A program made the position numbers and the translations under genes. Positions 1 to 64,000 of a DNA stretch of 64,000 nt are shown one piece after another. The stretch is from Apostichopus japonicus (Eukaryota; Echinodermata; Holothuroidea; Aspidochirotida; Stichopodidae): assembly GCF_037975245.1 (NCBI RefSeq), contig NC_092562.1, positions 2,947,001 through 3,011,000 of the forward strand, given 5' to 3'. The stretch's first letter is position 1, and every line of letters starts with the position of its first letter. Below the pieces are notes generated by a model. It saw nothing but the letters and a program-made list of their open reading frames with translations, was not told the origin of the DNA and searched no databases.

Positions 1-249
1 TGTCAATACATCATTTACTTTCCTGAGTGTATACTACGTCGTTCTATAGCAAGCAACGAAAGTACCATTTCCTTAAGACGGCTGTTAAATAATGCCTTGC
101 AATCATATATTTAATGCTGATTAGGCAGTGTTTGTTTGTTTTAAAAATGTTGTAGTTTGACATCGATATGAATAACATTACATGGCAGGAACATTCCGCC
201 GTTAGTGGTGACTGTTTCAATGTTTACTGTTATTCGATTCACTCGTATA

Positions 250-310
250 GGCGGATAGTTGAAGCAGGGAGTTGCTATGGAAACTCCCTGGTTGAAGGCG
301 GATAGTTGAA
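250..310. repeat. 14-bp direct repeats around a hairpin
   Basis: GGCGGATAGTTGAA occurs at 250-263 and 297-310. Between them is a perfect 9-bp stem, CAGGGAGTT and AACTCCCTG, with a 7-nt loop. This looks like a tiny insertion with target duplication, but the class is unknown. Confidence 0.6.
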
Positions 311-1422
311 TGCCAAATGTTAATAATTATGTTAGGTTATGGCAAGGTCCATATGATATGTGGTTTTTAAGAGATATGGGATTTTCGGTTATGAATTAGT
401 TATCTAGTAAAGGAAGAAAAATTGAAATTAGCATTACATATAATTGAGCTCAGCTGATATGATTTTCAGTTTCTTTGTAAAGCTTCAAGCATTATCCACA
501 GCTGATGATAATAGTCGTAGCCCTCAAACACAATATTACATTTTTTTCGTAGGACTAAAGAGCATGCGCTATATGGTGACCTCACAGTATATCTCTTTTC
601 TACAGCAATGAAGACGTTATCCGTGGGAACGTACACATTAATAACAATTGTATCACAATTCTGTAAAAAAAAAGTTGGGATATGGTTTTCACTCGGAAGA
701 TATCAGGTTTCAGATTTAATTTTTAATAACTTACTCTACTGAAGCTATTATCCAATAATAAACTCCCGCAATAGTGTTACTAATGTAGACTGTCGTGTCA
801 TGAGGTATTAGGCTAAATACCTGCTTTATTGGCTCCAGTTATAATAGCAAGCTATAGCTAGGAAAGTTGTTGTAGACTTTGCTGTATGGTATGAAAAGAC
901 ACCGAAAAGCGGTAATCTAGACAACTAAAGTCCCAAAATGAGCAAGAAATACTTCTAAAAGGGTATAGTTGTAAAATGCTTGTTGATGTTGGAGCATGAG
1001 TAATATTTATCTGCCTGTATATCACATTTGGGGCAAATATACAAATGACCTTTATAACTATAGTTATATGAAATATTTTTCTTCTTCGCTTTTCACTTTC
1101 TGTCTCCGGGAAATCCATTTAAATATTTCCTCTACAGACTTTCAAAGAGTCATGCATTACTGAATGGAACTAACACTGACTGTATCTATACTTCCTGCAC
1201 CTATAGATTCATGAAACAATAATTGTAAAACTTGAACGAAAGGAAGTCCTTTGTTATCAAAGCAAAAGCTCTATTCATCATTTCGTTATAGCAGCCTTTC
1301 CCCTCCAATTTTGCAATTGATGAGTTTTCTATTATTTTTATTGCTCATATTTCACAGGAGATCAGGAAGATGTCGATCTAACAGACGAAAGAAGAGAATG
1401 AAATTTCCCGTTTTGCATAATG
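311..1422. other. Gene-free stretch
   Basis: AT-rich, with no exon-like sequence recognised on either strand. Confidence 0.45.
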
Positions 1423-1426
1423 TTAA

Positions 1427-1991
1427 AGGGTGTGAAGACTCGCGCAAAAAGAAACGTCTAATGCCGGTAATCTGACCTAGTTTTTAATGAGGTGTAACAG
1501 AAGTGTTAGACATCACCATCGATCTCAGAAAATACACACACAGCTTGCTACCGTCGGTAATTAGACACTAGTGTACAGTCAGTATATACAGCTGCGGTCA
1601 ATACCCACAGCACAGTGTACAAACAATACAGCGATGGACATCTCAGGTCCAGCTAAAGATAACAAGGTATCACGTTTCATTACTGTCTGCATTTTGTAGC
1701 GACACGAACAAAACGTCACATACAAGCAACAGAAAGTTAACTTTATCAGATAGCTTTAGTTTCAATTACCTGAGATGTCCATCGCTGTATCGTTTGTACA
1801 CTGTGCTGTGGGTATTGACCGCAGCTGCATGCACTGACTGTACACTAGTGTCTAATTACCAAAGGTAACAAACTGTAAGCGTATTTACTGGAATCGATAG
1901 TGGTGTCTAACACTTCTGTTACACCTTATTCGAAACTAGGTTAGATTACCGGCATTAGACGTTTCTTTTTTTCCGCGAGTCTTCACACCCT
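1427..1991. mobile_element. Palindromic MITE flanked by TTAA
   Basis: A 565-bp foldback element. The left arm (about 1427-1655) and the right arm (about 1765-1991) are near-identical inverted copies, starting AGGGTGTGAAGACTCGCGC and ending with its complement. Both ends abut TTAA (1423-1426 and 1992-1995), the target signature of piggyBac-type elements. It is related to the element at 35873-36242, which has only one such end. No transposase frame is present. Confidence 0.8.
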
Positions 1992-1995
1992 TTAA

Positions 1996-3147
1996 CAAAT
2001 ACTACAAATTAGAATCAACAAAGCAATCAGTCATTGTCTGAGGATTTCAATTAATCCATCAACATGTCATATGAAATCAAGTTTGTACATATTTGACCGA
2101 ATGTTCAGCTACAATGATCACATTTACTCAACAGCTGAAAAACAGGTATGAAAAATATAAATAAATAAATTGATATGTTTTACGAACAATTTGTACAATA
2201 AATTAATGAACTTTATGATTGATCAAATAACTGAAAAGTTAAAGAAACCATTTACGTTGTTTGTATTTAGCAGTAGATTATGAAAAATAATAAACAATAT
2301 CAACATCATCTGTACTTAGCAGTAGTTTATGAAAAATATTAAACAATATTAAACATTATCTTGAAACAGAATTCAGGTCACTATAAACTCTTGAACCGGC
2401 AGAAAAACACAAATACTGTATAAAATCAGATTTGCAGCAACTTTTTTGTTTAAGAACAAAAGGCATGACAAAACTATGACGGAAACAGAAATTATTTAAA
2501 AAAAAGAGAAATGTGGATGATTGAAAACAAGAAATGTCGATGATTCATGAACAGGAGAGTTGTTCCCAATCTGATGTGGTGTATTCATAGTTCTTCCCTT
2601 TGTCTGTTTCATGTTGAGTCCACAATCTTGTTAGGACGACTTTCATGTTTCTCAGAGATGGAACGATGATGTGAAATACTCTTACTTACATGAATAGTCA
2701 TAAACATTTTTTCAAACCTTTAGTCTGGTTTTGTTAGCTTTGCAAACAAATCAATTTTTTTAAGAACAATAAACAAAGATCATATTAATCATTTAAAATA
2801 TGAAACGAGCTGTACAAATGATATGAAAATGAAAATAGAGTATATGTAAGGTTGAATATAATGCAACATGCTTATTATGCAAATTGACTGATTCATAACT
2901 GCAAACGGATACAGACACCACTGCATTAATTAAACCATACCTGTTGTCATTGTCTGTGTTGTGTTGGTTGGAGACATCTCTGAAATGTTTCATAAAAAAA
3001 ATGTTACGATATTGATGAAGTTGGCTCTTTGCTAATATAGTGATAATATATAACCAACCTACCATCCAAGTAATGTATTTAGCCAAGTTTACTTAGTGTT
3101 AGACACACACAACTATAACATAAAGAAAAAAATGACAGAAACATATC
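1996..3147. other. Gene-free stretch
   Basis: AT-rich. A short imperfect duplication (TAGCAGTAG.TTATGAAAAATA) lies at 2267-2345. Nothing else is recognised. Confidence 0.5.
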
Positions 3148-3329
3148 AGGAGTGTTAGCTCAGTGGTTAACGCCGGAGCCTTTCAATCATAAGGTCCCTG
3201 GTTCGAGTCACTCCCAGATTAATGTATGTCGTCCAATAATGATAAGCCAATGATGGCTTCTTAGCGATTTCCTGCTTGCAGGAGGATCTAAAATGCATAC
3301 ATACATCTAAAATGCATACATACATACAA
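3148..3329 (+). mobile_element. tRNA-derived SINE, internally deleted copy
   Basis: Begins with a tRNA-like head: A box TTAGCTCAGTGGTTAACGC and B box GGTTCGAGTCACTCC. It then has the SINE body and tail GCTTGCAGGAGGATCTAAAA followed by (CATA)n. It lacks about 90 bp of body present in the copies near 9.7 and 13.2 kb. Not a functional tRNA: no acceptor pairing and wrong spacing. Confidence 0.85.
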
Positions 3330-4618
3330 CATATGATATTCCAACAACAACAACAAGAAAATTGTGTATTCATTGTTGACAGCACTCAATGAGAGTTATT
3401 CTATAGTTGAACCATTTGGATTATCTTCTTGAGTAATACATGGAAGGTTTGAGATAATTGCTGGAAATTAGCAACCAGGTGTCAGCTGCTGGTTCAAAAA
3501 TAGTATTGTCAATTCTGGGCGCACTCGAGTTTGAAGTATAACGTTACACGCATGTGTAACACCCAATGAGTCTCACATTCTGAAACAACCAAAGGCAATT
3601 CATTCAAAAATCTAAATATATGTGCGATAATAAGAAATTAGGATTTTTCCGTTATAAGTGTAGACTACAGAATGGTATTTAAAGAATTAAAGGGGGACGG
3701 TTGTGGAAACACTATATGACTTCGACAAACACTGAGAAACACTGAGAACAAGGACGAAACATGATTCAATAAAAATAAAATAAAAAAATAAACATTTGTG
3801 CAGTTATGCTGCCGATGTTAATAATATGCAAGCCAGAACTTTCTATTTGAGAGATACCAAGGATGTTACTGTTTTTTATTCTCACAGTTTCTTCAAGGTT
3901 TGAGATTATGGTGGCACTATGACATTACCGATATCATCATGGTATCCGCTCCCATATGGAACAATATTTCTCTCAGCGGTTCCTCATGAAAGCGTCTGTC
4001 ATATTGAATGAAGATGACGGTTACGTCTGTGTTCCCTTTAATGGGGACGTCACATATCTGCTTTTTATTTCAATAAATTATTCAGGCCTCAGAAGAACTA
4101 GCATGTACCGCCACTGAAAACCAGCGAAGAGAGCTTTAAGACGTTCCTAACCCAACTCCTCCCCCACCCACACACCTCCCAAGCTTGACATACCCCACCA
4201 ACACACCTCCCAAGCTTGACATACCCCCCCCACCCCCACCCCGTCGTCCTCCAAAACACCACCATTTGTCCTTAATCGAGGGTGCTGTCGTAGCATAACT
4301 TTACAATATGTTTATACTGAGATTGTGCAGTTACGGCTTGATTATGAGTTATCCTTTAGGTGACGTTTAACTGAGTGTACATACTCAGATATAAAATACG
4401 TTTTACGTCTGTACGTACGTCACGTGCAATAAACGTCTCTCGTACGACGTTAAAACAGCAACATACGAATCCAATTTCTCCTATTCAGTCCGTTTGGTTT
4501 CAGTTGACGAAAGAGAAAGTTTATAAGACTTAGAAATAGTCTTTGCTTAACTTTTAGGGGTGAGTGGTATTCACTGGAAGTACCTTTCCTTACAGAAACG
4601 CTTGGCTGCATGGTGATA
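3330..4618. other. Gene-free stretch
   Basis: AT-rich. A C-rich 35-bp segment (CACCTCCCAAGCTTGACATA) is duplicated in tandem near 4172-4230. Confidence 0.5.
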
Positions 4619-4642
4619 GAATAAATAAGAGCTAAATAAATG

Positions 4643-4704
<62 letters not shown>

Positions 4705-4782
4705 GTACATACATACATACATACATATATCTATACACATACATATATATACTATTTATTAAGCTCTTATTTATTTACTTAT
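4619..4782. repeat. (TA)n tract inside an AT-rich inverted repeat
   Basis: A TA run at about 4645-4698 and a (CATA)n run are enclosed by inverted arms: AATAAATAAGAGCTAAATAA near 4620 and its near-complement near 4753-4780. Confidence 0.75.
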
Positions 4783-6349
4783 TTATATATAAATATGAAA
4801 CTTACCGGCTGCCCCGTAAACAGAGGAGCATGACAGAATCCAAATCAAAAACTTGATTGCCATATTTTTGTGTTTGTTAAATCATATCCACATTAATATC
4901 GATATCCCAACGTTGAATCGCTTCGTTATAGTCCTGTGCACAAATTTCCTTGTTTCAAATGGATGACTATCGATAAAGGTTTTGTGTGCACGTCAATTAC
5001 AACGTATACTATATATATATATATATATCAAGTATACACCGTCTGTCCATAAAGACACTACACACAACCGTATTCATATCCGGTAAGGGAAGTCTTTATC
5101 GTTTAAGTTTTCAAGGAAACTATACAAATTGGTTTCTTCCACTATTTAATTGTGATCATCTGATCTAATCTTATCTTTTTTAAATAAGTAACTACGTCAC
5201 TGTATGTAATAACGTTTTGGAAAATAAAGTAAAAACAAGAAAACAGTTTGCTCCTTCCTTTTTATACTTCGCCGTTATCTTCACACATCAGTGTAGTAGG
5301 TTGTTGTTCACGAATATTCCCCTCGATGCAATCATGGTATGCGCCTAAACGAGGATAACCGTTTCCCGTCATAGACAAAATTGATTGCACTTCATAACTA
5401 TCTAAAGTAGCAATCGGCTAAGTTGCGTAATATTGTACTTAGTTTTCTAACTTGTTGAGAGTTCCATGAAATGCAGGACATAAGTTTCCTTATGGGTATA
5501 TCAGAGCTCAAATACTTCCTGATTTTTGTGTGTATTGTATGGGGTGGGCGAGGGGGGTCATAGTCAGGGTGCATACTGAAGTTAGCAACATGTTCCTTTG
5601 TATCTGGTGACTACTTTATACTTTTCACATTTATTCATTATTTTGTCAGTAATTCTTTCGTTTGCTACGATACTTGAGTTTCGGAATGTTAATGGCAATC
5701 CAACCATGTCAGTACTAATAATGGACACCAAGTACGTGCGAGATGGCGACAGTTAAGTCAACTAAGTCAACAAACGCTGATCATCAAGTGTCTTACAGAC
5801 TGGTTCGACATGGGGACATGTAAGTCCTATACACAGCAGACCTAACCTTTGATACAAAATTTCATTTACCTACGTCGGCCGCGGGACGGGGAGGGGTATC
5901 GTTTTTAGACAGTTTTTTTTCACGTTCTTCTATTACATATAACAAAATCAACGTGAAATTGCATGAACGTCACGAAATCCCATAATTTCAAATCAAGCAC
6001 GGTGTGAGAGTGAAGAACCCCCCCCCCCCAATGAATATCTTTTCCAAAGGAAGTGTTAAACTAGTGTCCAACCTCCAGACGGAGGTTATCTATACTTGTC
6101 TCGTGTAAAGAAAAAAATCGTTCGGTAAATTGGATACTTAATGACAAATTAATCGCTTACATTATTGTGATTGAGTTTGCACTATAGTACAAGGAAAATC
6201 TCTCTTCCAGAATGTATTCATACTGACAAAAAAAAACCGATTACGCACATATTTTTAATGTAAATTTATAAAGACCGCACTGCTATAGTCTGGTATATAT
6301 GTTGTGAACGGTTATAATGACAACATTTAGGGACAAAATGTCCAGGTGA
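4783..6349. other. Gene-free stretch
   Basis: No exon-like segment or repeat unit seen apart from short (TA)n at 5011-5028 and a poly-C run near 6018. Confidence 0.5.
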
Positions 6350-6357
6350 ATGGACTA

Positions 6358-6650
6358 CAGGCGCGTAGCCAAGGGGGGGAGGGCGAAGGGGGCAGCCGCC
6401 CCCTCTTGAGCATATTTTTTACACCATTTTTTAAGGTTTTTATGATATCGCTAGTATTTTCAAAAGAGAAAATGCTAAGATGTAACTAACATGGCATGGG
6501 AAGTGCCATTTCCGGCGATCTGGGAGGCATTTACAGCCAAAATTTTCTTGTACGCTTCGCGCCAACCGTGTTAGCGCTACGCTTAGATAGTTTGCAATGC
6601 AGAATCTACAGTTTCGCCCCTCCCTTGGCAAATTCCTGGCTACGCGCCTG
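6358..6650. mobile_element. hAT-type MITE, family B
   Basis: A 293-bp element with terminal inverted repeats CAGGCGCGTAGCCAAGG and CCTGGCTACGCGCCTG. It is flanked by a perfect 8-bp duplication ATGGACTA (6350-6357 and 6651-6658). The CAG start and 8-bp duplication are typical of hAT elements. The interior is related, in inverse orientation, to 14320-14430. Non-coding. Confidence 0.9.
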
Positions 6651-6658
6651 ATGGACTA

Positions 6659-8048
6659 TAAAGGTTCATTAACTTTAGAGTCGGCAGGAAATTGTGATTA
6701 CTTCTGTCTATCAATTAGCAGGGCTAATAGACATATTTCACAAAAAGTATATATATATATATTTATTTGGTTAAACCTATGATGTGGCTTATACGTTAAT
6801 TAATATACGTATAGTGAAAGTGCAAGAAACCGAATTGGCAATAACGTAATACTTTCTTTATGAGACCGGATAGTGAATTACTATAATGACTATCATGAAA
6901 ATGTCCACAATTTCCAAATGATTATTATTTTAAGTGAAACTTAATTGGCCAGACTATAATGTATAATATTGTAACGGCAATTGGTGTCGATTAATATAAC
7001 AAACAAAAAATGTGATCAAACCCATGCATGCTTTAACTATACAGAGTGAAGGCGTGGCTTCCCAAAGTGTTATTATACGTCAAGCCCATAACAACAAAAT
7101 AAATGACAGTATAAGATAAACACCGTAGTATGCTTGTTATAGTAACACTATCCTGTGTACAGAATATACAGGGAAATACAAGTGTAAACAAACCTTGTTA
7201 TTATCTATAGTTATAAGTAAACGTAAGACAATAATACTTTATTTCTCATACTTCTCATGAGAATCTGAAAACAGATATGTGTAAAATACGAACTGTTTTT
7301 TGTAACCGCTGCAAAATGTACAAAATTGTGACAGCTAATTAAGGGTAATTGAGGGGAAATATGATCGCAATTACTTGGGAGCGGATCTGCGATACAGGGG
7401 TTAACTGTCAGGAAAAAAATATGGACGGTAATTTCACTACAGCAAGGCTACAGCTCGACAACAGTGATTGTTAAGCGACTGCCATGGCAAACACATGCTA
7501 TGCGGACAGTATACGACTGTCGTGTTCGAATATACAGGTTACAATTCGGTTTCATAAGCTTTGTTATTTATATTTTGTTACACGTCCTTCTAAAGTCCAT
7601 TTTCAGTATTGTATTTACATTGTTTCGATGAGTGTCGATAACACAAACCTCGAAAATAACAATGATTGAGATTTATGGAAAGGAAATATATACATATTTC
7701 CTTGTTATAAACTACCATGTGTATAGGTATAACTATAAGTTTATTTACGCTAAACTCTATACTTATTCCAAACATTCGCTTTGTATCGACTTTTGGGACG
7801 GATAGGGATTTTTCCTTACAGGAAAAGGGAAAGTGTCATTATTTGCAATTATGAAGTTTCATTATATATTGAGCATAACACCGTTATGGTCACGCGATTA
7901 GTCACACGGTTAAGGAGAACGAGGTTCAGATTTAGATGGATCACGTTTTGTTTTAGTTTCGTGCCTATATATGCTCTGTCTTGGGTGACATTTTATCAGA
8001 ACCAGTAACTCACAATCCTTGACCTAATATCGTATAATATTTATAATA
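6659..8048. other. Gene-free stretch
   Basis: AT-rich sequence with only short open frames and no recognised motif. Confidence 0.5.
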
Positions 8049-8830
8049 TTTTATAATCAGCAGTTATGCTTACAACGCTTACGTGACCACAAATGCCGCA
8101 GGGGCTAATGGATTACAACTTATACGTCGGGTGGCTTCCAATTCAACAATTTAACTCGAAGTTGGAATCTTTGCAATTTAGAAAGTCATTTCAGATGGGA
8201 AAACCGTAAATTGCTCTTGGATGAAAAACCCACTTTACAATGATTCGGCAGGGAATCGAACCCGGAACCTCTCGATTGCTAAGCCTCATTGCATACTAAC
8301 TTCATATATCCTAGATATAACAATCCCAATTTAGGATATAAGGAGTTTGATCTTCATGCTCTGGTTTTATTGTGCAATGTGACGTTGTTTTACAATTTAT
8401 GAAAGTATCACTCTGTGACGATGAAGACACTTTTCCAAAATCGTGTCGACACATAAAGGGCCTTATATTACAAGAAAAACCTCCCAGTGACTATATTGCG
8501 AGTTTAAACACGCTAACAGTTATTGTTATTGAAACGCTTGAAGAGCCGTTCGAATTCCTCATGAAGGCCCAACTTAAATATGTCATTCAGTGGATTCGAT
8601 AGGGGTTATATTTAAATGGTCCAAACTAACACTTGTAAAGAAAGTAAAGAGCAATCTACGGCTTTCCCATCTGAAATGACTTTCTAACTTGAAAAGATCC
8701 CAAATTAGCTAGAGTTAAAATGTTAAATTGGAAGCCACCCGACGTGTAAGTTGTAATCCATAAGCCCCTGGGGATTTCTCCCACATTGTGGTCGCTTTAA
8801 GCCCCGTAAAAATAACTGCTGATTATTATT
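8049..8830. mobile_element. Long inverted-repeat element with tRNA-like insert
   Basis: Arms of about 170 bp, roughly 80% alike (about 8055-8222 and 8652-8825), face each other across a 430-bp spacer. Shared blocks include GGTGGCTTCCAATT and TCATTTCAGATGGGAAA with their complements. The spacer has a tRNA-like box B on the minus strand near 8243-8265 (GGTTCGATTCCCTGCCG) and an open frame at 8372-8602 that I do not recognise. Class unknown. Confidence 0.55.
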
Positions 8831-9245
8831 TATTAATATTATAAATCATGATTTTGACTTTAGGACATCCACTTCTGACGATTTGACATATAAGAAGAAC
8901 AGGAGTCTGCATGTTTTAAGTGTTGTTTTCAAACTTGCGTTGTTTATATAAAGTGAAAATAACTTGTTCACTCTATCAATCGAAAGGTATCTAAATTTCT
9001 TCCTTGTTTCATTTATGGGTATGATGAAAATAAAAGTAACAGCCCAATATCTGTTGGATTTGAACACATTAAGTATTAATGCTTATTTTGAACGGTTATA
9101 CACTTATTCAGTCGACTATTCATATGACTTTCTATATGACAAGAGAGTCGCGTTTTATCAACGGTTGATGATGGTATGCACCGTAACTATAATTGCATGT
9201 ATGTCACACTTTATGTATATGTATTTGTTTGTATGTATTTTAGAT

Positions 9246-9619
9246 CAGTGGCGTAGGAAGGTACTTTTGAGTGGGGGAGGGGGCTGAAGACTTATGGCCG
9301 GCCTGGGAGGGGTCTAAGGGGAGGGGGAGTCCTCCCTTTGGATTCTTTTGCATTTCCAGGTGGCCTCAGATGCAGTTTGGTGCAATATAGCACACTTCAA
9401 CACCCACTTCATTTTGTAAACTTAATTTTGTATTTTCACCTGGCCTTAGATGCAATTTGGTGCTCCAAATGAGATTTTTTTTCTCATTTGGAAATGAAAG
9501 AGGGGTTTTCTGACTTGCGAAGCGGGGGGGGGGGGGGCGGAATGATACTTCCGCCCCTCCACATTTTTCACTGGGGGGGGGGGGCTGGCGCCCCCAGGCC
9601 CCCGGTTCCTACGCCCTTG
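9246..9619 (+). mobile_element. hAT-type MITE, family A (nested in a SINE tail)
   Basis: A 374-bp element starting CAGTGGCGTAGGAAGG and ending CCTACGCCCTTG. It has exact 8-bp target duplications TTTTAGAT (9238-9245 and 9620-9627), inserted in the (TATG)n/TTTTAGAT tail of the minus-strand SINE at 9620-9853. It contains long G-runs and a palindrome of AAATGAGA/TCTCATTT. Non-coding. Confidence 0.93.
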
Positions 9620-9853
9620 TTTTAGATCCTCCTTGCAAGCAGGGAACTCGCGAAGAAGCCTCATTGGCTTATCAAAGCCGCAAGCTGACCGAAGTCAGTC
9701 TCTTACATTCATATTTAACGTCCATGCATAATTGTGAATTGTCAATTGTCAATAACTCTGTAACTGGACGACACACATTAATCATGGAGTGACTTGAACC
9801 GGGGACCTTATGATTGGAAGGCACCGGCGTTAACGACTGAGCTATCACTCCTA
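9620..9853 (-). mobile_element. tRNA-derived SINE, full-length
   Basis: Same family as 3148-3329, opposite strand. The tRNA-like head is at the right end (about 9780-9853), and body and tail run leftward. The tail TATGTATTTTAGAT continues at about 9205-9245, interrupted by the family A MITE. The MITE is therefore younger than the SINE. Confidence 0.88.
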
Positions 9854-10307
9854 GTATGCACTTGCACTTGCATTATGCACTTGTTTACACATTATGTGTT
9901 TTATTCCTGTTTTTATATTCTTTCGATTGAATGAAAGGGGAAGGAATCGCAAAGTTAGTTTCGATACAAGACTGACTCGATCAATGCTGTGACCTAAAGC
10001 CGTAATATCTTGGCTTCTGTCATAGCTAAATGCAGGAACTAACCATGTATTTTGATAACAACGAGGAAGGAAATCATATAAAGCTAGCGTCATAACACAA
10101 TTCCAAGTGACAGGTGTCTGCCATGGCAATATGTCTTAGTAGATCACTGTATACAACCGGGTATAGGGAAAAAACACTAAAGAGGATTTAACAAGTTTAT
10201 GTGATGCTAATGCTAATATTTTAAACATCACTGCAAACTACTGTAGCTAGTTATCTCTAACCAATAGTGTCCAGGTAACGAACTGGAGTAGGTCCGACCT
10301 TTTTTAC

Positions 10308-10678
10308 CAGTGGCGTAGGAAGGTACTTTTGAGTGGGGGGGGGGGGCTGAAGACTGATGGCCGGCCTGGGGGAGGGGTCTACGGGGAGGGGGTGTCCCCC
10401 CTTTTCAATTTTTTTTGCATTTCCAGGTGGCCTCAGATGCAATTTGGTGCAATATAGCCCACTTCAACTCCCACACCATTTTGTAAAGAATTTTGCATTT
10501 TCACCTGGCCTTAAATGCAATTTGGTGCTCCAAATGAGATTTTTTCTCATTTTGAAATGAAAAAAAGGAGTTTCTGACTTGCGAGCGGGGGGGGGGGGGG
10601 CGGAATGATACTTCCGCCCCCCATATTTTTCACTGGGGGGGGGCTGGCGCCCCCAGCCCCCCGGTTCCTACGCCCTTG
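10308..10678 (+). mobile_element. hAT-type MITE, family A
   Basis: 371 bp, with the same ends as the copy at 9246. Target duplications TTTTTTAC at 10300-10307 and 10679-10686. Several poly-G tracts. Confidence 0.93.
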
Positions 10679-10686
10679 TTTTTTAC

Positions 10687-12147
10687 AACTATTCCCCGCG
10701 TTGAGTTTGTACTAGAATCAAAAGCTATGGTACTGGGCCATAGGCGTCACTTTTGTGGAGGGTGAGATGGGGAAACAATAATGCATTCCTCTCTTTCAGT
10801 ACTTGTTCCAATAATAACCTGCATGCATTCCCCCACACCAACAACAGTGCGCAAACACTGGTCTATTCTTCCATAACATGTTATAACATGGTCTGCCTTT
10901 CTGTCGGGATTTTGTGTATTATGTCCACATCCCCCCTCCCCCCAAAAATCCCCCTCTAGTTTCGGACTCTTTTTCATATTCGCTATATCAGCATGTAAAG
11001 CATGAAAAATTTGCCAATCCTATACGGTACCGAAGCAGAAAATGCTTCTGAACTTCGCGGGGATCGCGTTACGGGCGCAACATTTTGTCACCGTATAGAA
11101 GCCAAGGAAAGGCAACACAAATTCAACAGAATACGCTTGGTCGATCTGAGCGTGTATTATACCAATTGAGTTATCATAGCATGCTATAGCTCTGGGATCA
11201 ATCATCTTCACTGATTGCGACGCAACGAAATGAAAGGTGGAATTATGAATACTTAACAGCCGTTTTAGAGAAAAATTGTTCAGTCCATTGTTGACACTTG
11301 TGTGAGTCCGACAGCAAAGTTTGCGCAAAATACCCGACAGAACGCGACCGAACGCTCGTTGCTGAAACTGAGAGACGCGCCCAAGAGGGGGGGGGGGCAT
11401 TGAAGGGGTCCTAGTCTGTATGAAATACAGCACAACGCAGTCAGTGTCCAGTTTCATCAATTTATTCACTCAACAAGTTAAGAACAGTTTTTGCGCGCAA
11501 ATACATCAGTAAATCCATGACATAAAACATCTCTGCAAGGAATTCACTGTATGGACACTATATTGAAATGGAAAACTGGAGAAATTAGAACACAACAGAT
11601 AATTATTAACATATTCATAGCAAACTGATCACTGAATTGCTACTGGTTAAAACAAATGTAAATTTCCCTGCGATACACTGGAACGATAAAGAAGGCAAGT
11701 CTAAAGTTCTCGCAATTAAACTTTAAACAGCTACTAAACAAAAGGAAACAGAAAAATTAGAGATGAAATCTCCTTGAGTATCAGCATAGCAGTTACATAA
11801 TAATAATATAACAAAACAATAAAAAATTAGTGATATTACTTAAACCGCAAAATGTCGCTTTAACAAGTTTATTAGTTTAAACTCTTGAGTCTTAAAACTC
11901 ACCGGCCCAGTTTTAATTAAAGGTGATATCCAGCATCCTTCAAACCCTCACAGTGACATCTAAGGAGGTTGTGCCTATGTACCATTCGAATTAAAAAAAA
12001 TTAACTTAAAGTACAATGAAATACTCCAGCAAGACAAAATAGAACTATGAACCACAAAAGAGGGCGCAACCCTCCTTTTACTCTCGAGGCTTGAACAATA
12101 TAAGTATGACAACATATTACAAACCGAAAACAGATTTCGCAACGTAC
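10687..12147. other. Gene-free stretch
   Basis: Contains an open frame of 149 codons on the minus strand (11020-11469) with no recognisable domain and a poly-C-derived segment. I do not call it a gene. Confidence 0.45.
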
Positions 12148-12155
12148 CTAGGAAA

Positions 12156-12626
12156 CAAGGGCGTAGGAACCGGGGGGGGGGGGGCTGGGGGGCCAGACCT
12201 AACTCCAATCCCAAATCCGAGCATCAAGAGGGTGTAGCATCATAAACCTATCAATGATAAGTATACCTGAGTTCAAGGGCGTAGGAACCGGGGGCTGGGG
12301 GGTGCCAGCCCCCCAGTGAAAAATATGGAGGGCGGAAGTATCATTCCGCCCCCCCGGCTTCGCAAGTCAGAAACCCCTTTTTCATTTCCAAATGAAAAAA
12401 AAACTCATTTGGAGCACCAAATTGCATCTAAGGCCAGGTGAAAATGCAAAATTATTTACAAAATGGAGTGGGTGTTGAAGTGTGCTACATTGCACCAAAT
12501 TGCATCTGAGGCCACCTGGAAATGCAAAAAAAAAAAAAAAATCCCCCTCCCCTTAGACCCCTCCCCCAGGCCGGCCATCAGTCTTTAGCCCCCCCCCCCA
12601 CTCAAAAGTACCTTCCTACGCCACTG
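12156..12626 (-). mobile_element. hAT-type MITE, family A, composite copy with captured DEPDC1 intron DNA
   Basis: The outer element is 471 bp, with target duplications CTAGGAAA (12148-12155 and 12627-12634). From the left: about 39 bp of normal terminus, then about 79 bp (12195-12273) nearly identical to DEPDC1 intron 7 at 22108-22185, then a complete second terminus and full element from 12274. The target duplication of the 22-kb copy (CCTGAGTT) is retained once, at 12266-12273. Confidence 0.9.
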
Positions 12627-13110
12627 CTAGGAAATGTACTTAGAACATGACTCAGTAAGCAGCAATATAATTCTATTACATACAAATGATGAATTAATCA
12701 CAGTATATGAAACTTGGTAACATCAGGTAGGCTAGCTACAAACACTAATTGTTTGTACGCCAATTAGCTGAAGTATTGATAACAGATCTAGCACATGGCC
12801 TCACTGTTATTGAGGGTTTCCGGTCAAATCTAGCCAAATGACAGGTAAACCCCTGTCCTCACACTGTGTTAACTTAATTGATACTATATATGTTCTCACA
12901 TTACAAACAGGAAACTCTTGCCATTAACTCTAGAGAGTATCTGTTTTCTTCAATTAACTAATCTTCCCAAGCAAAGCTAGATATCATCGATCATCTATGC
13001 TTAAAATCTTGGTCAGCAGTGAATTGACAGCATGGCCCCAGCTCCGGGTGAGGCTATACTTCATATAAGACTCTACTGACTTTGAAGCAAAGGCAGCAGT
13101 AATGTACGTT

Positions 13111-13350
13111 GTGTATGTATATTAGATCCTCCTTGCAAGCAGGAACTCGCGAAGAAGCCTCTTTGGCTTATCAAAGCCGCAAACTGACCGAAGTCAGTCT
13201 CTTACATTCATATTTAACGTCCATGATTATGAATTGTTAATTGTCAACAACTCTGTAACTGGACGACATACTTTAATCTGGGAGTGACTCGAACCGGGCA
13301 CCATATATGATTGGAAGGCACCAGAGTTAACCACTGAGCTACCACCCCAG
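13111..13350 (-). mobile_element. tRNA-derived SINE, full-length
   Basis: Closely matches the copy at 9620-9853 without an insertion. The tail (GTATGTATATTAGATCC) is at the left and the tRNA-like A and B boxes are at 13285-13350 on the minus strand. Confidence 0.88.
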
Positions 13351-13565
13351 TATTCATAACATAATCAACTACCAGCTGCTCCAAAACACTAAGAAGTTCT
13401 GAAGCACATGCACATTAAACCACAGTTGTAAAGAGGCTACGCAAATAAGATAACCTACTGCCCAACAGACTGTTTCTAAAAGAGAAAATCGGAGAAGAGG
13501 ATGACAGAGTTAACCCATGGAGAGCCAAACAGGCAAAATATCTCTTTACCACATTACTATATAGC

Positions 13566-13854
13566 CAGTGGCGTAGGAAGGTACTTTTGAGTGGGGGGGG
13601 GGGGGCTGAAGACTGATGGCCGGTCTGGAGGAGGGGTCTAAGGGGAGGGGGTGTCTCCCTCCCCTTTGGATTTGTTTGCATTTCCAGGTGGCCTCAGATA
13701 CAATTTGGTGCTCCAAATGAGATTTTTTTTCTCATTTGGAAATGAAAAAGGGGTTTTCTGACTTGCGAAGCGGGGGGGGGGGGGGCGGAATGATACTTCC
13801 GCCCCTCCACATTTTTCACTGGGGGGCTGGCGCCCCCCGGTTCCTACGCCCTTG
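13566..13854 (+). mobile_element. hAT-type MITE, family A, internally deleted
   Basis: 289 bp with intact family A ends and target duplications TATATAGC (13558-13565 and 13855-13862). It lacks about 80 bp of the interior that the 9246 and 10308 copies have. Confidence 0.92.
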
Positions 13855-14255
13855 TATATAGCTGTCGATAGTCGTCAAGACCCATATACCATAGACGTCT
13901 TTCAACTGACTCCTGATGAACGCGCACGGCTGTTTCCTTTGACTGGTGCCCGTTTGTGTCTCATGCAGAATTATGCCCCCACGTATTGCATGGTTACATT
14001 TGTTGCAACTGGGTAGTTGTAATTGCGAAAGCCGCAGAATACCCCCGATTAATTGCTGTACGGGCATCAACGTCCAAACGGCGTACCCATGTCGTGAGGA
14101 TGAAATGCATCACCTCTTTTTCTTTTATTTTAGGTAACATTGGTTTATAATCTAATGGCTTGGAAAGTGACATGCCCATAGAAAGGCGGCCATTAGTGCG
14201 GAATGCAGTAGGGGGCATCTAACAGATCTTGTGCAACATACGCTGGTTGCGACTT

Positions 14256-14816
14256 CAGGGGCGGATGCAGGATTTGTGGCGGGAGGGGGGTCTGACTGGT
14301 CCAGCCGCGCCTGAACTTAAGACTATCTAAGCGGAGCGCCACCATCGGTTGGCGCGGAGCGTACCAGAAATTTTTTGGCTTTACAAACCCCCCAGATGGC
14401 CGGAAACGGCACTTTCCGAGTATTCTAAGCTGCATGTACCTAGCCTGAAAATATGGATCTCATGTCTGCAATTACTCAATTGATGAGAAAAAAAAACAAT
14501 CTATGAAATATGGAAATACATATCAGATGAGTTGAGATGATACAAAAATCATAATGCCTTTAGCCCCCAATCCCCCTCCCGTTCCGTCACCACTGTTTGA
14601 TGCAGGGCCGGATCCAGGATTCTGGAAGGGTGAGGGGTTTGGCCTCCAGTGATCCTAGGGTCTAAGGGGAGTGGGTTTCCCTCTATCCATTGTGAAATTC
14701 TTGGATATGTCAGGGAACCCCCTTCAATTTAGCCATGCAAAGCACCTCTCTCTTTTTTTTGGGCCAAGAGCAGGGGGGGTCCGGACCCCCTGGACCACCC
14801 TCTGGATCCGCGCCTG
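14256..14816. mobile_element. Composite hAT-like MITE cluster
   Basis: The left end CAGGGGCGGATGCAGG and right end CTGGATCCGCGCCTG are hAT-like inverted termini. Flanks share CGACTT: TGCGACTT on the left, and CGACTT after a terminus that may have lost two bases. Another terminus (CAGGGCCGGATCCAGG) begins at 14603 and a right terminus CACCACTG ends near 14595, so two or more elements are nested. 14320-14430 is related to the interior of the 6358 element. Confidence 0.6.
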
Positions 14817-15089
14817 CGACTTATAACGCCATTCCGAAGAGCAAGTCAAAACCTTGAAAATGTGTCATTTTGAGATATAATAGTTTCAGATATTTTTCTT
14901 CTGGGACAAGAGTTCCACATTTTGATATACACGCAAGAAAACAATGAGAACCAAGATGAACACTCGATTAAAATTTCTTCTTGCAAAGTAAACTTTGAGA
15001 ACGGAGTCACATTTACCAACATATGCATGCAGGCTATAGGGCCTACCGCACGAGAATACAACTTCGTCTGGGTTAGGCGGGGGTCTACC

Positions 15090-16015
15090 CGATGTTCCCG
15101 GGGTTCAATGATCCCAGGGTTCGATATTCCCCGTTTTCGTGTTATTTCAATGGCTGACGATGAATACGAGGTTCGTTGTTCCCAGGGTTCGATGTTCCCA
15201 AGGTTCGTTGTTCCCAGGGTTCGATGTTCCCAGAAATATCGATGTTCCCAGGGTTCGATGTTCCCAAGGTTCGATGTTCCCAGGGTTCTATGTTCCCAGG
15301 GTTCTATGTTCCCAGGGTTCGATATTCCCCGTTTTCGTGTTATTTCAATGGCTGACGATGAATACGAGGTTCGTTGTTCCCAGGGTTCGATGTTCCCAAG
15401 GTTCGTTGTTCCCAGGGTTCGATGTTCCCAGAAATATCGATGTTCCCAGGGTTCGATGTTCCCAAGGTTCGATGTTCCCAGGGTTCTATGTTCCCAGGGT
15501 TCTATGTTCCCAGGGTTCAATGTTCCCAGGGTTCTATGTTCCCAGGGTCCAATGTTCCCAGGGTCCGATGTTCCCAGGGCTCGATATTCCCATGTTTCGA
15601 TGTTCCCAGGGTCTGAGCCTGTCCCCGAGCACGGTCGGGCAGCACCAAAGCGGGACCCTCTTAATTCTCGGCCTCGTGGAACTCTGGACTCTCAGGTCAA
15701 CACTTCTGTGCGGCTCTTACTGAACAACGTCCCTTCGGGTGATTTTTGAAAAAAAGGGACATCAAACCCTGGGAACATCGAACCCTGGGAACATCGAACC
15801 CTGGGAACATCGGACCCTGGGAACATTGGACCCTGGGAACAAAGAACCTTGGGAACAATGGACCCTGGGAACATCGAACCCTGGGAACATCGAACCCTGG
15901 GAACATTGGACCCTGGGAACATCGAACCCTGGGAACATCGAACCCTGGGGCCTGGGAACATCGAACCCTGGGAACATCGAGCCCTGGGAACATTGGACCC
16001 TGGGAACATTGACAT
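15090..16015. repeat. 16-bp minisatellite arranged as a giant inverted repeat
   Basis: The left arm (about 15090-15615) is many copies of GGTTCGATGTTCCCAG and variants. The right arm (about 15762-16012) is the inverse complement, CCCTGGGAACATCGAA. A 150-bp unique spacer separates them. Inside the left arm a 198-bp higher-order unit is duplicated: TCGATATTCCCCGTTTTCG recurs at 15121 and 15319. Because the unit is 16 bp, three units cycle through all frames, which explains the long open frames on both strands. These are not genes. Confidence 0.95.
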
Positions 16016-16029
16016 AGCCCCGTTAGGCG

Positions 16030-18907
16030 CCTCAAACCCCATTAATTTCTGGCTGCCCAGTTTTTTTTAATGTTCCCGAAGCCACGGTATCGTATGAGCG
16101 CGAACGTATCTAAATTTTATCATGAACTTCCGAATAGATTGCCTAAACAGGAAGGATGTAAGGACGCGGGATGTAGATCAAAAAGCGATGTAGCTGATGT
16201 TTTTAATCTCTGACCTCTACCTACACCTTCTTGGCCGGGGGATTCCCGTTTCAACAACTACGGTGTTGGTATATACAACTTGTATCCCATTAGGTAGCGT
16301 ATACGTTATGTAAATTTAGCAAGCACTCAAGTAAGGAAGGAAAGATACAAGAAGGTAAGAAACAGTTTAAATAAATCTTTCGATGATGATCTTTGACTTT
16401 TCTTTTTAATTCAGTGATTGAGGTTTGTATGGACAAGAAGCAGGAAGGAAATTAAAGAACTTCGCATCGTCGTACAGTGGTACGTGACAAGTAGCATGTG
16501 TGCGTCATCAAAGATTATCCAGTACTCTGTTGAAGCATGGAAGTAAAAACACCTCCATGGTTGAAGTAAAAAATAACAGCTAGGAAACCACATAGCAATG
16601 AGAAATATTTGATAAAATGACGTGTCAATCAAAACATTGTTGCAAAAGATGGTTTAAAGGATCTTGTGCGGCCATCTGCCTGTGAGTTTTAGTGAACTTC
16701 AACAGGGACAAGAAGTGCTAGGGGAGGCTTAACCGCCATCTTCGTGTAGACCGTTTTCAGCACTGATTCCGGCACAGGGAGGGGGGGGGGTGGGGTAATA
16801 TACAAATGTCCACAGTTGGCAGTATCTCCAATATGGTAGTTTTCTTCTCGACTCCCACCCCACCGTCCACTATGTTTAACCCCATCCATTTCACGCTCAG
16901 AACTGGAGTTGGTACGAAGTATAGGCAGCCGCACAAGCACCGTTTTGGCGCAAACTGATCAAGGAAATATAATATTTTATGCCTTGTTCTACGGCATGAG
17001 TGTTCAGCGGCACGCAATTGATTATTTAATTGTTTCCCCTTAAATTCACCACATCCTTCCCGTCTCCTAATCCCTTATGAATCGGAGACATGGAATTTAT
17101 AGAGCATACAATGAAATGGTTTCATTTTTTCTGAGTACTGTTTTAGTTCCTTGATTACCAGAAATTGAATGGGGCAGGAAAAAAAAAATGCAATTCAAAA
17201 TAAATACGTGACGTTGAAAGCCAGTACATTAACATGAATGATTGTTTATTTACTACTGTACCATATAAATAGGTTAAAAAAAGCACAATGTTTAAAAAAA
17301 AGTACACATTCCATTAAATTTCAAACAACAGTGATATTATTTATATAAAGATCTTACCTGATCAAATTGATTCGGTCAGCAGTGAAAGTGACTGAAATGT
17401 AAGTCTATGCTTGTTCCTTTTATTTGAATGAGTTGATTACAATTACACTATACGAAAATGTACTGTACATATATATATTATAAAACATGCCAACTTCATT
17501 TGCCTTAAAACTTCCATAATTGTTGATTTCCATAGAATGCAGCAAGGGTAAAACCCATAAAGCCTCCTTGCATAACTGAAGGCTGTAGTGAAACTAAGAT
17601 TAAAACCTCTCTTACCTACCCCCCTCCCCCTCTTTTTTTTTGGCATTCTAGTTAATTTGTAAGGTTAGTCCATAATTGTTAAAATGATATATTTTGTGAA
17701 GTCACAATAATAACTAGATGCAACAAAAGACTAAAATGTATTTACTGTTAGTTTCATTCACTCTAGACACAGACATGCAGACAACCAGTTTGGATTTACC
17801 TCTTAAAAGAATGAGTCACAATTTACAAAAAAATTACAAAAGTTGATGAACCAGTCAGCATCCATACATCAACAATAACCATTGACATACATGTACACAT
17901 CGACATTTATCTCATCAAGTCATTTCCTAGAAGGGCATAAGGATGTTAGAACACTTATCAATTATAACAACTTAACTTTAATTTGATTTCATCTCTTTAA
18001 GCATATTTATTTGGTTTTGAATTTATTCCCACACAAGACTGTATTTATAATAATACATTCATTTGGGAGAGATGTGAATATTTTTTGTCTCTGAACTATT
18101 ATTCACCAATTTGTAAATTACAGTAAATTCTACAGATCTGTGACAAAAGAACTGAACAAGTGCTTATTATTGTAGTTTTCTATTAAATGCAGCAATCATA
18201 TCGACGAGTTGAACAACAATGACCTATAGGCCACCCTAGCTGAAAACCTGAGGTACTAGAGGTTTCACTTAAGACCTTATATACATTATTATCAATGACT
18301 TCAACAAAATAAATATTACAATTAGTAATGATAGATACATTCACATGCACATACTTACATACATACATTGAAGAAAACAAGGCTGTTTCATTAATGTTAC
18401 ATACCATATAGAGTGTATATGCTAACATATACAATGCTAGAATACAACTATGATGCAGGGAGGGGGAGGGGGCCAGCACCTGTTAGTGCTAACCTAGGCA
18501 AGAGGGTTAGAGAACAATTTCATTGAAATGTTTAAAATTGGAATACTGAAGTGATATTAGTTTCACAATTCCCAAATGTTTCATCACTCTACCCTTTCTG
18601 AGAGGTAATTAAAGCATATAGAATAACAACTCAAGTTTGATGTAGCCTTAAGTTTTTTGCTAACCCATCACGACATTGAATGAGACATTACATTGAATGA
18701 CATGAGACATGACATTGAATGAGCCAAATCACATTCATTTGTTACCAAATTAGGTAGAGGATTATCTTATATTGACGACATAACAACATTAATTTACTGA
18801 ATTTTTTATTTGACAACCAAGACAGGCAAACTTTAAAACACAACAGTCATCAGAATATAAAACATCAGAAAATAGAATGTAATGACATGTCACCATGGTA
18901 ACTTAAT
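16030..18907. other. Gene-free stretch
   Basis: AT-rich, with short C- and G-runs and no recognised coding or repeat unit. Confidence 0.5.
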
Positions 18908-18921
18908 ATATATATATATAA

Positions 18922-19030
18922 TTAAAATCATAGTGAGTTGGAAAATCAAGAACAGTGAAAAAACTTCCAGCCTCCACCGAGATCCGAACACGGGCTTCCT
19001 GCTTTATATGCGGACACCCTAACCACTATA
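18922..19030 (-). mobile_element. Second SINE-like family fragment beside (TA)n
   Basis: On the minus strand it reads TAGTGGTTAGGGTGTCCGC (A-box-like), GTTCGGATCTCGG (B-box-like), then a tail to AACTCACTATGATTTTAAT. It is flanked on both sides by (TA)n and related to 36593-36682. Confidence 0.65.
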
Positions 19031-19426
19031 TATATATATATTTACTGGATCAAGTTTAGTCTATTGCATATAATGCTTGTAATAGAGTTTTCAAGGAGAC
19101 GTTTATGGTTGCCATGGTGAGAAGTTGGTAAATTGGGTTCTGGCCAGATTTTCCTTCTATAATGTTCATTTCAAAAGTCCCCTCAAATTATCGTCATTGC
19201 TTGCTTAACATTATGATTTAGCTTAAAATGAGCTTTACTCTAAAATTTGTTTGTATAAAAATAAAAATTGGTTAAATATTTTAGAGACTCTGGGAGCAAT
19301 AACACGGCCAATTCATGCAGTCAAAGGAGACTTGACATCACAGGTGGATGTATATTGTATAAAAATGTCTTGTATAAATGAGTTACTACTATTATATTCA
19401 ACATTTCTTAATTTGTGAACAGTACT

Positions 19427-19727
19427 CAGTGGTGTGTGTAAAGTGGTGGTGGTAGGGGGGGGGGGGGAACATGATTCAATCGAGGTATTTCAGAAGTTTA
19501 CCCCTGGGAATAATGAGAACACTGCTAGGGGTGTACAGCCCTTTTTCAACCATACACACTAAAATCAATAGTACTCATTAGCACAATCTCGCATTTGGAG
19601 TTACTTTTAGACAAATATTTATTGTCTAACTATGCCTTCTTTTTATTTCTGTTTTTCTGGGGGAGGACACCAGCACAATTTAGCCCCTCCCTCCTCCCCC
19701 ACCTTTGAAATCCTGTGCACGTCACTG
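19427..19727. mobile_element. Possible decayed hAT-like MITE in DEPDC1 3' region
   Basis: Starts CAGTGGTGTGTGTAAAG with a G-run and ends CCTGTGCACGTCACTG after a C-run, which resembles the hAT MITEs above. Flanking octamers (ACAGTACT and ATGGAACT) match only partly, so target duplication is not supported. It ends about 30 bp beyond the DEPDC1 stop codon. Confidence 0.4.
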
Positions 19728-19757
19728 ATGGAACTCTTCAAAATGGTCAATGCCGTC

Positions 19758-22700
19758 TTAACGAATTGGTTTGAGCCTCGTGAAAGATCTTTTTAACATT
19801 GGTTGCTTAATCTTTGGTTTGGTTGGAAACAGTTCGGCTTCACTAGCTGCTGTCGGGAGTCGCTTCTTGTAGATTTCGGGATAAGCTTTCTGAAACTAAA
19901 AAGAACAAAAGAGAAGAAGAAAGAAATGTAATAGGCTCTAATAAAAGAACAAAAGAGGGCAGGAAACTTACTTATTTAAATTGATTTAAATGATTGATTT
20001 AAAATACAGCAGTACTTTTCTGTTCATGTGGTTGTTGAGAATTCCAAGACCAATTGAAAGTTTTAAATATTATACATACATTGAGCAGTCCATATTAACT
20101 TTGGTTTAATGTGCTTGATTCCAACGATTGGCACACTCCTGACTCGGCTTTCTGAAGTATTGCTTACCACTTTTAGCCTCTTTTTCTTCTCCTTGACTTC
20201 CATGTTCTTATCGGCAATTATCGTCTCCAACAAGTCACTCATGGCCTTCTGAGATGTCGTCTGAATATCATTCTGATATTCTTCCTTGGTAATCTGCTTA
20301 CAGTACACAACTGAGGAACCAGCCTTTGCATTATACTGCAAATGAAAGTGTAAACGCATCACTAAGTTTTGTAGGTGATATTATTCATTTATAATGAATC
20401 AAACTGACTTTCCGTATCTACAACGGTGTCCAGCATTTTGCAAATTTATGCAAGTGTATCTAAAAGGAAATGATGATCTGCATTGTTTCAGGATATTTGA
20501 AGGGGATTAGCTTAATTAAGGAGGTTAGTAATCCATTAGTATAAATATAAACCTTTGCTTCCAGCCAAACCTCATCGGCAAAGTTTCATATTACAGCATG
20601 CTACTTTTGCACAGTGAAAACAACATATATGGAGTTGTAACTTAAACATGATTCAAACTATTACTGCCTTCAAATTGTTGACAGGTTGTTGTTGACAATT
20701 GTTGTTGTTGACAATTGACAATTCATAATCATGGACGTTAAAATATGAATCTAAGAGACTGACTTCGGTCAGCTTGCGGCTTTGATAAGCCAATGATGGC
20801 TTCTTCGTGAGTTCCTGCTTGCAGGAGGATCTAAAATACATACATACATTTGGTTTCAACTTCACCTCTATGCATGCAATTCATAAGTACCAGAAAACAA
20901 AAATTTGAGAATCCTTTCATGCTTTAGCTGCACTTTACTTTGGTGGCCAATTTTTGTTCAAACCCATCCACTACTATCATGCAAAAATTAGATTGCAATT
21001 GATCACCATGCCACCATCCCAGATGGGTTTTTCCTCTCGACCAAATGAAGGTTGAGTTTGAAAAATAATTACTGAATTTGATTTGATCCTGAACATATTT
21101 CACCACATTGTAGTCTCATTAAACAAATAGAAAATGATATATAGATATATATCTAATGCTTGAAGCTGATAAATCAGAATTAAATAAAATGGCCAGTATC
21201 GTTCCGGCAAAACCTTAGATTCATTGCATTTGTTATTCCAAATATTGGTAGCTTAAGACATATTCCAAAAAGATCAGTTTCCACTTGGATAAATCAATTA
21301 GAAGCTTATGGTCATTGTGATACAGTACTTAGGTTTAAATACAGTCCTACCTGTGAACCCTGTTCCAAGTTTACTCTTTCACTGACATCAGCCGTCAGGG
21401 CAGCGGATGAGGCAAGTATTGTGTTGAAGTTATCCAGGAGGTATGACACGATTCGGTTGGCGTATGCTTCGTCGAAATCCACCTCTGATTCAGTTCTCAG
21501 GATGCAACGTGTGAATGTATGTAAGAGCTGCATTTTAAGAGCAAATATAATTTTTGAAAAAAAAAAAAAAAAAAAACGCTCAATGGAAAGTGTCTAACGA
21601 GGAAAATTAACCAGCGATTAAGAAGGTTTTCATAGTTGATTATATTAGTACATTATAACATGCATCATACATTATATACCTAACTGTGGGAAGAATATTA
21701 CAGGTAAGGGATCAATAATCTAATGACATAAATAAAATGATGAAACATCTCATCAAGAGGAGAAAATTTAAACTATTTCACAATTTGTTTCTTAATTTTT
21801 AGTATTTTATGCTATTCTTATGACCATAATAGAAAGTTGAAAACTCTGGATCCATTTACAAATGCAGCCAAATATTTGCCTATGTACAGATTATTTACTA
21901 TACAATTTGAGTACTTAGCAATAGACATCACATACAGTATAAACCTACTGTACACTTTGTATATAATCCATACATCCTACTGTACATACATAATTTAAGT
22001 ATCTGGAAGAGAATATGTTCCATAATTCACATTGTTGAGGCAACAGTGCCATGGCTACCTCACAAAGCAGAAATCAGCATGCTGTTATCAATGAGCTCTC
22101 ATTTTCTAGACCTAACCCCAATCTTAATACGAGCATCAAGAGGGTGTAGCATCATAAACCTATCAATGATAAGTATACCTGAGTTCAAGGGCGTAAAAAC
22201 CGGGGGCTGGGGGGCGCCAGCCCCCCAAGTGAAAAATATGGTGGGGCGGAAGTAACATTCCGCCCCCCGCTTCGCAAGTCAGAAAACCCCTTTTTCATTT
22301 CAAAATGAGAAAAAAAATCTCATTTGGAGCACCAAATTGCATCTAAGGCCAGGTGAAAATGCAAAATTATTTACAAAATGGAGTGGGTGTTGAAGTGTGC
22401 TATATTGCACCAAGTTGCATCTGAGGCCACCTGGAAATGCAAAAAAATCCAAAGGACCCCTTAGACCCCTCCCCCAGGCCGGCCATCAGTCTTCAGCCCC
22501 CCCCCCACTCAAAAGTACCTTCCTACGCCACTGCCTGAGTTACTCACCAAGTCTCTCTTGGACTCCTGTGGGTACAGTTGCAGCTCTTCGTTCCTTTCCA
22601 CTTTACTCATCATCTTGAAAAGAAGATGAAGTTTCCGTCTGTTTGGTGGTGGCAGCAACAGGAGCGCCAACCTCATAGCTTCTTCACAGTAAGACTTATT

Positions 22701-25700
22701 AGCTTCTAACTGAAGGCCTGATAAAATGGAAGCATTCAAACAAAATTATAAAACAGTGAGAAAAATAATCAAAGATGCAACATCACTGGAGAGTTTCCAA
22801 TTTAAAATTAGTCGATTTGCGAAATCGTTCCCTCTGGCAAATACCATATTAAGATGGAATGTGGCAGAGTTTTTGTTACATTAAAATGTCACAAACCTGC
22901 TGATATGTTTGTTCCTCTTCACATCTTCCACTCTTATTTTTCCTTAGCCTTCATGTTGCTCGGCTGAAAATTAGCCAACAGGTGTGCTTGAATGTCTTAG
23001 AAGCTATTATTAATTAATCTTCAACTTTTTTTGTTTTAAATTATATATGGTTGTAAAAAGAATTATTATTATATCACTTCATGCTTGTTAGTTGTGACAG
23101 TATTAGTTATAGATAGATGAAACTACTAGGAAATACGGTCATGAGACTGGACTGGAGAAATGCCACACGTCAGAAACCATGCTTAGGTCACGTCAGACAT
23201 TACAGTATATATATATAGAGGTTATGTGCAACAAATGTCAAATACAGTATTTCAAAATATTATTAGCGTATGATGAGGCCAGCAAGCTCTAGAATGATTA
23301 CTTCTGAAGAAAAAACACACCGTGGAACCTGTATATGGCAGTCGGTCTGGTACCCGAACTTTGCATATTTGACATACCTAATTAATCTTAACCAGGTAAG
23401 ATTTAAGGCCAAAAAACACGGTGGAACCTGTACATGGCAGTACCCAAACTTTAGCTTTGCATATGTGACATACCTAATTAATCTTAACCAGGTAGAATTA
23501 GGGCATCCCACATCCATATAAGGAGGTGCATGTATGAATGTTTGATAGGCTATTGTTATTAGGTCTAGACACCATAGCTACAGTGCATAGTGTTGTTGTT
23601 CCCAATTCAATCTGCTATATTACCATGAAGTCGGTGAGGGTATACAAACTACTCGGAGAAAAGGTCCCACAGGCAAAACCGCTTTTCTTTTTACAACTGA
23701 TCCTTTACAACAGCATTACTCACATATTAAATACAAGACCTATATAAAGTAGAAATATGACGTCTTGATTTTAGCACAAATTTAAATTTTTTGATAACAG
23801 TGGATTTATATATTGGTTATATACCATATTATTATCAATCAATATTATAACACAAGAATATTTGCAATTTTCAATTTTCTAAACTTTCTGTTAGTATTGT
23901 AAAAGGTTGTAATATGCCCCTAAATTGTCCAATTAAGATATGAATAAACCCTGGGCAGAGGCTAGGAACAAACAATTAGAACCGCTAACCTGAATGCATT
24001 TACCTATGCAAGCTTTTTAATTTTGCAATAGATATCACTCTTTTTTCCCCTCTCTCTTGCATAGACTGAAAGATACTTCTGGAAACCAGTTATTATTTCT
24101 GCTTTACCTTTACCTGAGCATCCCTCTACCATTCAAGCACAATTACAAAACATTAATAAGCAATTTCAAAACTAACTTAAGAGGCAAGTAACAAATTAAT
24201 TTAACAGCAAGCAGGAAATTGGAACAAGTAAAACCGGTGGTATCTGACTAATCTCTTTTCTGGTTCACTGTTCATCATTCAGGTTATCTGAGTTAATCAA
24301 GTATTCCGAGTATATGTATTTCTCTAGCACCCTCGACAAGTCCACTAATTTAAAGGAGATGCCTCCTGGGTCAATCCATGGATAACAAAATCAACAAGAT
24401 TTTTGGCCAATTCCAATTGGACATCTTCTTAGATTTGGCTGATATTGATATAATGTGTTCCCAGAATGTTTCAACCAAATAAAAATGGGCCAAAAATGTT
24501 ACAATTTGGACATTTGGTTGTCAGGATAAAAGCCACACATAGCAACCAAAGTTAAGCATTGATGATCGTCTAAACAGCTCTTAATTCACTTCTACATTTG
24601 TGATCACTTTAAGGAGTAAATGTTGTCTTAACTTATGTAGATGTTGTGAAAGTTCTATTGCCATCTTTCCATTTAGCTGAGGGGTTACCAAAATTTTGTC
24701 TTTATGTCACTACGTCATGCCTTCTACCTGACTGTATAGCACCGTAACTTTTGCAATAATGTTGAACTTTTAGTCTCCAATCCAATGGGAGCCATGATCC
24801 AACCATTTCCTCTGTTGCGGTAATCGTATTTATCAAACTATGCGAGAAGAAATATACTTGAAATATTTATATTTTATTTTAAGCTTACGCCACAGACTGA
24901 ATGTAGATACAGCATATCCTAGAGATGATGATCTTTCTTTGCTCATCTTTTTAATGATAATTAATTTCTATTTAATTAGGCCTCATCAGCACACCTCAAT
25001 GTGTGAATGAAAGAGTAAACTACAGTATGTTAGTCATCATTTTACTATTCAGTGGGTGAAACTAATCTAAAATGGCATTCATAATTAGTCCCTAGTGAAG
25101 AGATCTTTGAAAAGGAGAAGCACTATGTCGGGAATCTATGGCACTCAAGAAAGAAAGTGAAACCTGGCATATTGATAATTTTCATTTATCAATTTTTGAA
25201 AGGTTTTCGATGAAAATTTCAACCTAATGATCGACCCTACATTTTATACCTTAAGCAAAACTTGGTATAAGATGGTTTAAAGTGACAATAAAAAATTTGA
25301 ATAACTTTCTGTTAATTTTTCACATTTTCTAAACTCACATGTCTCACTTGTAATATGATATTTTGTAACATTGAACAGAAATCTTTCATAACTAAAAGTA
25401 TGAGGTGAACAGGTGAGTTTGAAGCATTCAGGCTAATTGGTAAAAGAGTCACTCAAGCATGATGGGTGCCGTGTGGTTGCAGCTTTTGTGCCATGTAGAG
25501 CCGTCTACATAATAAAACGCAAAGTTAGCGAATTGTCGCCGATGTCGACCGATGAGAAACAGACGAGATGGGAAGCACATGTTAAAAGAACGTTTGGTGA
25601 TTTCAGAGTGAAACTATGCAAGATGCAGAGGAAAGGAAAAAGTGTATAGGAATTTTCATAATGTCAAGCACACAGTGGATGAACAGAGCAAGCATGATGT

Positions 25701-28700
25701 GTGCAGTGAACAGATTGGATGAATGTCAGCACGCTAGGCGGTCTATTCTTACTTGGGACGTCTTCTCTCGCCGAGGTCTCTCCGTCGACAAATATCGGCG
25801 TCGAAGAACGAAGCTCGACAGAGCTGACGCTCTTACCACGGAAGAAAGCTGTCCCTGAAAGAGAGCTTTGAGAATCTTGGAAGAAAGTTGGAGAAGAATT
25901 TGCACTGTTTGGATTCGATCTGACTATTTCTGACACGGAGAGAGTGGCTCTCAACGGGGCAGGATAGGGAGGTGAGACTCTCTTGTCCCTCTGTTCCTGG
26001 GTTCTGTCACCAGAAGGGCAGCTATCGCTCGGTGACTGCGTCATAGCGAGAGATGTCGAGCCGACCTCGGTTGAGATTAGAGGCTGGGTTTGCGGAGAGA
26101 GACTCTTGCTTCGCTTCTGAGTCTCCTGGAATGTCGATGCTACGACATCCGGTACCGATCCACCCAGTCCCTTCTTAGAGCCAGCCCCTTTCTTACCGAT
26201 CAACTTATGGAAGAGATCTGATGCAGAACCAAACTTTTTTGAAAGTTTGAAGCTCCTTCTACTCTCAGTACGACCTAGTCCTTTGGGTTCCGATGGAGTT
26301 GACTCATTGCGACGGCAGTTCTCTCCTGGTGAAAAATTCTCTCCCTCCAAGAATTGAGCTACATTTTCATATTCATTTTTCTGAGGTGAATAACCAGCGA
26401 AGGATCTCGGCCTTCCATTACTCAAGAAGTGACTGTCAGAGGCAGTTCTTTTCTGCATGGACTGAATTCTCAAACTTTGTGCCCTGGATACCTTTGCTGT
26501 CGATCTATGCATCTTTTTTATATATATGTTGTTAGACTTATGAGTTGGACCCACGCCATCTTCCTTTCCTGTGACCGCCTTGTGCAGATGACCGACGCTT
26601 CGGCTTTTTGTGATGCAGAAGATACGTTCCTGGCTTCCAAAGCGACGCTTATTATCTTTGCTGACGTCCTTCCTCCTCCCACTGTCTGTCGTACCTGATC
26701 CATTCCGATTATATTTGCCAGGTTTGGAGGGTAAAGGGTCTTTTGAAATAGAAGTGGATGCTGGAGGTTTTACTGTACCATCATCTCTGCCCTTGCCCAA
26801 CACTATATTTGTAATATCGAGCAAAACAAGTATGAAAACATAAATCGGTGCTCGAAAAATAAAGAAAATAAATACATGTTAACAGCCGGCCGACATGCTT
26901 CATCAAAATGAATTTAGAATGGCGGTGTTTTATATCATGCAAGCCAGGAAAGGAATACAAGAGAAATGGCACAAAATGAATTAGTGGTATATAGTGTCGT
27001 ATGAACTGAAAGGGATAACAGAGACTATGGGATTTATTAATACAAAAAACACAGAGATTGTGAAACGAGACACACTGATAACATTCCCAGCTTAATAGCG
27101 TGTTTCATTGTTGAGTTAATAAATAATGTCATTTTGGACTACAGAAACAGCTCAATTTCTGCTTTGGTTTTTTTTTTTAAATCGAAATGATTGTATTTAT
27201 CACCCTGGGAAATAATTCAACTGTGTAACAGGATGTCTTGTTACAGTATGTTTCAGCACATCTAACAATGATTTCAATTTCCGTAAGTACAGTAGGGGGA
27301 GGGGGAAACTCATTTCACCAGCTAAATATTTTACTGAAAAACACAGTTTTATGTGTTGTCCCATGCATGACATCCCAAATTCTTGCACAATGTAATTATC
27401 TGTATAAATTTAATAAAAAAAATTCTCAGTAACAGAATGCACTGCCTGTTACTGTAGCATTTGGGCCCATGTGTTTATGTTTACTTCCTCTGTGATATAA
27501 ACTTTTGAAATTTTAGACTTTGTTATCCCTTTAAGGCATTTTCAATGACTCCTGGTGATACATGACGTGCAATAATAACTAATTTTTCAACGTTTCTCTG
27601 CGTCAGATGACATATAATTCTCACATGAAATATATGTCTATATATATCTATGATGTCATCATTATCAAATTAGGTTTAAAATCACTTTAAACTTTTGAGA
27701 GATGCTACTCCTGTTAATTTAAAAGTGATTACAGACCTGTGTCTTTAAGCCTAATGTTCTTTCCACAGTTGGAGATGACTGTTAAAGCGAAATATTATGA
27801 AGGCAAATTTACAATTTTATATTAAGTTACCGTAAGCTTGGTTAATAAGGTTGTAGAGGTTGAAGGTCATGAGAGGTTCTTGTAGACTTTGAAAGTAGTT
27901 GCTGATGGTATGGAAGACATCTTTTTCAAACCCATCATAACTTGGAAGCTCAGAATCTTGGTTTTGTGGCCCTGAAAAAAGAAGGCAAAGACAATCCAGA
28001 GGAGAAGAAGATCGTTTTAGACGCATTGGAGATGTTGAGAACTCAAAGATGTCACATTTTAACATGCGAACAAACAACAATATTTACTTAATCAAATCCA
28101 TAATTAGTCAACATTGTGACGAATTTGCCCTACAAAACTTATAAGTGTAGTAGTGTACCCCAGCAGACTTTCCCCTGAACTCCACTGACCCTTGTATGTA
28201 AGCTTGACTGGTCAGGAATGTAAGGAATCTGATATATGTATGAAATGATATTATTCAGACTGGTTTTAATAGGAATGTAAGGAGTCTGATAACTGTATGA
28301 AATGATATCACTCAGACTAGTTTTAGGAATGTAAGGAGTCTGATATCTGTAGGAAATTATATTATTCAGACTGGTTCTAGGAATGTGAGGAGTCTGATAG
28401 CTAGATTCCTAACCATGGTGGTTTGACGGTGGCTTACTGCACCTTTTCCAGAAAAAAACTAACAAACCGGACCGCATTTCTGTGAAACAGTAAACATGGA
28501 CCACGGAATATGCTTTTTGACAACACATACAGCCTTTTATCCCGAAAAAAGGCCATAAGCTGCATAAAACATCAACTTATGATAAAGTCCGATCTATACC
28601 TTACAGATAGATCAAAGAATTCAGAGAGGTACTAGCTGTAGATATCAGGTTTTATTCATGAAATATTCCCTTTCAACATCCCATAAAGCCTTTTCACACC

Positions 28701-31700
28701 CAAGAAAAACTTTCATCCCCAAGAAAAATTAAAACATCAACTAACAGTAGATGTTCTGTTTTATACTTGGAATATATATCCCATGAAGTCTTTACATCCA
28801 CAAGTGATTGTCAACCTAAAACATCAACATACAGGGTATATGATAAAGATGCACACCTTTCAAATCTATACAGAGTGAACTTACAGTTAGCAATACACTT
28901 CATAGCTGAAAGGACCCAGTGAGGTAGATCATCTGTTTTATCTGAGATAACGACAACACCGCTGCGACTGAGTTGAGTAGAGTTGTGAATGATAGATTTG
29001 CCTTTAATGGTAGTTTCATCGACTACACCTTCTAATGTGAAAAGCCATAACAGCCTCTTTAACCTGGAAAAAGGAAAATAATCATAACTTAATATCTTCA
29101 CTGCTACAGTAGATACCCACTAGATATACAACACACAAGAACTAACACTTTGAACAGGGAACTCACACTATGTACAGGAACTCACACTATGTACAGGGAA
29201 TAAATATGTCCAGTATATTTGCATTGCAAAATGCTATAACATGGGCAAATTGCTGTACAAGTGCCAAGATGTATACCAGTTTTTAAACAGGAACCATAGA
29301 ATTTTACACCGGACAAATTTCAGAGCCTTTCAAAATTGTTACATAAAATTTGAACATTAAATCATGCCCTGATATACTGTATCTAAGTTGAATGAATTTG
29401 TCTTTTCTAAATGCAATGTTTAACTACATAATCTAGCAGTTCCTTTGAAAAGATTTAATTACTGCACAATACACATGTATAAAAATACGCTAAGCAGCAG
29501 CTCCTTCTCAGCTTGTCAACATTTGTTTCACCTTGCCAGGGCTGCAGTCTTCCAAACAGCCTCCGTCTTCTGCGACCTGGCTCTCGATTCATCTTGTCCA
29601 TGTCCCTTGACCGATGAGACCGACGCTACGGACGATGAGGAAGTTTGTTTATCCATCTCCCCGAGTGATCTCGATCTCTTCAATACTCCCGGCTTGCTTA
29701 GCCTTCTTCTCTGAGAAGGTCCGATAACTTTCTCATCGGTCTTCTCTCGGTTACCAGATAACAGTTTTGACTTAATATTCCAATTCTCCTCCTCTGCTGC
29801 ATTCATGAGTTTTGAATTCAGGGAGAGAGGTCGCATGGGACCCCTCGTTCGTGTTTTTTTCGGTGAAGGTGTCAGACTCCTCAAATTGTTCTTTCCATGC
29901 AAGGCGCTTCTAAGTTTCTTCATAGGACTGAGATGGACAAGTCTGAGGGCAGCAGTGGGGAAAAGAATCAAATATCAGGAAAGCAATAATTAGCATGGCA
30001 CTCATCAAACTTTCTATTTAATGAAGAAACAAAACCCAAGCATAATCTTTAACATGTTAAGGGCTGCACCACCAGTGTTTCTGCACCACCAGTGTTAATG
30101 TCTTCAAGTGCTCATTACTATATTTTATTTGACACATACAGTAGGGTGGTACAGTCTACAGTAGGTTGCTATATTTGGTGCTTGAAATATCGAAGGCTTT
30201 AAATGCATGTTTACATATCTGTACTTAGTGGCATTGTTTTGCATTAGCAGCTACATGTACAATTTCTTTCATTTTGAAAGATCTAACAGAATTTAAAGTA
30301 AAAAGAAATCGAAGACTAGTACTGTAGAACCTGCATGCTTTACAACTTTTGAGGCATGTCGTAATACTGGTCAACCATGTTGGCAAATATATTACACTCG
30401 ATTCACTGTAATATCAAACTGCACTTGAACTTACTTATAGAGACTACCATTGTCTTCAAAAGGTTCTTTAGAGCCTCCTTTGAATGGCTTGACACTTTCA
30501 ATAATTTTGCTTTGTGCGAATTTCTCCAGGAGTTGTATGGCTTGTTCTCTCGTCACCCATGGTCCATAATTTTCGTTTGTTTGTAGATAATTGTGTAACC
30601 AATCAACAGCCTCGTTAGACATAAAACAATCATCATAGAAGCGCATTTTCCATCGGTGTCGCTTTGTTGGGATTCCCGAGCGAAAATCACTTACAATTTC
30701 ATTCCACTGAAATAAGAATGGAAAATATGTGAATACAAACCGAGTATGCTAAAAACAAAAAGAAATTTATACAGTATAATCGACTACTCCGTCTAGAACT
30801 GCATATTCACAATTGAATTAAAATACACCTGCACCTTTTTCCAGTTATATTATGTAGCATTTTGTTATTGTATGTATGTGATAACAGAATACAGATAAGC
30901 TATTTTCAGAAATAGTAGCAATTTTTCTCTGGATGTTAAACCAGAAACTAAACATACATATTGCTCAACTGCAAAGAATGACAGCAAAATCCACACACAC
31001 ATAAATGACCAATTGATGGAAGTTGAGCAGCCATGTGAGACTTGCTCTGTCTTGGTACATGTACACCAATCGTTCAGATTTAAAGTTCTACCTGGACTAT
31101 TTGTTCTGATTGATAAATGGGTCATTCCGTGTCAAATCACGGATGGCTGTGGCTTGACCCTCTCCAAAAATGACCACCCTCTTTGCAGGATTAGAGCACC
31201 ATGGAATAAGCATATTCTGAAAAAGTTTATGTGCTTCAAAATTGACCAAATTATCACACTGTGGCATTTTCTTGATTTTTGATATCTCAGCAATTAAACA
31301 TCCGGTTCCCACTACCTTTCTATTACAGAAGCCTGTAGACTCTATCCCATAGAAAAAAATAATTTAAAAAAGGATAAAGCAAATGTTGTCTTATGGAAAA
31401 TAATGATTTACAATGCGTTCCTGTGATATATTTACAAGTTGTGCAGCTCTAAAGTTGTTAATTATGCTGTGATTCAGCATGAGGAAGGGGTTTTATGCCA
31501 ATTCTACCAACCTAACAATGTGAGAGTTGAAAGGGTTTTTTACTTTAATTATGCTTATTTCCTGATTTACCAAGCATACAATTAATATAGTAATTTTTAG
31601 AACAGATGAAACTACAACATACTCCAAAATGGGGTGATATAACATGGAATGACAGAAGGATCTGTGAACCTAGGGGCCTAGAAGAGTTAACAAGGCCTAC

Positions 31701-32413
31701 TGTACATAGCCAGTGCTTTTGAAACTGGCTATGACCTACTGTAGCTCACTGAATATAGCCTAGCCTAGTAACACTGAACTATTTGACTATCTGCACATAG
31801 GGACTACATCTGAGTCTGACCTGAGTGGTACTTCTTCCACTTCCATCCAATCCCACATACAGCCACGGGCCTAGCACATTTCATGGCCATGAAATTTTTT
31901 GATTGTGTCCAAACAGTTCTTATCTTCTAACCTTTAATCTAGGCTGGTCTAACTGTTATTGCCACTGACTGTAGTAATAGTATGTAGCTCACTTAGGGTC
32001 CTAGGCTTAAGTTAAGGCTATAGGTCTAGGCCTAGTATAAATTAATTTGCCTCGGGTAGCCTTGTTTACTATAAAGTAAATATGAAAATTAAACTCAAGC
32101 CATTTAAAAAAAATTTCGGATGCAAATCTAAAATAAAACTTGCATAACTAGTACTATAGCCTTAGCCTAGTAACAGTTGCTGTTTTGTAGCCATGTAGGC
32201 TAACTAAAATTAGACCTAGCCAAGGCCTGCAAACTCTCATTAGTGTCACTGTCAGGATACAACTACAACTATGATAGGATAGCCTAACGTTAGGTGTGGT
32301 CCACCAATCACATTCCTTCTCCGTCGGCACCATGGTCAAACGTTGGGCTACGTAAAATACTTTACCATTCTTGTAGCACGAAAGGGTCCGATCATGCCTT
32401 TTGATTTATCCAT
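19758..32413 (-). CDS. DEPDC1: DEP domain-containing protein 1 (DEPDC1), 10 coding exons
   Basis: Coding exons, in transcript order: 32413-32366, 30706-30435, 29942-29532, 29063-28885, 27971-27831, 26802-25837, 22717-22548, 21527-21351, 20335-20168, 19895-19758 (stop TAA). They total 2670 nt, or 889 residues; human DEPDC1 is 811. All junctions are GT-AG and in phase. Seen: residues 1-107 form an N-terminal DEP domain with conserved motifs such as [16 protein letters not shown] and [13 protein letters not shown] RhoGAP-like region is split between exons 4-5 ([11 protein letters not shown]) and exons 7-8 ([11 protein letters not shown]). Exon 6 inserts about 322 low-complexity Ser/Lys-rich residues at the place where DEPDC1 has its long insert. 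The C-terminus KIKQPML is family-like. Known: DEPDC1 is a mitosis-associated, RhoGAP-like protein of vertebrates, overexpressed in proliferating cells. The start is the first ATG of exon 1, giving the family's usual N-terminus. Candidate minus-strand AATAAA at 19618-19623. A single gene with the long insert probably predates the vertebrate DEPDC1/DEPDC1B split (inference). Confidence 0.93.
20688..20850 (+). mobile_element. tRNA-derived SINE, 5'-truncated, in DEPDC1 intron 8
   Basis: Body and tail only. It starts inside the GTTGTTGACAATT body segment and ends in GAGGATCTAAAATACATACATACAT. The tRNA head is absent, as expected from incomplete reverse transcription. Confidence 0.85.
22186..22533 (-). 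mobile_element. hAT-type MITE, family A, in DEPDC1 intron 7
   Basis: 348 bp with target duplications CCTGAGTT (22178-22185 and 22534-22541). The duplication directly follows the six-base donor GTGAGT of exon 7 (22547-22542 on the minus strand), so the element begins at the 15th intronic base. The left end has a base change in the terminal repeat (GGGCGTAAAAAC). Confidence 0.93.
23310..23500. repeat. Two-copy tandem duplication, about 95 bp, DEPDC1 intron 6
   Basis: GTGGAACCTGTATATGGCAG to CTTAACCAGGTA is repeated once (about 23311-23397 and 23411-23492) with small differences. Confidence 0.8.
28216..28402. repeat. Tandem repeat, about 56-bp unit, DEPDC1 intron 4
   Basis: About 3.3 copies of a unit beginning GGAATGTAAGGAGTCTGATA and containing TATTCAGACTGGTTTTA. 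Confidence 0.85.
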
Positions 32414-33338
32414 GTTGCTTGACTAGAATAATGTAACTAGCTGCTTGATCTACAAAAAATAGCGGTGCTCCTTCGCCAAAATGCCAGGTAAGTCTTAATC
32501 ATTACGTACCACTACCTAGTATCTGCTACTAATAATGACAGATTGAATTCTGTTCAAACATCCCACAGTATAAAAGATTGTTTATGATTGGCTGAAAGAC
32601 TTCCTCAATAAAGAGTGTGCCCAGAATTGGTATTTCAATATTGCTAATAATTCTAAGGCACAAGTACTATGGAAGGCCAAGTACATTGCTTATGGAACTA
32701 TCGTCAAAATATGCAAAGATATATCGTTTTATTTTTAATTTGATTTATTCGCAAAAAAATAAAAACAAGAAATTCAATGTAGAAAAGTACGTTAATTATT
32801 TTTTTCCCCTTCGTTTCTCATGGAAAATGTTTTAGTAGCAACTTCCGTTCTACTGGCCAGAGGTAACAATCGATGTAAGAACCCCAGCCATGATACATCA
32901 CCATAGTTAATGAGTTATGATATCTATATTCACCAAAAAAAAAAAAACCCCAAAACCACATTAGTGACAGGAAGGGGGAGGGGTAGAGGGATGAGGGATC
33001 CACAACCATAATATATTATTATGTGTACGGTAACCTACAGCATATCTAGACACACACACGTCTATTTCTGTGACATATATTGTGTTCTCACTCCATATGA
33101 AACCAATTAAAAACACAACGAAGCGATTCATGGATCATGAATGGACCTATATTGATAATTTTGCGATTCATTGATATGCATTTTGGTTCCTGAAAGGTAT
33201 GTTATGATTGCTTTCATAGAAAACCATTTCTAGTTTAGAACATAATATTTGAGTGCGTTGGTGCAAAAGACATCAAAGACCATGTGTATATCGGATAGCT
33301 GTATGCACCCACTTACACATGTCGCAATAAAAATCAGC
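32414..33338. promoter_or_regulatory. Divergent intergenic region DEPDC1/EBNA1BP2
   Basis: 925 bp between the two start codons, with no coding signal. It probably holds both promoters and 5' UTRs. I see no clear TATA box and cannot place the transcription starts. Confidence 0.6.
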
Positions 33339-36300
33339 ATGGAGGAAAACACGCTAGACGTCCGCGAAGAAAATGAAGAGGATTCAAATTCTGAGTCATA
33401 CTCGTCTGAATCTGATGTGGAAACTGAAGTTACGAATCGCCAGGTTGGGTTCTTAGTGTCCTGATTGAATTAATAGTACTCTTATGTAGCGAATCTTGAT
33501 AACAAGTAAACCGAACTAGTTGTACCCCAACAAAATTTACATGCTAGGCTATTACCGTCGCCATGTAGGCTCTATACTATGATCAATAGTTAGCACAGCC
33601 TACACTGTGGATCGTTCTTGCCTCGTGGAACTGGCCTATTGATTAAGTTTATATGGTACTCCAGGGTGGGGTGAATACGTCGTACGACTTTTTTTACTCG
33701 GAGTGAGACAAATTTCACATATTCTTACATATATAGCTATTGTTCTGCTTGATGACTTCGGTCAAGCGTTTATCAATTCCGCCAGGCGTTAATCAAGGTA
33801 TTGTTCACAGCAGTAAGGTGTTAATCTAGTTCTACATATACGTGTGTTAATCTAATGTAATAAAAAAAAAAAGGGAATCGGTCTTCACAAAAAATCTATC
33901 AAACCTAATCCCTAAAACACTGATCCATCCTACCGACTGTAACCACAACTTCAAGTTTCCTTAATATTCGGCTGTATCCCGTAACTTTTAACAATTCCCC
34001 GAACGTTTTTTATTAAATTGACCAAACCCATAGAAGTATCCCCGTTCGTTATATTGAAGTATAATATTTAATCAATGTTGGTAGAAATAACCCGCAAGGT
34101 TGGGCGAAATGACCAAGCTGGTTGGGCGAAATGACCAACAAGGTTGGGCGAAATGGTTGTTGGGCGAAGTGACCAGCTTCACCATGGTGGACCGCCTCGA
34201 AATCCCTCAACTGTTTTCATTGTTCATATGTGTAGTTCCTCAGAAATGTATTGATCTTAAAATATTTATTGTTCGATGCCTACGCAACGTACAATTAAGC
34301 AGAATTTGACCACAGAATGTCTGCTGTGTCAAGTTCTTTCATAGTATTCATACCCCTAAATTGACACATTTGTCATTTAAGCTAACTCAGTAACTGTAGC
34401 GTAGGCCTAAGTATATGTCCATTGACTTTGGATGCTGTTTGCTATGCTCTGAGCCTCTAGGCTCAGACAGGTCAGGTCCCAGAAAGTAGTGGTATTATAA
34501 TGAGGTAATTTTGGTTAATTTTAGGGGGAGAGGGTGCTTAAAGCTTAAAAAAACATAGTTTGATCAGGATATACCTGAAATGGATTAAAACTCATCAAAT
34601 ATGTAACTCTCCTTGACTGCAATTTAAAGATTAGGTTGCCTGCTGTATCATTAGTAGTATTATATTTGTGGTGCGTCAATTACAAAGGTCGTCAATTATG
34701 AAATCCTTTACTCTGTAGTAGTAGTAGTAAGTACATAGTATTGAAGAAACTCTACTGTTGAAGTCACTTCACTAAATTCTTAGTAGCCTTCCAAAAGGGT
34801 ATTTTTTGGAACACATGACAAGACAGGTCACTTACAAGCAGGAAATGCAAGCAGGAAATGCATTTCAAATTCACTGGTCTGACCTCAGATGAGTTACCAA
34901 TACTAGTATCATTTTTTAAACTACAAATATCCCAACTTTCTTAGGGAAGGTACCTGGGCCTATACCAAGTAAGACGAAGGAAGGTATAGAAGATTTTGTT
35001 GGGGGATATTTCATCATTCATTAGGCTTGGACTACATAGGGCAATCAAGTAGCAGTTGAGCTATTATGGGCCTAGAAAGGACGCTTAAAACTCAGTCAAA
35101 AGGTGTTAATGGATATTGCAGGATTCGAGAATATTGCAGCATTTCCTGTGATGTATGGTGTATCCGTACACATGCCAGATCTGTTCAGTTGAAGTCCTCA
35201 TTTATCTGTGAAAATTTGCTCATTTGGTTTCTTTGTCCGACTTATGATGTTTGTTTACTGTCGTTTAAAATGACTGTTTTTTTGCTTTACAGCTGCAAGA
35301 TGCTTTCGCAGACGGTCTCCTACAACCTGGCTTGAACTTTATTGACAAACCAGTGAAAGAATGTGCTAATGATGTGGTTAGTATATAAATACATTTGCAA
35401 AATGAAAAGTACAATAGTAAAACAATCTGAACACACTTATTTTCATATGTACTAGACGTTGTTGCGATAGTGGGAAACCAGATTTGCATGACCATATGAT
35501 AGTACTTCTTTCATTACATATTTTGGCAGACATACAATATAGGCCTGCCTATGGTTTCAACAGTAAGAAAGTAGTGAATCTCTCATTGCTTATTGTGATG
35601 ATGTCATCAGTGCAGTGCAGTGCATTGCAAATTCATATGCAGATATGACCTAGTGGCACTATCAATATAGTATAACTAAGAAATTTAAGAAATTGTTATC
35701 ATGCAATTATTCACTGTTTCATTTGCATGTTTTTATTTGCTTTGTATGTTTGACTTAAAATCATAAAAAGTGGTTCAACTCACATTAAACTTACTATATA
35801 TACAAGAAGTTCACACGTTGCAATGCAGGGAGGGTTGCTAAAAACCCCTTTTGAGCTCTTGTCCAAGTTTAAAGGCATTGAAGGCTCGCCCCAAACCGTG
35901 TACGGCCATCTGAAAAAGTTAACTTTCCGTTGCTTGCAAGTGACGTTTTGTTTGTGTCGCTACAAAATGCAGATAGTACAGTAATGAAACGTGATACCTT
36001 GTTATCTTTAGCTGGACGGTCCTGAGATGTCCAACGCTGTATCGTTTGTTCACTGTGTTATGGTATCGACCGCAGCTGTATGTACTGACTGTACACTAGT
36101 GTCTAATTACCGATGGTAGCAAGCTGTGTGTATGTATATTCTGGGATCGATGGTGGTGTCCAACACTTCTGTTACACCTCATTTGAAACTAGGTCAGATT
36201 ACCGGCATCATACGTTTCTATTGGCGCGAGTCTTCACACCCTTTAAGGAGTGAAGCAACTGTTGATCAAAGATAGAAAAAATTATGAATAATTTTTTTAT

Positions 36301-36681
36301 CAAATGATTGATCAGCTTTTCTGTCTTCTTTTTTTAAATTTAGGGTAGTATGAAGGATATACTCCAAGAGTTTACTCAGAATATTGATTGGATTGAGAGG
36401 TTAGATGTGACCTGTGGCCCTGTCCATCCTCCAGGGATGACCGAAGAGGAGAAAAATGAAGAGTTTGATGTTGAGGATTATTTCAAGAGAGAACTGAGAT
36501 TGTAAGTCATTTACAGCTGTTGTGCTAAGTCTACCCCTCAAATTCCTGTGACAAATTTTTACATAAAGGAACATATATATATATATATATAGATAAATGA
36601 AAATCGTAATGAGTTGGAAAATCAAGAACAGTGAAAAAACTTTCAGCCTCCACCGGGATTCGAACCACAGGCCTTCCGTGG

Positions 36682-36738
<57 letters not shown>

Positions 36739-39700
36739 TAACAGAAGAGAAAACTACTGTATGATGCACAGGTCTGTAGTTTTTGCTGATTTAAAAAAGA
36801 TATCATTTGCTTCCAGTTGTGTCTTGGTCGTTTGCACAGTACCACATTTATACCAGCACGTGTGTGTATTTGAGTATTGTATTGAAAAAAATTACTCATT
36901 TCCATATTTTTAACTTTACCTGAAACACATTTAGACAAATTACATATGTTTTTATGAAGCTGATGATGTTTCTTGAAGTTATATGAAGTTGATGATGAAG
37001 ATGATGACGATGATGATCTGATACACATGTCCCTTTCTCTAAAGCTTCCTTTTTTTGATAAACAAGGGCCCTCGACTGCTTTCTTAGTCCAGGTCATTTT
37101 CAATTATATAAATTCAGGACAGGAGGTACATGATCGATAGTATTATGCTAACAAAGTATAAGAGGAAGGAGACTAAAAGATGTCTTTTAGAAGCAAAAGT
37201 AAGATCATTTCTATCTTTGAATAATACTCTTCTCTTGTCAGTTATCGGCAGGCCCAAGCTGCAGCATTAGAAACCTTACCAAAACTCAACAAAATGGACG
37301 TTCAAACAAGGAGACCTGAGGATTATTTTGCCGAAATGGCCAAATCGGATGTGCAGATGAAAAAGGTATTCGTGTACACGATACTTTATGGTTGACATCA
37401 TTGTTATGAGATGTCCAGTATTGTACCTGTATGTGTGTTAAAATAAGAGTTACTTTAATCGAGAATGACATTTTTGACCAGAAACGAATTGTTTATAATC
37501 CCATCTTTTAAGATATTGTTTGACGATGATATGATGTGTCTTTGTGTTTTTGTTTTTAAAACAGATTAGAGAGAAGTTGCTGAAAAGACAGATGTCTTTG
37601 GATAAATCAGAAAAGGCAAAGAAATTGAGGGAGATGAGGAAGTTTGGAAAGAAGGTCAGAATAAATTGATAAATATTATTTCATCGTCTGTAAATCCATT
37701 ACATACAGGGTTTTTTTATTTTACCCTTTTTTTTTCATTTTCAATAAATCAATAAAGCAATAAGTATATTTTATTTTGACAGATTTAAAGCAGAGGTTTG
37801 TATTGATTAAATTGGCTAACTGCCAATATGATGCAACTATAAAATCTGATGACAAGATAGTAGTTTGCAGAACGAATCGGATACATAGAACAATAGCATG
37901 TCTCTTCCTACAGTATGCGTAGGTTTCCGTACCAAATTGACCAAAATTTCTGAACAATGTGGAAGGTCAAAAGCTCTAGTGGTTAATGTGTGTTGGAAGT
38001 TAGAGTGTGTGCCCCGTGACCTTCAGATCCCCTAGACCTAATTAAGACTGCCGGTTCTGCGGTGTTGGTGAGCGGTGTCATCCGTGGAACTTCTTGGTTG
38101 TGAACTGGGAAATTGGGTTCTGTTCTGTTTTTTCTTTGGTTTCAACTTCTGTTCACCATGTGATGCTGTGACGATGGCTGGCGTGCCTAACCCTTACTCT
38201 GTACTTAAAAAACTATAAAATAAAAGTAAAAGAATCGTAAAATGTCGGATGGGGATAAGCTGTGGGAGCAGGCAATTTGTGCGAACGTTACACAGGGCTG
38301 CCTCATAATATCCTAAACAGTGATAATCAAAAGACTCGTACGTCACATGTACGTCGTTGTACGTCAAAAAAGATTTGTTGTCTGTCAGTGCTCGTCTAAC
38401 AATCATAACATGGATATGGTTTTTTTTTCCAAGTGAGCTGCTGTAAGCTTTGTTACCCTTGGGATTCACTGAAACTAATATTCTGTAAACCTGTAGTTAG
38501 ATCATTTTGATTGAAAGGGTTACTAATGCCTGGAAATATTGAGTGCAAAGTTCCCACTTATCTTTTCTCAGGTACAACAAGAGGTCCTACACGCCCGTCA
38601 GAAAGAAAAGACCGAGATGACCAGAAGGGTCAAGAATATATCCAAGGGGAAAAGTAAGAGATGCGATCGACTTAACGATCTTCACGAAATATCGTGTAGA
38701 TTTTTTTCAAACCATTATCAGATGTATTGTTGCATTGTGTGTTATGTATTTGTACACCTCATTCAGTGAAAGATACTGTAGGACCAAAATCATTTGAACC
38801 TTGTTTGAGGATTGTTTCATAACTTATCTTCCCCCTCTTACTTTCTCTCTCTCTTTTCCTCTGAATTAAAGTGCAAGAGACAGGTGAGGAACTAAAGAAA
38901 CAACAAGAAAAAGGCAAAAGACGAAATCAGGATCCGAAGGGGAAAAATCCAAACAATCCCCTCACCAAAAAGTAAACAGTTAATTTCAATTTTTTCTATG
39001 ATTTTTGTTTTGTTACCCTGGAGTTTGTAATATTCTCTTATATCCGGCCGTTACTGTAACATGATCTGCTTGAAAATTTGTTCTGTAAGTCGAGCATGAG
39101 GGAATCGTTTTGTGTGCGGCCTTTTATGGAATAGCTCGATCTTTTTCTGTTGTAATCAGCGGGAAAAGTTCTTTTAATATATCTTTGACAGCTGTTTTAC
39201 CTTACATCTGTCAAACCTGTTATTTCTCCCATTAATTCCTGCTAGGCATAATGATACAGTATGCTAATCAGATTACTAAGGAATATCAGGCCTTTACTAG
39301 GGAACATGGTTTTATCTTCACCTTCACCCTGGGCCACAGTACTGACCACTAGGTCACCTTTTACTGATGGTCGTGTTACATGTAGGACATGGATCGTCAA
39401 AAGGTGTCCAATAGGCTGAATTTTGGTCCCCCAAAAGATTTGAATTCAGCCCTCCAAAAGAGAATTGGCCCACAAAGTTTGTAAATTATCGATTCCAAAA
39501 GTCTTACATGTAACTGTGTGTGGCTTCAAACCAATGTTTCTTTCTTGGGCTTCCACCCTACTAAGTAATATAGGTGACAGGCTATGGAATGTTTGGTCAG
39601 AATTAAGAGTTTTTTGACCCAATATACAGACTCCTGTGTGACCCAACACTTTGTTACCTTTGCGGAATGCTATCTTACTAGTACAACAGAATGTGATGTT

Positions 39701-40633
39701 TTTATTACATAAATTACAGCATGCATTGCTGTCTGTTTTACCATTTCTGAATGTAAAGCTGCTGCTGGATAGCTAAATTTCTGGTACCAGTTGAAGTTTG
39801 AGGTTGTTTGTACCATTCTATTTCACTCTAGGGTCAACAAGAAGAGGGAGTATAAGAATTCCAAGTTTGGGTTTGGTGGAAAGACCAGAAGAATGAAATT
39901 TAATGACAAAGATAGCCACGGTGCAGAGGAAGACGGGTTCGATGCCAGACGGAATCAACAAAGTTTCTCCAAGCAGAGGGTGAGAAAATGAACCGTAGAG
40001 CCATGATTCCAAAACAATGAACGCAACCCATAAATGAGTCACTAAGCTTTTAAAAAGGGGGGGGGGGGGAAATGTGTCCAATGGAAATCTGAGAGTAAAA
40101 ACTTCCCCCTTGTTAAATGGTGAAAATTTGATAACTTTTGATAAATATATGTGTGCTGTAGTTTACTAACTTTTGGTGAATGCAAAATCCATAATCATTC
40201 AATGTGTACATTTTTATTATCAGTCACAAGAAAGCATATACTGGGCAAGGTTTGGTCCTCAGAAGATTAGGGGATTGTTGCCAGCATAGATTGGGGAATC
40301 CCAATATGGGTCACCAAGGGAAATAGTTTTGAGAAGTAGAGGAAGGTATCCTTGGTTAAGCGCAGTAGAGTTTCCCTTGGCAAAAAAAAGGTAAAATGAG
40401 TCTTTTCAGATAAGAGGCAGCAGGGCTTGCATCTGAAATGTGTAACGTCTTTCGAGTATTAATATATCTCTTTCTCCTCCTCTCAGATGAAGAAAGGAGG
40501 TTTCAAGAAAGGAAAGGGAGGAGGTTTCAAGAAAGGACAGGGCACGGCTGCCGGCGGGATCAAGAAGCCAGGAATGAAGAAAGGGAGACCGGGAAAGAAC
40601 AAGAGAAAGACGATGAAGTCAAGGAGGAAGTGA
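33339..40633 (+). CDS. EBNA1BP2: rRNA-processing protein EBP2 (EBNA1BP2), 9 coding exons
   Basis: Exons: 33339-33443, 35293-35376, 36344-36501, 37242-37365, 37565-37654, 38572-38653, 38872-38971, 39832-39979, 40487-40633 (stop TGA). They total 1038 nt, or 345 residues; human EBP2 is 306. All introns are GT-AG with consistent phases. Seen: an acidic Glu/Ser N-terminus; the EBP2 core with LQDAFADGLLQPGLN, DWIERLDVT, FYRQAQAAALETLPKL, DYFAEMAKSD and KFGFGGK; a predicted coiled, Lys-rich middle; and a Gly-Phe-Lys repeat tail (GGFKKGKGGGFKKG). Known: EBP2 is a nucleolar 60S assembly factor required for pre-27S rRNA processing in yeast. The start at 33339 is preferred over an in-frame ATG at 33249, because the family starts with a short acidic leader directly before the LQDAF motif. 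Introns 2 and 3 carry a TTAA MITE and a SINE fragment with a (TA)n tract. A polyadenylation signal candidate AATAAA lies at 41555-41560. Confidence 0.94.
34093..34172. repeat. Short tandem repeat in EBNA1BP2 intron 1
   Basis: Four imperfect copies of a unit around GGTTGGGCGAAATGACCA, spaced about 23 bp. Confidence 0.75.
35873..36242 (+). mobile_element. TTAA-flanked MITE in EBNA1BP2 intron 2
   Basis: A 370-bp element between TTAA copies at 35869-35872 and 36243-36246. Its ends form imperfect inverted repeats (AGGCATTGAAGGCTCGC and the complement of AGGGTGTGAAGACTCGC). Its right half matches both arms of the element at 1427-1991. It lies about 100 bp before EBNA1BP2 exon 3. Confidence 0.8.
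36593..36682 (-). mobile_element. Second SINE-like family fragment in EBNA1BP2 intron 3
   Basis: Shares GAGTTGGAAAATCAAGAAC and AGCCTCCACCG with 18922-19030. On the minus strand it has the B-box-like GGTTCGAATCCCGG. It lies between two (TA)n tracts. Confidence 0.65.
36682..36732. repeat. (TA)n microsatellite, EBNA1BP2 intron 3
   Basis: About 25 TA dinucleotides, directly after the SINE-like fragment. Confidence 0.95.
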
Positions 40634-43110
40634 TGTCACCCGTTCCTAGGAGGCCACGGGCGACCATACGGACGGACAGACAAACAGACAAGTAAATGAC
40701 AACGAGAGACACATCTCTGTGGAATTTGGTGGACGGATGGACGCATAAGTCAAGTCACCATATGGGTGTCCCCGATCGTCATGTGGTCTCATGTTCCATA
40801 TTCTGATATCTGGTACTGTATATCAGTGGTGAAAAAGAAGTGATTGTTGTACTTCTGTGGGAACCAGTGACTAGAAAATTAATAAGGGTTAAAGGCTAAC
40901 CAGTTGATAACCCTGCTGGAGATCTGCATTAAGATTTGTGTGACAAACTTCTGTTGTTCATGAATACTGGATTATGATTATTTCTATGAGGAGTAATATG
41001 AATTCTGGAAATGGTGTAATAGTGTCTTTACTTGGATATTAAATTGATAACATGCCACTAGTTTGGGTTGCCATGTGAACGTTTGTGATATACCTCCTGC
41101 TCTCACCGCAGATGAAAGAAAAAGTCAAGTTTCTTGCATTTTTGTGCCAGTAGGTTATGGGAGATGCAATCACTGTGAGAAAACTGAGATGAAAGCCAAA
41201 CTGATTTCAGTAAATATTAAATGCTCCGGATCATATCTTTGTAGGGTCTTGTCAACAGTAATAACTGCTCAAATTAGACTTTACAAACCACTTCAACTGT
41301 ATGATTTAATATTATTGTTCATTTGTACAATAGATACATTTTTACACTCTTGTGATTGGATGATTTTTGTTTGTTTTGGATGAGAACAGTTGAAAGTGCA
41401 TCATGTTTTATCTCAAGCACTTCTACTTGCACAGAGTTTATGATTGGGCAGAATTGATGAGGCAAAATGTTGCAATTCTTTACCCTGATATAGGTCTTTG
41501 AAAAAGTATAAAAGTAAATTAAAAGCAAGTAATTCTTTCCTTTCATCATATTAGAATAAAGTTGGTAATTGACTAAATTAAGCCTTAAACGAAGACTTAG
41601 TTATGTGAAATGTAAATAGATGAGGAATGGCTATTGAACCCACTGGCGGCACATAGGAAATGGCAAAATGCAATGGTTTTTAAATGACCCTAATTCAGTA
41701 TCAATGAGAGAATGTGTTAAAGCCATATAACAGAAATATGTAATAAGGAAGACAGACCCATTCATTAAACATCTCTCTTTGTTTGAAATGAAGAAAGTCT
41801 GTTTGTAAAGCTCTCTTAAAGGTTTTATTATGTTGGAAAGGAAAGAGTGTGGTCTTGGACAGTTACTGGCTTGATAGGACCTTAACCTCTTCCCCCCCCC
41901 CCCCACAAAAAAAAATGTCATAGTACACATAACCAACCTGCGTTTCAGAGGGCGTACTTCTAGAATTCAATATGTCAAGAAAAAAAATGATCTCTTTTAA
42001 AAGCTAAGAATATCAACCTTATCCTGTTATTTACATTTATTTCTTTTATTCTTCTGTTTACAAAAAACTTAAAGAAAAAAGAAAGAAAATTGTCAAGTCT
42101 TGTTTTTTGTTTTTCTGAATTAAAAGTAAACATGTTTTTAGCCAATTAGTGTAACTTTTAAAGTAACAGTTAAAAAAAGTAGTCCATACCCCAGAAACAA
42201 AGATGCTGTATTACTGTTATCAACTATGTAAATATCATTGAACCAACTCATCATTGGTAAAATACTAAAATTCCTGTTCAAATAATCAATACAAGTTTGG
42301 GTTAAGTTAGCACACCTTTTGTGATATCTGTCAGAGCTCAAAGTAGCCATTTTTTATGCTGTAGGTTTCACTGAATGGAGTTCTAAAGAAATCAACTATT
42401 TCTTTTATCTCTCAAAAAAACTTGACAAACTTTTACAAAACTATTAAAAAAAACTCATGGCAGTTACATTGAGCAGAACAGGTACAGAGAAAAGTTCTTA
42501 ACGGATGGCTGTTACTTGTACATTTATTATAAAAGTAAGTTGGCCTGACGTACATTTCATAAGACAAATTGACCTAACCAATAAAATAATAGACTTGTTT
42601 CAAGTTTCAGTTGTTAATTCATTCACAATAAAACAAATTAAAATATTGTCTATCACCCCGCCACTCAAAATAGTAATTATTAATACCACCACGTGATCTG
42701 TCGTCCTTTAAACCGTCGAACTGTTCCTTTCCAAGATGTACTGAAATGAACTAGCAAGAACTTATCAGTTCAATTTCATGTGCTTTTTTATTTCATCACT
42801 CATTCACTCAAAATCTAGAAAATGTAACATATTGGTTTTGTAACAATGCAGTGAAGCTCAACTGTTTCTCTAAACTCAACATAAACTTGACCCATCCATG
42901 ACGACAAACACTTGTCACAAAATGAAACGTCTCTTCCAAGTATCCAAATAATCAAAGCTGGAACAAAGGCCAGTTTTACTTTCAGTCGTAATCAAATCTT
43001 CAGAAAGGCACACGTCCTTTAGTACTGACTCAGTTGTAAAAGTGTCTTTGATCTGCTGGTAACATCAACGCACATCTTCACAAAGTTTCTTGTTCTCTTT
43101 TAATTATATA
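40634..43110. other. Convergent 3' UTRs of EBNA1BP2 and CFAP144
   Basis: 2.5 kb without a coding exon. AATAAA at 41555-41560 (plus) and TTTATT at 42787-42792 (minus) are the best polyadenylation candidates. Open frames inside show no family features. Confidence 0.5.
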
Positions 43111-45184
43111 TTACTGCAGATTTTCTTGTTGTTCCTTCTGTCGCCAAGCTGCGTCCATGTATTTTGTAATCTCGGTGTTTTTACGAGGGTGCATTAATCT
43201 CCTGTCACTTCTATCTTGTGGTAACTGTTCAAAATGAGGGGAGAAAAAAAAAGAAGTTTTAGAAACTTTCTCTTGAGACAATATCCCAATCAAATATGTC
43301 TTAACCACAGATATTGTCTACTAATGGTACTTTAATTATGATAATGGTAACAAAAGTCAAGTTTACAGCAAATTTAAAATTGTTTACTTATTATCTTTCT
43401 AGTCATCCATTGTCCTTAATTTGTACTCTTTGTCTTTTACAAGGGTTTGATTGTTAGAAAATGTGACACTTATTTGTAGGGTAGAAACTCAGAACTTACT
43501 AACAAATTTGAGATGAAACTAGATTTTCCGTGTATTCTGTACCACAATTCCAATATTTGAATGTTTTCAACAAATGGGTACTTGTATGACCAAAAAGTGG
43601 ATTGGTGTATGATCCCCTTCCCCCCCCCCCCCCCTCTCCACTGATTCTGTGCCCTTGGTAAAGACTACAAAACTTATATTGACAACTTTATATATATACT
43701 TCAATAGTCTTCGGTGTTCAGATATGCCAGTTTTACACTGTATGTGATCTAACTTATGTATACCACAGACTAAAGCTTTGGGTACAAGTCACTACAAGAA
43801 AGAAACTGAAATTATTCAAACAAGTTAATGACTTACCAAAGGTTTATTAAACCAGCCAACTTCCTGGGCTTCTGTTTGTGGAAATTCATATTTCTTTTCA
43901 GGCTCTTGGTAAGATCTCTTGATTATTTCCAGGAAATATTCTTGAAAAAGAATGAAAAGGAAAAGAACTTTTAGGACAATCTTGTTACAAAAATCTATCA
44001 AAGCATTGAATTTTGCTAAGATGTAAGACTACTGATAGAGAAAAAAAAAACAATTCATTTCCATTGGCATTTGTAAAACATTTGTCTGAACTTTATGTTT
44101 CCCGCAGTTTCTTTAGTTTTAAACCGTTTTAGAGTCCTGAGTGAATTTGATGATGATACTTCATGACCACAATAATGAGGGCACCCACTGCAACTCGAAT
44201 AAAGGTGCATGATAGTTGTTGCCTTTAGTAACAGACAATCTTGACCGGCAACACTAATAGTGAAAGGGGTTTAATACAGATGGCAATTTGTAGTAGTCCC
44301 TTTGACATGATCACTTAAATTTAACCATATATAATAAGAGCTTAAAAAAAATAGACTTTCAGTAGTCAATATATACTTTACAATCAGAGAATTAAATACA
44401 AAAGAGTAGTAAACATTTCTAAAGCTTACCATCTTCTTCTCCTTCATCAGAGTCGTGCTGTGAGTTGGGTTTCCCTGTTAATGTGTACACTAAATGGAAA
44501 AGAAAAAAAAAAGTTGAACATTTGCATTTGAAAAGTCAACTTGTAACCACTTGTTTTCAAATGCAATTTTTGTCTACACAGCCACAGAAATCACACCCAA
44601 AGAAGGGAACAGTAAAAAAAAAAAGTAACATCATTTGAGTTTGTATTGTGAGGAACTTTCATGAATGACACCATCCATTCAGTGGTATTACACAGCATTT
44701 TTAATCCATGTGGGATGTTACATAGAAAATGTGTTGCTTTGACTTGAGATCTCTACAAGTATACAGTAGGTCGAACCTCATACTGTCATAGCAGTGAAGT
44801 CTGATGAATCCATCTATGAAATTGTGTAGGATATATGAAATATGTGAACTAACCCACAGAGTAGCATTAATGGGATTGTCTGCAAATACCATCTTATATG
44901 AAGATTTATTGCTACAAACACCTTTAGGCCTAGATCAATTCACTTGGACAAAATCAGAGAAAATAAAGTGTAGGCCTAGGCATAACATTATATATTATTA
45001 TTAGGCCTACCCAGTGAAGTCTAATATAACTAAACTTACTTTTCTTAAAAGGATTGACACCATAGTTTGTATAAAGTCTTTGGCATTGATTTTCCTTCTT
45101 GATGGTTTCACATAGGATAGCATTTTGATGAACTATATTCACTGGCTCCTTTTCGCCTTTGGTGTTTGCTGCCGGTGTTGCCAT
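43111..45184 (-). CDS. CFAP144: Cilia- and flagella-associated protein 144 (FAM183 family), 4 exons
   Basis: Exons in transcript order: 45184-45040, 44489-44430, 43940-43837, 43224-43111 (stop TAA). They total 423 nt, or 140 residues; human FAM183A is about 134. All junctions are GT-AG, phases 1, 1 and 0. Seen: family motifs NPFKK.YTLTGKPN, a Glu/Asp stretch, YEFPQTEAQEVGWFNKPL, then DRSDRRLMHPRKNTEITKYM and DAAWRQKEQQENL at the C-terminus. These match FAM183/CFAP144 in order and spacing. Known: this small protein is a ciliary axoneme component expressed in motile-cilia cells. The start at 45184 is chosen for length; the frame stays open upstream to an ATG at 45307, which would add 41 unconserved residues. 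The gene is convergent with EBNA1BP2 and divergent from FZR1, with an RFX-type X-box about 300 bp upstream. Candidate minus-strand AATAAA at 42787-42792. Confidence 0.9.
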
Positions 45185-46145
45185 TCTTGATTTAATATTA
45201 GGATAGGAAGTTAGGCTACTGTACACAAGGTGTGACTGGGGTGAATTGTTTTTGCCGGTAAAATGAGAAAATAAAGTTGAACGAACAGGAATTTCAAAAC
45301 TTCTCACGATGCACGATGACTGCGAAAGTGAAAATCACAATGGAATAAGTGACTGAATTGGAATGTCAACGAGGAAATTTGTCTTAGCTTTGATCATTTG
45401 TGGTCTATGCCTACGAAGTTTGTGAATGGGGTCTGAACAGTGCTATCTTCTGCGCAAAAATAATTACTTCCGTAAGCATTTGTATCATCACCATAGCAAC
45501 AAGTTGTCCATCTTATTTTTAGTTTCTTTCATAGCGCCCTCTAACCAATACTAACGATGTATGCTCTTCGTGTTTTGCAAGACCGCCATCGTAAACAATT
45601 TTGATTATTTTAAGACATTTGTTATTCGTAGGTAAACAATGGTACCGAACATGTCCTGGCATGTACAGTGATTTCGCTAGCGTAACGGACTATTCATGAC
45701 AGAAGATCCGGTAGAAGGTAAAATTATAAATATTTCAAAATTACCGTTGGTTGCAATTCATACAAGCCAAGGAAAACCTCTGAGTTTAAGGTAATTTTGT
45801 TAACTTATCGCATTGGCCTAGCGTAAGCGTTAGGCCCATTGCTAAGGCGTAATGTTTCGGCGTTTACAGTTAACATTAGGCTAGGCCTACCCAACCTAGC
45901 TCAGGCGTTGGCTAACGTAATGCTAGACTAACGCAAGTAGTTTTACAAGTTTGCTATGATTGATTACATGGATTAAGTCAGTTAATTGACTTTGCTCTCC
46001 TTTTTTTCACATTTCTCTCTACAGAATCAAGGGGAGCTTTCTACACTTTGCTTTGAGGAATTACTTTCTCAAGTAATAATGGTGTAGGCGAGGACATCAA
46101 CAAAGGTTTTCTTCACTATCACCACAGTTATCCTGCAAATACAAG
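45185..46145. promoter_or_regulatory. Divergent intergenic region CFAP144/FZR1 with FZR1 5' UTR intron
   Basis: 961 bp between start codons. A likely non-coding FZR1 exon ends at 45717 (GAAG|GTAAAA) and rejoins at 46025 after a pyrimidine tract and CTACAG. The X-box at 45487-45500 lies between the two genes. Confidence 0.6.
45487..45500. promoter_or_regulatory. RFX-type X-box near CFAP144
   Basis: The minus strand reads GTTGCTATGGTGAT, close to the X-box consensus of two RFX half-sites (GTTGCC AT GGCAAC). It lies about 300 bp upstream of the CFAP144 start, in the gap shared with FZR1. RFX factors drive ciliary genes in animals. Similar 14-mers occur at 18889-18902 and near 53947, so the location carries the weight. 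Confidence 0.45.
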
Positions 46146-49100
46146 ATGGACCAAGAATTTGAAAAAAGGCTCTTAAGGCAGCTGAATGGACAAAGCCCAG
46201 TTGGTTCTACAGTTGTTAAGGTACTAATAGTGTATTTCTTGGCACAATTAATAATAAAAACCGAACTACCTTGATACAGATAGAAATATGAAGATACTGA
46301 TGATTGGGTTCCAGTGCCAAATGCTATAGGTACATACCGCCATACCATTACGCCATAGGTATCGAACCTTTCCTTGAAACCTAATGGTGGAAAGGTACAT
46401 TTTAGGAATGGATTTAACACAGGAATGTATCGTTGAAACTTTTTTGTCTTCATATGTGACAGATTGCTGGATAGACTGAATTATCAAGAGTGGGGAATTG
46501 ATACACAGTCTTTAATGTACATGTTAATTGAATAGTTTTAATTGTAAGTTCGTAAGAGTCGATACACTGTCCTCAAATATATAACATAGTTGGTTAAATA
46601 AATCAAATTAATAAACCGATTCCGATTGCTGATCTAAATGAACAATTTTTTGGATCTTGCGGGCCTAGGAAGTGTGAAGCGAAGCAATAAACAGTACATA
46701 TAGGCCAAGGCCTACAGTGCACCCACAATAATTTGCTCTTTCTGCCATACAAAAGTGCATTACCGCCATCGGAGTAACATGGGGGAATGGTACTTTTTCT
46801 TTGGCGGACAGAGCACATTTTCTATGGCGGAATGTACCGATGGCGGAATGACACAGCCCACTGATCAGTGTATTCCTTAGGCATATGATGGTGTTAAATT
46901 CAAACTGAGTTTTTGCTTCATACCTGTTTTAAAAGGGAGGTGAAAAAACCTGCAATTTTATTGATCAACAATAAACCAAACCAATGAAAGTCTATGAACC
47001 AATCAAATTCAGTAGGCTGAATTGGTCATAAAATTCATTTAGTTTAACTCAGATCTGAAGGTGAGTTTTTCCTTTTTCATGTAGCCAAAGGTATGACATA
47101 GCACAGCAATTATCTAAGAAACTTGAAAATCACATCTACAATATAAGAAAAGGCCTGAATAAAAAGTGACCTGTAGTACAGTCACAGAAATTAAAGAGGA
47201 GGAACTAATAAATGGAATCGACTGGTAGCCAGTGAAGCTGGGTTAGTTTGCAGTCTGAGGTTTAAATGAAAAGCCTTCCTATTACAGTAGTTACTTGTAC
47301 AGTTAAATTCCGAATGTGCTGTACAGCTTTATTGGAATAAAAATGCTGGAGTCAAATCTTACTCCAAGATTTGTGATTTATAGGAGTTGCAATTGACACT
47401 TTCATGCAGATACTGGAACACCATTGAAACTTGTCTCTTTTGTTTTAAGTATTAATGAAAATTATTTTGAACCTGTTTGTTCCTTTTCAAATGTTTCTGT
47501 TTGAAGTGAATATTAATACTTAAACAACTTGTATAGCGCAATATGCAAACGCTTCAAAGTGCGTTACTGGGAAAACCCCTTAAAACAGCAAAAAAACAAT
47601 TAAATTAACAAAAATACAAATCTTAATATAAAAAAGTTTAAAACAGTAAACAAAAACAAAAATTTAAAACAGTTTAAAATTTTTTTTTTTTTTTTAAAGT
47701 TTATCAAAAAAATACAATTTAAAACAGATATAAAAAAAAATTCAGTTTAAAACGATACATTGTGTAGTATGCAATACAATCTTTATTGGTCCCATTAACT
47801 ATCATATTTACTGGTTCTTGAAGTGAAAGTTTGTTTGAGCTGGTGATAAATCTTTGATCTTTATTTTGTAGACCATGACACCTGGCAAGGCAGCATCTCC
47901 TTGCAAAGAACAATACGGAGATCGCTTTATACCAAGCCGAGCTGGTTCCTCTTGGCATACCAAGTTTGATTCTCCCACCAAGAAGGAAGATGTGAGCAGC
48001 TCGGCTACAAAGAAGGAGAGAGAAGGAGCAGAAACAGGAGAAGGTACATTATATATTATCTAAATTTACATTTTAAATTTATTATTGTCGTATTGCTGTC
48101 ATATTGTTTAAGTTTACATTACATATTCTAAAGATATGCTGGCCTATCAAACGGTACACTTCAATCAAATTGATGATCTCTACCTTGGAAAGTTCTAAGA
48201 AGTTATTTCCCACGTGAGTGTTACAGTTGTACTGTACGTCTCTATGTTTAAAAGAAATGCTGGTCTACCACCCCATAGAATGTTAAATTGATAGACTGTA
48301 CCTTGGAAGTTACCGCCCACATTGGTCTACAGTTTACATTACAATTTTGTTAATAGATATGCTAGCCTTTTCATTCCTCAATGCAATCAAATTGATCAAC
48401 TGTGCCTTGGAAGTTATCGCCCACATTGGTATACAGCTTACATTACAAATTCTGTTAATAGATATACTGGCCTTTTCATTCCTCAATGCAATCAATGCGT
48501 TTTAAGTTATGGCCAACATTGGTCGACAGTTTACATTACAAATTCTGTTAAAAGATATACTGGCCATTTCTTTCCTCAATGCAATCGAATTGATCGTCTG
48601 TGTGTGGGAAGTAATCGCCAACATTGGTCTACAGTTTACATTAAAATTTCTGTTAATAGATATGCTGGCCTTATCATTCCTCAAAGCAATTAAATTGGTT
48701 GTCTGTACATTGTAAGTTATCGCCCACATTATTTCTCTATGTCTGTAGATATGCTGGCCTATCACTGCTTACTACAGAATGAACTATTAGGTGCTGAAAT
48801 ATCCACCGTCAAGGATCCCCAGTGTGAAGACAGACGTATGGTCAGCCTACAGAAAGCCAAGCGGAATCTCTTCACCTATAGTGTGAAGACCCAACGTCCA
48901 TCTCTAGCAATAGGGCAAGACCAAGAACCATATTCGTTATCACCAGTGGGGAAGGACAGGTGAGTCATTCATTGATGAAAGAGTAACCACTTGGTAACCA
49001 CTAACCACTTTCTTAAAGTATTGTGCTAAGACTTTTAAGTTGGACTGTAAGAGCATTACTGATAAGATTAACGGTGCAGCTAAAAGTGAATTTATTAGAA

Positions 49101-52100
49101 TCACCAGGAATATTGATAAGGATAGTAAACACCCTCTTAATAAAGAACTCAACTCTCTTTGTCTACAAACTAACTATAATTTACAAAATCGTGCAATAAA
49201 ACCAAAATATAGGGTTCAAATTTTCAAAAGTTCATATTTATACAGAGCATCTATTTTTATTCAAAATGGAATATTAAAGTACATTTCCAATCTGACCCAT
49301 TGCAGCCAAAAATTGTTGCGGTCTCCACGGAAGCCGATGAGAAAGATATCCAAGATACCGTTCAAAGTCCTGGATGCCCCCGAACTCCAAGACGATTTTT
49401 ACTTGAACCTGGTCGACTGGTCGTCGACAAATATACTCAGCGTCGGTCTGGGTACTTGTGTGTACCTCTGGAGTGCTTGTACCAGTCATGTGAGTAAACA
49501 TGTATCAGTGTATAGTCATGTGCTTTGTATACTCAGCGTTGGTCCGGGTACCTGTGTATGTCTCTGGGGTTTCTTTGTACCCATCATTCAATAAATTACA
49601 ACAGTTCTGTTCTCAGTGGCAGCCCCTCAACATGCACTGTGATCGCTGGACTGCTTGCAGCGTTTTACACACTGTGTGATTGTCAATTATACTGTCAGTA
49701 AACCCACTAATCTCAGATATTTTTGAGATCCCACATTCACAATGCTTTGGCTATATATACAGCTTTATTCATTGGTTTTAATTTATTTTTGCGTCTCCAC
49801 CAGGTGACCAGACTCTGCGACCTCGCTGTCGATAACGATTCAGTCACATCCGTAGCTTGGAATGAGAGGGCAAGTATTCTTGTTAAAGTGTCAAGTAGCA
49901 AGGAGAGTAGTACTACCCAATACAACGTAGACAAGTGGTGATTTATATGTGCTGAAATAACTCTATCCAATTCTATGCCATGCTGTGTCAGTGTTGGTCT
50001 TTTAAAACTATCAGGAAGTAAGAAGAGTACCACGTACAATGACAAGTGATTTTTAAGCAGAAGTAACTCTATCCCATTCTATGCCATGATGTCAGTATAC
50101 AAGGTATACAGAGCAGCTGAAAGGTTGTTATTTGGGTCATGTAAGAAGTATTTAAAAATGCCTTGTTGATGGGGATCAATTTGTCAATTGATAAAACAAA
50201 GTTAACAATGTGATTTCTCCTTGCCGTTGTGGTGAATTATGTTCTGAAAGTATTTATTGTGAAACAGAAAACAGTTGTTTGTACTTGGAGAGCATAATAT
50301 CCTTTAATGAATCAAGGTTAACTATAGACATTGAATATTTTACCTTAAGTGTGCATTAGTTCAGTGCAGGTTAGAATACATGCCGTACAGTACTGTACAG
50401 TATATCGCCTTATTAAAGAAGCAGTAACATCACAGCTTCCTGCATTACTGGTAACGTCTAATCAGCTTTGTGGCATTTTACAATTCCTCTTCCTGGGAAA
50501 ACATTAGAATTTTTTGGGTGGCCTCATAGGAATTGATGTTATTTCAATGTACTGTATCGACTTGTAACTTTGGACTGTTCTTTACGGTGCAGGGCCTCCA
50601 AGTCGCTGTGGGTACTCACAAAGGCTTAGTACAGATATGGGATGCCAGTTCCCAGAAGAAGTTGGTCACATTGGAAGGTCACTCAGCCAGAGTAGGTAGG
50701 TATCCATCTGACTCGAGATTAATTGTTGCATGTAATTTCTTGATTATCTTGAGTTTAATATTGAGAACACTTTAAGCAGTGTATCCACGTTAGTTCATAT
50801 CTTCAGACGGATGTATATGTGTGCTTACCGTGTGCACAGAGGCATACGTTGTAGCGTTGCATCTATATTGTCAGTAGTAAAACTCACTTATTGTTTAAGA
50901 GACATTCAAATATTCTTTCCCACACTAATAATAGTTTCCTATTTGTCATTAGCTTTGCCTTTACAAGTTAGGTAGCATATCATTAGTTTTGTTATTTGAA
51001 AGAGCTTTTAACACATGAAACAAGCAGGCTAACCTTATTATAATACACACTGGTATCCTGCGAAACTAAAAACTTTATGAACGATGGAAAAAATGTGAAA
51101 TGATTTAAAAGATTCATTTAGATCTTAATTATAATAAACACATTTCCAAAGTTACTAAATTCAGAAAAAAATAAATGGTGAGGTGTAGGAAGTGACCAAT
51201 GGTCAAAGACAAATATTTATTCCTTTTTTTTTTTTACATAATTCTTGTCATGAACCGAGAGCGACGTTGCATTTCAGTTAAAAGAGAGTTCTATAAGTGA
51301 CCAACCATAATTGTGGTCTATATATGTGACTACCTCTCTATAGGCGCTCTAGCTTGGAACGGTGACTCAATCTGCTCTGGAAGCAGGGACAGAATGATTC
51401 TTCAGAGGGACAGCCGTAGTGCCAGCCCATCCTCTGTCAGGAGTCTAACCGGTCATCGGCAAGAAGTCTGCGGCTTAAAATGGTCACCCGACCATCAATA
51501 TCTAGCATCTGGTGGTAATGACAATAAGGTAAGTTGTATCTGTGTTACGGCTCGGCTCCCCGGCATAGACAGGTCTCAGTAATTTTCAGAATTATGTAAC
51601 TGCCCTCCACACACCCCCCACCCACCCGCCCATCCCCGGTAAGATGGCATTTGATTGGATCAACACGCCTCAAAATTATCCTCGCTTTGTCTAGTCATCT
51701 TACCGTCTGAGACGAAACAGAAAAGGCGGAATTTGCTGTAATTGAAGAATAGTGATAGATGAACAAAATGGCTGGTTTCTTTCTTCTTTAAGGGGGGATC
51801 CTTTTGGGGTTTGTTAGTGTAGATTTTTCTTCTTCATTGTTGTAGGTATGTAAGCTCCATTTAGTGGAAAATCAATGAAGAGTCAGCTATGTCTTGAATA
51901 ATTCTAATGGTTAATATTCACATAATCCTTTGTTTATTGATTACTATTGAGTACTTTAATAGGTCAGTTGAAAACCACAAAAGTTTAGGACCTGTTTCTC
52001 GTGACTTGGTGTACGGTGTTAAAGAAACAGTCAGAATGTGGCTTTATTTGCCAAACTTACTTTCCAGCTATTTTACTAGTGAGCTGTTGCTTTTACATTA

Positions 52101-55100
52101 ATAAAAGTGAATTTCTTGAGATATTTAACATTTTCATATTGAAATTTGTATATGCAACAATTCAAATTTGCAAGGCTGGAGCTTTTACATGCTAGCTTGG
52201 TAATTCCATCGAAGAAGAAAAGAAATAATTTTCAGCCCTGCATTTCCCAGTCATTTTTCCATTTTCTTCTCATTAGCTTTTTGTCTGGAGCCATTCCAGT
52301 AACTTCCCGATCCAGCAATATTCAGATCACACGGCTGCGGTGAAGGCCATTGCCTGGTCTCCGCACCAGCATGGCCTGCTCGCCTCGGGGGGTGGAACGG
52401 CGGATAAATATATCCGTTTCTGGAACACCCTCACAGGGCAGACTCTGAATGCAGTGGACACTGGATCACAAGTGTGCAATTTAGCCTGGTCAAAGCATGA
52501 CAATGAATTGGTGAGTAGATTCTTTTGGTCTTTCTACTTCATCAGCTCATAGAGGACTTAGACAAAAGTAGAAGGGATGTTTACCTGCTACTGTAGCAAA
52601 TAAATGCCTGGTGAAATTTGCATTCAATTCCTCTGTATCATCTTCAAGGTGATTAACAATATTTTGAAGTTGACATTTTTTAGTACCAAAAGTGAAACCG
52701 ATTTGATGTAATAGAACTTTACACACTGACATTTTTGTTTGTTTTTGTGGTGTTGTTTTTTCTCTTAAAAATCTTCGTCATTGATCCATGAACGATATGA
52801 GTCACAATAAGCATATTGCATTATATTGCAATATTGCACAATAAAAAATATTGCATGATATTGCAATATTGTACAATATGCATGAATGCATAAATTATTG
52901 AATATAGACAGCCATTTGGGTATTGATAACTTCACATCCCCGGAGCAAATTTGCACTGTATCCAATCCAAGATCCAAGAGTGGATATCGTATCCATTATC
53001 GTATCCAATCGGTTCGTATACAAATCGGTATACGATCGTAGACGTATGGTATATTGTATAGTATTAGTATATCGTATTGTATTGTATTGTATCTAATCCA
53101 ACATTGAAATATGACCCACACAATAAAGTGCATAAAATACAGAAAAGTAAAGCATTTCGCTGTCAATGTGTAACTATGACATCACACCTGTTTGTTCCCA
53201 GTTGACTCACGGTATAATCTGTGAGAATTTCTACCATCGATATCTTACAATTTAAGCCAATGTAAAGAATTGTATGCAAATTTTACCCGAATTCTCAGTT
53301 AAATGTCTTCTTCTTTTTATTAGACAAATTTCAATTTTACATGTAGACTATACTTGTAAGAGAGTAAGGAACGACTGTTTCAACAAGGAGAGCTAAATAA
53401 GAAATTAAAAGTTGTCCTAGTGGTTGACTTCCAATCAATACGATGTGTGCTATGTTCGTTAATAGGCGGTCACATTCATGTCATTCCATCTCATTAATGC
53501 TGATTGGCTTTGTGTAAGTCAATGATCGTTATTATGCCCTTGTAATGCTCTGGGAATCAACTGTCAAGTCATTGGGTGAAGTTTTGAGTAGTGATTAATG
53601 CTTTCTGTGGAATTTTAGAAACAGTCAAACTTAGCTAATGTGGCATGCTCTTTCTTTTAATACTTCCCTCAATGCAGGTCAGTACCCATGGTTACTCTCA
53701 GAACCAGATCTTAGTCTGGAAGTATCCATCGTTGGTTCAAGTAGCCAAACTTACTGGACATACATTTAGAGTTCTCTATTTGGTAAGTTCACATTTTTAA
53801 TTCGCTTGATTGAACATTCCTTCCTTTATTTGATGATTTCTTATGTCATATTTGATGAATGTACATGCTATCAATGTGTGAATGTTACTCCTGGTACAGC
53901 ATATGTATATATATATATCGGCGCTGTCAGGGGGCTTCTTTGAACGGTTGCCATGACAACATTTGGATACAAATTCGCTACGCTTGTTGATTGCGTTGTA
54001 GCTTTTGTCGGCTCTGCTTCTTAATTTGTATATTAGAGCGCTTTTGGATTTCCCAAAAAATTGAGTGACCAATTTTTTATTTCTTTTTAAGTCCCAGATA
54101 TATTTTGACAGCTTAGTTTCTTTTTGGTAAAGCTCGTTGCGGAACGATTTGGTATTATATATATATATATCGTTATAAATTATTAATATATATATGTAAT
54201 AATCAAGACATACATGAACAGAATGTAAATACTAATTCAAATGTACAGAACATGTGTGAAACACTTTTAAGCACAGCCTGGATATTGTACTTCAAGGTCA
54301 TTCAATTCAATACTGTACAGCTTTTAATGTCATATATACACAAAATGACATTTGCTATGTATTGAATAGTTACGAATAGACGAAAAGAACTTGCATCTAT
54401 CGATCGTGTCACCAAACGTTAACATTTATTCTACCGCAGGCTGTTTCCCCAGATGGTGAGGCCATTGTTACCGGTGCCGGAGATGAGACTCTCAGGTTTT
54501 GGAATGTCTTTAGCAAATCCAGATCCACAAAGGTAAATCATCCCCAGTGGATAGACTTATGTTACTTTGTTTTCTATTATTAATTTCATTATTTTTAATT
54601 TGATAGAAGAATGTACCGGTTGCATTATTATTGGTAATACAAGACTTTATTGACTTTTTTCTGTGAACGGGTAGACGTTTAATTTATGCCGTAATAATTT
54701 TATTTTAATTTTTTAATTGTAATATTTTAATTTTATACCATATTTTATGCCTTCACTTCATATCATGCCCATAGCTGCTCATTAAAACCTGCAATCCAAT
54801 GCAGATCACATATTTTGACCCACACTTTTAATGTATTTGTTTTAGTTTATTATTCTTTAATTTCAACTGCAAACCAACCCCTCTCCTTGTCGCTCTGGTA
54901 GACTGAAATAGTAGAACACATTAGCGGGGTATCTTATCTTTCCATTAGACACAGTCCGATTGTAGTCCAAGTGTGAATGCTTTAACCAGAAATAAAATAC
55001 AGGCAGTCCGATTTGTGGTATGGGTATTAAATTCACTGCCTGTATAGACGTGTCTAACAGGGGTGGGGAGGTTGGGGCGGGGGGGGATTCTGTGAAAATG

Positions 55101-55539
55101 CTTGAATGAATACTTTTAAGCTCTCAAGAAGGAACATTTGCCTTCATTTCCCGACGGATCATTGTGGAGGCGTCTCAGATCTTTCTCTCTTCTCTCAAAA
55201 TGTATTGTTTTTTGGTACTTTGTTAACGAGTTGTCTCAACAGGTGCAATCCCATTGAAGAATGCATTACTGGCGAGAATGTAGGCGAATTATATTATTAA
55301 TTTGTAATTAATAATCATCATTCTCTTTGGTGCCCATGGACAGACCGTCCCGATGGGACGCTGGCTGGGAGTCCCGATAACTGTACACAGCGGCGAATTC
55401 ATGGCAAAACTTTAGGCTTGGTACCCGCTGTCAGGCTACAGTCGCAGTTATGTTTTCTGATATACCTGTACTATTTCTTTCTCTCTTTCGTTTTCAGGAA
55501 ACCAAATCAGTTTTGAATCTTTTCAATCATATAAGATGA
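46146..55539 (+). CDS. FZR1: Fizzy-related protein (FZR1/CDH1), APC/C co-activator, 11 coding exons
   Basis: Exons: 46146-46220, 47872-48043, 48749-48959, 49306-49489, 49804-49869, 50593-50695, 51344-51528, 52277-52510, 53678-53782, 54440-54532, 55498-55539 (stop TGA). They total 1470 nt, or 489 residues; human is 496. Seen: the N-terminal C-box DRFIPSR (residues 42-48), the KLLRSPRKP motif near residues 155-163, seven WD40 blades from about residue 175 on ([87 protein letters not shown]), and the C-terminal IR dipeptide that binds the APC/C. Known: Cdh1 activates the APC/C in late mitosis and G1 and recruits D-box and KEN substrates. A non-coding 5' exon probably ends at 45717 (AAG|GTAAAA) and joins the acceptor at 46024. 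Intron 5 uses a GC donor (AGG|GCAAGT). Introns 2 and 4 contain partial duplications of neighbouring exon boundaries. The tail between STK and SVLNLF is about three residues shorter than in human. Confidence 0.95.
48130..48748 (+). repeat. Tandem copies of the FZR1 exon 3 splice acceptor in intron 2
   Basis: About six degenerate units of 90-120 bp. Each contains a version of (T)AGATATGCTGGCCT, at about 48132, 48254, 48353, 48459, 48552 and 48657. The true exon 3 boundary TAG|ATATGCTGGCC at 48746-48759 is the last copy. Units also share AATGCAATCAAATTGAT and TTATCGCCCACATTGGT. The array fills nearly the whole 705-bp intron. Confidence 0.85.
49050..49290 (+). pseudogene. Possible LINE reverse transcriptase C-terminal remnant in FZR1 intron 3
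   Basis: An open stretch encodes residues such as [18 protein letters not shown], then [19 protein letters not shown]. The pattern (HPL, then an R/K-rich F/I-KxS segment followed by a short hydrophobic end) resembles the C-terminal tail of non-LTR reverse transcriptases. No catalytic motif is present. It ends about 15 bp before the FZR1 exon 4 acceptor. Assignment is by eye only. Confidence 0.4.
49528..49596 (+). repeat. Partial duplicate of FZR1 exon 4 3' end in intron 4
   Basis: ACTCAGCGTTGGTCCGGGTA and the following 40 bp match the end of exon 4 (about 49435-49500) with scattered substitutions. The copy of the donor GTGAGTAAA is changed to TTCAATAAA, so it cannot serve as a 5' splice site. 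It lies 40 bp downstream of the real exon. Confidence 0.8.
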
Positions 55540-57626
55540 TCGAGAGTGGACGGGGTTTGAGATGTTTGGTTTGAGAGGATGGCAATACATTGTGGAGAAG
55601 CTGGTGCAACCACTGTTGAGAGGGGGAAGAAAAAATAGATTCTGTTGAACCTAGAAGCGAGAAGATTTCCAAAAATGACTTTTCCAGATTCCCGTCAAAA
55701 GAGTTTTATTATTTGAAGTGGCAGATACAACAGATATGGAACGTTAGTCGAAACGATTTCTCTAGAGAAGAGAGTTTGTTAAATGGACAGTTTTTTGTTA
55801 AACCGAGGAGGCGTGAGTCAGTTTTAAGTGGTAATAAAGTGTAAATGAGAGGGGTATTAATTTAAAATAAAAATTTATTTTAAAATTATTGATGGATGAC
55901 ACATCATCGGAAGGAATGGACTATTCCGACCGTTCTGTATGCCACAGGTTCAGAATTTGAGAGCTTACAAGTTTTCCAAGATGTTAATAGATAGTTTAAC
56001 ATTTGATCCGTGATTTTAAGTTATTGCAAAATGCTGCACTTATTTCAAAGAGAATAACATTATTCTGTTTTTTGAAAACTGCCAAACTAGGGGCTGGAAG
56101 AGTAGTGTAGTTGGTTTGTCTCAGGAAGGTATCTCATATCTTTGGTTGCCACTTTTGGTTTTGGTTGCCACTTTTGGTTTTGGTTGCCACTGTGATTAGT
56201 GGCAATAACTCAGTGGCATCCATCAGACCAGTAGCATGGTTAACCATTTGTTAAATGTAAAAGTGTAAAATGTAAAAATGGTGCACGTCCACCTGTTTTC
56301 TTAAGTTGGTAACACAAATATTTGCTTTAAACATCCTACCACGTAAAGCCTTCCGTGAGTAACACCAATAGTATTATTACTTTTTCATCTTCAAGTCGAT
56401 GTTAACCAGAAAGCCAAAATTTTGTCCAAAAAAACTTCAGAAGCTGTGGCTAGGCTAAATGTAGGAAGGGCACTTTTCCCACAGTAGTAGTGGATAAGAT
56501 TGGTCCTGCTAGTGTGTTGCTATGGTGATAAAGGCCAAAATTTGTACAAGTGTGCTGATAGATATAGGTACACTTGAAAGGAATTTTACATATCTATACT
56601 TAAATAAAAGTATTAGGAGACAGGAGGTGGCAGTTTTCAATCTTCTCGACTAATGTTACCGGACAAATAATTGAAAGAAATATTTACAATCACAACGATT
56701 CAGTTTTGATATTTGCATATCTGCCTCAATTCTGAAAACGGTGTACTATATATATCTAATAATATATGCACCTAATCAATGCACATTATAGGAACATGTG
56801 AAATCTCTGTCTTTGCTCTGATGTCTGTTTGTCCGTCTGTCTGTCTGTCCGTCCATGGTGTCGTTCGTAAAGCAGAAACTGTAATAAAAAAATGACCTTG
56901 GTTTTTTCTTGAATAAGAGATGAACTTTGACTCGTGTAGTAATACATGAATATGTTTAGGGTGAGCAGGAACATTGAACTGTTCGACTCTAACGGGAATG
57001 TTAATGTATACCATGGTAATGTAAGTGTGAAACGATAATATTAATGCATACTTTTAAAACAGCAACGAGAAACTGTGGAGGATAGTTTATTGATGACTCT
57101 ATCCTACAACTAAGCAAACGTTTTATGCAACAGGGTGGGGAGGGAGGGGGTTAGTTCATAGGGTGGGGAGGGAAGGGGGGGGTTAGTTTGTTTTTAGATA
57201 GGTTGGTATTTCAGTTACCTTTCTGTGCTTTTAATTTTAAATGGTATGAAACAGCCAAAATTATTCTATTTTTCTGTATTTAGTGGGTCTTATTTTTATC
57301 TTTTAATCTTGCAGCAATTTCAACGTATTATTTTAAGTCTAAAAAAAAAAGATTATGCATTACCATTTATTTCAGTTTGGTATTTTTTTTGCCTGTTTGA
57401 TGGTCATGGTTTTCCAGACAGAAATATTTCTCGAGGAGGTTACTTTAATTTAAACGAAAACACGTTTTAAATTGGCTAGCCAGTCATATAAAAGATGGCA
57501 GTTGTGGCTCTTTATTTCGTCTTAAATCTTTCTGTTCTTGCTGGTAAGAACGCTTTTTTTTCTTCTTTGATTCGTCCGTTTTCGTCTGTCTCAGTCAAAG
57601 AAGCTATGTGATGAGAATGTATTTTT
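55540..57626. other. FZR1 3' UTR and downstream region
   Basis: AATAAA occurs at 55833-55838, about 300 nt after the stop. No further gene is convincing. A candidate signal-peptide exon (ATG 57495) is described in the findings. Three copies of TTTTGGTTGCCACTT lie near 56140-56190. Confidence 0.5.
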
Positions 57627-60600
57627 GGTTCCTTGCTTTAGCAAAAGGAACCTATGCAGTCAGGTTGGCGTGTGTGTGTATGTATGTATGTGTGTGTGTG
57701 TGTGTGTCTGTGACACTTGCTTGGGTACGCTCTATCTCAATAAGGGAATGTTGGATTGAGGCCAAACTTGGACTATAGATCCGCCATATGGAGAAGGTGT
57801 GCCCTATTGTTTCTGGTGCCCACAAAGGTCACCAAAGGTCAGTTATGGTCCAAAAACCGAAAATATTAAAACTGCAATAACTCCCAGTGCCAATGTGTGA
57901 CAAGATTGATATTTTGGGACAAGTTGTGAACTGGTTAGGGGAGCATTTTCAAACTTAACGGTCATGTGATCCGAGGTCACCAAAGGTCAATTAATGATAA
58001 AAAACTAGTACTTTTGCGATAACTTGAGAACGAAATTTCCGTTAGGGTTGGGAGTTGCTTCAATGTTATTCAATTGTCGACCCGCATCTGGGTGACCCTT
58101 GACCTCAATTTGACCTCTGGTGACCTTTACGTGTTTTGGGGGATTTTTACAGTTTTGATGCTATTTTCAGATGTCAAAGGTACCTTCTGATCATAAATGT
58201 CAATGGGTTGACCCCGTGTGACCTTTATGTGCGAAGTTATATGGGGTCAAAGTTTTTCGGTCAGAGTTAGGATGGTTGTACAGACTTGTTGTTTTGTTTT
58301 TTGGAATCAGGAGATTAAACTACATCTGAAACCAAGGTCAAAAGGTCAAAGGTCACATTAGAAAAAATGTGCTTATTTTGGGAGGAAACGAGCAAAAAAG
58401 GAAATGTTTGGTTTTGATGCTAGATTTGGATATCAAAGGTACCTTCCGATCAAAAATGTCAATTGGTTGACACCCGTGTGACCTTCGTGTGCGAAGTTAT
58501 ACGAGGTCAAAGTTAATTTTCAGACATTTAATGCAACAACTCCCAGTTCCAAGGTGTGACATGGTTGATATTTTTGGACAAGTTGCAAATGGTATAGGGG
58601 AATATTTTCAAACTTAACGGTCATGTGATCCGAGGTCACCAAAGGTCAATTAATGTTAAAAAACTAGTATTTTTGGGGCAGAAAATGGGCAAAGAAAAAA
58701 TGTTTGAATTTGTATAGTTTGATGCTCAAATTTAGGTCTCATCAATCAAAAATGTCAATAAGTTGACCCAAGGTGACCTTTGTATGTTAAGTTATATGAG
58801 GTCAAAGTTAATTTTCAGACATTTAGTGTAATAACTCCCAGTGCCAAGGTGTTACACAGTTGATATTTTGAGACAAGTTGCAAATGGTATAGGGGAATAT
58901 TTTCAAACTTAATGGTCATGTGATCCGAGGTCACCAAAGGTCAATTAATGATAAAAAACTAGTATTTTTGCGCTAACTTGAGAACAAATTGTCCGTTAGG
59001 GTTGGGAGTTGCTTCAATGTAATCCAATTGTCGACCCGCATCTGGGTGACCCTTGACCTCAATTTGACCTCTGGTGACCTTTTCGTGTTTTGTGGATTTT
59101 TACAGTTTCGATGCTATTTTCAGATGTTAAAGGTACCTTCTGATCATAAATGTCAATAGGTTGACCCCCATGTGACCTTCATGTGCGAAGTTATATGAGG
59201 TCAAAGTTAATTTTCAGACATTTAATGCAATAACTCCCAGTTCCAAGTTGTGACAAGGTTGATATTTTTGGAGTAGTTGCAAATGGTATAGGGGAATATT
59301 TTCAAACTTAAGGGTCATGTGATCCGAGGTTACCAAAGGTCAATTAATGATAAAAAACTAGTATTTTTGCGATAACTTGAGAACAAATTGTCCGTTAGGG
59401 TTGGGAGTTGCTTCAATGTAATCCAATTGTCGACCCGCATCTGGATGACCCTTGACCTCAATTTGACCTCTGGTGACCTTTTCGTGTTTTGTGGATTTTT
59501 ACAGTTTCGATGCTATTTTCAGATGTTAAAGGTACCTTCTGATCATAAATGTTAATGGGTTGACCCCCGTCTGACCTTCGTGTGCGAAGTTATATGAGGT
59601 TTAAGTTAATTTTCAGACATTTAGTGTAATAACTCCCAGTGCCGAGGTGTTACACAGTTGATATTTTTAGACAAGTTGCAAATGGTATAGGGGAATATTT
59701 TCAAACTTAAGGGTCATGTGATCCGAGGTCACCAAAGGTCAATTAATGATAAAAAAACTAGTATTTTTGCGATAACTTGAGAACAAATTGTCCGTTAGGG
59801 TTGGGAGTTGCTTCAATGTAATCCAATTGTCGACCCGCATCTGGGTGACCCTTGACCTCAATTTGAGCTCTGGTGATCTTTTCGTGTTTTGTGGATTTTT
59901 ACAGTTTCGATGCTATTTTCAGATGTTAAAGGTACCTTCTGATCATAAATGTCAATGGGTTGACCCCCATGTGACCTTCGTGTGCGAAGTTATATGAGGT
60001 CAAAGTTAATTTTCAGACATTTAATGCAATAACTCCCAGTGCCAAGGTGTGACCAGGTTAATTTTTTTGGACAAGTTGCAAATGGTATAGGGGAATATTT
60101 TCAAACTTAACGGTCATGTGGTCCAATGTCACCAAAGGTCAGCTAATGTTAAAAAAGTAGTATTTTGGGGGGAGAAAATGGGCAAGAAAAAATGTTTGAA
60201 TTTTTACAGTCATGCTCTATTTAGGTCTCACCTTTCAAAAATGTCAATTGGTTGACCTTCGGGTGACCTTTGTGTGTGAAGTTATGTATACAAGTTCAAA
60301 GTTAATTTTTTTTAATTTAATGCAATTAAATCTCAATGCCAAGGTGTGACATGGTTGATATTTTGGGACAAGTTGTGAACGGGGTGGTGGAACATTTTGA
60401 AACTTAAAGGTCATGTCATCTGAGGTCACTAATGTTATCATATCTGTTGACACGCTTGTAGGTCTCTTATATTTCTTACATTTTCGACGCCATACTTAGA
60501 TCTCAAAAGTGCCTTTTGATCCAAAATTCGATCACATTTTGTGATCACAAAAGTGTTGGCTATAGTGTTGGTTACTTTATGGGAACATGTAGGACCACAA

Positions 60601-60673
60601 TTACTTGGACTATTTGAGCCCAATCTTGCTTGATAATATTATGTGTATTGTCATATACCCCAAGCAAGGAACC
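57627..60673. repeat. Tandem array with a 398-bp period, rich in AGGTCA half-sites
   Basis: The landmark GTCATGTGATCCGAGGTCAC recurs, with variants, near 57961, 58619, 58916, 59313, 59711, 60112 and 60409. Intervals are about 658, 297, 397, 398, 401 and 297, so there is a 398-bp unit and a 297-bp deleted form. The array is bounded by an exact inverted 12-mer, GGTTCCTTGCTT (57627-57638) and its complement (60662-60673). Each unit has AGGTCACCAAAGGTCA, and full units also have TGACCCTTGACCT. I see no protein gene in it. Confidence 0.93.
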
Positions 60674-61314
60674 ACAGTGCCCTTGGGCTCTTGTTTAAAC
60701 ACACAATCTTGTATCGCCTATTCACGTATAGGCGTATAGATGTGTCAACCTCTCTGATGTCAATATATGACAAAATACTGATATATATGTGGGTGTAATT
60801 TGTCATTTCTTTGTAGGCGGAGGAGGGGTGTGTATAATGTCTTTTTTTTATGTTAAACATCCATTTCATGGCGTGAAGGCGAAAAAATGTATGCTCTAAA
60901 TTTATAAATAAAAAAGGATTGAAAATATATTCATTTGTATGTTTCCTGTTTTTTTTTCCTTTTTTTTTTTGGTTCTGCTGTATATAAGTATGTGTTGTCC
61001 ATGTATGGGAATGATAATGTGTTCCACGTTATGTTAATAATGAAGAGACACAGACAGGATTTGTATTGTGTTTAATGTATAGAGCACAAAATGTATGTGT
61101 CGGTACCAGTTACGATTACGATGTAGTTAATATGACATGAAAGTACTTGGGATTGATATTTCAATCTCATAGTGTTTAATGTTTACCACAGAAACAGAGA
61201 CCAAGATAGAGATATAAAATGAAACAGGAATAGATATGCAATATATATAACAAATATATTTATATATTTACGTTATATACATGTGTATGTATGTACATAC
61301 ATATGCGTATATAT

Positions 61315-61400
61315 ATGCTTTATATGCGGACACCCTATAATCACTAGGCTATGGACGCTTATTGTATGTCCAGAGGTTCAAAACCGGTAAGGAAAGTCGT
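61315..61400. mobile_element. Fragment of the second SINE-like family
   Basis: Contains TTTATATGCGGACACCCTA, shared with 18990-19015, and a degenerate GGTTCAAAACC box near 61375-61386. Flanked by TA-rich repeats. Confidence 0.4.
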
Positions 61401-61577
61401 AATTCCACTGTAGGCGTTTGTTACCTGTATCGTACAATACTAGTTCTGTTTTTGGTGACATATTTGCCTTGCTCTAGAGATCAAACATGATTCTAACCAA
61501 CACGAAGTCATTTGTGATTCCTAAAGCCGGATCTCGAAAGAGATACTTTTAACAGATATACATATATACTTTGCAGA

Positions 61578-61579
<2 letters not shown>

Positions 61580-61636
<57 letters not shown>
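61580..61636. repeat. (TA)n microsatellite
   Basis: About 28 uninterrupted TA dinucleotides. Confidence 0.95.
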
Positions 61637-61639
<3 letters not shown>

Positions 61640-62495
61640 TTATATTTATTGGTGGATGGGGTTTACACGTCACCTCAGCAATACTATAGGCTAGGTTAAT
61701 GATTGTCGCAATAACGTCAGCACTCCAGAACACAATGGGTATAAATAAGTATGTAATGCGAGTCTATCAAGAATAACCAACTGCAGTTTCTCATTTCGTT
61801 CTTTACGCAGGTAATGGAATCATTACCAGCGGTCCTTTCCTGATCGGAATTATTATAAAAACAAATAGAAATAGGAGCACTCCACGACACAATCTAATTT
61901 CTAGAAATATGAAGAGCGCCCTTACAATCCATTCATTTGAAAATAATGAAAGGAATGTAGACCTTGAAAAGTGAGATGAAATTTGAGATCCACTTAACAC
62001 CTTGTATGTGTGTACAAGACTTACATATCTTAATTAGCTCGTGTCTAGGCTTCAATATACACGTACTGTCTACTGAATAAGAGCAAGTTGCCTAACGGTA
62101 ACTTTATATTAAAACCAATTGGCAATTGCAAGAAGTAACTGGTCATAATCATAAACAGCTTCGTTCATAATTAATTATGAAAAGACATGATTTAATTCAC
62201 ATTTTTAAAACATATATAATATCTTCTAAATACAGAAAAATGGATTCAGTGAACAAAATTGCTCAGTGTCTAAAGAGCAAGAATTCGACAAAACAATACA
62301 TTTTCATTCTACGTATTACATTTTCCTTTCAAAATTGTCAAGGACTATTCTTTTCATATAAAAAGCTTGCAAACAGCTCCTCTAATATGATATTGTGTTA
62401 TTGGTAGGCCTATATATTGATAAATAATTGGGAAATAAAACAAAGTTGGTTGCTTAGTCGACGAAACTCTCATTTAAAGGTAGTCCTACGTTACA

Positions 62496-62497
<2 letters not shown>

Positions 62498-62561
<64 letters not shown>
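62498..62561. repeat. (TA)n microsatellite
   Basis: About 31 TA dinucleotides framed by CATAC and GTATG, so the tract and its borders form one palindrome. Confidence 0.95.
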
Positions 62562-62563
<2 letters not shown>

Positions 62564-64000
62564 TGCATATGTTCCAGTCACTCTCAGAAAGTCACCATAA
62601 CCCATAAATTCATAATTGTAACGGACGTATTTTACCCAGTTTTCGATATATAAAGTGTGCCAGGGTGATTGTAGGGAGCGAACAGACGGTATCGTCACGA
62701 CGGGGTTTTCCCCGCCATTTAAATATTTGCGCATACTATACCGTCTGCTAAACCCTGTGTTTTGTCATGATTTAGTTTTATTAGCATTTTACCTTGCCAT
62801 ATAATGTGGTTCGTGTGTTTTGTAATTTATGAAAAGCTTTATTCTGATGAAACCGTTCGTGAGAATATGACACTGGTGAATCCGTCACAAAGACATTTAC
62901 GTGTTCGGAGGCGAAGAACTAAATGATCAGGTCTTCAATTTGACAACACTTAACCTTGATGTAACAGTCTGTACACTGTCACGGCCTTAACCTTGTCACT
63001 TACATTGCCGTCTACACCGACACCCGTGTGACACCTTATGACGGTCTTGATCTTCAAAATGAAAGTGTTTCTGGCTCCATGATTCCACTGAAACCATGCA
63101 CTCAAATCACGTTGACTCATGTCTCATACAGCCTTACTGTTTTCCTTTTCGTTTATTTGTTTTCTTGCTTTATCTTCCCGGTGTTTGATATTTTGTGTGT
63201 TTATAAGGTTGCCAGGTTTACCAAGGTTGACTTCTTTAGGCCTATATGTATTATGCATTTTGAGACTGAGGAGTGTAAGTGGACTTGTCCATCTATGCGA
63301 AACTAATTCACTGTATCCATTTACTGTACCTCTTAAAGTTTACTTTATCGTTTTGATTTATTACCTATTCCCTTTGGTTGAGCACTATGATCTCTAGTGA
63401 ATGCTTTATATAAGTACAAAGGCTTTAAATGCGAGTGCTACGTACATTACTTAATCATCTTGCAGTAGAATCTATACTAGATTCCCGAGTATTAGGAGTA
63501 GAGGCACGTGTAAAACTATATGAGAACGCGTATATGAGTACAAGTAAGTAGTAAGAGTATAGGACTCAATACAAGATATAATGAACGGTAGGCCTGTGTA
63601 TACTTAATTGACTGTACAGTCTATTTCTGCCACTGATTTGCTTCAAACTCTTTTGATATAAACTGACATTTCGTCATGACAAAATGAACTGCATGAACAA
63701 CGATTTCGCCCATATTTAAGAAATTAAATTAAAAATTGTATGTGTGTGTGAGTTGGAAGGGGAAGGGGATGGGGTGTTATGTATGTATGTATATATATAT
63801 ATATACATCAAGATATTGGACAATTGTTGGGGGAGGGGGGGGGGTGGGAGACTGTGTTCTGGAAAGGGCGGTAAGTAGTTCGAACTATGACATTTTGACG
63901 TAGCCATGGTGATGACAGGTTTGTGATCGCAGACTGAGATCTGGATAATTACACAGAGCTATTTCATTAAAAGTCAGTACTGATTAAATACACATAAGTT

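Follow-up and report, generated by a model that had tools for sequence, protein, structure and literature searches.

We identified a composite transposable element in a 64,000-nucleotide stretch of the Apostichopus japonicus genome (C2:2,947,001-3,011,000, G000), hereafter called the window; the genome as a whole comprises 671.6 Mb in 35 contigs. The element lies on the plus strand some 12 kb into the window and is bounded on both sides by the TSD CTAGGAAA (12148-12155 and 12627-12634). Its first part is a 41-bp MITE left end (12156-12196) with the run pattern G13-CT-G6, of which the final CCAG comes from the left hairpin. This is followed by a captured intron segment of 77 bp (12197-12273), the last 8 bp of which (12266-12273) are a second, different TSD, CCTGAGTT, and then by a complete MITE of 353 bp (12274-12626) with the run pattern G5-CT-G6, which provides the sole right end of the composite. 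The left junction is ambiguous, as the dinucleotide AG is common to both sides, and a 2-bp match of this kind is frequent by chance. The sequence-only reading had described an outer and an inner left terminus with about 79 bp between them that are nearly identical to DNA beside a MITE at 22 kb. Alignment and the TSDs confirm this arrangement, with a segment of 77 bp, and support the view that the composite is a hAT-type MITE enclosing a private stretch of copied intron DNA.

The MITE family has copies of about 350 bp with TIRs (CAAGGGCGTAGGAA versus CAGTGGCGTAGGAA, inverted) that are imperfect close to the tip. The 8-bp TSD is exact in 32 of 38 copies and, in another sample, in 55 of 67, as well as in all five copies in the window. 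Genome searches returned between 1,963 and 2,285 first-look candidates, and the mean divergence from a consensus of 41 copies is 2.3%. The 8-bp TSD, the TIRs, the short length and the high copy number all indicate a hAT-type MITE. Four members of the family lie inside 4.6 kb (9246-13854), three of them on the minus strand and all with exact 8-bp TSDs. Folding of the hairpin was not significantly better than that of shuffled sequences, an Rfam search of positions 8,000-32,000 gave no match, and neither did a plasmid search.

The donor locus lies 10 kb further into the window. The source of the captured segment is 76 bp of intron DNA (22110-22185, plus strand) that directly precedes a 348-bp MITE (22186-22533, plus strand). 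This MITE carries CCTGAGTT on both sides (22178-22185 and 22534-22541, plus strand), as the earlier reading had stated. The right copy lies a few bases into the intron and adjoins the splice donor GTGAGT, which the MITE has left intact; the GT of the neighbouring exon, an exon read by eye, is at 22546-22547 on the minus strand, as is the gene. This gene also encodes a DEP domain (PF00610, E 2.2e-14) and is putatively DEPDC1, the name given in the earlier reading. The locus at 22 kb holds no duplicate of the flank plus left end.

The captured segment and its source (12197-12273 and 22110-22185) are identical at 72 of 77 columns, differing by four substitutions and one gap. All of these differences fall within the first 21 columns (12197-12217), beside the joined end, and the final 56 columns are identical, a clustering that was noticed post hoc. 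The local alignment score of 111 compares with a maximum of 29 among 500 shuffles. When a 67-bp query (12200-12266) was searched against the whole genome, two first-look candidates gave two matches, those at 12 kb and 22 kb. In another search, in which 40 places were scored of 2,285 candidates, only these two of the 40 extend before query position 87. The same composite was not found at several places with different TSDs; besides its source, the segment is present at 12 kb only. The further copies that would have marked the segment as a dispersed repeat were thus looked for and, at the sensitivity of the search tool, the two-place occurrence rules such a repeat out.

The direction of transfer is from 22 kb to 12 kb, as the sequence-only reading had proposed. 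CCTGAGTT occurs twice at 22 kb, where it flanks the MITE, and once at 12 kb, inside the element. The single internal copy is the left TSD of the donor, and therefore the segment moved from 22 kb to 12 kb. We rejected the reverse direction because at 22 kb the second CCTGAGTT separates the MITE from the splice donor. The structure of the 12-kb composite, both TSDs, the occurrence at two places and the direction are all shown by the sequence.

A second composite of the same family was found on contig C19 (C19:20387063-20387540, minus strand; L036:201-678). The TSD CATTACAG bounds it on both sides, and between the two TSDs lie, in this order, an outer left end of 69 bp, a foreign insert of 56 bp and a complete MITE. 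The outer left end covers MITE positions 1-21 and 41-89 in its matches, and the first hairpin is absent. The single instance of AAGGGCGTA at this locus is the outer end, the inner end being mutated. By searching 18 kb of neighbouring sequence we found the source of the insert in the left flank (20380762-20380817, 56 of 56 positions identical) of a donor MITE at 20380818-20381190, which is about 6 kb away and in the opposite orientation to the composite. The 9-mers flanking the donor (CCTTGAACA and CTTTGAACA) agree at 8 of 9 positions. No clear microhomology is seen at the junction.

Several variants distinguish the parts of the C19 composite. A C at position 3 is common to the inner left end and the donor and occurs in 0 of 68 other copies. 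Likewise, CCAGTCC is common to these two and occurs in 2 of 68 other copies. At position 3 the outer left end carries the usual A, and it lacks CCAGTCC. In the family, the alleles at sites 53 and 176 are tightly linked (A-G in 40 copies, G-A in 23, G-G in 5 and A-A in none; n=68). The donor on C19 is A-G and the outer end has G at the first of these sites, and the inner copy is A-A. The inner copy differs from the donor by 1 substitution in 133 positions on the left, including the flank, and by 15 in 260 positions on the right side (Fisher P 0.015). Judged from these haplotypes, the inner copy is a recombinant that joins the left end of the donor to the right part of a resident G-A MITE, which also owns the outer end. 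The recombinant haplotype is found in 0 of 68 other copies, and so the left end of the donor and its flank were copied into a MITE that was already in place. This footprint is explained by repair filling, and not by movement of a whole composite or by tandem duplication of the donor left end.

Among 67 loci rescanned for left ends, four have more than one left end on one strand, and no locus has two right ends on one strand. Of the four, L036 is a true composite. At L052 a family MITE is nested in a member of another MITE family (about 2368-2445), with the TSD CTTTTTCT on both sides; at L070 the neighbour is a member of that other family (about 1960-2252, minus strand), which is related but distinct and has the ends CAAGGGCGGCGGAACC; and at L053 the second left end is 1.5 kb off. 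The share of one composite in 67 is not a rate, because the sampled loci are the best matches to the 12-kb or the 22-kb element. A genome-wide scan for two exact left-end 13-mers spaced 114-143 bp apart returned both composites only, and its control returned 0. The same spacing scan with a longer anchor returned the 12-kb composite only.

We consider it probable that the 12-kb composite was made by repair filling between resident MITEs. Our confidence in this reading rose from little better than even to its present level because the C19 composite, which has an identical design, shows a donor tract in a resident MITE. For the 12-kb locus we infer a break, a strand invasion and an order of events as follows. 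A plain MITE with the TSD CTAGGAAA would already have been present, and the TSD fits such a residence before the capture. A double-strand break would have occurred in the left end of this MITE, at or near the G-rich hairpin, and the right-hand broken end, which consists of MITE sequence, would have invaded the 22-kb MITE by homology. Repair synthesis may then have proceeded leftwards out of the 22-kb MITE, across CCTGAGTT and through the 76 bp of intron. The new strand would finally have been released and end-joined to the left stump through the shared AG. The net gain would be about 118 bp, that is, 77 bp of intron and 41 bp of duplicated left end. The captured segment is a single copy located 10 kb from its source, and repair filling, as one event, explains both the proximity and the single copy.

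The variants of the MITEs in the window pull both ways on the mechanism. The run pattern G5-CT-G6 is found in the inner left end at 12 kb and in the 22-kb MITE, and in 3 of 69 other copies; the outer end has G13-CT-G6. This shared pattern appears to favour an inner left end derived from the donor. At alignment column 256 the 12-kb copy has a C, as do 5 of 69 copies, versus a T at 22 kb, which favours a right part of different origin. Neither the 12-kb nor the 22-kb MITE is among the best 40 matches of the other. However, divergence between the two MITEs is higher in the left part (11/155) than in the right part (5/251; Fisher P 0.016), which is opposite to the pattern on C19. The family as a whole does not have a left bias (3.8% on the left, 3.5% on the right), and 7 of 2,278 pairs are equally or more skewed. 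The left-part changes sit on both copies. This excess counts against repair filling, which leaves it unexplained. The results for hairpin folding and for microhomology at the two junctions likewise weigh against it. Divergence of the flank (4/76) exceeds that of the right part, so by this clock the insertions are no older than the capture, and the 12-kb event is old. An argument from short forms at alignment columns 303-330 was dropped, since the forms vary from copy to copy.

The alternative closest to the sequence-only reading is end bypass that follows a tandem duplication at the donor locus, similar to FoSTeST. Template switching at a 22-kb allele would first have doubled the 76-bp flank together with the initial 41 bp of the adjoining MITE. 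Transposase would then have paired the outer left end with the sole right end, and the entire composite would have moved to 12 kb. This scheme accounts for the exact structure and the TSD, and for a capture roughly as old as the insertions. In addition, the five-site haplotype ATGAT is common to the 12-kb and 22-kb MITEs (15 of 69 copies), as transfer of a whole element predicts. Nevertheless, it requires two rare steps and the loss of the duplicated allele, given that 22 kb holds no duplicate, and the captured segment is found at no further place in the genome. Measured against the 41-copy consensus, the two MITEs share no derived variant. End bypass also requires the outer left end to be a copy of the donor, and in the C19 composite the outer left end differs from the donor. 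We therefore regard end bypass as unlikely. The earlier claim that the segment was captured at 22 kb and carried to 12 kb by the element is the weaker reading, as the outer end and right part of the C19 composite come from a MITE already resident there.

Still less likely than end bypass is a composite insertion through alternative transposition. In this scheme one MITE copy would have contributed its left end and a replicated 22-kb MITE its right end, the two inserting jointly at 12 kb, re-replication inwards from both ends would have aborted, and the broken ends would have been fused. The ends could thus come from two different MITEs, and the product resembles the solo composite insertions described for Ac/Ds in its ends, donor flank, 8-bp TSD, short microhomology and near target (PMC4270019). 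However, re-replication in the maize events reported there extends 4,781-18,866 bp per fork, versus 41 bp and about 430 bp here. The scheme also does not predict that the right part of the C19 composite differs from that of its donor, and the C19 composite speaks against insertion of the Ac/Ds type for this MITE family. A dispersed repeat or an assembly error with no transfer at all is highly improbable: a family of this size makes confusion of copies conceivable, and we found no support for it, as the segment occurs at two places only, the copies differ, their flanks are unlike and their TSDs are different.

The composite can be compared with several described systems. It is similar to the single-copy Pack-TIRs of animals (Tan et al. 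2021, PMC8277862) in being a TIR element with one non-TE segment from a single nearby source, and these too are described as independent of transposition and as including hAT elements. According to that survey, single-copy cases arise mostly by gap filling, with 160 of 281 sources less than 15 kb away and multicopy cases far from theirs, and their junctions have a median microhomology of 2 bp. The survey considered segments of >100 bp, left out sources that had TEs within 100 bp, and states that cases of end bypass may have been missed (PMC8277862). The 12-kb composite differs from the surveyed elements in that its segment is 77 bp and its source adjoins a MITE of the same family; the filters it falls outside are search cut-offs rather than biology. 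In P-element end bypass or transduction, as described in the same paper, the flank of an element is likewise enclosed with it. However, downstream sequence there serves as an accidental end, and the outer end of the 12-kb composite is a genuine left end of a MITE.

The composite also resembles the repair-mediated duplications of the human genome (Pace et al. 2009, PMC2671141), in which a TE is interrupted by nearby DNA of similar size that is found at one other place. For the interrupted human TEs, that study reports a donor within 5 kb in 824 of 1,136 cases and a mean of 162 bp, and attributes the duplications to synthesis-dependent strand annealing (PMC2671141). Unlike those cases, long homology between MITEs would give one of the junctions here, and the copied tract includes the end of an element. 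The composite insertions of Ac/Ds (Zhang et al. 2014, PMC4270019) likewise have hAT ends, an 8-bp TSD and an enclosed duplicate of donor flank, but as described there they involve kilobases and were observed as new events in maize, versus about 118 bp here.

Gap filling and repair-mediated duplication are already known. The present variant is one in which homology between two copies of an element supplies one junction, and consequently the end of the donor element and its flank are copied together. We found no description of this variant in the literature searched, which is not proof of its absence. We tentatively suggest that abundant MITEs may act as homology landing pads, where a nearby copy serves as the template for repair of a break in a left end, and overshoot of the synthesis imports unique flank together with a TSD. 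Two composites of this design were found in the genome, the one at 12 kb and the one on C19. If this suggestion is correct, shuffling of flanking DNA over 5-10 kb may be common in MITE-rich genomes. Surveys that discard sources beside TEs would miss the class, and the published animal survey filtered it out. The structure mimics a transposon that carries host DNA, yet the better-preserved case on C19 shows it to be the product of repair between two resident MITEs. As the direction can be read from the donor TSD within the copy and the mechanism from a recombinant haplotype, sequence alone suffices to test the model in any genome rich in MITEs.

The window contains further repeats and genes. 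A 16-bp minisatellite (GGTTCGATGTTCCCAG) at 15090-16009 forms two facing arrays that make up a 180-bp inverted repeat. A tandem array with units of about 399 bp extends over 57826-60465; TRF reports 3.6 copies at 58745-60166, and the outer units are diverged. Exons of a WD40 protein of the CDC20/Fizzy type (PF24807) lie on the plus strand at 48998-52552.
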